From IMG/VR virus record IMGVR_UViG_3300048597_000673, positions 1 through 39,793 of that record: 39,793 bases of DNA, one strand, 5' to 3'. The stretch is from a virus. The position numbers and the translations under genes are program-made. The first letter of the stretch is position 1. Each line of letters starts with the position of its first letter. Under the pieces are notes generated by a model, which saw only the letters and a program-made list of their open reading frames with translations, was not told the origin of the DNA and did not search any database. Below, piece by piece: positions 1 through 39,793 of this stretch.

Positions 1-3
1 GCG

Positions 4-696
4 GTGAACGATGCCCCGCGCTCGCCTTCGGGCGGGGTCGCGCCGCCGCGCGCTGTGCTGGAGCTGGAAACCGGCGTGCGCGTTGCGCTGCCGCGCTCGC
101 TGTTCGGGATTGCCGAGGCCATGCTGGCGAAGCCCTGCCTGATGGCCGAGCTGGCGCAGTTCACGACATCCGGAAACGTCGCCACCACGGCGGCCAGTGT
201 CTCGCTGCTGCGGCGCGAGATGAGGCGCCAGACCGGTGCGGCGTGGGTCGTGGTGCGCGAGGGCGAGCGCTACAGCCTGGCGCGTGCCAAGCCTGAGCGC
301 CCGGCTGCTGCGCCAGCGCCGGCCGCCAAGGTGGAGCCGGTGCGGCCCGTGGCGGCTGAGGCTGCCAAGCCCGTGGCGCTGAGGCCGCTGACCGGGGCAG
401 TGCCGATCGAGCCGGGAGACCTGATCAGCGTCAATATCAAGGCCACCATAGTGGCGACGCCGGCCGGGCAATACAGCCTCGACGGCGCTGTGAAGATGGC
501 GCGCTCGCTCGCTCTTCTGGCGGGCGGCGAGATGTTCGGCCTTGCCCACATTGCCAGCGTGGGCCAATGGCGCGACACTGAGACCGCGCGCAATGCCCTG
601 CTGATGGAGCGCGGCCGGCTGGCTCGCCACGGCATCGACCTCTATGTCGACAAGATCAACGCCCGCCTGCGGCTGGCTGAAGCGGGTGCGGCATGA
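4..696 (+). CDS. Protein with two winged-helix-like segments (early region)
   Basis: I do not recognise a named family. The protein (230 aa from a GTG at base 4) has two segments that look like winged helix-turn-helix folds: about residues 30-95, ending WVVVREGERYSLA, and about 155-227, ending DLYVDKINARLRLA. They are joined by a Pro/Ala-rich linker near residues 95-135. Both segments end in the beta-hairpin 'wing' pattern of response-regulator-type DNA-binding domains, so DNA binding is a reasonable inference. The frame is open to the first base of the window, so the real start may lie upstream. Its stop overlaps the next start by ATGA (693-696), placing it in the same operon as the methyltransferase and primase genes. 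A role in early transcription or replication control would fit; nothing in the sequence proves it. Confidence 0.6.
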   Translation: MNDAPRSPSGGVAPPRAVLELETGVRVALPRSLFGIAEAMLAKPCLMAELAQFTTSGNVATTAASVSLLRREMRRQTGAAWVVVREGERYSLARAKPERPAAAPAPAAKVEPVRPVAAEAAKPVALRPLTGAVPIEPGDLISVNIKATIVATPAGQYSLDGAVKMARSLALLAGGEMFGLAHIASVGQWRDTETARNALLMERGRLARHGIDLYVDKINARLRLAEAGAA

Positions 697-1298
697 CCAG
701 CGCGTGGCCCTTCGACCCGCTTCCGCCCTTCGCGCATGACGTTGTTGTGCTCGACCCGCCATGGCACTTCGACCTGCGCTCAGCCAAGGGCGAGGCAAAG
801 AGCCCGCAAGCCCAATATGCCACGATGTCACTGGCCGAGGTGAAGCGCTTGCCGGTTGGGGACCTTGTCGCGCCGGGCGGGATCGTGATCCTCTGGACGA
901 CATGGCCGCTGGTCGCGATCGGGGCGCATGTCGACGTGATTGCCGCGTGGGGGCTGAAGCCTGTCTCCGGGGGCGGCTGGGCCAAGCGCACGATCAACGA
1001 CAAGCTGCGCTGGGGCCCGGGCTATGTCGCCCGATCTGTGCACGAGCCCTACATCATTGCCAGCCTGCCGGATGCGGACTGGCGCGGCGCTGCCTTTCCG
1101 AACCTTGTCGAGACCTTTGAGGCACTCTCGCTTGACGGGCTGGCGCGCGAGCACAGCCGCAAGCCGGACGAGTTTTACGGGCTGGTGGAGCGCGCCTGGC
1201 CAGATGCGCGCCGGGCTGATCTGTTTGCCCGGCAGTCTCGCCCGGGCTGGGCGACATGGGGCAATCAGGCCTCGCTGTTTGACGGGCCCGCAGCATGA
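693..1298 (+). CDS. MT-A70 family DNA N6-adenine methyltransferase
   Basis: Predicted to transfer a methyl group from S-adenosylmethionine to the N6 of adenine in DNA. The catalytic motif DPPW is at residues 21-24. The C-terminal third carries the MT-A70 signature: HSRKPDEFYGLVE followed by ADLFARQSRPGWATWGNQ. At 201 aa it is a compact single-domain enzyme with no fused target-recognition or restriction domain, and no restriction endonuclease gene sits beside it. It is therefore an orphan methylase, as phages often carry to protect or mark their DNA. It overlaps both neighbours by ATGA, so it is co-translated with the replication genes. Target sequence cannot be read from the protein. Family assignment is firm; the biological role is inferred. 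Confidence 0.9.
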   Translation: MTSAWPFDPLPPFAHDVVVLDPPWHFDLRSAKGEAKSPQAQYATMSLAEVKRLPVGDLVAPGGIVILWTTWPLVAIGAHVDVIAAWGLKPVSGGGWAKRTINDKLRWGPGYVARSVHEPYIIASLPDADWRGAAFPNLVETFEALSLDGLAREHSRKPDEFYGLVERAWPDARRADLFARQSRPGWATWGNQASLFDGPAA

Positions 1299-2422
1299 CC
1301 CTGCGGCGTGAATCGGACCCGGCGATGACGGCTTGGATCGAGGCGGCGAAGGCTGTGCCTGTGGCCGAGGCGCTTTCGCGGTTTGGCAACCTGAAGCGCG
1401 TGGGCCGGCAGATGGAGGGGCCTTGCCCGCAATGTGGTGGCAAGACGCGGCTTTGGGCTGATGCGGCCAAGAACAAGTGGGGCTGCCGGAACTGCCAGAC
1501 CGGCGGCGGCAACGCGCTGAGCCTGCTGATGCACGAGCCGGGGGCGCGGTTCCTGGATGTGTGCGCCGAGCTGGCAGGGCCGCCACCCAAAAGGCTGGCG
1601 GCGGAGACGGCGGCCGAGAAGGCCGCGCGGGAAGCCGAGATGGCTGCGGCGCGGGCAAGCCGCGAGATGCAGGCCAGGGCGCGCGAGGCCGAGTTGGCTG
1701 CGAAGATGGCCAAGGAGCGGGCAAGGGCGCATGCGATCTTCGAAGAGGCGCGGCCTGTGCAGCCCGGCGATGCCGTGTGGCTTTACTGGCAGTTCCGCCG
1801 GCTCGGCGGGATGCCGCCGGCTGGCATTCGCTGTCATGCCGCGCTCGACTACTGGCACGACTGCCGACCCGAGGGCGACAAGGACGCGGCGCCTGACTGG
1901 CGCGTTGTGCACACCGGCCCGGCCATGTTGGCGGCTGCCCTCGGTCGAGGCCCTGCGGCCACAGGTTGCCATATCACATGGCTGGACCCGGCGCTGACGG
2001 GGCTCGACGCCGCAAAGGTGGCGGCCAAGGGCAAGGCCGTGATCCGCCACCCGCTGACCGGCCAGACGCTGCCGGCCAAGAAGATGCGCGGCGAGACATG
2101 GGGCAGCGCGATCTGGCTGACGCCGCCCCGCCGCTTCATGCTGGCGGGCGAGGGCATCGAGACCACGCGCACGGCGCTGAGCGCCTTTGAGGGCCGCGCC
2201 GATGTGGGCGCGCAGGTGGCGATGAGCCTTGGGCACCTGTCGGCCATGCCGATCGTGCCCGGGGCGGCCTATCTCTTTCTCGGCGATGGCGACAGCCACC
2301 CGGGCGACACGCAAAAAGCGCTGCGGGCCGCCTGCGCCCACGCGCTGGCTGAGGGCGCGGCGCGCGCCAGCCTTGCCATGGCCCCGGCAGGCCACGACTT
2401 CAACGATCTGGTGATGGCATGA
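1295..2422 (+). CDS. Primase-like protein with CHC2-type zinc finger and Toprim domain
   Basis: Probable phage DNA primase component, 375 aa. The N-terminus has a zinc-binding site of four cysteines, C44, C47, C64 and C67 (CPQC and CRNC), as in CHC2 primases and primase-helicases. The middle (about residues 105-165) is Ala/Lys/Glu-rich and probably helical. The C-terminal half looks like a Toprim domain: GEGIE at 285-289 supplies the conserved glutamate and GDGD at 330-333 the DxD metal ligands. The C-terminus HDFNDLVMA is typical of plasmid and phage Toprim proteins. There is no helicase motif; the next gene supplies the helicase. ATGA overlaps on both sides favour the start at 1295; a second ATG at 1325 is possible. 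Likely makes primers at the nearby repeat array (inference). Confidence 0.85.
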   Translation: MTLRRESDPAMTAWIEAAKAVPVAEALSRFGNLKRVGRQMEGPCPQCGGKTRLWADAAKNKWGCRNCQTGGGNALSLLMHEPGARFLDVCAELAGPPPKRLAAETAAEKAAREAEMAAARASREMQARAREAELAAKMAKERARAHAIFEEARPVQPGDAVWLYWQFRRLGGMPPAGIRCHAALDYWHDCRPEGDKDAAPDWRVVHTGPAMLAAALGRGPAATGCHITWLDPALTGLDAAKVAAKGKAVIRHPLTGQTLPAKKMRGETWGSAIWLTPPRRFMLAGEGIETTRTALSAFEGRADVGAQVAMSLGHLSAMPIVPGAAYLFLGDGDSHPGDTQKALRAACAHALAEGAARASLAMAPAGHDFNDLVMA

Positions 2423-4176
2423 GTGGGCTGGGCGATTCCGGGGCGCAGGCGGGCGGGCTTGAGGCTGTGAAGGCGGCGCTGGCGAACGCTGTGCCCTATG
2501 TGCCGGATGATGACGGCAGCGGCTTTGACGATGGCGGCTTTGACGATGGCCAACCGGACGAGGGCGATACGGGCCGCGACGAGCCGATTGCGGCGGACCC
2601 GGCGATCGTGGCGGCCTGTGCGCTGCTGGACCAGAACGACACCGACAACGCGGCGCGGCTGCTGAAGCATTTTGGCGATGAGCTGCTGTTTGTGCGCGAG
2701 ATCGGCTGGCATGGCTGGACCGGCACCCACTGGCGCATGGAGGACGGCGAGCACCTGGCCGAGCTGCGGGCGCAGGAGACGGCCAAGCGGATCAAGCTCG
2801 AGGCGCATGTGCTGCACCCCAGCCCGGGCGACCGGGCGCTGATCGAGCGCGGCGAGAAGCTGGCCGGACAGCCCGACCTGAGCGACGAGGACAAGGCCAC
2901 GCTGCGCGCCGCCGCCGAGGCCGAGACGCGGCTGGGCAAGCGGCGCAAGAGCCGGCGGGACTTTGGCGTCTCATCCGGCAACAGGGCGCGCACCACCTCG
3001 ATGCTGGCGCAGGCCAAGCCGCGCTGCGCTGTGGCGCCGGCCGAGATCGACGCGCATGCCTTCCGGTTCAATGTGGCCAATGGCACGCTCGTGTTCACCC
3101 GCACGGTGACCGAGGAGGAAGACCCTGACGCGGGCGGCGAAGCGCCTGTGATGCGCCGCACAGTGCGCAGCGCCGTGACCCTGGAGCCGCACCGGCAGGC
3201 GGACCGCATTGCCAAGCTTTGCCCGCTGCCCTTTGAGCCCGCAGCCCGCTGTGACCGCTGGGCGGATTTCCTCGAGCGATTCCAGCCTGACCCGACGCAA
3301 CGCCGCTTTTTGCAGGTGGCGGCCGGGGCAGGGCTGATCGGCGGGGCGAAGACGCAGGCGCTGATCTTCCTCTATGGCGAGGGCCAGAACGGCAAGAGCG
3401 TGTTCATGGAAACGCTGGCGCAGGCGCTGGGCGACTATGCCGGGCGGCTGAAGCCCGAGAGCATTGCCGGGCTGGACACCGCGCGCGGCGACCAGGCCAC
3501 GCCGGACTTTGCACGGCTGCAAGGCAAGCGTTTCGTGGCCATTGCCGAGCTGCCGCGCGGGGCACCGCTGAAGGAAGGGCTGGTGAAAACCATGACCGGG
3601 GGCGAGCCGATGCCTGTGCGGCACCTCAACCATGGCTTCTTCGACCTGCTGCCGGAGTTCATCCCCTTCATGAGCGGCAACCAGCTGCCCGAGATCGGCG
3701 GACTGGACAAGGGCATCTGGCGTCGCATGAAGTTCGTGCACTGGCCTGTGCAGGTGAGCGAGGCCGAGCGCCGCGACATGCCCGAGGTGGTGGCCGGCTT
3801 CCTCGCCGAAGGGGCGGGCCTGCTGAACTGGCTGGTGGAAGGGGCGCTGATCTTCCTTGCGGAGGGCCTGAAAGACCCGGCAACCGTGACCGCGCTGACC
3901 GAGCAGCACCGGCAGGATCTCGACCCTGTGGGCGCCTTCACCCGCGAGTGCATCCGGCCCTCGCCCGGCTCGGACATCCAGGCGCGGCTGCTGCACCACG
4001 CCTTCAAGCGCTTCTGCGCGGGCAACGCGATCCGGCCATGGAGCGAGAAGGCCTTCAGCCTCGCCATGAAGCAGAAGGGCTACACCCGGATCGACGGGCG
4101 GGTGCGCGTGTGGAGCGACATTGCTGTCGACCTCGACGGGCTGCCCGACTTCCACGACACCCGCGAGCCCGAGTGA
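2419..4176 (+). CDS. P4-family primase-helicase (SF3 helicase, D5-like)
   Basis: A 585-aa protein of the phage/plasmid primase P4 C-terminal family. The superfamily-3 helicase Walker A is GEGQNGKS at residues 320-327. Downstream come the family signatures: AELPRGAPLKEGLVKTMTGG, SGNQLP (sensor asparagine N421) and WRRMKF with the probable arginine finger at R435/R436. The N-terminal 60 residues are acidic and low in complexity; residues 75-280 resemble the D5 N-terminal region. In phage P4 the homologous alpha protein combines origin recognition, helicase and primase activities; here the zinc-finger/Toprim protein is a separate gene overlapping by ATGA. The gene is followed at once by a repeat-rich non-coding region, as expected if this protein recognises an origin there. 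The helicase call is firm; origin binding is inference. Confidence 0.9.
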   Translation: MSGLGDSGAQAGGLEAVKAALANAVPYVPDDDGSGFDDGGFDDGQPDEGDTGRDEPIAADPAIVAACALLDQNDTDNAARLLKHFGDELLFVREIGWHGWTGTHWRMEDGEHLAELRAQETAKRIKLEAHVLHPSPGDRALIERGEKLAGQPDLSDEDKATLRAAAEAETRLGKRRKSRRDFGVSSGNRARTTSMLAQAKPRCAVAPAEIDAHAFRFNVANGTLVFTRTVTEEEDPDAGGEAPVMRRTVRSAVTLEPHRQADRIAKLCPLPFEPAARCDRWADFLERFQPDPTQRRFLQVAAGAGLIGGAKTQALIFLYGEGQNGKSVFMETLAQALGDYAGRLKPESIAGLDTARGDQATPDFARLQGKRFVAIAELPRGAPLKEGLVKTMTGGEPMPVRHLNHGFFDLLPEFIPFMSGNQLPEIGGLDKGIWRRMKFVHWPVQVSEAERRDMPEVVAGFLAEGAGLLNWLVEGALIFLAEGLKDPATVTALTEQHRQDLDPVGAFTRECIRPSPGSDIQARLLHHAFKRFCAGNAIRPWSEKAFSLAMKQKGYTRIDGRVRVWSDIAVDLDGLPDFHDTREPE

Positions 4177-4180
4177 TGAC

Positions 4181-4212
4181 CCCGGCTCAAGCAGCGCGAA
4201 GCGCGATAGCCG
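4181..4212 (+). repeat. Two-storey hairpin repeat, copy 1
   Basis: Inverted repeat five bases after the primase-helicase stop. Outer stem CGGCT (4183-4187) pairs with AGCCG (4208-4212). Inner stem GCGC (4194-4197) pairs with GCGC (4201-4204) around a GAA loop. Unpaired AAGCA lies on the 5' side and GA on the 3' side. The same architecture recurs after other stop codons near 11957, 26353 and 27367. No T-run follows, so a simple intrinsic terminator is unlikely. Confidence 0.7.
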
Positions 4213-4293
4213 ACTTGAACCTTGCCAGCCCATGCGGCTTTGGCGGGGTCGACGGCGTTTTGAGTGCCATTCATGCAGCAAACGCTGCCCACC

Positions 4294-4595
4294 TTGCGAG
4301 GGTTGCGAGGGTTGCGCGAGGGTTGAGGGGCAACCCTCGCGGGCCTTTTCATCAACGCCATCAAGGGCTTGGCGGCCGCTTGCGAGGGTTGCGAGGGTCG
4401 CGCGCGTATACGCATATGTGAAAGAGGGGGTGCGGGGGAATGACGGGGAGTGCTTTTCTAAACTTCCCTAATAGGAGAACCCTCGCAACCCTCGCAAACT
4501 ACTGTTTTATGGTTGTTAAGTATCTGAATTAAAACGGAAAACGGGATTGCGAGGGTTGAGGGTGGACCCTCGCACAACCCTCGCAACCCTCGCAA
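4294..4595. repeat. Iteron-like array of TTGCGAGGG 9-mers; candidate replication origin
   Basis: This stretch lies in the 433-bp gene-free interval between 4176 and 4610. Perfect TTGCGAGGG copies on the plus strand are at 4294, 4303, 4380, 4389 and 4547. Perfect copies of the complement CCCTCGCAA are at 4480, 4489, 4578 and 4587. Imperfect copies are at 4312-4322 (CG inserted), 4556-4562 (CG missing) and 4567-4577. Most occur as head-to-tail pairs. An AT-rich stretch of about 45 bases (4498-4540, roughly 72% AT in a GC-rich genome) lies between inverted copies, and GCGTATACGC (4404-4413) is a 10-base palindrome. Direct repeats plus an AT-rich island beside a P4-type primase-helicase match the layout of an iteron origin; in P4 the alpha protein binds such repeats. 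Operator or recombination functions are alternatives. Confidence 0.7.
4315..4341 (+). terminator. Stem-loop inside the repeat array; weak terminator candidate
   Basis: CGCGAGGGTTG (4315-4325) and CAACCCTCGCG (4331-4341) form a perfect 11-bp stem with a five-base loop. It is followed, after GGCC, by TTTTC. It could end transcription of the early operon, but the T-run is short and displaced. The stem is made from the same repeat unit as the surrounding array, so it may only reflect two opposed iterons. Confidence 0.35.
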
Positions 4596-4609
4596 AGGGG
4601 CAAAAGCGC

Positions 4610-5533
4610 ATGAAAACCATGACGATCGAGGCGGCTGTGGCCTGGGCGGTGCGGGATGAGCTGCCGAAGGTGGGGGCGGACCCGCTGGGCAAGATGGTGA
4701 GGGCAGGGGCCCCGAATGGCTGCTCAAGCCCGGCGCTGGCCGCCGCCATGGCCGGCTCGATGGGCGGGGCGATCGACGCCCGCGCCAACCGCTATGGCGT
4801 GGTGCCTGACCTTGCCGCGCTCGACCGGCTGACCGCGCACCCTGCCGCGCTGCTGATCGGCGAGGTGATGCTCTCGCTCGACACGATCGAGCCAGCGGGC
4901 TTTGCCGAATGGGACGCCTTCGAGGACATGGACGATCTGGCCAACGACCCGATTGCCGGCCCGCTTTTGCAACAGGCGAAGGCCGATGCGCGCCTGCAAG
5001 CCGGGGTGATGGCCCGCATGACCGGCGCGCTCTCGGCGCTGATGGTCAAGCGCGCCGTGTTGCCGATGCCGCGCGGCTGGGAATGCGGCGAGGTCACGGC
5101 GGATGTGATCAAGGACCACGGCAAGCCCTGCTGGTTCCGGATGGTGTCGCGGCCTGCGCAATGGAACGAGGCCGGCGAGGTGACAGCCACCGAGATGGTG
5201 GAGGTGGATGGCTACAACCCCAAAGGCGGGCGGCCTTACCCTGACGCCTACCGCAAGCACAGGCTGACCCCCGACCCGCTGCATGTGGCGCTGGCAAGGG
5301 CGGAATGGCAGATGTGGCGGGCGGCGCTCGATGTGATCCTTGAGGATTGCGCCGGGCCTGCGCTGGAGCACGGGGTGCGGATCATGCCATCGGCGCTGCC
5401 GATGCGGCCATGGGTGGAGGGGCTGCCGGAATGCCGCATCATCAGCGGGGGCGAGGCCATGCCGCACGAGCGCGCGCCGCAGCGGCCAAGGGCGGGCGCT
5501 CCCCTTGGGCAATGGCGACCGACGCGCGAATAA
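4610..5533 (+). CDS. Uncharacterised phage protein
   Basis: I do not recognise this 307-aa protein. It has an Ala/Met-rich N-terminal part (residues 1-120) with several predicted helices and a more polar second half. Trp residues are scattered (WECGEV, CWFRMVSRPAQWNE, EWQMWRAALD), and the tail is basic and Pro-rich. The start at ATG 4610 is chosen because AAAGGGG lies about nine bases upstream. A TTG at 4547 in the same frame falls inside the repeat array and is unlikely. The gene directly follows the candidate origin and precedes a candidate promoter, so it is probably the last gene of the early region, and its expression may be influenced by proteins bound to the repeats. No function can be assigned. 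Confidence 0.7.
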   Translation: MKTMTIEAAVAWAVRDELPKVGADPLGKMVRAGAPNGCSSPALAAAMAGSMGGAIDARANRYGVVPDLAALDRLTAHPAALLIGEVMLSLDTIEPAGFAEWDAFEDMDDLANDPIAGPLLQQAKADARLQAGVMARMTGALSALMVKRAVLPMPRGWECGEVTADVIKDHGKPCWFRMVSRPAQWNEAGEVTATEMVEVDGYNPKGGRPYPDAYRKHRLTPDPLHVALARAEWQMWRAALDVILEDCAGPALEHGVRIMPSALPMRPWVEGLPECRIISGGEAMPHERAPQRPRAGAPLGQWRPTRE

Positions 5534-5538
5534 GGGGC

Positions 5539-5568
5539 TTGACTGCGGCAGTTGCTTGTGACTATCTT
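5539..5568 (+). promoter_or_regulatory. Candidate sigma-70 promoter upstream of the Z-like and packaging genes
   Basis: TTGACT at 5539-5544 is a good -35 box. TATCTT at 5563-5568 (18-base spacer) is a fair -10 box, 4 of 6 matches. It lies just after the stop at 5533 and before the hairpin leader and the long structural operon, where a late promoter would be expected. A single motif match in a GC-rich genome is suggestive only. Confidence 0.4.
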
Positions 5569-5602
5569 GACCGTAGCGAACATGCGAACGGAATTCGCAG
5601 AT

Positions 5603-5658
5603 GCGCCCCGGATGGTGAACCCATCGCGGGGCGCTCTCGTTTCAGCCGGATCTCCGGC
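5603..5658 (+). other. Structured leader with two hairpins upstream of the Z-like gene
   Basis: First hairpin: GCGCCCCG (5603-5610) pairs with CGGGGCGC (5627-5634), and GATGG (5611-5615) with CCATC (5621-5625), giving 13 bp with a single bulged G and loop TGAAC. Second hairpin: GCCGG (5645-5649) pairs with CCGGC (5654-5658). The first is followed by TCTCGTTTC, a weak T-run, so it may terminate upstream transcription. As it lies between the candidate promoter and the GTG start at 5678, it may instead be a leader structure of the late transcript. Confidence 0.5.
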
Positions 5659-5677
5659 TATCAAGGTGCGCTGAGCT

Positions 5678-6256
5678 GTGGCGATCGTCGTTCAATATGT
5701 CGGCGCGTCGCTCTTTGCGGCTTTTGGGCGGGACTTCCTGCAGATCGCGGGCGGCAAGGGCAAGATCGCTCTCCAACGTGCGCTGAACCACACGGGCCCA
5801 AAGGCTCGGACGCAGGTCATCGCAGCGCTCACTCCGCAAACAGGTCTCAGGCGCCGCACCATCGCAAGTGCCGTCAAGGTGCTGCGAGGAGACGCAGACC
5901 TGCTGAGCTACGTGCTTGAAACGCGCGGCGGTGACATCGGGCTGAAGCACTTCAACCCACGCGAGACCCGGGCAGGCGTCAGTGCTGCGCCGCGCGGACA
6001 GCGTGCGGTTTACGCCGAGACTTTCCAGCGCGCTGGATGGTGGCGCTCGGGCCGTGTCGTCAAGCCGGGCTGGAACGGTCAGGTCTTCCGGGTGGCGGCT
6101 CGCGTGCCGGATGGCATGGACAAGTTCAAGAAGGCCAAATCCGGGGTCTTCATCCCGGACGAGATGCTGACAGGGCGAACCGTTGCGGCATGGCAGGGCG
6201 TGATCGACCGCGATCTGGCCCCGCGGGTGCGGCACGAGCTGGCTCGCCTGCTCTAG
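5678..6256 (+). CDS. Z: Minor tail protein Z-like
   Basis: This 192-aa protein resembles lambda-type minor tail protein Z (tail-terminator/head-tail joining in siphophages) in length and layout. The N-terminal part carries a stretch of the kind LQRALNHTGPKARTQVI, then a basic segment with TGLRRRTI. The middle has the 'basic-aromatic' run EVFQR-like TFQRAGWW, and the C-terminus ends in an amphipathic helix after GVFIPDEMLTGRTV, as Z proteins do. The start is a GTG; AAGGTG about 12 bases upstream is a tolerable ribosome site. The location is unusual: Z genes normally sit after the capsid genes, whereas here it precedes the terminase. The tail is contractile, so the protein may act in head completion rather than as a tail tube cap. 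Family call is moderate. Confidence 0.65.
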   Translation: MAIVVQYVGASLFAAFGRDFLQIAGGKGKIALQRALNHTGPKARTQVIAALTPQTGLRRRTIASAVKVLRGDADLLSYVLETRGGDIGLKHFNPRETRAGVSAAPRGQRAVYAETFQRAGWWRSGRVVKPGWNGQVFRVAARVPDGMDKFKKAKSGVFIPDEMLTGRTVAAWQGVIDRDLAPRVRHELARLL

Positions 6257-6365
6257 CCTTCGGGCAGGGAGGGGGGGGTGGGCTTTTGGGTCCTTCCCCG
6301 GCTTGCCGCGCGTCACGGGTGGTAGGCCCCGAGATATCGCCAGTTGAGCAGTCCATAAATCAGGG

Positions 6366-6401
6366 TTGACCACGTTGACAGCCGCGACAACCACCGTTGA
6401 C
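6366..6401 (+). repeat. Three TTGAC direct repeats before the small terminase
   Basis: TTGAC occurs at 6366, 6375 and 6397, each preceded by G, with GCGACAACCACC between the last two. They lie over the probable translation start of the small terminase gene. They might be packaging or operator sites, but five-base matches can arise by chance. Confidence 0.25.
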
Positions 6402-6416
6402 GCGCCGCGCGCCGTG

Positions 6417-6995
6417 ATGATGACCATCAGCCAGCTCGCCGAGCGCGATGGCGTCTCGAAGCAAGCTGCCTCCAAGATGGTGCGCCGCCTTGCTGACGAT
6501 AACGGCCTCAGTGTCGAGCGCGATGCGCAGGGCCGGATCGCCGCTCTCAACGTGGCGCATTACGATATGCTGCGCGGGCGTTATGCGGACCCATCCAGGG
6601 CACAGTCGCAGGCGCCTGCCGCAGCCCGGCGCCCCGCTGCCGCCCTCGGCCGCGAGATCGCAGACACCGAAAGCTATGACGAGGCGTTGCGCCAGAAGAC
6701 ATGGCATGAGGCCGAACGCCGCCGGCTTGATCTCGAGGTGCAAAAGGGCAAGCTTGTCCCGGTAGAGGATGTTCTGCGCGCCCTCGATATCGCCGGCGAG
6801 ACCATCGCCCGCGCGCTGGATCGACTGCCCAACATCGCTGACGACATCGCTGCAGCTGTAAGCCGCGAGGGCGTTCATGGGGCGCGCACGCTTCTGCGCC
6901 AACAGGTTGCTCGCCAGCGCCAGGCATGTGCCGATGCGCTTGCCGCCATGGCCCGCCCCTCGGCCCAGCCGGTCGCCTCGGCCGAGGCCGATTGA
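6417..6995 (+). CDS. terS: Terminase small subunit, Nu1-like
   Basis: DNA-recognition subunit of the packaging motor. From ATG 6417 it is 192 aa. The N-terminus reads MMTISQLAERDGVSKQAASK, a helix-turn-helix of the Nu1/small terminase type. The middle third (HEAERRRLDLEVQKGKLVP, then a helical DIAGETIARALDRLPNIAD) is the signature of phage DNA-packaging proteins that sit before a GpA-type large subunit. The C-terminus is Ala/Arg-rich. The start is uncertain: TTG 6366, GTG 6414, ATG 6417 and ATG 6420 are all in frame and none has a clear ribosome site; the codon just before the helix-turn-helix is preferred. Seven bases separate its stop from the large-subunit start. Confidence 0.8.
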   Translation: MMTISQLAERDGVSKQAASKMVRRLADDNGLSVERDAQGRIAALNVAHYDMLRGRYADPSRAQSQAPAAARRPAAALGREIADTESYDEALRQKTWHEAERRRLDLEVQKGKLVPVEDVLRALDIAGETIARALDRLPNIADDIAAAVSREGVHGARTLLRQQVARQRQACADALAAMARPSAQPVASAEAD

Positions 6996-7001
6996 ATCGC
7001 C

Positions 7002-9020
7002 ATGCATCCTGATGCCGTCGCCTTGATCGGTGACACGCTGTCCCGTCTGCTCCGCCCGCCGGAGCCACTGCCGCTGTCCCGCTGGCTCGAGCGCAACCTC
7101 GTGCTTGTGGATGGCCCGCAGGCCGGCGAGCTGTGGAGCGCCGAGGGCGCCCCGTACCTTACGGAAATCGCCGACTGCCTCGGTGAGGACCATCCGTGCA
7201 ACCTGGTGACGATCAGGAAAAGCCAGCAGACTGGCGCCTCGATCCTTGCTCTGGGCTGGGCGCTTTATGTCGCCGAGCGAGAGCCGGCCAACATGCTCTA
7301 TGCCGTGCCCGGCATCGATGCCCTTCGGGACATTAACTCGGGCAAGCTGCAGCCGCTGATCGACGCATGGCAGAAGCTCACGGGCCGGCAGGTCATTGCC
7401 CCGGTCCTGTCGCGCTCCGGCGCCGGCTCGACCACCTATGAAAAGGCCTTCCCTGGCGGGCGGCTCTGGCTCGCCAACGCCAACACGGTCATGGACCTGT
7501 CATCCAAGACGGTGAAGAAGGGCGTCAAGGATGAAGTTTCGAAGTGGCAGGACATCCCCGGTTTCGGTGATCCCGAGACCCTGTTCTTCGGCCGCTTCAC
7601 AGCGTTTCGCCGCACAAAGTCCTACAAGATCCTCGAGGTCTCCACGCCCGAGATCGACACTGGCGACGAGATGGGCGAGGCCGAGGGCCATTGCCGCATC
7701 GATCGCAGCTTTCGCCGGTCGGACCAGCGTTTCTGGAATATCGCCTGCCCGGAGTGCGGCACCGCGTTCCACCATGCCGATGCCGGTTTGCAGGTCGACC
7801 GGGCCCATCCGCACCGCTCGGTCTATGCTTGCCACGGCTGCGGCCATTTGATCAGCGAGGCGGAGCGCGTGCTTGCCGTCCGAGCCGGCAAGTGGGTGCC
7901 AACGATTGAGGGGCCTGACAGGCACCCGGGCTTTCACCTCGACGCCTTCATCTCGCTGATGATGAGCTACGAGGCCATCGCCGAGGACAGAATCAAGTCC
8001 GAGAAGTCCGAGAAGGCCCGAAAGGACTACCACAATCTGGTGCTGGGCCTGCCTTACCGCTATCGCGGCGACGCGCCAGACCATGTCAGGTTGATGGAGC
8101 GGCGCGAGGAGGGGCTGGCGCGCGGGCATGTTCCGCCGCGCGGCCTCATTCTGGTGGCCACGGCAGACGTACAGATGCGCGGCATCTGGCTCAAGATTAC
8201 GGCTTTCGCACCCAACCGCGAGAGCTGGGTTGTCGATGCGCTCTATCTCGAGGGCGAGACTGATTCGCCGGATGCTCCGGTCTTCGAGCAGCTGCGCAAG
8301 CAGACGCTGGACCGCCGTTTTCCCGATGCCTTCGGTGGCACGCGCACCATTGATGCGCTGGGCGTCGACGCCGGCTATCGCAGCCACATCGTCTATGCCT
8401 GGGTGCGACAGAACCAGCGGCTGCATCCGGACACGGGCCGCAACATGGTGTTGGCGCTCAAGGGCCTTGATGGCTGGGGCCGCCCCGCTCTGGGCCTGCC
8501 GGGCCTCGTCGACATTCATCTTGATGGCACCCGCGTCAAGCAGGGATGCCAGCTCTGGCCGGTCGGCACATGGCCGCTCAAGGGCCAGTTTTATTCTGAT
8601 CTGCGCAAGCAGGGCCTGCGATCTGGTGCCGGTTCTGACCCGGATGGCTACATCCACCATCCGATCTGGCTGGATGAGAACTACTTTCGGCAGATCACCG
8701 CCGAACACCTCGAAGACATCGTGGTGCGCGGTCGAAAAACAGGGCAGCGCTGGGCCAAGGGTGGTGACAACCACTTTCTCGACTGCGCCGTCTATGCGCT
8801 TGCCCTGGCAGATCACCTCGGCCTGTCGAACATGACGGCCGATGAGTGGGCCATGCTGGCCAAGCGCCGCGGCCAGCCGAGCATGGTCGAGGACCTTTTC
8901 ACCGCCGCTTCCCAGCCCGCACCGGGCGCGGATGAGGCCCCGCCGCCGGAGCCCGCCCCGGCGCCGTCAAGCACCGCAGCCGGCTGGTTGCCCAATCGAC
9001 AGGGATGGTTGAAACGATGA
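7002..9020 (+). CDS. terL: Terminase large subunit, lambda GpA family
   Basis: ATP-driven DNA translocase and nuclease that cuts and packages phage DNA into proheads. The 672-aa length and motif set fit the GpA family. The N-terminal ATPase has KSQQTGAS at residues 73-80, the family's variant Walker A. A CxxC pair of zinc-ribbon type is present (ACPECG and YACHGCG, about residues 248-280). The C-terminal nuclease supplies acidic residues in TADVQ (D389), GVDAGYRS (D456) and GGDNHFLDCA (D589, D594). The last 50 residues are Pro/Ala-rich and probably contact the portal. GpA-type enzymes usually make cohesive ends, which suggests a cos phage (inference). The gene starts the head operon and slightly overlaps the gpW-like gene. 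Confidence 0.97.
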   Translation: MHPDAVALIGDTLSRLLRPPEPLPLSRWLERNLVLVDGPQAGELWSAEGAPYLTEIADCLGEDHPCNLVTIRKSQQTGASILALGWALYVAEREPANMLYAVPGIDALRDINSGKLQPLIDAWQKLTGRQVIAPVLSRSGAGSTTYEKAFPGGRLWLANANTVMDLSSKTVKKGVKDEVSKWQDIPGFGDPETLFFGRFTAFRRTKSYKILEVSTPEIDTGDEMGEAEGHCRIDRSFRRSDQRFWNIACPECGTAFHHADAGLQVDRAHPHRSVYACHGCGHLISEAERVLAVRAGKWVPTIEGPDRHPGFHLDAFISLMMSYEAIAEDRIKSEKSEKARKDYHNLVLGLPYRYRGDAPDHVRLMERREEGLARGHVPPRGLILVATADVQMRGIWLKITAFAPNRESWVVDALYLEGETDSPDAPVFEQLRKQTLDRRFPDAFGGTRTIDALGVDAGYRSHIVYAWVRQNQRLHPDTGRNMVLALKGLDGWGRPALGLPGLVDIHLDGTRVKQGCQLWPVGTWPLKGQFYSDLRKQGLRSGAGSDPDGYIHHPIWLDENYFRQITAEHLEDIVVRGRKTGQRWAKGGDNHFLDCAVYALALADHLGLSNMTADEWAMLAKRRGQPSMVEDLFTAASQPAPGADEAPPPEPAPAPSSTAAGWLPNRQGWLKR

Positions 9021-9244
9021 TCCGCGACGCCGCCCGAATCGACGCCGAGATTGCGACGCTCCGCGCCGCCCTTGCGTCCGGCGCAAAGCGTTGCCGCTTC
9101 GCCGATGGCCGCGAGGTCGAGTATCGCGGCCATGCCGAGATCACGGCCGCGCTGAATATGCTCGCCGATGAGCGCGCAGCGCTTGCTGGCACCGCGCCCG
9201 TCAATCGCGTGGCGCATGTCTACAATTCGGGCCTGTCGCGCTGA
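9017..9244 (+). CDS. W: gpW-like head-tail joining protein
   Basis: A 75-aa protein of the lambda gpW type, which plugs the portal after packaging and prepares the head for tail joining. The family pattern is clear: an N-terminal helix (RIDAEIATLRAALASG), a short beta-hairpin (KRCRFADGREVEYRG), then a second helix (EITAALNMLADERAAL) and a polar tail. Position between large terminase and portal is exactly that of lambda W. ATG 9017 is preferred because it overlaps the terminase stop as ATGA and has AGGG about 12 bases upstream; ATG 9005 has that AGGG directly against it and is less likely. The stop overlaps the portal start as TGATG. Confidence 0.85.
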   Translation: MIRDAARIDAEIATLRAALASGAKRCRFADGREVEYRGHAEITAALNMLADERAALAGTAPVNRVAHVYNSGLSR

Positions 9245-10779
9245 TGTCTGCCTCTCCGCCCGTCGCCACCTGGCTCGACCGCGCGATCGGCGTTGTGGCG
9301 CCCCGCGCGATGCTGGCCCGTGTCGAGGCCCGCTTCCGCGCCGCTGCGATGTCGGATGCCCGCGCGGCCTATGACGGCGCCTCGCGCGGCTGGCGTACCG
9401 ACAGCCGTACCATCAGCCGCTCGGATGCGAACGCCGAGATCCGCGTCTCGCTGCCGCGCCTGCGCGATGTGCACCGCGATCTGGTTCGCAACAATCCCTA
9501 CGCCGCCCGCGCCGTCTCGGCCCGGGTGGTGAATACCGTCGGGGCCGGCATTGTGCCCTCGGTCAAGTCGCGATCGGTTCGCTCGCGCGATGCGATCAAG
9601 GCGCTCGTCGAGGCCCATCTCGACAAGACCGCAATCGACTTTCATGGCCGGCTCAACCTTTATGGCCTTGAGGCACTCATTGAGCGCGCCCGCTCCGAAA
9701 GCGGCGAGGCGATCATTCTGCGCCGCCTGCCCACTGCCGCTGATATGGTTGCGCAGGGCCTCAAGGTTCCGCTGCAGATCGAGGTGCTCGAGGGCGATTT
9801 CCTCGATCACACCAAGCATGGGTATGTCGGACAGAACAACGCCTTCGTGTTCATGGGTGTCGAGTTCGATGCCAGCGGCCGACGGGCCGCCTACTGGCTC
9901 TTCGATGAGCACCCCAATGGCCGCGATCTGCGCCGCGGTTCGCTTCTCTCGCGCCGCGTACCGGCGAGCGAGGTCATCCACTACTATCACATGCTGCGCC
10001 CAGGCCAGGTGCGCGGCATCCCGGATGGAACCCCGGCAATCATGCCGATGTGGGATCTCAACGAGCTGCATGATGCCCGCGTGATCCGCGAGAAGATTGC
10101 GGCCTGCTTCGTGGCCTTCTGGACTCGCGGCGATCAACCGGTCAACCTTGCCCAGGGCGCAGCGGCCAATGAGCGGGCGGCTGGCCTTGCCGTTCGCGAG
10201 CTCGCACCCGGTGTGGTGCAGGAGATGCCGACAGGCTCCGAAGTCCAGTTCGGCGCGCCCCCTGCCACAACGGGCCTCGCCGAGTTTGAGCAAACCTCGG
10301 TCCGCCGCATCGCCATGGCCTATGACATCTCCTATGAGGAGGTCAGCTGCGATCTGTCAGATGTGTCCTTCCTTTCTGGCCGCCTTGGCGAGATCCACAT
10401 GGCCCGCCGCGTCGATCAGTGGCAGTGGCATGCGCACATTCCCACCGTCTGCGACGCACTGGCCCGCTGGTTCCTTGATGCCGCGTCGATTGTCGCCCGT
10501 GTGGCGCCTGATCTGACGCTTGGCTGGACCCCGCCGCGCCGTGAAATGCTGTCTCCAAAGGACGAGATCCCGGCCAAGCGCGATGCAATCCGCGCCGGTC
10601 TGACCTCACGCCAGGCCGAGATCCGCAAGCTCGGCGACGATCCCGAGGAGGTCGACCGCGAACAGGCCGAGGATAACGCCCGCGCGGATCTCGCCCGCCT
10701 GCAACACGATTCCGATGGCCGCCGCCCGCGTCAGGGCCCGAGCGAAACCATCGTCACGCCACAAGGGGAGGGCGCCTGA
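9244..10779 (+). CDS. B: Portal protein, lambda gpB family
   Basis: Forms the dodecameric channel at the capsid vertex through which DNA enters and leaves. The 511-aa length and the sequence fit the lambda-family portal: an N-terminal region with RDLVRNNPYAARAVSARVVN and TVGAGIVP, a central stem/wing region including ARSESGEAIILRR and IEVLEGDFLD, then VIHYYHMLRPGQVRGIPDGT, and a C-terminal RAGLTSRQAEIRKLGDDP. The tail (about residues 480-511) is charged and disordered. It starts at TGATG with the gpW-like gene and its stop overlaps the start of a tiny reading frame at 10779. Strong AGGGGAGGG at its 3' end serves that next frame. Confidence 0.95.
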   Translation: MSASPPVATWLDRAIGVVAPRAMLARVEARFRAAAMSDARAAYDGASRGWRTDSRTISRSDANAEIRVSLPRLRDVHRDLVRNNPYAARAVSARVVNTVGAGIVPSVKSRSVRSRDAIKALVEAHLDKTAIDFHGRLNLYGLEALIERARSESGEAIILRRLPTAADMVAQGLKVPLQIEVLEGDFLDHTKHGYVGQNNAFVFMGVEFDASGRRAAYWLFDEHPNGRDLRRGSLLSRRVPASEVIHYYHMLRPGQVRGIPDGTPAIMPMWDLNELHDARVIREKIAACFVAFWTRGDQPVNLAQGAAANERAAGLAVRELAPGVVQEMPTGSEVQFGAPPATTGLAEFEQTSVRRIAMAYDISYEEVSCDLSDVSFLSGRLGEIHMARRVDQWQWHAHIPTVCDALARWFLDAASIVARVAPDLTLGWTPPRREMLSPKDEIPAKRDAIRAGLTSRQAEIRKLGDDPEEVDREQAEDNARADLARLQHDSDGRRPRQGPSETIVTPQGEGA

Positions 10780-10874
10780 TGCTGCGGCAGATCTGGCTTT
10801 CCGCCTTTCCGCCCGACCGGTCGCCAGAAGCCTTCTGGCTGGCCCATGTCATCATCGGAGGCCGCGCGCCATGA
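10779..10874 (+). CDS. Possible 31-residue coupling peptide between portal and protease
   Basis: A 31-codon frame starting MLRQIWLSAFPPDR and ending in ARG-Ala-Pro. It is supported by context rather than homology: AGGGGAGGG stands about seven bases before its ATG, the ATG overlaps the portal stop (TGATG), and its own stop overlaps the protease start as ATGA. This makes an unbroken chain of coupled starts. It may encode a real microprotein or serve only to carry ribosomes to the protease start, which has its own GGAGG at 10857-10861. The peptide is hydrophobic in the middle but too short to classify. Confidence 0.5.
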   Translation: MLRQIWLSAFPPDRSPEAFWLAHVIIGGRAP

Positions 10875-11956
10875 CACTTCTGGTTGGCGGCGAGCTGCTG
10901 CTTTATGGTGATGTTGGTGGCCCGTTCGGCTGGGGCGATGGGTTCAGCCCGCGCGATGTCGTGATGGCGCTGGTTGAGCATGGCCCAGGCGACATCACCG
11001 TCAGGCTCAACAGCGCCGGTGGCATCGCCTCCGATGGCAAGGCTATCCACTCCATCCTGCTCGCCCATGCCGGCAAGGTCACAATCATTGTCGACGGCAT
11101 CGCTGCCTCGGCCGCGTCGTTGATCCTGATGGCAGGTGATGAGCGCATCATGCGCGCCGGATCCATGTTGATGATCCACGATCTGCGCGCCAACGCGTTC
11201 AACATGACTGCGGCCGACGCCGAGAAGGCCGCCGCCGTTCTTGACGCCATGTCGGAGCAATATGCCGGCATCTATGCCGCCACCACCGGCCTCAGCGTCG
11301 ACGCTGCGCGTGCCCTAATGAAGGCCGAGACCTGGTTCACGGCCGAGCAGGCTCTGGCGGACAAATTCATCACCGCCATTGATGCCGTCGCCGCACAGAC
11401 GGCTGCCGCCTTCGATTACCGCGTCTATGCCCATGCCCCCGCGAACCTGCCTGTCCGCGCCAACCCCCGCGCCGGTTCGGCGCACACCATCAAGGAGCCT
11501 TCCATGAAAGCCTGGGTCGACCAGTTCTTCGCCGCTGCCGAAAAGACCAGCCTGCCGCTGGCCTCGCTCAATGCCATTGTCGCCAAGTCCGACACGCTCG
11601 AAGTTGCGCAAGCTGCGCTGATCGAAGCGCAGGCTGCCTCCGCTGCCGCAGACCCGGCCGTCACTCAGCCGGTCATCGAACCTGCCGAGCCCGATCTCAA
11701 AGTGCACGCCTGGGCCGGGTCCTTCTTTGCCAGCGCCGAGCGCAGCGGCCTGCCGCTGGCCGATCTCAACGGCATTGTCGCGAAATCCGACAGCCTCGCC
11801 ACCGCGCAAGCTGCACTGATCGATGCCATGGCGGCCCGCGCCGCTGTGAACAAGCCAGCCACCACGGCCACCTCGCCGTTGGCAAATGGCGACAAGACGA
11901 CCGGCTACGACGCCGGCCGCGCCAAGGTCCTCGCCATCAAGGGCAAGGCCGCCTGA
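10871..11956 (+). CDS. C: Capsid maturation protease, ClpP/S49-like, with scaffold-like C-terminal region
   Basis: Head protease of 361 aa. The N-terminal domain (about residues 1-190) has a ClpP-like fold: SAGGIASDGKAI, the nucleophile serine in IAASAAS (S80) and the catalytic histidine in MLMIHD (H103). A linker follows, then a C-terminal region (212-361) with two copies of a helical repeat, 214-259 and 280-325, about 31 of 46 positions identical (for example LPLASLNAIVAKSD versus LPLADLNGIVAKSD). Cleavage of scaffold and capsid precursors during prohead maturation is the known family role. The start at ATG 10871 has GGAGG nine bases upstream. The C-terminal region probably also serves as scaffold, as in lambda C/Nu3, because an internal start lies at residue 212. 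Confidence 0.9.
   Translation: MTLLVGGELLLYGDVGGPFGWGDGFSPRDVVMALVEHGPGDITVRLNSAGGIASDGKAIHSILLAHAGKVTIIVDGIAASAASLILMAGDERIMRAGSMLMIHDLRANAFNMTAADAEKAAAVLDAMSEQYAGIYAATTGLSVDAARALMKAETWFTAEQALADKFITAIDAVAAQTAAAFDYRVYAHAPANLPVRANPRAGSAHTIKEPSMKAWVDQFFAAAEKTSLPLASLNAIVAKSDTLEVAQAALIEAQAASAAADPAVTQPVIEPAEPDLKVHAWAGSFFASAERSGLPLADLNGIVAKSDSLATAQAALIDAMAARAAVNKPATTATSPLANGDKTTGYDAGRAKVLAIKGKAA
11504..11956 (+). CDS. Probable nested scaffold protein (internal start, Nu3-like)
   Basis: In-frame with the protease gene, ATG 11504 is preceded by AAGGAG (11492-11497) with a six-base gap, a near-ideal ribosome-binding site in the middle of a coding region. It would yield a 150-aa protein beginning MKAWVDQFFAAAEK and containing both copies of the helical repeat. 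The product would lack the protease domain, be Ala-rich and largely helical, like known scaffold proteins. In lambda the scaffold Nu3 is made from an internal start of gene C; placement here is the same, between protease and decoration protein. No separate scaffold gene exists in the window, which strengthens the case. Expression is inferred, not shown. Confidence 0.65.
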   Translation: MKAWVDQFFAAAEKTSLPLASLNAIVAKSDTLEVAQAALIEAQAASAAADPAVTQPVIEPAEPDLKVHAWAGSFFASAERSGLPLADLNGIVAKSDSLATAQAALIDAMAARAAVNKPATTATSPLANGDKTTGYDAGRAKVLAIKGKAA

Positions 11957-11960
11957 ACCT

Positions 11961-12031
11961 CCGCCTCAAGAAGGCCGAAGGCCGATAGGCGGATGCCACC
12001 GCTCAAGAAGGCCGAAGGCCGATAGGCGAGC
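11961..12031 (+). repeat. Two-storey hairpin repeat, copies 2 and 3
   Basis: Two tandem copies in the 120-bp gap after the protease stop. They share an identical 27-base segment (11965-11991 and 12002-12028). Copy 2: outer stem CCGCCT (11961-11966) with AGGCGG (11987-11992), inner GGCC/GGCC around GAA. Copy 3: outer GCTC (12001-12004) with GAGC (12028-12031) and the same inner stem. AAGAA lies on the 5' side and GAT on the 3' side. The remaining 45 bases up to the decoration gene hold its AGGAG ribosome site. Confidence 0.75.
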
Positions 12032-12076
12032 AACACCACCACCCCAATCAATCCATTCACCTGACAGGAGTCGGCA

Positions 12077-12436
12077 ATGACCGAGACCGCCACCTATGAT
12101 CCGACCGGCCTGATCGCCGGTGACCACCCTCTCACGCATGCGCCGATCGTGGTGCTGTCGGGCCAGAACATCGCGCGCGGTGCGGTTCTCGGTCGCGTCA
12201 CCGCCTCTGGCAAGTATGTCCTTTCGACGACCGGTGCCTCCGATGGCAGCCAGGTCCCGGCCGCCATTGCGGCTGAAGCCATCAACGCCGCCGCAGGCGA
12301 CGTCACCGGCCCCGCCTACTTTACCGGCGAGTTCAACGGCGCTCAGCTTGTCTATGGCGCCAGCCACACCGCCGTGACCGTCGAGGCGTCGTTCCGCGCC
12401 ACGGGCCGCACGCTCTTCGTCCGCACCCTGCTCTGA
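12077..12436 (+). CDS. D: Head decoration protein, lambda gpD family
   Basis: A 119-aa capsid-stabilising protein that binds as trimers on the expanded head. The sequence follows the lambda gpD pattern: short N-terminal arm, then LIAGDHPLTHAPIVVLSGQN, GAVLGRVTASGKYVL, a helix-rich AIAAEAINAAAGD and the C-terminal strand FRATGRTLFVRTLL. The ATG at 12077 is preceded by ACAGGAG with about nine bases between. Position between protease and major capsid protein is that of lambda D. A strong hairpin in the following 94-bp gap may protect or attenuate the transcript. Confidence 0.93.
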   Translation: MTETATYDPTGLIAGDHPLTHAPIVVLSGQNIARGAVLGRVTASGKYVLSTTGASDGSQVPAAIAAEAINAAAGDVTGPAYFTGEFNGAQLVYGASHTAVTVEASFRATGRTLFVRTLL

Positions 12437-12452
12437 CAGGACTGCAGCCGAA

Positions 12453-12478
12453 CACGGTCCGCCTTCCGGCGGGCCGTG
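12453..12478 (+). other. Strong hairpin between decoration and major capsid genes
   Basis: CACGGTCCGCC (12453-12463) pairs with GGCGGGCCGTG (12468-12478) over 11 bp with one T-G pair and loop TTCC. No T-run follows. It lies in the gap just before the most highly expressed structural gene, so a transcript-stabilising or processing role is plausible. Confidence 0.55.
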
Positions 12479-12530
12479 GCTTCACGCCACCTGAACCGAT
12501 TCCCCTTTCGCCCCGCATTGGAGACAGACC

Positions 12531-13562
12531 ATGCAGCTCTACGACACCCAGACCCTGCTCGGCATGGTCTCGGCCATCGACGCCCCGCGCCGCTTCATCT
12601 TCGACCTGTTTTTCTCGACCGCGCGCGTGACCTTCGACACCGAAGAAATCATGTTCGACAAGCTGAAGACCTCGCGCCGCGTTGCGCCTTACGTCTCGCC
12701 GCTCGTCGCCGGCCGCGCCCGCACCATCCGCGGCGCCGAAGCGCGTTCGTTCAAGCCTGCCTATGTCAAGCCCAAGGCAGCGATCAACCCGAGCGCCGCT
12801 CTCAAGCGTCGCCCCGGCGAGGTCATCGGCGGCGCGCTGTCGCCGGCCGAGCGTTTCGATCGCATTTTGGTGCAGGAGCTCGAGGATCAGGAGAACGAGA
12901 TCCGCCGCCGCGAGGAAATGATGGCGATCGAGCTGCTCAGCACAGGCAAGATCGTGGTCGAAAGCGCAGATTTCCCCAAGATGGAAATCGACTTTGCCCG
13001 CCCTGCCGGCAACACCAAAAGCCTGACCTCCGGCGCCCGTTGGGGCCAGGCCGGCGTCAAGCCCTTTGACAATATCAAGACCTGGGCCGGCGAGGTTCAT
13101 GACGCTTCTGGCGCTCATCCGAACTTGGTCATCATGGGCCCTGGCGCCGCTGCCAAGTTCCTCGCTGACGCTGACCTCGCCAAGACGCTCGACAATCGCC
13201 GGCAGGCGGGTGGCGAGTTCGACCTGTTTGGCGCTGTCACCGGTGCTCCCGGCACCGAGGCCGTGTTCCTTGGTCGCACTGCTCAGTTCGAGTTCTGGCA
13301 GTACCAGCAGAAGTTTGTGAACGACGCCGGCGCGCTTGCCAACATGTTCCCAACCGAGGGCGTGCTGATGGGCTCCACCGGCGTCGAGGGGTATGGCTGC
13401 TATGGCGCCATCCTCGACACTGGCTCGTTGCAGGCCGCCGAGCGTTTCCCCAAAATGTGGGAAGAAAAGGACCCCTCCGTCATGCTCGCCATGACGCAGT
13501 CGGCACCGCTCCCCGTGGCCGGCCGCATTGAGGCTTCGCTGTTCGCCACTGTCCATCAGTGA
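12531..13562 (+). CDS. E: Major capsid protein, lambda gpE family
   Basis: Main shell protein, 343 aa. It matches the phage major capsid protein E family: N-terminal YDTQTLLGMVSAIDAPRRFI, the segment DTEEIMFDKLKTSRRVAPYV, a basic region FKPAYVKPKAAIN, a long helix ILVQELEDQENEIRRREE, and C-terminal EWEKD-like MWEEKDPSVMLAMTQSAPLP followed by a strand ending in FATVHQ. The fold is HK97-type. The ATG at 12531 follows TTGGAGACAGACC, a good ribosome site. The hairpin at 12453 lies in its leader. Translation probably continues into the connector gene just downstream. Confidence 0.96.
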   Translation: MQLYDTQTLLGMVSAIDAPRRFIFDLFFSTARVTFDTEEIMFDKLKTSRRVAPYVSPLVAGRARTIRGAEARSFKPAYVKPKAAINPSAALKRRPGEVIGGALSPAERFDRILVQELEDQENEIRRREEMMAIELLSTGKIVVESADFPKMEIDFARPAGNTKSLTSGARWGQAGVKPFDNIKTWAGEVHDASGAHPNLVIMGPGAAAKFLADADLAKTLDNRRQAGGEFDLFGAVTGAPGTEAVFLGRTAQFEFWQYQQKFVNDAGALANMFPTEGVLMGSTGVEGYGCYGAILDTGSLQAAERFPKMWEEKDPSVMLAMTQSAPLPVAGRIEASLFATVHQ

Positions 13563-13570
13563 GCCCTGAC

Positions 13571-13981
13571 ATGACGGCCTCGGCGTTTGACATGCTGGAG
13601 GGTGCGGCGCTCGCCACGCTCGATCAGGTCTTCGCCGAGGCCGTCACCTTCCATCCCCAGGCCGCGCCGCCCAACGGCCGGCCTGGCCCTGATCCAGCCC
13701 GCGCGGTGCAGACGGTGAGCCTTTCGGTCTCGCGCTTCCGCCCGCCCCGCTCGGCATCTCTCGACATTCCCGGCACCGACAACGCCCCGCTCGCCAGCCG
13801 CTTTGCGGTCGAGGCGCGGGCTTATGTGCCGGTCGGTGTCTTGGCTTATGCTCCGGCACAGGGTGACATTCTTGCCACGATCGACAATGGCGTTTCCCGT
13901 CGCTGGCGCGTTGCTTCGGTCGAACCTGACGGCCCCGCGCGTTCCATCCTTCATCTCTTGCTGATCGGGCAGGGAGCATGA
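13571..13981 (+). CDS. Probable head-tail connector (gpFII-like position)
   Basis: A 136-aa protein rich in beta-strand: FAVEARAYVPVGVLAYAPAQGDILATIDNGVSRRW-type stretches followed by SILHLLLIGQ. I cannot match it confidently to a family. Its place directly after the major capsid gene, its size and beta-rich make-up suit a head-closure or attachment protein of the lambda gpFII type. The start is ATG 13571; an upstream GTG at 13559 in frame overlaps the capsid stop as GTGA and is a real alternative. Its stop overlaps the next start as ATGA. Confidence 0.6.
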   Translation: MTASAFDMLEGAALATLDQVFAEAVTFHPQAAPPNGRPGPDPARAVQTVSLSVSRFRPPRSASLDIPGTDNAPLASRFAVEARAYVPVGVLAYAPAQGDILATIDNGVSRRWRVASVEPDGPARSILHLLLIGQGA

Positions 13982-14742
13982 GCGTCAATCGCCTCCTGCT
14001 GCGCCTGATGGCGATCTCGGCTCTCACCGCCAATGGCTCGCCTTCCGGCGGCATCTGGCCGACAGCCGCCGAGGACCGGGTCCTTGATGGCCGGCTCGAC
14101 TCGATTCGCTCCGTGATCGATGAAGCCGGCGCCCAGCCCGTCATTCTGGTCGAGACCCCGATGGATGAAGGCATGCCCTTCTGGCAGGGCTACAAGGACG
14201 ACCGCAAGCTCGATCTGGTCTTCGAGATTTCATTGCCTGTCCGCGAGGATGATGGCGATGCGGGTTTCGTGATCGGTCATCCCTACAGCGACAGCGAGCG
14301 CAATGCCTCACTCGACCTGATCGAGGCGCAGATCCATGCCGCTCTCTGGTCGAGCGATGCTTTCAAGGCACTGGTCTGCCGGCTCGACGGCGCGGCCAGC
14401 GCGCTGGCCACCGATGACACCGGCAAGGCGATCGCCATCCGCCATTTGCGCTATCAGATCGTGACCTGGAAAGAGCAAGTCGCACCTGGTGATGTGCCCG
14501 AATGGGCCGCGCCTGCGCTCACACTGCTCGAGGCCAACCCTGTCTTGGCAGCCCGTGCAGCCGCCATCCGTGCGCGTTATGTCGCCCCTGCTGCCGCCAA
14601 CGCCGCAATCAGGCTCCTGCTCGATCGTGGCTGGACCCGCAGCACCGCAGAAGACCTTGGCAGCTTTGTCACCGAGGAGGCGCCTGTTCTGACGGGGGTC
14701 GAGATCATAGAAACATCTGGGCCGGTCGAGGGTGGGTCTTAA
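13978..14742 (+). CDS. Uncharacterised structural protein between head and baseplate genes
   Basis: A 254-aa protein that I do not recognise. The N-terminal half has alternating strands and helices (QPVILVETPMDEG, KLDLVFEISLPV, SLDLIEAQIHAAL), like tail-completion proteins. The C-terminal part is helical and Ala-rich (LLEANPVLAARAAAIRARY, NAAIRLLLDRGW). It is coupled by ATGA to the connector gene upstream and by TAATG to the spike gene downstream. Position suggests a tail terminator or neck protein joining the lambda-type head to the P2-type tail, which would be an interface protein of a chimera; this is inference only. Confidence 0.6.
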   Translation: MSVNRLLLRLMAISALTANGSPSGGIWPTAAEDRVLDGRLDSIRSVIDEAGAQPVILVETPMDEGMPFWQGYKDDRKLDLVFEISLPVREDDGDAGFVIGHPYSDSERNASLDLIEAQIHAALWSSDAFKALVCRLDGAASALATDDTGKAIAIRHLRYQIVTWKEQVAPGDVPEWAAPALTLLEANPVLAARAAAIRARYVAPAAANAAIRLLLDRGWTRSTAEDLGSFVTEEAPVLTGVEIIETSGPVEGGS

Positions 14743-15308
14743 TGAGCGGGCTTGGCCGTCTCGTTCAAGTCCTGACCGCGCGTTTCAGGGATGCCGAGGC
14801 AGAGATTGAGCAGCTGAAGCTGCGCCTCGACAACACGATCCGCGAGGGACGGGTCACAAAGGTTTTGCCTGACAAGGGTAAGGTCGAGGTGGACATGAAC
14901 GGGCTCGCCTCCGACGAGCTCGACCTCAGCCATCGCTCCGGTTCCCAGCGCGAGTGGGACCCGCCGTCCGTGGGAGAGCGTGTCCTGGTTCTCAGCCCAA
15001 CCGGGGAGCCCGGCCTCGGAGTCGTGCTGCCAGGCGGCTATTCTGACGATTTCCCCGCGCCACATGACAAGGCCGGCGAGTATGTCCGCAGCAACGGCGA
15101 GACGCGGCTTCTCCAGACCGCCGACCGCATAGAAATCAGCGCGCCGACGATCGTGCTCAGGAGCGGCTCCGCAACCGTCACACTGACCGCCGATCTGCTC
15201 AAGGCTCTGGTCGAGCGGGTCGAGAACAATGGCCGCAACATCGGCGCCGACCATACTCATGGCGGGGTCCTGCCAGGCGGCTCCAACACCGACATTCCCA
15301 ACGCATGA
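14742..15308 (+). CDS. V: Baseplate spike protein, P2 gpV family
   Basis: Central membrane-piercing spike of contractile tails, 188 aa. The N-terminus is a short coiled coil (FRDAEAEIEQLKLRLDN). An OB-fold domain follows (VTKVLPDKGKVEVDMNG, then VGERVLVLSPTGEPGLGVVLPG). The C-terminal part is a narrowing beta-helix (RIEISAPTIVLRSGSATVTL) ending near HTHGG, with the HxH-type tip that can hold an iron ion in the family. The ATG at 14742 overlaps the previous TAA and is preceded by GAGGGTGGG. It opens the P2-like tail module. Confidence 0.9.
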   Translation: MSGLGRLVQVLTARFRDAEAEIEQLKLRLDNTIREGRVTKVLPDKGKVEVDMNGLASDELDLSHRSGSQREWDPPSVGERVLVLSPTGEPGLGVVLPGGYSDDFPAPHDKAGEYVRSNGETRLLQTADRIEISAPTIVLRSGSATVTLTADLLKALVERVENNGRNIGADHTHGGVLPGGSNTDIPNA

Positions 15309-15315
15309 GGGTTCG

Positions 15316-15534
15316 ATGACCATTTCAACCTACACAATTCTCGCCGCCGGGTGGTACACCGACGCTTCTGGCGTGTCTGGCCATCAGGAAGCGGGCGCAT
15401 CGATCGAGCTGTCAGCCGAGAGCGCCGGGTATCTGCTGCTTGCCGGTCAGGTCGAGGTGCCCGCTGCACTGACCGAGGCGCGTCGGAGCTCAAGGCCTCG
15501 CGTTCAGCCTGCTTTGGGTGAAGCAGAAGCCTGA
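15316..15534 (+). CDS. Small uncharacterised baseplate-region protein
   Basis: A 72-aa protein starting MTISTYTILAAGWYTDASGV. The start is ATG 15316 with GAGG about six bases upstream. The first 55 residues look like a small beta-rich domain (SIELSAESAGYLLLAGQVEV), the rest is Arg/Pro/Ala-rich and probably disordered. It lies between the spike and wedge W genes, three bases from the latter. I know no function for it; a small baseplate accessory is likely from context. Confidence 0.6.
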   Translation: MTISTYTILAAGWYTDASGVSGHQEAGASIELSAESAGYLLLAGQVEVPAALTEARRSSRPRVQPALGEAEA

Positions 15535-15536
15535 AC

Positions 15537-15929
15537 ATGGCCGGTTTTGATGAGCGGCACGGCGCGGTCCTGACCGGATGGGACCACGTCGCGCAGAGCC
15601 TTGCAGTGCTTTTGACCACGCTCATCGGCGAGCGTGTCATGCGCAGGGGTCTGGGCATGGATGAGGCTACTCTTCAGGACCGCCCGATGAATGCCGTGGA
15701 AATCACGGATGCGTTCGTCGCAATCTCCGAAGCGATCCGGCCGCGTCTTGTGAACGGGCATCAGTATGGCGAGCCGCGCTATGATCTCGTGCGCGTCGTT
15801 CCGCTGTCGGCACGGGAGTCGGGCTTCATCAGCTTCAGGCTGGATGGCCTTTACTATCCGCTCGGGCATCTGGGTGATTTCAGTGTTTTCGAGGCTCGCA
15901 GCTTCGACCTGGGCGCGAGCCTGACGTGA
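15537..15929 (+). CDS. W: Baseplate wedge protein, gpW/gp25 family
   Basis: A 130-aa baseplate wedge protein of the P2 gpW/T4 gp25 family, which initiates sheath assembly at the baseplate. Family features visible: the helix HVAQSLAVLLTTLIGERVMRR, the conserved RGLGMDE turn, a helix VEITDAFVAISEAIRP and the closing strands. The residues PRYDLVRVVPL precede SGFISFRLDGLYYP. Position between the spike and gene J is canonical. The ribosome site is weak (CTGAAC before ATG), so it may depend on coupling with the small gene that ends two bases upstream. Confidence 0.9.
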   Translation: MAGFDERHGAVLTGWDHVAQSLAVLLTTLIGERVMRRGLGMDEATLQDRPMNAVEITDAFVAISEAIRPRLVNGHQYGEPRYDLVRVVPLSARESGFISFRLDGLYYPLGHLGDFSVFEARSFDLGASLT

Positions 15930-15971
15930 TTCCGGCAATCGTCGACTTGGCCACCGCACGCGAGGGACAGA

Positions 15972-16838
15972 ATGTCTGATTTCACGCTTGCCGATCTGGC
16001 TGCGCTGCCCCGGCCCGAAATCATCGAGACGCTCGACTTCGAGGCGGTTCTGGCTGCGCGCAAGCAGGATCTGGTGGCGCGAGCCACAGCGTTCGGCTTC
16101 AATTACGATGTCGATGGTCTTGAAACGGACCCCGGCATCATCTTGTTGCAAGAAGCTGCGTTCAAGGAAATCTGGCTGCGAGAGCGCGGCAACGATATCG
16201 CGCGCTCCAGATATCTCTTTTATGCGCGCGGGGCCGAGGTCGACCACCTGGGCGCGTTCTACGACACCCTCCGCATGCCCGGAGAGAGCGACACCCGTTA
16301 CAAGACCAGGATCATCCTCGGCGTGCAGGGGCGCAGCACCGGTGGCACCGCGCCCCGCTATCGTTCCATCGCGATGGGTGCCAGCATCCGCGTCGCCGAT
16401 GCGGTGGTTTACACCGAAGGGCTGAGCCCGCAGGTCAATGTCGCCGTGTTTGCGACGGACAACAACGGCGTCGCGGATGGCGCCCTGCTTGCGGCCGTTG
16501 ATGCGGCGGTTCAGGCCGACAATGTCCGCATGGTCAACGATCGCATCGTGGTGCGCTCGGCGGTTGTCAGCGTCGTCCCCGTGACGGCTGACATCTGGCT
16601 TCTGCCGAACGCTGACGCGGGGATTCTTGCCACGCTGCAGAGCACGATCCCGGCCGCGTGGGCTGCGGAATCGGGTCTGGGCCGTGACCTGACCGTCTCG
16701 TGGCTGACGTCCCGGTTGATGGTCTCTGGCGTGCAGCGCGTGTCGCTTGTCAGCCCGACTGCTGACGTGGTGATGGCGCCGTTCCAGGCTGTCCGCATTT
16801 CGTCTGTAGCATTGACACTTCGCGGGCGCGATTTCTGA
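15972..16838 (+). CDS. J: Baseplate assembly protein J
   Basis: A 288-aa wedge protein of the P2 gpJ family, equivalent to part of T4 gp6, forming the inner ring of the baseplate. Evidence: the long acidic N-terminus (FTLADLAALPRPEIIETLDF), the conserved segment TDPGIILLQEAAFKE-like ETDPGIILLQ, LRERGNDIARSRYLFYARG, and the DTRYKTRIILGVQGRSTGGT motif with RVADAVVYTEG beyond. GAGGGAC directly upstream of ATG 15972 is the ribosome site; 42 bases separate it from W. The stop overlaps gene I as TGATG. Confidence 0.92.
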   Translation: MSDFTLADLAALPRPEIIETLDFEAVLAARKQDLVARATAFGFNYDVDGLETDPGIILLQEAAFKEIWLRERGNDIARSRYLFYARGAEVDHLGAFYDTLRMPGESDTRYKTRIILGVQGRSTGGTAPRYRSIAMGASIRVADAVVYTEGLSPQVNVAVFATDNNGVADGALLAAVDAAVQADNVRMVNDRIVVRSAVVSVVPVTADIWLLPNADAGILATLQSTIPAAWAAESGLGRDLTVSWLTSRLMVSGVQRVSLVSPTADVVMAPFQAVRISSVALTLRGRDF

Positions 16839-17956
16839 TGAACGCCCACGTCGACCTTCTGCCGGACAGCGCAACGCCATGGATGCGGATGCTCGCGGAA
16901 AACCGCGATCCGATCCGCACCACGGGCCCGCAATTTGACGGTGTCCGGTTCGCAGCGACGTTTCAGCCGCCCCAGTTCTTGCCTTGGATTATCTGGCAGT
17001 ACGGGCTGGGCGAGCTCACGCCCTATGTTCCTGCCCTGAACCAGCTCATCGACGAGGGTGTGCGTTGGCAGCGTGTGCGCGGCACCCCGGCGGCGATCTA
17101 TCAGGGGCTGGCGTGGATTGGCTACGCCGGCACGCTCGAGGAATCCGCAGCGCGCCGGAAGCGCTGGAACCGGTTCCAGCTTCATCTGTCGCGGGTGCGT
17201 GACAACGATTTGCCCGATCTTGGCCGCATCGACGGCATCGTCAGTCTGTCGCCACCGGCCCGCAGCCGTTTTTCTCGCGGCTTCCGGGGTTATGACATCC
17301 GGGCCGCCGAGACGAGCTATCAGCGCACCAGCGGCAGCCTGACTTCGGATCATTCCGGGGTTTATCTGCCTGGAATCGGTGCAAAGTGGAGCTTCGGGCG
17401 GCGCTACGAGGCGGCGCACGCCATGACCGAGACGGAGTTGACCGATCTCGGAACATGGATTGAGCCGGTTACGAGCGGCGATCTCTGGGCCGATGCCGAC
17501 TATCTCTGGGCCGATGCTGACTTCGCCTGGGCGTTCCCGGCGGCCATTGCCAGGCGTAACGCCATCGCGGCGGCGCTCATAGCGTCCGGCACGCCTTACA
17601 TCCGCTTCCGGGCAGCCGGCGGGGCCATCATCGGCCATGCGCGCGCAATCGCCCATGGCGTCACGCCGGCTCTTGCTGGCGACTATGCCTTCGGCTCTGG
17701 CGGCTACGACGTAACGAGCACTGAGGTGACGGGACTGATGGTCCTTGCGCGCACACCCTTCGGGGCCGGTGCGGGGCAGACCGCGACGTCCATGTCCATC
17801 GTCTTCGACGGCGCGCGTGCTGTCGGCATCGATCCTGGCGCCCTGTGGGTTCCGTCCAGCGGAATCACCGGCGGTGTCGAGGTCGCTGCAACCACTGTTT
17901 CAATTCCCTTCGGGCTGACCGTCCGAGAGCGACCCGTGTTCTTGTTGACCTTCTGA
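16838..17956 (+). CDS. I: Tail protein I with C-terminal extension
   Basis: A baseplate wedge protein of the P2 gpI type. The N-terminal 180 residues match the family: LLPDSATPWMRMLAE, then FLPWIIWQYGLGELTPYV and LNQLIDEGVRWQRVRGTPAAI, the typical 'R..GTpaai' helix. It is 372 aa, about twice the P2 protein, because a C-terminal beta-rich domain has been added (about 190-372; LWADADYLWADADFAWAF contains a direct repeat LWADAD). The extension may bind the large DUF4815 protein encoded next, seven bases downstream. The start overlaps gene J's stop as TGATG. Confidence 0.85.
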   Translation: MNAHVDLLPDSATPWMRMLAENRDPIRTTGPQFDGVRFAATFQPPQFLPWIIWQYGLGELTPYVPALNQLIDEGVRWQRVRGTPAAIYQGLAWIGYAGTLEESAARRKRWNRFQLHLSRVRDNDLPDLGRIDGIVSLSPPARSRFSRGFRGYDIRAAETSYQRTSGSLTSDHSGVYLPGIGAKWSFGRRYEAAHAMTETELTDLGTWIEPVTSGDLWADADYLWADADFAWAFPAAIARRNAIAAALIASGTPYIRFRAAGGAIIGHARAIAHGVTPALAGDYAFGSGGYDVTSTEVTGLMVLARTPFGAGAGQTATSMSIVFDGARAVGIDPGALWVPSSGITGGVEVAATTVSIPFGLTVRERPVFLLTF

Positions 17957-17963
17957 GGTTCCC

Positions 17964-20900
17964 ATGCCTTTCGATCATCCTTCTGGCCTTCCGGCCGCCT
18001 ATGACCGCGCCGATGCTGACGCGGCTCGTGCGCGTCTGGTGTGGTCCGAGGGCACCTTCATCCAGGGTGCCGATCTCAACGAGGCACAGACTATCTCCGA
18101 GCGCCGCGACCAGCGGCTCGGCAACATGGTGGCCAAGGACGGCGACCGCCTTGAGGGCGCCAGCATCGTCATCAACGCCGACGAGGAGCGCGCCACGCTC
18201 GCGGCTGGTCGGATCTACATCGCGGGCGACGTGCGCCCGGTGCCGGCTGCCGTCATCAATGATTTCCCGCTCACCGGCGAGCGGCTGGTCGGTGTGCGCT
18301 TGCAGCGTGCGACTGTCACCAGCGACGATGACGCCACGCTTCTCGGCCTGCATCCCGGCACCGAAGCCGAGGGCGAGCCTGGCGCTGCCCGCGTTCGGGA
18401 AACACTTGTCTGGGCCATGCCTGACGACGAGCAGGCTGGCCAGTTCTTCACGGTCTATCAGGTGCGCGATGGCGTCGTGGTCGATCAGGCCCCGCCGCCC
18501 TCGCTCTCGGGTGTTTTGCAGCAGATCGGGGTTTATGACTTCGATGCGCTTGGCAACTACGCCGTGGGCGACGGCTGCCTTGTGACGGCGCTTGGCAAGA
18601 TCGGCTCCGATCAGGTGTTCTCGATCAGCGCCGGCACGGCCAATATCCGGGGCTTCAAGCGAACCCGCGAGGCTGCCGCGCGCTTTGCAGAGCCTGAAGA
18701 GCCCGATCTGGAAACGGTGACGGCCGAGCCGATCACGATGACCGGCCCAACTGGTGGCACACATGTGCTGACCGTTGGCCGCGCGCCGATCAGCGGTGTA
18801 AGCGCCGCCGTGATTGTCAAGCGCATCACGCAGACCGTGACCCGCAGCGCGGTCGTGAACGGCGCGGATCCACTGACGTTTTCCTCGGTCGTCGCGGTCG
18901 AAAGCGTGGTTCAGGGCGGCACAACCTACATCCCCTCGACCGACTATGTTCTGAGCTCGGGCTCGATCTCCTGGGCGCCAGCCGGCGCGGAGCCGTCTGC
19001 ATCCTCTACGTATACCGTCACCTATCTCTACAATGACAGCGTGACCCCGACCGCGGTCACCGACACGACTGTGACGGTCGAGGGCGGGGTCAACGGCCAG
19101 CTCGCGCAGATCACATACACCAGCAAGGTGCCGCGCATCGATGTGCTCGGACTTGATGTCACGGGACGCCCTGTGTACCTCAAGGGTATCGCTGCCCGCC
19201 AGGGCGCTCTGGCGCCGATCGCACCGAGCAGTGTGCTGAAGCTGGCCGAAATCTCGAACAGCTGGATCGGGCCGCCGGTTGTCAGCAACAATGGCACCCG
19301 CAACTACACATTCGATGCGCAGCGTCGGCTGTTCGGCCGCCTGATCGATGTGCTTGACCAGTTCCAGCGCCAGCAGCTTCGCTCGCGCATCCTGGAGGCT
19401 GAGCCCGTCAGCAAGAACGGCATTTTCACGGATGACTTCGCAGACGACTTTTTCCGCGATGCTGGCGCAGCCCAGACCGCCGCCATTGACCGGGGATCGC
19501 TCTCGCTCGCCATCGACAATGTGCTGATGCAGCGCGCCGGCACCAACATCGAAACGCTTGCGTTCACGGAAGAGGTCGTCCTTTCGCAGCCACTCCGCAC
19601 GAGCGGTATGCTGATCAACCCCTACGATAACTTCACGCCATTCCCCGCCGGGATGCAGATCGAGCCGGCCGTCGATTTCTGGACCGACATCCAGACGGAC
19701 TGGGCCAGCGATGTGACGCGAGAGTTCCAGACGGCTCCGAACGTCCCGCCCGGCACCACGACAATTATCGAGCAGACCGAGCTTCGCAGGACGGTTGCGC
19801 CCGAGCTGCGCCAGATCGCGATTGCCGTAACCATCGAGGGGTTCGGTGTCGGCGAAAACCTCGCCACGCTCACCATGGACGGCATCGATGTCAAGCCAGC
19901 CGGCACGCAGACGGCGAACGGCTCGGGCGTCATCGCCCTGTCCTTCACCATCCCGGCCAGCATGCCGGCAGGCCGGCGCCCAATCCGTGCCACTGGTGCT
20001 GTCGGGTCGTTCGCGCAGACCGTGTTCGTCGGCGAGGGCACTGTTGACATCCAGACGCTCCGGCGTGTCCACCTCGTCGCTCGCGAAGCCCCGCCACCTC
20101 CTGCACCGACCTTTGTGTTCGTGCCGGAGGCTCAACAGGTCTGGCAGCCGGTCGTTTGGGATAATGGCGGCGGCGGCGGCGGTGGAGCCGGCGACCCTGA
20201 CCCGCTTGCGCAGTCCTTCGCGCTGGCCGAGGGGCGCCTGGTGATCGGCGTCAACTTCCGGTTCACCTTCATCGGCAACCGGGCGAACGGTGTCCGGATC
20301 CAGATATCGCCGATGGTCAACGGCTTCCCGAGCAATGAGGTTCTGGCCGAGGCCTTCGTGAATATGGCGACGCCGGTGGTCGGCGATCTGATCGAAGCCC
20401 GTTTCCGCGCCCCCGTCTACCTTGACGGCCTGCAGCAGTATTGCGTGGTTGTGCTCACGGCAGATCCGGATCATGCCGTGGCGATCGCCCGGCTGGGCGA
20501 TGTCTACGATCTCCCCGGCGGCGGGCAGGCCCGCGTCAGCTCGCAGCCCTACACGGTCGGCGTGTTGTTCGCCTCGGCAAACCGCATTTCGTGGACTGCC
20601 ATCCAGGAGGCCGACTTGCACTTCGAGATCGTGGCCGCCAAGTTCGCCCCGACGACCCGCACGATCAACCTCTGGACCGGCGCGCTGACCAACATCAGTG
20701 ACATCATGGTGCGCGGCGGCGTTGAGCTGCCGACCGACGCGGCTGGCTTCCGCTATGAGCTGGTGCGTGCCACGGGGCAGGTGATCCCGCTTGCGCCCGG
20801 CCAGAACCGGCCCTTCGCCGAGTTTTTGAACGAGACAGTGACGGTGCGCGCTGTCCTGACCGGAACCGAGAAGATCAGCCCGATCCTATATCCCGGCACG

Positions 20901-21218
20901 CTGATCGTGGGCGGCCGCATCAGGACGAGCGGAACCTACATTACGCGCCTGTTCCCGATGGGCTCGGCTGTTCGCCTTGCTGCGGTCCTGTCGCAATTCA
21001 CCCCAGCCGGCTCAACCGTGACGGTCGAGCAGGACAACGGTGGCGCGACATGGAATGCGCTGACCGCCGGCACGAGCACGCTGATCGGCAATAACTGGTC
21101 TGACGTGAAGTACGAGCGCGACCCTGTGACGGCAGCCAATGGCCGGGTGCGGATCACGCTCGCAGGTGGCCCGGCGGCTCGCCCGGCAGTCGCGGCGCTG
21201 CGCGCCTACACGGTCTGA
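17964..21218 (+). CDS. Large DUF4815 tail/baseplate protein
   Basis: A 1084-aa protein whose N-terminus (YDRADADAARARLVWSEGTF, then GADLNEAQTISERRDQRLG) is the DUF4815 signature. Such proteins replace the P2 tail-fibre gene H in many alphaproteobacterial phages and are thought to be part of the baseplate periphery or fibre network. The rest is dominated by beta-sandwich-like domains, with a poly-Gly linker (about residues 733-741, GGGGGGGAG) that acts as a hinge before a carbohydrate-module-like segment. Length and domain count point to a shaft or tail-spike carrier. It follows gene I by seven bases and precedes the fibre gene, so it may link the baseplate to the receptor-binding proteins (inference). 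Confidence 0.8.
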   Translation: MPFDHPSGLPAAYDRADADAARARLVWSEGTFIQGADLNEAQTISERRDQRLGNMVAKDGDRLEGASIVINADEERATLAAGRIYIAGDVRPVPAAVINDFPLTGERLVGVRLQRATVTSDDDATLLGLHPGTEAEGEPGAARVRETLVWAMPDDEQAGQFFTVYQVRDGVVVDQAPPPSLSGVLQQIGVYDFDALGNYAVGDGCLVTALGKIGSDQVFSISAGTANIRGFKRTREAAARFAEPEEPDLETVTAEPITMTGPTGGTHVLTVGRAPISGVSAAVIVKRITQTVTRSAVVNGADPLTFSSVVAVESVVQGGTTYIPSTDYVLSSGSISWAPAGAEPSASSTYTVTYLYNDSVTPTAVTDTTVTVEGGVNGQLAQITYTSKVPRIDVLGLDVTGRPVYLKGIAARQGALAPIAPSSVLKLAEISNSWIGPPVVSNNGTRNYTFDAQRRLFGRLIDVLDQFQRQQLRSRILEAEPVSKNGIFTDDFADDFFRDAGAAQTAAIDRGSLSLAIDNVLMQRAGTNIETLAFTEEVVLSQPLRTSGMLINPYDNFTPFPAGMQIEPAVDFWTDIQTDWASDVTREFQTAPNVPPGTTTIIEQTELRRTVAPELRQIAIAVTIEGFGVGENLATLTMDGIDVKPAGTQTANGSGVIALSFTIPASMPAGRRPIRATGAVGSFAQTVFVGEGTVDIQTLRRVHLVAREAPPPPAPTFVFVPEAQQVWQPVVWDNGGGGGGGAGDPDPLAQSFALAEGRLVIGVNFRFTFIGNRANGVRIQISPMVNGFPSNEVLAEAFVNMATPVVGDLIEARFRAPVYLDGLQQYCVVVLTADPDHAVAIARLGDVYDLPGGGQARVSSQPYTVGVLFASANRISWTAIQEADLHFEIVAAKFAPTTRTINLWTGALTNISDIMVRGGVELPTDAAGFRYELVRATGQVIPLAPGQNRPFAEFLNETVTVRAVLTGTEKISPILYPGTLIVGGRIRTSGTYITRLFPMGSAVRLAAVLSQFTPAGSTVTVEQDNGGATWNALTAGTSTLIGNNWSDVKYERDPVTAANGRVRITLAGGPAARPAVAALRAYTV

Positions 21219-21228
21219 GGAAAACACG

Positions 21229-22839
21229 ATGCTAACGGATGCCCGTTCACCGAACCGGAACTACCCGGTTCCGAATGCCGCGAACCTGATCAGCGAGGAC
21301 TTTCCCCGCCTGATCGCCGCGCTTAACGCTATTGACGCGGACGTTCATGGGCTTCTGGCCGCCGTTGGTGCTCGGGCTCTGCTGGATCACATTCATGCCA
21401 TAGATGATGTCGAAGGGCTGCAAGCCTCGCTTGACGGCAAAGCCGCGGCTGGCCACACGCACACGCTCGACAGCCTTTCGGATGTTTCGTCTGCGGGCGC
21501 AGCGACGGGCCAGGTGCTCATCAAGGGCTCCGGCGATTGGCAGCCCGGCACGATAACGCCAGCGCTGATTGGCGCACTGGCGGCAAGTGTCGCAACAGCG
21601 TTCGGCCTGAGCCTGCTCGACGACGCCGATGCCGCCGCTGCGCGTGCCACGCTCGAACTTGGCTCGTCTGCCCGGATGTCCGACGACCGCATCGCCTATG
21701 GCAACGCAAACGCGACGATCTCCGCATCCGCCCGCGTGGTGGCTGTCAACGCCGCGCTGACTGCGGCCCGGACGCTGACGCTGCCAGCAGTGAACGCGGC
21801 GGGCGCTCCTCCCTACATCATCATCGTTGACGAGGCCCGTGGCGTGTCGGCGGTCAACACGCTCTCGATCCAGCGGGGCGGCTCCGACACCATCAACGGC
21901 GGCACGACCCCCATCGTGCTCAATACCGCCGGCGCGGCTGTCATCCTGACCCGCGATGGCACGAACAACTGGACCGCGATCAGCACGGGCGGCGGCGGCG
22001 GCCAGATGATCCCGCATCGCTACGTGGCCACGGCTGCGCAGACCTCTTTCAGCGGCGCGGACGCGAACGGCCTGACGCTCAACTATATCCCCGGTGGCCT
22101 GATCGTAACGGTCAACGGCGTCGTTCAGACACCGAACACCTTCACGGCATCGAACGGAACGTCGGTCGTGTTTGGGTCTGGCCTGACGGCTGGCGACACG
22201 GTTGTCATCTTCGCGCTGTCGTCGTTCTCGGTCGCGGACACATGGACCAAGGCCGAAGCGAATGCGCTCTACGCGGCCATTGCACACGTAGGTGCAGGCG
22301 GTGCGGCTCATGCAAACGCGACGACATCGGTTGCGGGCTTCATGTCTGGTGCGGACAAGACGAAGCTGGACAACTCCGCGACACTAGTGCGCCTCGATCC
22401 GGTTCTAACAACAGCAGGAACAGCCTTCGACTTTAACAGCCTACCGGCTGACGTTGTGCGAATTGAAATCATACTTGATCGTTGCTCCCTTACTGGCTCT
22501 GACAGTTTCCTGGTCCAGCTTGGGACAAGCGGCGGCATTGAGGCGACGGGCTATGATAGTCTTTATACGTTTTCAGCGGCAGCCGTAGCCTTCACAGCCG
22601 GCTTCTGGGTGGGGGGAACATCAGCAGCACCGCTTCACGATGGAATACTTACGCTACGAAGGGTATCGGGCAATAAATGGATTGCTGAGGGCTTTTCAAC
22701 AGCAGCCGGCAATTATTCGGTATTTAGCGTGGGGCGTAAAACGACATCAGGCACCGTTGATCGTCTGCGTTTAACCCGCGACGGCACTAACACATTCGAT
22801 GCGGGCGAAGTAACCGTCCAATATTGGAGGGGGACATGA
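21229..22839 (+). CDS. Tail fibre protein 1 with low-GC receptor-binding tip
   Basis: A 536-aa fibre. Start at ATG 21229, with TGAGGA about seven bases upstream. The N-terminal part has two HxH motifs (H54-I-H56 and H76-T-H78), as in T4-type fibres that bind iron, then DSLSDVSSAGAATGQVLIKG, a common fibre repeat. The shaft contains beta-prism-like stretches and a Gly-rich break (STGGGGGQM). At residues 375-381 is ADKTKLD, the known fibre junction, after which GC drops to about 50% and the sequence becomes a beta-rich tip (DSFLVQLGTSGGIEATGYDS). The tip is homologous to most of the protein at 23231. A ribosome-coupled partner gene follows by ATGA. Host-receptor binding is the likely role. Confidence 0.88.
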   Translation: MLTDARSPNRNYPVPNAANLISEDFPRLIAALNAIDADVHGLLAAVGARALLDHIHAIDDVEGLQASLDGKAAAGHTHTLDSLSDVSSAGAATGQVLIKGSGDWQPGTITPALIGALAASVATAFGLSLLDDADAAAARATLELGSSARMSDDRIAYGNANATISASARVVAVNAALTAARTLTLPAVNAAGAPPYIIIVDEARGVSAVNTLSIQRGGSDTINGGTTPIVLNTAGAAVILTRDGTNNWTAISTGGGGGQMIPHRYVATAAQTSFSGADANGLTLNYIPGGLIVTVNGVVQTPNTFTASNGTSVVFGSGLTAGDTVVIFALSSFSVADTWTKAEANALYAAIAHVGAGGAAHANATTSVAGFMSGADKTKLDNSATLVRLDPVLTTAGTAFDFNSLPADVVRIEIILDRCSLTGSDSFLVQLGTSGGIEATGYDSLYTFSAAAVAFTAGFWVGGTSAAPLHDGILTLRRVSGNKWIAEGFSTAAGNYSVFSVGRKTTSGTVDRLRLTRDGTNTFDAGEVTVQYWRGT

Positions 22840-23234
22840 GAACTATCATCAACGCACAGACTGGCGAAGTCACGATTGACGAGGACTTCGTCGCTCCGTC
22901 GTTTCCGGTTGTTCTTCCTGTTCCGCAGTCAATCACCCGCCGCCAATGCGCCCGCGAACTGTTCAAGCGCGAGATGATCAGCGGTCCTGAGATGGTCGCC
23001 ATGACAGCGACCGGAACGCCGCCTGCAATGGTCGAGGTCATCTTCGCAGCCATTGATGATGAGGACGAGCAGAGCGAGGCGCGCGCCGATTTCGCGGCGG
23101 ACACCTACCAGCGCAGCAACCCGCTCCTCACCGGCGTCATGACCGATGCGATCACCGCGCAGACGCCGGGCGCGACCGAGGCCATGATCAATGCGGCCAT
23201 CGACGACTTCTTTCGCAAGGCAGGTGAACGATGA
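22836..23234 (+). CDS. Tail fibre partner/assembly protein 1
   Basis: A 132-aa protein, MRTIINAQTGEVTIDEDFV, with a Pro-rich strand (PVVLPVPQSITRRQCAREL) followed by helical segments (LFKREMISGPEMVAMTATGT). Its place directly after the fibre, with GGAGGGGG before the start and ATGA overlap to the fibre, is that of fibre assembly proteins. It is paralogous to the protein at 23830 across its whole length, including PQSITR, QCARELF, EMVAMTATGTPPA and the end DDFFR.AG.R. Chaperone or fibre-attachment function is inferred from context; I cannot name a characterised homologue. Confidence 0.7.
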   Translation: MRTIINAQTGEVTIDEDFVAPSFPVVLPVPQSITRRQCARELFKREMISGPEMVAMTATGTPPAMVEVIFAAIDDEDEQSEARADFAADTYQRSNPLLTGVMTDAITAQTPGATEAMINAAIDDFFRKAGER

Positions 23235-23830
23235 GCCGCAACCTCGCCGACTTCGCTCGCACCCTCTTGGCAGGGGGCATTATACCCAACGCGACGCCTT
23301 CTGCCGACGGACTTCAGTCTGCGGCGGACAAGACGAAGGTAGACGCAGCACCCTTAATCGTCAGGACAGCCGAAGTCGCGACTACGAGCAGAACGGCTGT
23401 TGATTGGACCGACCTACCATCTGACGTTTCAGAAATTCACATCAAGGCCCGTAATGTCAGTCAAAATGGCTCAGACCACTTTATCGTTCAGTTGGGAGAC
23501 GCAGGCGGAATTGAAGACACGGGATATGCTTCAAGAGCGATGCTTTACTTTTCGATCGGTGTGGTAGGCTACTCTAGTCCTGCTGGCTTTATCTTATCTC
23601 CCTCCGAAGCATCGACTCCCGATAATTTTACAATGACAATACGCAGGGTTGGGAACACAAACTTGTGGGTGGCATCGGGAGTGCAGGCCCGAACCGCTGC
23701 CGTCGCAGGCGGGGTGTTTACAGGTGAAAAAACACTTTCCGGCACGTTGGACCGCGTGCGCCTCAGGTTGACTGCTGCTGCCACCATGAACGGTGGCGCG
23801 GTTTCTCTTGATTACGTGAGGTCATCGTAA
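23231..23830 (+). CDS. Second, truncated fibre with alternative tip
   Basis: A 199-aa protein that contains a short head (residues 1-30), the fibre junction ADKTK at about 32-36, and then a beta-rich tip alignable with the C-terminus of fibre 1 (LPSDVSEIHIKARNVSQNGS against its counterpart; SDHFIVQLGDAGGIEDTGYA; GTLDRVRLRLT). It lacks the HxH shaft. GC falls to about 50% after the junction, as in fibre 1. It overlaps both partner genes (ATGA and TAATG), so it is expressed from the same transcript. It could be assembled with fibre 1 as a second receptor specificity or be a stored alternative tip that can recombine at the shared 15-base junction. Confidence 0.8.
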   Translation: MSRNLADFARTLLAGGIIPNATPSADGLQSAADKTKVDAAPLIVRTAEVATTSRTAVDWTDLPSDVSEIHIKARNVSQNGSDHFIVQLGDAGGIEDTGYASRAMLYFSIGVVGYSSPAGFILSPSEASTPDNFTMTIRRVGNTNLWVASGVQARTAAVAGGVFTGEKTLSGTLDRVRLRLTAAATMNGGAVSLDYVRSS

Positions 23831-24195
23831 TGCGCACAACCATTGACGCTGTGACTGGTGAGGTCACCCTCGACAAGGATTTCGTCGCACCACCGCTTTC
23901 GGTCATTCTCTCTGTTCCGCAATCAATCACGCGCGGTCAATGTGCGCGAGAGTTGTTCGAGCGCGAGATGATTTCAGGCGACGAAATGGTCGCGATGACG
24001 GCGACGGGCACGCCGCCCGCGTTCATCGCTGAATACTTCGACCTTCTGCCAGCGCGGGAACGGTCCATCGCCTACGCGGACTTCGCCCGCGACAACTACA
24101 TGCGCAGCAACTCCTTGCTGAACAGCACTTTGACGGCGTTCGGCTCCGACGCCGCCGGCATTGACGACTTTTTCCGCGAGGCAGGTAAACGATGA
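23830..24195 (+). CDS. Tail fibre partner/assembly protein 2
   Basis: A 121-aa paralogue of the protein at 22836: MRTTIDAVTGEVTLDKDFVAPP, then PQSITRGQCARELFEREMIS and DEMVAMTATGTPPAF, ending DDFFREAGKR. The middle differs (EYFDLLPARERSIAYADFA), suggesting that each partner fits its own fibre tip. Start at TAATG, stop at ATGA with the membrane protein gene. The pair fibre 2/partner 2 looks like a duplication of the upstream cassette. No transposase or direct terminal repeat is visible at its edges. Confidence 0.7.
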   Translation: MRTTIDAVTGEVTLDKDFVAPPLSVILSVPQSITRGQCARELFEREMISGDEMVAMTATGTPPAFIAEYFDLLPARERSIAYADFARDNYMRSNSLLNSTLTAFGSDAAGIDDFFREAGKR

Positions 24196-24779
24196 CACCC
24201 ATTTTTATTCTCATTGCGGCGGCTGTCTGCGCGGCGCTGAACGCCATTCGCGGAAGCGGGCAAGGGTGGATGCGCCCTGTCGTGGGCGGCGCCGCCGGGC
24301 TGGCTTCGTGGCTTGCAGGGTCGCCTATCCTGACGGCTGGCGTTGTCGCCGCCGGCTTGTGGTTCTGGCTGACGCAGCCTTGGGGCAGATGGTATATGCT
24401 CGGGCAAGGCGATCGCGAATGGTCCGGCCCCGCGAATTGGTGGGAACGCCCCATTGAACGAATTGCCGACCGAGCCTTTCCGGACCGCCAAGACAGGGCA
24501 GATGCGCTCGCGTGGCTGATAAGCGGGACGGCGTTCGCGCTGCCGCTGGTCGTTCTCGCCTCCCCGTTCTGGTTGGCTCTGACGCCGCTCGCCATTGCCA
24601 TTTATGCGGCGGCGCTCTCCGGTCTCTCGGTAGGCGCACACGTCAGGGTCAGCGAGGCCGGCAAGGGCGCGCTGATCGGCTTGCTGGCGGTCCTGCTCGC
24701 AGGCTGCGCACAGCCCCGCAACCATTGGGCCGATGTGTCCAAAGGCGTAGCAGAAGTAACCGCCCCACCATCCAAGTAA
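24192..24779 (+). CDS. Membrane protein with a lipobox-like segment near the C-terminus
   Basis: A 195-aa membrane protein I cannot assign to a family. Hydrophobic segments are at about residues 3-20, 38-60 and 112-145, separated by a Trp-rich polar region (WGRWYMLGQGDREWSGPANW). Near the end, after HVRVSEAGKGALIG, comes LLAVLLAGCAQP: a typical lipobox (LAGC) in the wrong place, about 35 residues from the C-terminus. No start codon in this frame precedes it closely. It is coupled by ATGA to fibre partner 2 and followed by a terminator. Superinfection exclusion, receptor modification or a lysis role are possible; none is shown. Confidence 0.65.
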   Translation: MTPIFILIAAAVCAALNAIRGSGQGWMRPVVGGAAGLASWLAGSPILTAGVVAAGLWFWLTQPWGRWYMLGQGDREWSGPANWWERPIERIADRAFPDRQDRADALAWLISGTAFALPLVVLASPFWLALTPLAIAIYAAALSGLSVGAHVRVSEAGKGALIGLLAVLLAGCAQPRNHWADVSKGVAEVTAPPSK

Positions 24780-24820
24780 GCCGGCCGCCCGCCTGGGCTG
24801 CTCTGTTCTACCCCTGCCAC

Positions 24821-24857
24821 AAACCCCGCCCCGTCCATTGAGGCGGGGTTTTTCTTT
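24821..24857 (+). terminator. Rho-independent terminator between fibre region and sheath gene
   Basis: AAACCCCGCC (24821-24830) pairs perfectly with GGCGGGGTTT (24842-24851) over 10 bp; loop of 11 bases, then TTCTTT. It splits the tail genes into two transcripts. The sheath gene starts 15 bases later with its own GGAGGAG, so either a promoter lies further up or read-through occurs. Confidence 0.85.
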
Positions 24858-24871
24858 GGAGGAGCCAAACC

Positions 24872-26353
24872 ATGGCCGAGATCTTTCTGCACGGACGTGA
24901 AACCATCGAGCGCGACGCGGGCAACCCGCGCTATGTCGCTGCCATCGACAGCGGCATCATCTGGCTGGTCGGCACTGCGCCGTCTGCCAACGAGACGCTC
25001 TACCCGCTGAACCAGCCCAAGGTGATGCGTGGTTTCGAGGACTTTCCGCAGGGCCTCGGCTCCGCTGGCACACTGCCAGACCAGCTGAGCCGCGTCCTGC
25101 AGCAGGCCGGCCGGATGTCGCAGACGGTCTACTTCGCCCGCGTCGCAGAAGGCGCAAATGCCGCCGAGGGCATCGCGAACGTGCTCGGCTCCCGTTCCGC
25201 CCGCACGGGCCTGCATGCGCTGAGCCGCGTGCCGGGCCTGTTCAACCAGCGCCCCAAGTTGCTTTGCGCCCCCGGCTTCACCTCGCTTCGGCCCACGACC
25301 GGTGCGGCCAGCGTGTCTGTCACTGATGGTGGCGAGGCCTACACCCGCACCCCTGTCGTCACCGTGGCGCGTGGCGTCGGTGATACGACCGGGACGGGGA
25401 TGCAGATCGGCGTCACGATCAACGCCGGTGGCGAGGTCGATGCGGCTTTCGTTATCAACCCCGGCATCGGTTACACCGCCGCGCCGGTCATCACCGTCGC
25501 GCGCGCCGAGGGCGACAGCACCGGCACAGGCGCCACGCTTAGCGTCACGCTGGGGGCAAGCGCCAACCCGGTTGCCGCCGAGCTGGCGACTCTCGCCAAC
25601 CGCAACCGCGCCATGGCGGTGGTCACAGGCCCAAACACGGACGCCGCGGCGGCTGTGAACTACCGGCTCGATTTCGACAGCGACCGGCTGATGGTGCTCG
25701 ACCCGTTCGCGCTCTTCGAAAAGGGCGGCACGCCCACCTCGATGCCCGCAGATGCGGCCGTCTGTGGCCTGCAGGCGCGCGTCGACTATGAGGAGGGCTT
25801 CTGGGTCTCGCCGTCCAACCATGTCGTCAATGGCGTTCTGGGCACCCACCGGCCGATCGAGCATTCGCTTTCCGACCGATCGGTCGAAAGCCAGTACCTC
25901 AACCGCAACCATGTCTCGACCATCGTGCGCAGCCCGCAGGGTGGCTGGAAGCTGTTCGGCAACCGTGTCGCGGCCTCCGACCCGCTGAAGGTGTTCTGGT
26001 CGGTGCGCCGCGCCCACGACGTGATCATCGAGTCCATCGAGATCGCCTCCGAAGTGTTCATGGACAAGCCGTTTTCCAAACAAAACCTGGTGGACATCGC
26101 CGAAACAGTGAACCGTGCGATCCGTCGCTGGCAGGCCCTGGGCGCGACGCTCGGCGGCCGTGTCTGGCTCGATCCCGCGCTCAACACTGCCGAGAGCCTG
26201 TCGAGCGGCATCCTGTACATCCACTACGATGGCGAGGCCCCGGCGCCGATGGAGCACATCGTCTTCGTCTTCAATCGCAACACGGGCTACTACAACACCG
26301 TGCTCGCCTCTGCCGCCCGCGAGATCGCGCGCCAGAGCGCGCTTGCGGGTTAA
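24872..26353 (+). CDS. FI: Tail sheath protein, P2 FI family
   Basis: Contractile sheath subunit, 493 aa. The N-terminal segment FLHGRETIERDAGNPRYV and IIWLVGTAPSANE, the central DSDRLMVLDPFAL, and the C-terminal domain (PFSKQNLVDIAETVNRAIRR, GRVWLDPALNTAESLSSGIL) are diagnostic of P2-like sheaths. Residues about 143-231 form an insertion with two copies of a beta-motif (GYTRTPVVTVARGVG-like and GYTAAPVITVARAEG, each followed by GDxTGTGxxx), probably exposed on the outer sheath surface. The start at 24872 has GGAGG upstream. The stop is followed at once by a degenerate hairpin of the family also seen at 4181. Confidence 0.95.
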   Translation: MAEIFLHGRETIERDAGNPRYVAAIDSGIIWLVGTAPSANETLYPLNQPKVMRGFEDFPQGLGSAGTLPDQLSRVLQQAGRMSQTVYFARVAEGANAAEGIANVLGSRSARTGLHALSRVPGLFNQRPKLLCAPGFTSLRPTTGAASVSVTDGGEAYTRTPVVTVARGVGDTTGTGMQIGVTINAGGEVDAAFVINPGIGYTAAPVITVARAEGDSTGTGATLSVTLGASANPVAAELATLANRNRAMAVVTGPNTDAAAAVNYRLDFDSDRLMVLDPFALFEKGGTPTSMPADAAVCGLQARVDYEEGFWVSPSNHVVNGVLGTHRPIEHSLSDRSVESQYLNRNHVSTIVRSPQGGWKLFGNRVAASDPLKVFWSVRRAHDVIIESIEIASEVFMDKPFSKQNLVDIAETVNRAIRRWQALGATLGGRVWLDPALNTAESLSSGILYIHYDGEAPAPMEHIVFVFNRNTGYYNTVLASAAREIARQSALAG

Positions 26354-26385
26354 CCCGGCTACCACCCTTCGGGTTGCCTGACCCC
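26354..26385 (-). repeat. Two-storey hairpin repeat, degenerate copy 4
   Basis: Directly after the sheath stop. Inner stem ACCC (26364-26367) pairs with GGGT (26371-26374) around TTC; flanking GGCTA on one side and TGCCT on the other match the family on the minus strand. The outer stem is poorly conserved (GGCT against GACC). The inner stem has a different sequence from other copies but keeps pairing. Confidence 0.45.
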
Positions 26386-26424
26386 TCGACACCTTTCCTG
26401 AACCCCTGAAACGGAGGCGCGACC

Positions 26425-26934
26425 ATGCGCGAGATCCTGCGCGGCTACACGATGTGGGCCAACGGCTATGACTACGGCTACGAGGTCGAGGAGCTGCAGT
26501 GCATGCTTCCCGACGAAACCTATGTCGAGCACAACTATGGCGGCTCGGTCATGACCGCAGAGGTGCCGATGCTCAAGATCGGGTTGCTCAACCCGACCAT
26601 GAAATTCGCCAGCCACAACCCCGAGCTCGCCAAGCTGCTGCTGCAGCCGCTCGGCGAAACCACCACCTTCACCTTCCGCGCGGCTCTCACCGACGAGCTG
26701 GGCGGTGCGACCAAGCCGAACGTCATTGTCTATGAAGGCCGGCTTGCCGCGCCAGCCGCCGATGCCTGGCAGCGCAACGACAAGGCCGGAATGGGGTACA
26801 CCATCAAGGGTGTGCGCTACTTCCGCTACGAGGTTGGCAGCGATCTCGTGCATGAGATCGGCCTGCAGCCGGCCAAGATGCTGATCAACCGCATCGACCG
26901 GCTCGCCGCCCTCAACGACGCGCTCGGCCGCTGA
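26425..26934 (+). CDS. FII: Major tail tube protein, P2 FII family
   Basis: A 169-aa inner tube protein. Family features: REILRGYTMWANGYDYGYEV at the start (the usual position for 'lrg.n.fvdG..y'), VEELQCMLPDETYVE, the conserved PMLKIGLLNPTMKF and FTFRAALTDE, and a C-terminal YTIKGVRYFRYEVGSD, as in P2-type tubes. It follows the sheath by 72 bases, where GGAGGC stands before ATG 26425. The tape measure downstream sets its stack length. Confidence 0.93.
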   Translation: MREILRGYTMWANGYDYGYEVEELQCMLPDETYVEHNYGGSVMTAEVPMLKIGLLNPTMKFASHNPELAKLLLQPLGETTTFTFRAALTDELGGATKPNVIVYEGRLAAPAADAWQRNDKAGMGYTIKGVRYFRYEVGSDLVHEIGLQPAKMLINRIDRLAALNDALGR

Positions 26935-26936
26935 AC

Positions 26937-27281
26937 ATGAGCCGCCGCACCATTACCATCGCCGCGCCCCTCCATCACGAGGGGCGCGAGATCACCAGCT
27001 TCGAGGTGCGCGCTCCGCGCCTCGGCGAGCTGCGCAAGTTCGGCAAGCTCCGCAGCGGTGTCTACACCCGCGACGGCGGCTACATCCCGTTTACGAATTG
27101 GGATCTGCTTGCCCCGATGCTGGCCGCGATCAGCGACCCGGCCCTGCCCGAGGCGCTGTTCGACCAGCTGAGCGAGGCCGACGCCGAGGCCGTCGTGGAA
27201 CAGCTCGCGGATTTTTCGCGGGGCGGGGAGAGGGCTGGATCGCCTCCGCCGCAGACCTCCTCGTCTTCCAGCTCCGGCTGA
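26937..27281 (+). CDS. E: Tail assembly chaperone E (unshifted product)
   Basis: A 114-aa protein in the position of P2 gene E. The sequence (TITIAAPLHHEGREITSFEV, RAPRLGELRKFG, then a helical LAPMLAAISDPALPEALFDQLSEADAEAV) belongs to the Mu gp41/P2 gpE-type tail-chaperone group. After residue 92 the zero frame degenerates to Gly/Ser/Pro-rich residues ending in a poly-Ser tail (SSSSSSG), typical of a frame that is only read past a frameshift site. Its start lies two bases after the tube stop. It is expected to bind the tape measure during tail assembly. Confidence 0.85.
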   Translation: MSRRTITIAAPLHHEGREITSFEVRAPRLGELRKFGKLRSGVYTRDGGYIPFTNWDLLAPMLAAISDPALPEALFDQLSEADAEAVVEQLADFSRGGERAGSPPPQTSSSSSSG

Positions 27282-27367
27282 TCAGCGCCAGCGAGTTCGA
27301 CCGTCTCACGGCGGAGGATCTCGACTGGTGGATCGAGCGCGGCCGCACCGCAGGCGTGGTGCAATAG
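26937..27367 (+). CDS. E': Tail assembly chaperone E+E' made by -1 frameshift
   Basis: A five-T run at 27212-27216 (GAT TTT TCG in the E frame) allows a -1 slip of the Phe tRNA, giving TTT TTC. The shifted frame then reads GWIASAADLLVFQLRLISAS, followed by SEFDRLTAEDLDWWIERG, and stops at 27367; total about 143 aa. This tail is the typical E' pattern of P2-like phages (hydrophobic helix, then 'DRLT..EL..W'). The shifted frame has no good start codon of its own near this point, which supports a programmed frameshift as in P2 E/E+E'. The site is a single-tRNA slip rather than a perfect X-XXY-YYZ heptamer, so efficiency may be low. Confidence 0.8.
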
Positions 27368-27478
27368 CCGGGCTATCGGCCTTTGGCCTGCTTTAGCCCG
27401 GGGCGAGCCGGCTACCGCGCTTCGCGCTGCTTCAGCCCGGTGGAGAGCCGGCTACCGCGCTTCACGCTGCTTCAGCCG
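27368..27478 (-). repeat. Two-storey hairpin repeat, copies 5, 6 and 7
   Basis: Three copies in the 132-bp gap between E' and the tape measure gene, in minus orientation. Copy 5: outer stem CCGGGCTA (27368-27375) with TAGCCCGG (27394-27401), inner GGCC/GGCC around TTT. Copy 6: GGCT/AGCC outer stem with inner GCGC (27417-27420) and GCGC (27424-27427). Copy 7: CGGCT (27449-27453) with AGCCG (27474-27478), inner GCGC with ACGC. TGCTT follows the inner stem in each. Confidence 0.75.
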
Positions 27479-27499
27479 CAATGGGTAAGGTGACAGTTC

Positions 27500-29818
27500 A
27501 TGGCAACTCGTGAAGCGCAGCTCGTCGCGCGGCTGGTCGACCAGGTCTCGGGCCCCGCCCGCGTCGTGGCGGCCTCGCTCAAGGCGGCCGAGCAGCAGGC
27601 GCGGGGCATCCGGCAGGCCACGGCGGCCGGGCTCGGCTCGCGCATGCTCACCGACCTGCAGCGCCTCGGTGCCACCGGCCCGCAGATCAACCAGGTGGCC
27701 GCTGCCTGGTCGAATTACCGGCGGCAGGCCGGCCTTGCGGCCGACTCCACCAAGTGGACCAAGGACCAGATCGCGGCCGTCCGCATCTGGGAGCGCGCCA
27801 ACGTTTCGGCCATCCGTGCCGTCACGGCAGCCGGCCATTCCATCCACGCTATCCCGGGCGCTGCATCGGGCATCTCGCCCGGAATGGCTGCCGCAGGCGG
27901 AGCTGCTTTCGGCGCCCTGGGCCTCGGTATCGCCGCTCCCATCGCCGCCGGCATGGCCGGGCGGCAGATCGCGCAATCCACCCAGCGCTTTGGCTCGGTC
28001 GATCGTTCGATGAGCCGCATCGGCATCACGGGCGATGCCAGCGTCGAGGAGACGCGGGCCGGCACGATCGAACTGCGGAATCTGGCGCGCGAGACGGCGA
28101 CGCTGTTCAGCGAGGCCCAGGCCGGCCTCGACTCGGTCACAGCCTCGGGCCGCAGCTTCACGGACGCCATGGCCATGATGCCTTCGATCCTGCGCACTGC
28201 GCAGGCGGCGGGCGCTGCCAACGCCGATATTGCCAACACCAGCATCTCCCTGCTGGACCACATGAAGATTCCGATCTCGGAACTTCAGGAAGCGCAAGAT
28301 ATCCTTGCCAAAGGTGGTGCGGCCGGCAAGTTCGAGCTCAAGGATATGGCTCGCTATTTGCCTTCCATGCTGCCCGCCTTCAAGGCGCTCGGCTATGAGG
28401 GGCAGGATGGGCTGCGCAAACTCGTCGCTATGCTTCAGACCATCCGCGCCGGCACCGGCACGGCTGAGGAGGCGGCTGCATCGGCCAACAACATCTTTCA
28501 GAAGATGGAAAGCGAGGAGACCGCCACCCGTTTCAAGAAAATGGGCGTCGATCTTCGCAAGGAAATGGCCGAGGCTCGGCGGACCGGTGAGCCGCTTGTA
28601 GATGCCTTTATCCGCCTGACAAAAACTGCGCTCAACGGCGATCTTTCCAAGTTGCCGCAGCTGTTCAGCGATCAGGAATTCGCTCGCGGCGTGCGTGCCA
28701 TCCTGGCAGGGGAATCCGCGATGCGCGGCTTCACGCGCGCTGTGGCCGATTCCTCAGGCACCGTCTCAAAGGCGCTGCAGCGCATCAACACCGATACACA
28801 GGCCAGCGTGGACCGGATGAAGGAAGGCGCCGATCGGGCCTCGACGGCCTTCGGGGGGCTTGTCGCGCAGATTGCCCAGCCTGGCATCGAGCGTACCGCC
28901 AAAATATTGAATGATATTGCCAATGATCTTGAGCGTACGGCAGAGGTTACGGCGCGCGAAGGTTTCTGGGGTGCGTTCAAGAAGGACTTAAAGGAGTCGT
29001 CTGAGTTTGCCGCCAAGGCTGCCGACGAAGGTCTTCAGTTGATGGGATTTGGCCGCGCGCCAACCGCGCCGGAGCGCCGCGCTTTTGACGCCAAGGCGCG
29101 GCGTGATCAGGCTGACGCAGCGCTGGCCAAGATTGACGGCGAAATCGCCACCCAGCGCGGCCGCCTCGCTTCCATCCCCGAGGGCACAGCAGGCCGGGGG
29201 TTTGCGAAGCGCACGATTGATGGGCGCGTCAGCGCGCTCGAGGCCCGGCGCACCGGCATCGAAGAGGCGCTCCGCGCCAGCGATGCGGCGCAGGTCGAGA
29301 TGGCCGAGCTTGAGGCGCGCAAGCGCGCCAGCACCACCCGCATGGGTCTGATGCCGAAGGGTCAGATCGCCTTCAACCAGCGCGGTCTGACGCAGTTTGG
29401 CCTGGGCGGCTTTGTCAAGCCGGGCATGCCCGATTATCTCAACACGGGCACGAATGTGCCCACGCCGCCACCCCGGCCGCCCGAGCTTGGCGGTCGGTCA
29501 AGCGTACTGCGCAGCATCGACGACATCGACCAGATGGGCGTCAAGGCTGAAGAAACGAAGACCATTCTGGAGCAGCTCAATCAGGTCGTGAAACCGGGCG
29601 TTGACCCATCCGCGATCAAGGAGCTGGACGAGCTGATCAACGGCGTCCTGCAAAAACTGCAGATGATCAACGGCGCCGCTGCAACAGCAAAACGCACGGC
29701 TGCTGGCATCGTTCCGTCGGGCGCGTCCACTGGCGATCGCTCGGAGATATCCCGCGCCACGGCCGCGCTCGAGCGCAGCCGCGAGACCAACCTTCAGGAC
29801 CGGCCCTACATCGGATGA
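27500..29818 (+). CDS. T: Tail tape measure protein
   Basis: Sets tail length, occupies the tube lumen and is ejected ahead of the DNA. At 772 aa it would fit a rather short contractile tail. The N-terminus has REAQLVARLVDQVSGPARVV and is helical; a hydrophobic stretch (about 128-155, AAGGAAFGALGLGIAAPIAA) is the usual membrane-active part. The middle contains a TP901-type core (SMSRIGITGDASVEETRAGT, DMARYLPSMLPAFKALGYEG, DLSKLPQLFSDQEFARGVRA). The C-terminus is mostly helical, with a linker region rich in Gly and Pro. AAGGTGA five bases upstream of ATG 27500 is the ribosome site. A 10-base gap separates it from gene U. Confidence 0.93.
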   Translation: MATREAQLVARLVDQVSGPARVVAASLKAAEQQARGIRQATAAGLGSRMLTDLQRLGATGPQINQVAAAWSNYRRQAGLAADSTKWTKDQIAAVRIWERANVSAIRAVTAAGHSIHAIPGAASGISPGMAAAGGAAFGALGLGIAAPIAAGMAGRQIAQSTQRFGSVDRSMSRIGITGDASVEETRAGTIELRNLARETATLFSEAQAGLDSVTASGRSFTDAMAMMPSILRTAQAAGAANADIANTSISLLDHMKIPISELQEAQDILAKGGAAGKFELKDMARYLPSMLPAFKALGYEGQDGLRKLVAMLQTIRAGTGTAEEAAASANNIFQKMESEETATRFKKMGVDLRKEMAEARRTGEPLVDAFIRLTKTALNGDLSKLPQLFSDQEFARGVRAILAGESAMRGFTRAVADSSGTVSKALQRINTDTQASVDRMKEGADRASTAFGGLVAQIAQPGIERTAKILNDIANDLERTAEVTAREGFWGAFKKDLKESSEFAAKAADEGLQLMGFGRAPTAPERRAFDAKARRDQADAALAKIDGEIATQRGRLASIPEGTAGRGFAKRTIDGRVSALEARRTGIEEALRASDAAQVEMAELEARKRASTTRMGLMPKGQIAFNQRGLTQFGLGGFVKPGMPDYLNTGTNVPTPPPRPPELGGRSSVLRSIDDIDQMGVKAEETKTILEQLNQVVKPGVDPSAIKELDELINGVLQKLQMINGAAATAKRTAAGIVPSGASTGDRSEISRATAALERSRETNLQDRPYIG

Positions 29819-29828
29819 GGCGTGACGC

Positions 29829-30269
29829 ATGTTTGTCCTGATGGGTTATGGCCCGTTCCGTTTCTCGATCGACAGTTTTGGCTACGAGAAGCTGACGCGG
29901 AAATTCGAAGCCAACATCGAGGCCCAGAAGATCATCGGCGCGCGCCCGTCCTTGCACCGCATGGGGTGGGCCGCAGAGACGATCTCGCTTGGCGCCACCT
30001 TCCACCCCAACTATCTGCCGGGCAACACGGGCCTGGCCCAGCTTGCGGGGCTCCGTGCCTCGGTTGGGCTATCCTTGCCGCTTCTGGGCAACCGCATCGC
30101 CGTAGGGGATGTTTTTGGCCTCTGGGCGCTCAAATCCGTACAGAACGAAGAGAGCGAGATCTGGATCGATGGTGTCGGCCAGGCCATTACCGTGGCCATC
30201 GAGCTGATGCATGACGGCCCGCGCCGTCCGCCATCGGTGGCCTCCGCCATAGCCCGGCTGTTCGGCTGA
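29829..30269 (+). CDS. U: Tail protein U
   Basis: A 146-aa protein of the P2 gpU family, a baseplate hub/tail component. Family pattern: MGYGPFRFSIDSFGYEKLTR, then a helix ending at RPSLHRMGWAAETISLGATF, the conserved FHPNYLPG-type turn, and strands GDVFGLWALKSVQNEESEIW followed by the hydrophobic C-terminus. Located between tape measure and gene D as in P2. The stop overlaps D as TGATG. Confidence 0.92.
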   Translation: MFVLMGYGPFRFSIDSFGYEKLTRKFEANIEAQKIIGARPSLHRMGWAAETISLGATFHPNYLPGNTGLAQLAGLRASVGLSLPLLGNRIAVGDVFGLWALKSVQNEESEIWIDGVGQAITVAIELMHDGPRRPPSVASAIARLFG

Positions 30270-31279
30270 TGCGGGTCCCGTTTGTTCAGGTGATGTGGCA
30301 GGGCAAGGACCTTGTGCCGGTGTGGGGCCCGTCGTTGCTGCGCGTCTCGATCTCCGACGAGAAGGGGCTCGAGAGCGACAAGTGCACCATCGAAATTGAT
30401 GATGTCGACGGCAGCACGGATGCCCCCGAGCCGGGGGAGGTCGTCGAGATCATTGGCGGCTATGAGGGGGAAGGCGGCGTGGTTCAGGGCCGCTTCGAGA
30501 TCGACACCGTCGACGAGGAAGGCTGGCCGCAGAAGATCACGCTTTCGGGCTCCTCGGTCAGTGCGAAGGGGGGTGCCAAGGTCAGGAAGACCGAAGCGCA
30601 CCGCAAGACTGACACGCCGACCATCGGCGATCTCGCCCGCAAGATCGCCACGCGCAATGGCTGGGAGCCGCGCATTGCCGAAAAGCTGGCATCGATCCCG
30701 CTGTCCTATGAGGCGCAGTCGGCCGAGAGCGATGCGGCTTTCCTGCAGCGGGTCCTGCGGCGCTATGATGGCAACCTGGCTGTGAAGCAGGGCAAGCTGG
30801 TGGCAAGCGTGGCCGGTGCCGGCGTTTCTGTGAGCGGCGGCGCCATCGGCGGGCTGATCATCGCACCCGGGATAAACCTCAAATCCTACCGCGTGAGCCG
30901 GAAGAAAAAGCCCGAGCACGGCAAGGCGGAGGCCTCTGTGTTCGATCGCAAGAAAGTGCGCCGCGTTGATGTCGACGCCGGCGGCACAGGGCGTGGCGGC
31001 GAGATCACATTCCGGTTCCGTGAGCCATTCAAGACAACCGAGGAGGCCCGGCGCGCCGCGGAGGCCAAGCTGGGCGAGCTTTCTCGCGGCGAGCGCAGTG
31101 CCACCTTTGAGATTGAGGGCGAGCCCGAGGCCCGCGCCGAGGAGCCGGTCATTGCCCAGGGCATCAAGCCCGGCGTGGATGGCACGTGGAACCCGACTCG
31201 CGTTGAGCACGTCTGGGCTGATTCAGGCTTCAGCACGTCACTGACCTGCGAGGCTCCTGGCAAGAAGGCTGCACCATGA
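30269..31279 (+). CDS. D: Tail protein D (baseplate hub)
   Basis: A 336-aa protein of the P2 gpD family, forming the baseplate hub beneath the spike. The N-terminal ring domain has WGPSLLRVSISDEKGLESDK and GEVVEIIGGYEGEG, with the typical DGRFEIDTVDEEG-like turn. The segment TIGDLARKIATRNGWEPRIA and SDAAFLQRVLRRYDGNLAVK is diagnostic. The C-terminus ends KPGVDGTWNPTRVEHVWADS, the hub motif. It overlaps U (TGATG) and X (ATGA). Confidence 0.93.
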   Translation: MRVPFVQVMWQGKDLVPVWGPSLLRVSISDEKGLESDKCTIEIDDVDGSTDAPEPGEVVEIIGGYEGEGGVVQGRFEIDTVDEEGWPQKITLSGSSVSAKGGAKVRKTEAHRKTDTPTIGDLARKIATRNGWEPRIAEKLASIPLSYEAQSAESDAAFLQRVLRRYDGNLAVKQGKLVASVAGAGVSVSGGAIGGLIIAPGINLKSYRVSRKKKPEHGKAEASVFDRKKVRRVDVDAGGTGRGGEITFRFREPFKTTEEARRAAEAKLGELSRGERSATFEIEGEPEARAEEPVIAQGIKPGVDGTWNPTRVEHVWADSGFSTSLTCEAPGKKAAP

Positions 31280-31533
31280 CCAGCAGGCGCGTGAAACTTC
31301 CCGTGACCCGCACCGAGGGCGCTGCCGCGACCTATGTGACGCAGGACGGTGACGTTCTCGATCATATCTGCTGGCGCCACTACGGGTTTGAATCAGGCGT
31401 CACCGAGCTTGTCCTGACCGCAAACCCGGGCCTTGCCGCCAATGCGGTGGCCTTGCCACGCGGGATCACTCTTGTTTTGCCAGCCCCGCCAGCCCCCGAC
31501 GCGCCCAAGACACGCCGTCGTCTGTTCGATTGA
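31276..31533 (+). CDS. X: Tail protein X with LysM-type fold
   Basis: An 85-aa protein of the P2 gpX family. It has the LysM-like pattern: YVTQDGDVLDHICWRHYGFE, then VTELVLTANPGLAANAV and the closing LPRGITLVLPAPP. Such proteins join the tail tube to the hub, and LysM folds bind glycans. It overlaps gene D by ATGA. Here it ends the recognised P2-like module; in P2 the gene lies near the start of the tail operon, so gene order differs. Confidence 0.9.
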   Translation: MTSRRVKLPVTRTEGAAATYVTQDGDVLDHICWRHYGFESGVTELVLTANPGLAANAVALPRGITLVLPAPPAPDAPKTRRRLFD

Positions 31534-31543
31534 GGAGGCAGGG

Positions 31544-31885
31544 ATGAAGCCGACACAGCAAAGCATCGGAATCTGGCGCGGCAATACCGAGACGATCGTG
31601 GTCGAGGTCAAGGCTCGCGTTGGGCAGGCCGTTGAGGCCGTTAACCTGACGGGGTCGACGCTGCAATTCCGTGCCGAGTGGGCCGGTGGCTCTCTGGTCA
31701 AGGACCTGGACATCACGGACGCGACGCTCGGCATCGCCGAGCTGCGGCTGACGGGGGTCGAGACGCGCGGCGTGCCGCAAGGTTTGGCCGCTCGATACGA
31801 GATTGAGCGCTCGGTCGGCGCCGAAGAAAAAACAATCGCCTTTGGCCAGCTCATCGCGAGTGGCGGCCTCAACACCGACGCCTAG
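31544..31885 (+). CDS. Uncharacterised structural-region protein, BppU-like pattern
   Basis: A 113-aa protein beginning MKPTQQSIGIWRGNTETIVV. A start with GGAGGCAGGG immediately upstream is excellent. The sequence is an alternating strand pattern (GIWRGNTETIVVEV, LTGSTLQFRAEW, ELRLTGVETR, ARYEIERSV), reminiscent of small beta-sandwich domains in baseplate upper proteins of other phages. It is the first of six genes between gpX and the endolysin that I cannot name. A role in the virion surface or fibre network is inferred from position only. Confidence 0.55.
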   Translation: MKPTQQSIGIWRGNTETIVVEVKARVGQAVEAVNLTGSTLQFRAEWAGGSLVKDLDITDATLGIAELRLTGVETRGVPQGLAARYEIERSVGAEEKTIAFGQLIASGGLNTDA

Positions 31886-31898
31886 CAGGAGAAGCGCA

Positions 31899-32279
31899 AT
31901 GCCCGTCACCTACCCCAACGCCGTCAAGGTCGCCCGCATGGCGGCGGTCGTCTCGCAGGCCGGAGCGACTGCTGTGCTCGAGATCGGCACCGCCGGCATG
32001 GCGACCGTGCTTGCCACGATCCCGCTGGGCAACCCCATTGCAGGCGCTGCGACTGGCGCTGGCGTCCTGACACTCTCCGGGTTCCCGCGCTCCGACACCG
32101 GCGCAGACGCGACCGGCACTGCCGCCGCTGCCCGGATCAGGACCGCCACCGGCGGCACCGACATCATCACCGGCCTGACCGTCGGCACGTCTGCCGCCGA
32201 CATCATTCTGGACAGCCTGTCGATCACCGCTGGCCAGACGGTCACGATCAACTCAGCCGTGTTCACGCACGCCGCTTAA
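31899..32279 (+). CDS. Uncharacterised Ala/Thr-rich structural protein
   Basis: A 126-aa protein, MPVTYPNAVKVARMAAVVSQ, followed by Gly/Ala/Thr-rich strands (EIGTAGMATVLATIPLGN, ATGTAAAARIRTATGG, ITAGQTVTINSAVFTHA). The composition, without Cys and with short beta repeats, resembles decoration or fibre subunits. AGGAG about nine bases upstream supports ATG 31899. It sits 13 bases before the next unknown gene, in the same orientation and with similar composition. No family recognised. Confidence 0.6.
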   Translation: MPVTYPNAVKVARMAAVVSQAGATAVLEIGTAGMATVLATIPLGNPIAGAATGAGVLTLSGFPRSDTGADATGTAAAARIRTATGGTDIITGLTVGTSAADIILDSLSITAGQTVTINSAVFTHAA

Positions 32280-32292
32280 TCGAGGCGCACCC

Positions 32293-32718
32293 ATGCCGAT
32301 TGAATCACTCGTCGCCCGCGCGAACGTCGGCGCGGGGACTGACAACCTCGCCGTCATCGATACGCCCGCCGGCAAGGCTGGCGCTGTCGCGCTTGTGGAT
32401 GGTGACGGCCAGCTTGTTGCCCCGCTCAATCCCGTCCCGGTGCAGGAGGTGGGCGGGCCGCTTTCGCTGCTCACGCGCATCGTCAACCTGCTGATGAGCC
32501 CGATGGGGTTTGACCGTTCGCTGTCCCGCCAGCGAGTGACCGGCATCATCGAGAGCGGCACAGTCACCGCTGTGACCACCGTCACCACCGTCACGACCGT
32601 GACGACCTGCGCGACGGTCACGAACCTCTCGACCATTGACACCATTCAGGGGCGGCTCCTGCCCCTCAACCAAAACGCCTCGGCGTGGGCGGCGACCGTC
32701 CGCTCCTGCATCACCTAA
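32293..32718 (+). CDS. Uncharacterised protein with Thr-Val repeat tract
   Basis: A 141-aa protein with an N-terminal polar domain and, at about residues 92-106, a tandem TVTTVTTVTTVTT repeat encoded by accgtcacc-type triplets. Such alternation of Thr and Val gives a long beta-strand or a trimeric beta-fibre. The surrounding text (VNLLMSPMGFDRSLSRQRVT, TIQGRLLPLNQNASAW) is not one I can place. The tract is prone to replication slippage, so its length may vary between related phages. Virion surface location is an inference from the cluster. Confidence 0.55.
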   Translation: MPIESLVARANVGAGTDNLAVIDTPAGKAGAVALVDGDGQLVAPLNPVPVQEVGGPLSLLTRIVNLLMSPMGFDRSLSRQRVTGIIESGTVTAVTTVTTVTTVTTCATVTNLSTIDTIQGRLLPLNQNASAWAATVRSCIT

Positions 32719-32730
32719 AGGACACCGGCC

Positions 32731-34344
32731 ATGGCCAACACGTTCAAGAAAGTCATCGACCGGATGATGTGGGTGCAGGTCGCCCCCTCGCCGAACGCGC
32801 ACGCCGCCGGGACGAGCATGTGCGCCGACATGCGGTCGGATCGGAGCCGCAACCCGTTTGCCTACAACCTGATCTCGAACACGATCCTCAACCGCTTCAA
32901 CATCGTCACGAAGTCGTGGCAGATCGCGGCAAACCCCGGCCTTGGTGGCACGTTTGGCGCTAGTTCGACGAGTGTCTTTGTGCCAGCGTTTGGCGCTGTC
33001 GGGACTATCGCAGCGGGCGCGACGACAAGCGGCTTCACGCTGTCCACCGCGCTGCCGACTGCGGTCGGGGTCAACATGCTCTCCAATCGCGGCGGGTCTG
33101 GCGATTTCGGGTTCAAAATCCGCATCATCGACACGGTCGCCGGCAAGACTGAGGAGCGATACATCGTCGGCAACACGGCGGGCACGACACCCGCGATCCG
33201 CGTGGATACGCCCTTCACCTTCACGCCCGCAACCGGCGCTCGTTACGAACTGCTGTCAGGCCGCGTGATGATGCTCGGGGCCGGTGCGCTGGCCGCCACG
33301 ATCTTCCGGTCATTCGAGGTCGCCACGAACACGTTGGCCTCTCTGACAAACACCAACCTGCCCGCGACGGTCAGTGCTGACAGCGCTTTCGCTGCGCTCG
33401 ACGAACAATACACCCCTTACGACTGCGAGCCCGGCGAGGGGATGGTCAAGGGCGCGTTCGTCTATGACACCAACCAAAACACGCGCAAGGCGCTGGCGGC
33501 TACGGCCTCGGGAGCGTCGTCGCTGACCGGGCAGGCCGCCGATGGCGACGCGGTTGTCCTCGCGAACGAATACCGCAACTTCCAGATCAGGATCGTGCAA
33601 GACCTGACGACGCCGGCTGCGGTCGGTCAGCGGCGCATCATTGCGTCCCACACGGCAGGCCCGTCCGCTGTCTACACGCTCGGCACGGCGTGGGCCACGA
33701 CACCTTCGGCCTCGGCCAAGTTCGTGATCGAATATCCGAACATCCTGCTGCTGCGCTCATCCGCGACGACAATGGTCTATGCCTACAACTACACCGACGC
33801 GACGATCAACAACGGCACCAACAGCATCGCAGCTAACGCATGGTCCACGACCTACTTCGGCGTCGCGCCAGCGGTAAACGCCGGGGGCAATATGTGGATG
33901 CAGAGTTTCGGCATCCAGCCGGACCCGGCGAGGAACGCGCGGCACAGCCACTGCTACTTCTGGCGGGGCGGCGCGGCCACCCTCGACTTGCTCGACATTG
34001 CCGGCGCGATTACCGGCACATGGAGCGGCGCGATCACCTACGATGGCGGCCTCAATTCTATCGGCCCGGGAGCAACGGGGGCCTATTCCCCATACGGGCA
34101 GGAAGGCCGCATGTTCTACATGAACATCTATGTCGCTTCTGCTCTCAACCAGATTTTCCGCTTCGACGTGAAGAACCGCGTCCTCTCGCCTTACACCCCG
34201 ACCGACTGGATACAGGCCGGCACGGCGGCTGCGGGCGGGCGCATGGCGGCCTATGCGGCGATTGACGACGCCGACAAATATGACGTGGTTCTGCTGCAGG
34301 CTCACCTGTCCACGATCTCGCAAGAGTTGATCCCACTGGTCTAA
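32731..34344 (+). CDS. Uncharacterised large structural protein (fibre or decoration candidate)
   Basis: A 537-aa protein starting MANTFKKVIDRMMWVQVAPS. It is rich in Thr, Ala, Gly and Asn, almost lacks Cys, and shows long beta-rich stretches (TSVFVPAFGAVGTIAAGATT, FGFKIRIIDTVAGKTEERYI, ATTMVYAYNYTDATINNGT). These are typical of phage surface proteins. The N-terminus is polar and may attach to the particle. It lies centrally in the six-gene unknown cluster and is the largest of it, so it may form the main body of an appendage. I recognise no named family. Confidence 0.6.
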   Translation: MANTFKKVIDRMMWVQVAPSPNAHAAGTSMCADMRSDRSRNPFAYNLISNTILNRFNIVTKSWQIAANPGLGGTFGASSTSVFVPAFGAVGTIAAGATTSGFTLSTALPTAVGVNMLSNRGGSGDFGFKIRIIDTVAGKTEERYIVGNTAGTTPAIRVDTPFTFTPATGARYELLSGRVMMLGAGALAATIFRSFEVATNTLASLTNTNLPATVSADSAFAALDEQYTPYDCEPGEGMVKGAFVYDTNQNTRKALAATASGASSLTGQAADGDAVVLANEYRNFQIRIVQDLTTPAAVGQRRIIASHTAGPSAVYTLGTAWATTPSASAKFVIEYPNILLLRSSATTMVYAYNYTDATINNGTNSIAANAWSTTYFGVAPAVNAGGNMWMQSFGIQPDPARNARHSHCYFWRGGAATLDLLDIAGAITGTWSGAITYDGGLNSIGPGATGAYSPYGQEGRMFYMNIYVASALNQIFRFDVKNRVLSPYTPTDWIQAGTAAAGGRMAAYAAIDDADKYDVVLLQAHLSTISQELIPLV

Positions 34345-34355
34345 GGAGTCTCGAC

Positions 34356-34529
34356 ATGAAGATCTCTGACTTGGTGGCCCTTCTCGAAGCGCGGCTTGCC
34401 AATCTTGCGCAGCAGCGCACGACCGCTGCCGCCTTGGGGGATGTCGCCGGCATCCTGCGGATCGACGCGGAAACGTCGGAGACGGAAACCACGCTCGCAT
34501 CGCTGCGCGCCACGCTCGGCGGTGACTGA
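34356..34529 (+). CDS. Small helical protein
   Basis: A 57-aa protein, MKISDLVALLEARLANLAQQ, followed by LGDVAGILRIDAETSETETT. Nearly all of it can form helices, with heptad-like spacing of Leu and Ala suggesting a coiled coil. TAAGGAG lies seven bases before the ATG. Its stop overlaps the repeat-protein start (TGATG), so the two are probably made together. A linker or chaperone for the repeat protein is possible (inference). Confidence 0.65.
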   Translation: MKISDLVALLEARLANLAQQRTTAAALGDVAGILRIDAETSETETTLASLRATLGGD

Positions 34530-35383
34530 TGCTCGTCCTATGGCTTGCCGCTGGCGTCACCGCGCAGGCTGGTGAGCCTGTTGAGGGTGCTGTCACCGGC
34601 AACCTGATCGTCACCGAGGGCGGGTCGGATACCCTCGCCTCAAGCGGCGTCGTCATCATCGCCGGGGCGCTGGCAGCTACTGAGGGCGGGGCGGATACCG
34701 CAGCGCTGGCCGGTAAGGTCATCGTCGCTGGATCGCTCGCCGCAACCGAAACCGGATCGGACGCGCTCGTCGCATCGGGCGGCGCTCCGATCATCGGCAC
34801 GCTGGCGGCTTCCGAGGCCGGATCGGATACCGCCGCTGCTTCTGGCACCGTGCGCGTTGCCGGCTCTCTGCTGGTCACGGAAGGCGGCACAGACACGGCG
34901 GCGGCATCCGGCGGGGTGCGCGTCTCTGGCGCGCTCGCTGTCTCCGAGGCCGGCGCTGACACGCTGGCCGCGACCGGGTTCATCCTGACATCCGGCGCGC
35001 TTGCCGCGAGCGAGGCCGGGTCTGACAGCCTAGCCGCCTCGGGTGGCGTGCGGGTCTCCGGCCTGCTGGCCGCGAACGAGAACGGCAGCGACGGGCTGTC
35101 AGCATCTGGCGTTGTCCCGGTTGCCGGCGCGCTGCTGGCGAGTGAGGCCGGGCAGGATAGCGCCAGCGGATCTGGAGTCGTCATCGTTGCCGGCGCCGTC
35201 GCCGCGAGCGAGGTCGGTTCGGACACCCTCGAGGCCAGCGGCTTCGGCGGGTCGACTGGCATTCGCCGCGCGAAGCTGGTCGCGGTCCTGGATCAACAGC
35301 AGAAGATCGTCATTGAGCAGCGTGAACCGGCCCGGCTGGTTGTGCTGATCGAGGAGCGCCCCGCGCTTCTCCTCGTCGCCTGA
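34529..35383 (+). CDS. 22-residue tandem-repeat protein, probable beta-solenoid
   Basis: A 284-aa protein consisting mainly of ten copies of a 22-residue unit (about residues 23-243). The unit reads roughly G-A-L-A-A-S-E-A-G-S-D-T-L-A-A-S-G-G-V-x-V-x. Hydrophobic positions and Gly/Asp turns recur at fixed spacing, as in beta-solenoids. The N-terminus (MLVLWLAAGVTAQAG) is hydrophobic but short for a signal peptide. A C-terminal cap of about 40 residues (KLVAVLDQQQKIVIEQREPA) breaks the pattern. Start by TGATG coupling. It likely forms a rigid virion spike or surface fibre. DNA repeats could recombine to change copy number. Confidence 0.75.
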   Translation: MLVLWLAAGVTAQAGEPVEGAVTGNLIVTEGGSDTLASSGVVIIAGALAATEGGADTAALAGKVIVAGSLAATETGSDALVASGGAPIIGTLAASEAGSDTAAASGTVRVAGSLLVTEGGTDTAAASGGVRVSGALAVSEAGADTLAATGFILTSGALAASEAGSDSLAASGGVRVSGLLAANENGSDGLSASGVVPVAGALLASEAGQDSASGSGVVIVAGAVAASEVGSDTLEASGFGGSTGIRRAKLVAVLDQQQKIVIEQREPARLVVLIEERPALLLVA

Positions 35384-35435
35384 CATCCACACCCCAAGCA
35401 AAGGAGCACTGGCAGCAATGCTGGCGCGATGACGC

Positions 35436-36161
35436 ATGACCATGAAAACGAGCGACAAGGGCCTTGACCTGATCAAGGCGCACGAAGGCCTGCGGCTGTC
35501 CGCCTATCTGTGCCCGGCAAACGTGTGGACGATCGGCTATGGCCACACCTCGAACGCGGGCCAGCCGACCGTGAAGTCGGGGATGCGGATCACGCGGCAA
35601 GAGGCTGACGAAATCCTGCGCCGCGACATTCGGCGTTTTGAGGACCGGGTGAACCGGCTCGTCAAGGTGCCGATCACGCAGGGCCAGTTCGATGCTTTGG
35701 TCTCGTTCGACTTCAACACGGGCGCGCTGCATTCCAGCACGCTGCTGAAGCGGTTGAACGCGGGGCGGCATCAGGAGATTCCTGCGCAGCTCATGCGCTG
35801 GACTAAGGGCGGCGGCCGCGAGCTGAAGGGCCTGGTGAACCGTCGCCGCGACGAGGCTGCGCTCTGGCGTTCGATTGACCCTGGCGCGACAGGTGGCCGT
35901 GCGGATGTTGGCGTTGTCGATGCGCCGAAGCCGCCCAAGGCCATGATTGCCAGCAAGACGGGTTACGCGGCCATTGCGGCTGGCGCTGTCGGCGCGCTCA
36001 GCCCTGTCAATGAGGCCATGAAAGCCGCGCGCGACACCGCCGACGGCGTTTCTGGCCTGATGGCGGCGGGTCCCTGGGTTCTGGCTGTCGTTGTCATTGT
36101 CGCGGCGGCCGCGTTCATCTGGTTCGACCGTCGCAAGAAGCTGACCGAGGACGGCGTATGA
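35436..36161 (+). CDS. Endolysin, GH24 lysozyme with C-terminal membrane segments
   Basis: Degrades peptidoglycan at the end of infection. Residues 1-145 match T4-type lysozymes (HEGLRLSAYLCPANVWTIGY). The catalytic Glu is in EGLRL; the expected Asp nine residues on is Cys (in LCPAN), and Thr is six further on (VWT), the E-C-T variant of the triad. After about residue 150 a second domain has two hydrophobic helices (ATGYAAIAAGAVGAL-like and GPWVLAVVVIVAAAAFIW) and a basic end, so the enzyme may be membrane-tethered or holin-like. Start 35436; ATG 35442 is also in frame and the ribosome site is weak. It overlaps the Rz-like gene by ATGA. Confidence 0.9.
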   Translation: MTMKTSDKGLDLIKAHEGLRLSAYLCPANVWTIGYGHTSNAGQPTVKSGMRITRQEADEILRRDIRRFEDRVNRLVKVPITQGQFDALVSFDFNTGALHSSTLLKRLNAGRHQEIPAQLMRWTKGGGRELKGLVNRRRDEAALWRSIDPGATGGRADVGVVDAPKPPKAMIASKTGYAAIAAGAVGALSPVNEAMKAARDTADGVSGLMAAGPWVLAVVVIVAAAAFIWFDRRKKLTEDGV

Positions 36162-36421
36162 TCCCGCTTGCGATCTTTCGCGCTGTCCCGTGGCAGGCAT
36201 GGCTTGTGGCGGGAGTTCTCGCCGCAGGCGGGTTGTATCACTGGCGAGCGACATCAGCCGCCTATGAGGCCGGCGTTGCTGCAGCCACCCAGACCATCAT
36301 CGAAGCAAACCAGAAGGCAAGGGACCAGGCCGATGCTGCCATCAAGACTGTTGACGACTGCTTTGCTGCTGGCGGCGCTTGGAACCGGGCTCGGGGCGTG
36401 TGTCTCCGCTCCGGTGAATAA
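36158..36421 (+). CDS. Rz: Inner-membrane spanin, Rz-like
   Basis: An 87-aa protein with a membrane anchor at about residues 10-28 (WQAWLVAGVLAAGGLYHW) followed by a helical periplasmic domain with Ala-rich heptads (YEAGVAAATQTIIEANQKAR), the plan of i-spanins. It overlaps the endolysin by ATGA. Much of its second half is shared, in another frame, with the Rz1-like gene at 36333, the classical nested spanin layout. The two products together fuse inner and outer membranes at lysis. Confidence 0.8.
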   Translation: MIPLAIFRAVPWQAWLVAGVLAAGGLYHWRATSAAYEAGVAAATQTIIEANQKARDQADAAIKTVDDCFAAGGAWNRARGVCLRSGE

Positions 36422-36542
36422 GCCCTGCGGCGTGCTGACCGACAGCCTGATGACGGTGACGGCGACCACCCGCGACGGCGAACGGCGGATCTCGCGCCAT
36501 TTCGAGGCTGGCGTGCGAGCCGGATGCTGGGGGCGAGCATGA
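36333..36542 (+). CDS. Rz1: Outer-membrane lipoprotein spanin, Rz1-like
   Basis: A 69-aa reading frame in the +1 frame relative to the Rz-like gene. It begins MLPSRLLTTALLLAALGTGL and contains the lipobox LGAC with C23 as the lipidated residue, so the mature o-spanin would be about 47 residues. The mature part has Pro and polar residues (VSAPVNKPCGVLTDSLMTV) and ends basic. Its start lies inside Rz and it extends past the Rz stop, then overlaps the next gene by ATGA (36539-36542). The overlap arrangement and lipobox make the call firm though sequence similarity between spanins is usually low. Confidence 0.82.
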   Translation: MLPSRLLTTALLLAALGTGLGACVSAPVNKPCGVLTDSLMTVTATTRDGERRISRHFEAGVRAGCWGRA

Positions 36543-36787
36543 GCCTGACAACCGAGTTCATGATCGGCTTCGGCTTCACCGTTCTGTCCGCCGTTCTGAC
36601 CATCTGGTGGCGGCTTCAATCGCAGATCACGGCGGGCCGCGAGGCCCTTGCCGAGTTCCGGCTTGAGGTCGCCAAAACCTACGTCTCCGGCGAGGCGCTC
36701 AATGGCCTTGAGAAGCGCCTGATCGCCTCCGAGGAGCGCATGGACCGTGTGATCGACCGCTGGGACCACGCAAAGCCCTTGCGCTGA
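36539..36787 (+). CDS. Small membrane protein with coiled coil; holin candidate
   Basis: An 82-aa protein: one hydrophobic helix (FMIGFGFTVLSAVLTIWW, residues about 7-24) followed by a charged heptad-rich segment (GREALAEFRLEVAK, ALNGLEKRLIASEERMDR). It lies in the lysis cassette, coupled to Rz1 by ATGA, and no other holin is seen, so it may be a holin or an antiholin; a single-helix topology fits class III-like holins only loosely. The ATG at 36524 is an alternative start. The gap to the next gene (52 bases) contains a 16-base palindrome. Confidence 0.6.
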   Translation: MSLTTEFMIGFGFTVLSAVLTIWWRLQSQITAGREALAEFRLEVAKTYVSGEALNGLEKRLIASEERMDRVIDRWDHAKPLR

Positions 36788-36793
36788 CCTTCC

Positions 36794-36809
36794 TCGCCCT
36801 GCAGGGCGA
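36794..36809. other. Perfect 16-base palindrome after the lysis cassette
   Basis: TCGCCCTGCAGGGCGA reads the same on both strands. In RNA it gives only a short stem of six or seven pairs, with no T-run, so a terminator is doubtful. It could be a protein-binding site. Confidence 0.45.
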
Positions 36810-36839
36810 TGGCTGACACCCCCTCAGAAGGATTGCCTC

Positions 36840-37238
36840 ATGTTCAAGGATTGCCTGCCCGGCACGCCTGCGCCTCGCCGCGTGACGCGCCCGATGGATT
36901 ACGTGCTCTGGTTCCTCGTTCTCCTGTTCGTCTGCGCTGTGGCTTTCCGCGCCAACGCGCACAATGCGCCTTCCGGCGTGAGCTACCTGCCCGAGTGCTG
37001 CAATCAGCAGGATTGCGCACCGGTGGCTGATGTCAATGTCGAGGAGCTGGGCGGCGGGTATGTGCGCATGACCTTCGCGCCCGGCTCTCACCCGATGTGG
37101 CGCCGCGATCGTACGCATGCCCTGATCATCGACTATGGCCCCGAGCATCGCCGCGAGCCGCTCGATGGCGAATGGCACGGCTGCTTCGATCCTGTGCAGA
37201 AGCCGCTTTGCTACCATGCGCCGTTGCGGGGCTTCTGA
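36840..37238 (+). CDS. Exported Cys-rich protein, host-like
   Basis: A 132-aa protein with an N-terminal hydrophobic helix (residues about 20-37) and a cleavage-like site after FRANA. The exported part has six Cys (CCNQQDC, CF, CY and nearby) and the segment YLPECCNQQDCAPV, which resembles a family of small periplasmic proteins frequent in Hyphomicrobiales. Strands GYVRMTFAPGSHPMWRRD and a Trp-rich end (GEWHGCFDPVQKPLCYH) suggest a disulphide-stabilised beta domain. It could be a moron that changes the host envelope. AGAAGGA about eight bases upstream supports ATG 36840. It is one base from the next gene. Confidence 0.65.
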   Translation: MFKDCLPGTPAPRRVTRPMDYVLWFLVLLFVCAVAFRANAHNAPSGVSYLPECCNQQDCAPVADVNVEELGGGYVRMTFAPGSHPMWRRDRTHALIIDYGPEHRREPLDGEWHGCFDPVQKPLCYHAPLRGF

Positions 37239-38981
37239 ATGTCGACGCCGATTGATTGGCCGCGCTGGCAGCGCTACCGCCTGACGGTTGAGGATTGCCT
37301 GCGTGAGGGTTTCGCGCCGTTCAAGGTTCCAGGTGGCAAGGGCTCGTCGATCCGTGAAGCCGAGCGCCGGCTTGTGGCTGACGGCACCATTGTCACCTCG
37401 CCGAAGAACACTTCGACCATGGCGCAATGGGTGCGCTCGCAGATGTCGCGCGCGGCACGCGGCCAGCCGAACGAGCTGCCCGACTGGTCGCTGTACAAGG
37501 CAGGCCCGCGCGTGCTGGCTGTGCCGCAGGCTTCCGGCCCTGCGCGGCGGTTCCTGTTCACGGCAGCGCAGAACGATTGCGAGATCCACCACGGCTTCTG
37601 GGCCAACCTCAGGGCCTATGCGGCGCACCTTGACGCCGAGATCGTGGTCGCGCCGTTCACCTATCAGCTCTCCGTGGTGCGCGAGCGCGCCCGGGCCGAG
37701 GCCGGCACGCCGGAGGAGCGCCGCCTTGCCCGCGAGCGCAACCCGACATGGGCCGGCGAGATCGTGCCCTATCTGCGCAAGGAGCCGCTCGATCTGGGCC
37801 GGCTCGTGTTCTTCTGCGACATGAACATCCTGCCGACGGCTAAGGCCCCGCTGTCGGACCTCGACACGCACTCGCGCGGGCGCTGGGCCGTGTTTCCCCA
37901 TGCCAAGGTGGCGCTCAAGACAGTGGCCGCCGCCGACGATCCGCCCGTGATCTGCACGACTGGCGCGGTCACGGTCGATGACTACACCGACACCAAGGCC
38001 GGCATCAAAGCCGTGTTCCATCATGTGATCGGCGCCACGCTGGTCGAGATCGACCAGGCCGGCGGGGTGTTCCTGCGCCAGATCAACGCCACCGCCGATG
38101 GCAGCTTTCAGGATCTCGACGCCGTGGTGAAGTCGGGCCGCGTGACTCGCGGCAATCGCGTCGAGGCCATCACCTTCGGCGACATCCAGTCCCCCTTCCT
38201 CGACCCTGCCGTGGCGCTCGGCACCTTCGGCTTCGATGTGCAGGCATGGGCTCCGGCCATCGGCGGGCCGTCCTCGATGCTGGACAGCCTTCGCCCGCGC
38301 CATGGTTTCATCCATGACCTTTGCGACAACAAGCCGATCAGCCACCACGACGAGAAGAAGACCATCGAGCGCTTCCGCGCCTATGCGGCCGGCGATCATG
38401 CCATCGAGCCGCACATTGCCCAGGCGGCGCGCTTCCTCGCCGCCATCGGGCGGGACTGGATGCAGACCGTCGCCATCGAATCGAACCACGACAAGTGGCT
38501 CGACCGCTGGCTCGACCGTGCCGACCACCGCAAGGACCGCGACAATGCCCGCACCTATCTGCGCTGGGAGCTGGCGCGGCATGAGGCCGTGCAGGCCGGG
38601 GATGAGGAGTTCTCGATCTGGCGACACGCCCTGCGCGAGGCGCTACCGGACGGACTCGACGGTGTCACCTTCGTGCGCGAGGGCGGCAGCTACATCATCT
38701 GCCACGAGGCGGGCGGCATCGAATGCGGCGCACATGGCCACCTCGGCCCCAATGGCGCGCGCGGCGCACCGTCTGCGCTGGCCCGGGTGAGCGGCAAGGC
38801 CAATTTCGGCGACAAGCACGCGCCCCAGATCATCGACGGGGCCTACTTCGCCGGCACCTCCAGCCTGCTGCGCATGGGCTACAACATCGGCCCCTCAAGC
38901 TGGCGGCATGGCCACATCGTCACCTATGCCAACGGCAAGCGCACTCTTGTCATGATGCACGGCGAGAAGTGGAGAGCGTGA
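37239..38981 (+). CDS. Calcineurin-like metallophosphoesterase, possibly T5 A1-like
   Basis: A 580-aa protein with an N-terminal helical region (residues 1-110, LREGFAPFKVPGGKGSSIRE), and a two-metal phosphoesterase domain: GD-I-Q at 314-317, HDLCDN at 359-364, NHD at 416-418 and HGH at 499-501, in the order of the calcineurin superfamily. The first motif has Gln where His is usual. After HGHLG comes KHAPQIIDGAYFAGTSS and a second HGH (WRHGHIVT). Length and layout recall the T5 A1 protein, thought to act in host-DNA degradation, but I cannot verify homology. It lies downstream of the lysis genes, coupled to the following pyrophosphohydrolase-like gene by TGATG. A nuclease or nucleotide phosphatase role is likely. 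Confidence 0.7.
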   Translation: MSTPIDWPRWQRYRLTVEDCLREGFAPFKVPGGKGSSIREAERRLVADGTIVTSPKNTSTMAQWVRSQMSRAARGQPNELPDWSLYKAGPRVLAVPQASGPARRFLFTAAQNDCEIHHGFWANLRAYAAHLDAEIVVAPFTYQLSVVRERARAEAGTPEERRLARERNPTWAGEIVPYLRKEPLDLGRLVFFCDMNILPTAKAPLSDLDTHSRGRWAVFPHAKVALKTVAAADDPPVICTTGAVTVDDYTDTKAGIKAVFHHVIGATLVEIDQAGGVFLRQINATADGSFQDLDAVVKSGRVTRGNRVEAITFGDIQSPFLDPAVALGTFGFDVQAWAPAIGGPSSMLDSLRPRHGFIHDLCDNKPISHHDEKKTIERFRAYAAGDHAIEPHIAQAARFLAAIGRDWMQTVAIESNHDKWLDRWLDRADHRKDRDNARTYLRWELARHEAVQAGDEEFSIWRHALREALPDGLDGVTFVREGGSYIICHEAGGIECGAHGHLGPNGARGAPSALARVSGKANFGDKHAPQIIDGAYFAGTSSLLRMGYNIGPSSWRHGHIVTYANGKRTLVMMHGEKWRA

Positions 38982-39505
38982 TGGATCCGAAGCCTTGCCG
39001 CGACCCATATTGCGAATGTGAGCCCGGGGCCTGCAAACGGCCCGGCCACCATCACCCGGCCGACGCGCCCGACGCCAAGCCGACCAACCCCAAGGATGCG
39101 CTGGCCTCGACCCGGCTGCCATTTCACCTGGTGCCCGGCACCATGGAGATGTACGCCAGCCTCGCCTTCGCCGAGGGCGCGCTGAAGTATGGGGCCTACA
39201 ACTGGCGGATCGCGGGGGTGCGCGCCTCAGTCTATGTCTCGGCTTGTCAGCGTCATCTCAAGAAATGGTTCAACGGCGAGGAAGTCGACCCGAAAACAGG
39301 CGTGCCGCACCTGTCGAGCGCGTTGGCCTGCATCGCCATCATTCTCGATGCGCGCGCTTGTGGCATGCTGACGGATGATCGCCCGCCAGCGCTGAGCCTC
39401 AGCGCAGAGATGGAAGCCATGAAGGCCGTGATCGGCAGCCTGCAGGCGCAATTCGCCGGCATGAACCCGCGTCACTGCACGATCGCGGATAGGCCGCCTG
39501 GCTGA
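38981..39505 (+). CDS. dATP/dGTP pyrophosphohydrolase-like protein (MazG-like, DUF5664)
   Basis: A 174-aa all-alpha nucleotide pyrophosphohydrolase-type protein. The signature runs NPKDALASTRLPFHLVPG, then SLAFAEGALKYGAYNWRIAG, VYVSACQRHLKKWFNGEEVD and PHLSSALACIAIILDARACG. Family members hydrolyse dATP/dGTP and related nucleotides to monophosphates; acidic ligands in EGALKYG and GEEVD bind Mg. An N-terminal Cys/His-rich stretch (CRDPYCECEPGACKRPGHHH) may bind zinc and is an addition to the core. It is coupled to the metallophosphoesterase (TGATG) and followed by a terminator, so the two likely act together on nucleotide pools or host DNA (inference). Confidence 0.82.
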   Translation: MDPKPCRDPYCECEPGACKRPGHHHPADAPDAKPTNPKDALASTRLPFHLVPGTMEMYASLAFAEGALKYGAYNWRIAGVRASVYVSACQRHLKKWFNGEEVDPKTGVPHLSSALACIAIILDARACGMLTDDRPPALSLSAEMEAMKAVIGSLQAQFAGMNPRHCTIADRPPG

Positions 39506-39506
39506 G

Positions 39507-39558
39507 GGCCGGACCATTTTGCCGTTGTCGAGAAAATGGTGGTGCGGCCTTTTCTTTT
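39507..39558 (+). terminator. Rho-independent terminator after the pyrophosphohydrolase gene
   Basis: GGCCG (39507-39511) pairs with CGGCC (39545-39549), and ACCATTTT (39513-39520) with AAAATGGT (39533-39540), separated by small asymmetric bulges. The stem is followed by TTTTCTTTT (39550-39558). It ends the main transcript two bases after the last phage-like gene. Confidence 0.85.
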
Positions 39559-39561
39559 CGG

Positions 39562-39598
39562 GGGTGCGCAGTAGGCTCTGCGCATGCCCGGCGCACCC
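39562..39598 (+). other. Two mutually exclusive stems over the start of the last gene
   Basis: Stem A: TGCGCAG (39565-39571) with CTGCGCA (39578-39584), ending on the A of the start codon. Stem B: GGGTGCGC (39562-39569) with GCGCACCC (39591-39598), enclosing the ATG. They compete for the same bases, so a translation switch is conceivable; short GC-rich pairings can be chance. Confidence 0.35.
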
Positions 39599-39793
39599 TA
39601 TAAGCTGCCCCTCAAGATCAAACACATCCCCGCCGGCTATTTAATCGAGGACGCGGATGGCGCGCGCATCGCTTATGTTTACACCGAGCCCGACGAGACC
39701 CGGCGCGGGATCACCCGCTCACTGACGCCTGAAACCGGTCTGGAGATCGCCCGCCGCATTGCGCGCGGGCTGACGGATATGTCAGGCGGGTGA
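39584..39793 (+). CDS. Small host-like conserved protein
   Basis: A 69-aa protein starting MPGAPYKLPLKIKHIPAGYL, then EDADGARIAYVYTEPDETRR and a helix EIARRIARGLTDM. The pattern 'strand, strand, D-turn, helix' resembles a short protein family common in Hyphomicrobiales chromosomes, often annotated as hypothetical. It lies after a strong terminator and its stop is the last base of the window, so it may belong to the host flank or be a moron. No clear Shine-Dalgarno sequence; the ATG is in a hairpin. Confidence 0.6.
   Translation: MPGAPYKLPLKIKHIPAGYLIEDADGARIAYVYTEPDETRRGITRSLTPETGLEIARRIARGLTDMSGG

Follow-up and report, generated by a model that had tools for sequence, protein, structure and literature searches.

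Directly behind the primase-helicase gene of a virus from the IMG/VR database lies a gene-free stretch filled with copies of one 9-mer, and we asked whether this array is the replication origin of the virus and which protein would recognise it. The window, i.e. the whole stretch of DNA analysed here (39,793 bp), is an IMG/VR virus record that carries terminase, tail sheath and lysozyme genes. The reading that we prefer, with a probability of roughly 90% and on the strength of sequence comparisons, is that the array at 4294-4595 is a replication origin of the P4/PICI initiator-helicase kind, in a variant in which the iterons form a dyad. This would allow the origin to be predicted concretely in a large family of phages with P4-type helicases, most of them uncultured.

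Layout of the array and its gene neighbourhood

The features that the argument needs are the following:

1295-2422, + strand: Toprim primase-like gene (DUF7146, Toprim_3, CHC2-type zinc ribbon; Pfam, PHROG), overlapping the helicase gene by 4 bp
2419-4176, + strand: D5_N/SF3 helicase of 585 aa, the predicted initiator and proposed iteron binder (Pfam D5_N; phrog_1156, E 8e-119; AlphaFold)
3916-4146, + strand: C-terminal winged helix of the helicase, residues about 500-576 (AlphaFold secondary structure; RFX-DBD-like in Foldseek)
4294-4397, + strand: helicase-proximal module of six iterons (4294+, 4303+, 4316+, 4332-, 4380+, 4389+), its gap not AT-rich; putatively crr-like
4398-4479, no strand: spacer between the modules, with the dyad centre near 4444
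4480-4595, - strand: helicase-distal module of six iterons (4480-, 4489-, 4547+, 4567-, 4578-, 4587-), in the pattern of the P4 ori
4498-4540, no strand: AT-rich stretch (28% GC), where melting is proposed; its gap corresponds to that of the P4 ori
4610-5533, + strand: phrog_9306 gene of unknown function, following the array; arrays in other phages do not depend on it

The word TTGCGAGGG occurs exactly nine times, at 4294+, 4303+, 4380+, 4389+, 4480-, 4489-, 4547+, 4578- and 4587-, and nowhere else in the whole 39,793-bp window; three further copies, at about 4316+, 4332- and 4567-, are imperfect. With nine copies in 302 bp the array stands alone: elsewhere in the window, no 9-mer exceeds four copies in a stretch of this length. 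The first-pass annotation had described these nine perfect and three imperfect repeats and had placed them in a gene-free region directly after the primase-helicase gene, and we can confirm both statements: the helicase gene stops at 4176 and the next plausible start codon is the ATG at 4610.

The twelve sites form a dyad, that is, two inverted modules of six sites each around a centre near 4444. This layout, like the change of the word between phages and the arrays without a helicase, had escaped the annotation. Relative to this centre and given in the C-rich orientation, they lie at -146<, -136<, -126<, -108>, -60< and -50< on the helicase side and at +38>, +48>, +108<, +126>, +136> and +146> on the other. 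The 43 bp at 4498-4540 have 28% GC compared with 65.6% for the contig. The annotation had seen this stretch as flanked by the repeats, of which the AT-rich character stands but a symmetric flanking by the whole array does not, the stretch lying inside the helicase-distal half of the dyad. The cumulative GC skew, which had been suggested as a check, gave no support, as it does not turn at the array and has its maximum near 7 kb.

The AlphaFold model of the helicase (pLDDT 87) has a D5/PrimPol-like fold, and its winged helix comprises a recognition helix (543-552) and a wing (R561-V562-R563). The nearest fold in the PDB to this winged helix is the RFX DNA-binding domain, a weak match (Foldseek, E 0.0065). 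The structure of the origin-binding domain of the P4 alpha protein itself (1KA8) is not among the 50 fold matches listed for the winged helix.

Comparison with phage P4 and other origins

The closest parallel to the array is the origin of phage P4. An hhalign comparison shows homology of the window helicase with P4 alpha (E 2e-11), in an alignment that covers the helicase and reaches into the first part of the C-terminal domain, and the Toprim gene weakly matches the N-terminal zinc region of alpha (E 2e-6). In the P4 ori (NC_001609) the type-1 repeats lie at 9310, 9320, 9331, 9353, 9396 and 9406 in the orientations ---+--, i.e. with spacings of 10, 11, 22, 43 and 10, and an AT-rich stretch occupies the 43-bp gap between the fourth and the fifth repeat. 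The distal module of the window shares with it the order of the six repeats, their orientation, their approximate spacing and the position of the AT-rich gap. The candidate origin and the comparison with P4, both already proposed in the annotation, are thus supported by homology of the proteins as well as by the pattern of the repeats.

On the other hand, the P4 ori and crr flank the alpha gene at a distance of about 5 kb from each other, whereas the two modules of the window are adjacent and inverted. Furthermore, the crr of P4 consists of 120-bp direct repeats, the P4 word is CTGTTCACC and that of the window AACCCTCGCAA, and primase and helicase are separate genes in the window. Without the CTGTTCACC word and a separate, distant crr, the array is not a P4 ori proper; by analogy, the proximal module, which has no strong AT gap, may take the place of the P4 crr. 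What places the array among the P4/PICI-type origins is the D5/SF3 helicase encoded on the same element, with iteron sets directly 3' of it and an AT-rich stretch.

In PICIs and SCC elements, too, the origin lies directly 3' of the Rep helicase gene and consists of two iteron sets and an AT-rich region (PMC6092414, PMC7581432), all of which the candidate origin of the window shares. For SCC Cch2 the C-terminal domain was found to bind the iterons (PMC7581432), and binding of SaPI Rep has been reported as two hexamers (PMC6092414). The PICI organisation has been described as common to no other known bacterial replicon (PMC6092414). PICIs and SCC elements are satellites or chromosomal cassettes, whereas the window belongs to a phage that has genes for head, tail and lysis; if our reading is right, such phages, too, have the rep-ori design that was considered peculiar to phage-inducible islands.

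Among phages, the annotated rep_origin of Lactobacillus phage A2 (AJ251789, 32208-32717) overlaps the 3' end of a homologous primase gene (tblastn, E 3e-47). It likewise has two opposed repeat sets around an AT-rich stretch, but its word is TCCTCCCGT, fewer sites were detected, and its AT-rich stretch separates the two sets. The cultured Aurantimonas phage AmM-1 has a dyad that is near canonical, and its word is TTGCCTCCC. A blastn search of the array against cultured phages gave no real match, and of 78 literature text matches to TTGCGAGGG, the 20 listed concern unrelated subjects. The annotation had not recognised the repeat type as a described origin. This needs to be split: the best reading is that the dyad arrangement is a new variant, while an origin 3' of the helicase gene is of a known kind (P4, PICIs, phage A2).

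Recurrence of the array and variation of its word

The tandem 18-mer TTGCGAGGGTTGCGAGGG is found in 53 IMG/VR contigs compared with 3 for the same letters reversed. A helicase homologue, with identity down to about 34%, lies within 1.5 kb of 34 of the 37 dense arrays that are not cut by a contig edge. This is the opposite of repeats scattered without a link to the helicase, the pattern that the first-pass annotation had held to speak against an origin. In bacterial genomes the dense arrays are mostly alphaproteobacterial, with 13 beside a helicase, and the near matches that eight host genomes contain outside the arrays are isolated and weak. Arrays without a helicase are seen at the loci L029, L046 and L051.

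Repeats after primase-helicase genes do recur in related phages. Among 80 viral loci sampled by the helicase alone (a sample biased towards relatives of the array-bearing phages, since the profile was built mainly from these), a 9-mer is present at least four times within 400 bp 3' of the helicase gene in 59%, compared with 0.25% of 1586 control windows drawn from the same loci. For three occurrences the respective values are 85% and 3.3%, and about 15% of the loci have no 9-mer repeated three times after the helicase. The core of the window word, GCGAGGG, occurs at least three times after the helicase in 13 of the 80 loci; words of other loci include AACTATCGCA, AACTGTCGC, AACTGTCAC, AACCCGACAT, CCCTACACC, AACCCTGCA, ACCCTTCCA and ATCCTCCC.

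The position and the layout vary less. The distance from the helicase stop codon to the array centre is 86-240 bp (median 175), and the dyad layout is often kept between phages although the word differs; for example, L108, L129 and L136 combine the layout of the window with different words. Overall, though not in every locus, 74% of the sites are mirror-paired compared with 45% under shuffled spacing and strand; in some relatives the dyad is weak or not recognisable. The AT maximum lies in the distal gap, at +50 to +97, in most of the 32 canonical arrays.

We see that the word changes together with the C-terminal domain of the helicase. With control for the ATPase core, word similarity correlates with the identity of this domain (partial rho 0.42, reached in 0 of 500 permutations), compared with a partial rho of 0.15 for the ATPase core with control for the C-terminal domain. 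Of all helicase columns, those most associated with the CCCTCG word are R561, R563 and E543. The wing residues were picked by scanning, and with this in mind the motif R-x-[RKH] (R561-x-R563 in the window) is found in 38 of 39 helicases with a CCCTCG word and in 1 of 44 others; thinning to a core identity below 65%, which removes phage relatedness in part and is not a full phylogenetic model, leaves 12/12 and 1/19, respectively. R561 goes with TCG in the word (44/45 vs 3/38). For example, the helicases of L110 and L121 share 95% core identity, their wings read GRIV and GRAV, and their words are AACTATCGCA and AACTGGTGCAAA. The R-x-R pattern does not hold fully at L123 and for the protein beside the array of the Xanthobacter locus L194, which is little more than a winged helix.

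Given this covariation of word and wing, the helicase itself is likely to be the binder. In the mechanism that we propose, the phage's own SF3/D5-type helicase, encoded immediately upstream, would recognise the array: its C-terminal winged helix would bind the six iterons of 9-11 bp (AACCCTCGCAA) in each inverted module, with R561 and R563 of the wing reading the word. Hexamers would form on both modules (perhaps head to head, as a pair that corresponds to the 2 x 6 sites), open the AT-rich stretch within the distal module and be loaded for bidirectional replication, and the adjacent Toprim primase would supply the primers. Here we infer iteron binding, melting, stoichiometry and bidirectionality alike. 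The linked change of word and wing is a candidate origin-recognition code, under which exchanging two or three wing residues should switch the choice of origin.

Arrays without the helicase and other explanations

Three complete Hyphomicrobiales plasmids carry the array and ParA modules but have no gene for the helicase or its C-terminal domain; an RPA initiator is annotated on two of them. Their dyads, two near canonical and one degenerate (pMaqPC4), are:

NZ_CP133483 (L199), 14653-14968: orphan dyad on a plasmid
NZ_CP107534 (L201), 25103-25440: orphan dyad on a plasmid
NZ_CP043631 (L200), 21081-21327: orphan dyad on a plasmid

In summary, copies without the helicase are found on Acuticoccus p3, Methylobacterium pB and pMaqPC4, and on a contig of Acuticoccus kalidii (L195) with two arrays (8890-9215 and 9811-10106) 600 bp apart near an RPA-ParA replicon; elsewhere in this genome, on a different contig, an array is linked to a helicase. 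An array at 9741-10010 of the Hansschlegelia locus L193 lies in a prophage-like region with an integrase and an HK97-type capsid gene and no D5 helicase nearby. The Methylobacterium currus plasmid NZ_CP089299 (L202, 4554-18143) combines a P4-type helicase and an array with a type I-E CRISPR-Cas operon.

Intact dyads on RPA-type plasmids that lack the helicase and its C-terminal domain could mean that some other factor, from the host or an accessory phage protein, binds the iterons. We consider this very improbable, even though it survives better than the other two alternatives below, because the word changes within one phage family and follows the wing of the helicase. Furthermore, RPA was rejected as the binder of the plasmid arrays, and the array does not fit an RPA-type plasmid iteron origin, being absent from six plasmids with related RPA proteins. 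In the Xanthobacter locus, the 190-aa gene directly before the array (10160-10732, - strand; array at 9807-10112) encodes little more than the C-terminal winged helix, which supports the winged helix as the binder. The element there is satellite-like and carries integrase, HTH and protease-capsid genes, and no further proteins of this winged-helix-only type were found in the viral contigs or phages searched.

The plasmid arrays are possibly natural decoys, hitch-hiking origins or remnants; the first two would suggest a strategy against or with such phages. That the plasmid copies are functional, titrating the initiator of an infecting phage or letting the plasmid be copied by it, seems to us rather doubtful. 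A 302-bp non-coding element (PER) of Streptococcus phage Sfi21 confers phage resistance when present in extra copies (PMC6356513). This element is likewise described as non-coding and origin-like, and because of the effect of its extra copies it is relevant mainly to the orphan plasmid arrays: initiator titration by these would, if true, be the natural counterpart of the engineered resistance by PER.

An even less probable explanation is that the array is an operator of the gene at 4610-5533, or a terminator of helicase transcription. The array does lie between the two genes, phrog_9306 follows it in several phages, and the inverted iterons 3 and 4 could pair into a hairpin. Yet only 15 of 38 array loci have a detectable homologue of the downstream gene, scans of the array for promoters and terminators gave no promoter- or terminator-like match, and Rfam no RNA family. 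A dyad of twelve sites that spans 300 bp and includes an AT-rich gap resembles an origin and not an operator. Autoregulation on top of the origin function is possible.

In lambda-like phages, cos sites contain repeats near terS. This precedent, together with a terminase small subunit gene about 1.8 kb downstream of the array and with terS and terL downstream in many of these phages, would speak for a packaging (cos/pac) site bound by the small subunit, the least probable reading of all, since a recognisable terS is present in only 14 of 38 array loci (terL in 22 of 38), short of a linkage to terS, the array is fixed relative to the helicase stop codon, the P4 ori, an origin, has the same layout, the word covaries with the helicase wing, and the annotated cohesive end of RcapNL is a separate feature.

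Two observations concern the start of the window. Positions 1-120 of the window and of L001, a related but distinct contig, begin at the identical base, which may be a physical end or may mark where the assembly broke off in shared sequence; a cos end common to both was dropped as a candidate, since the second possibility accounts for the start just as well. An MT-A70-type DNA methyltransferase gene (693-1298) precedes the primase gene and is 99% identical in L001, compared with only 64% for the terminase, which points to recent exchange.
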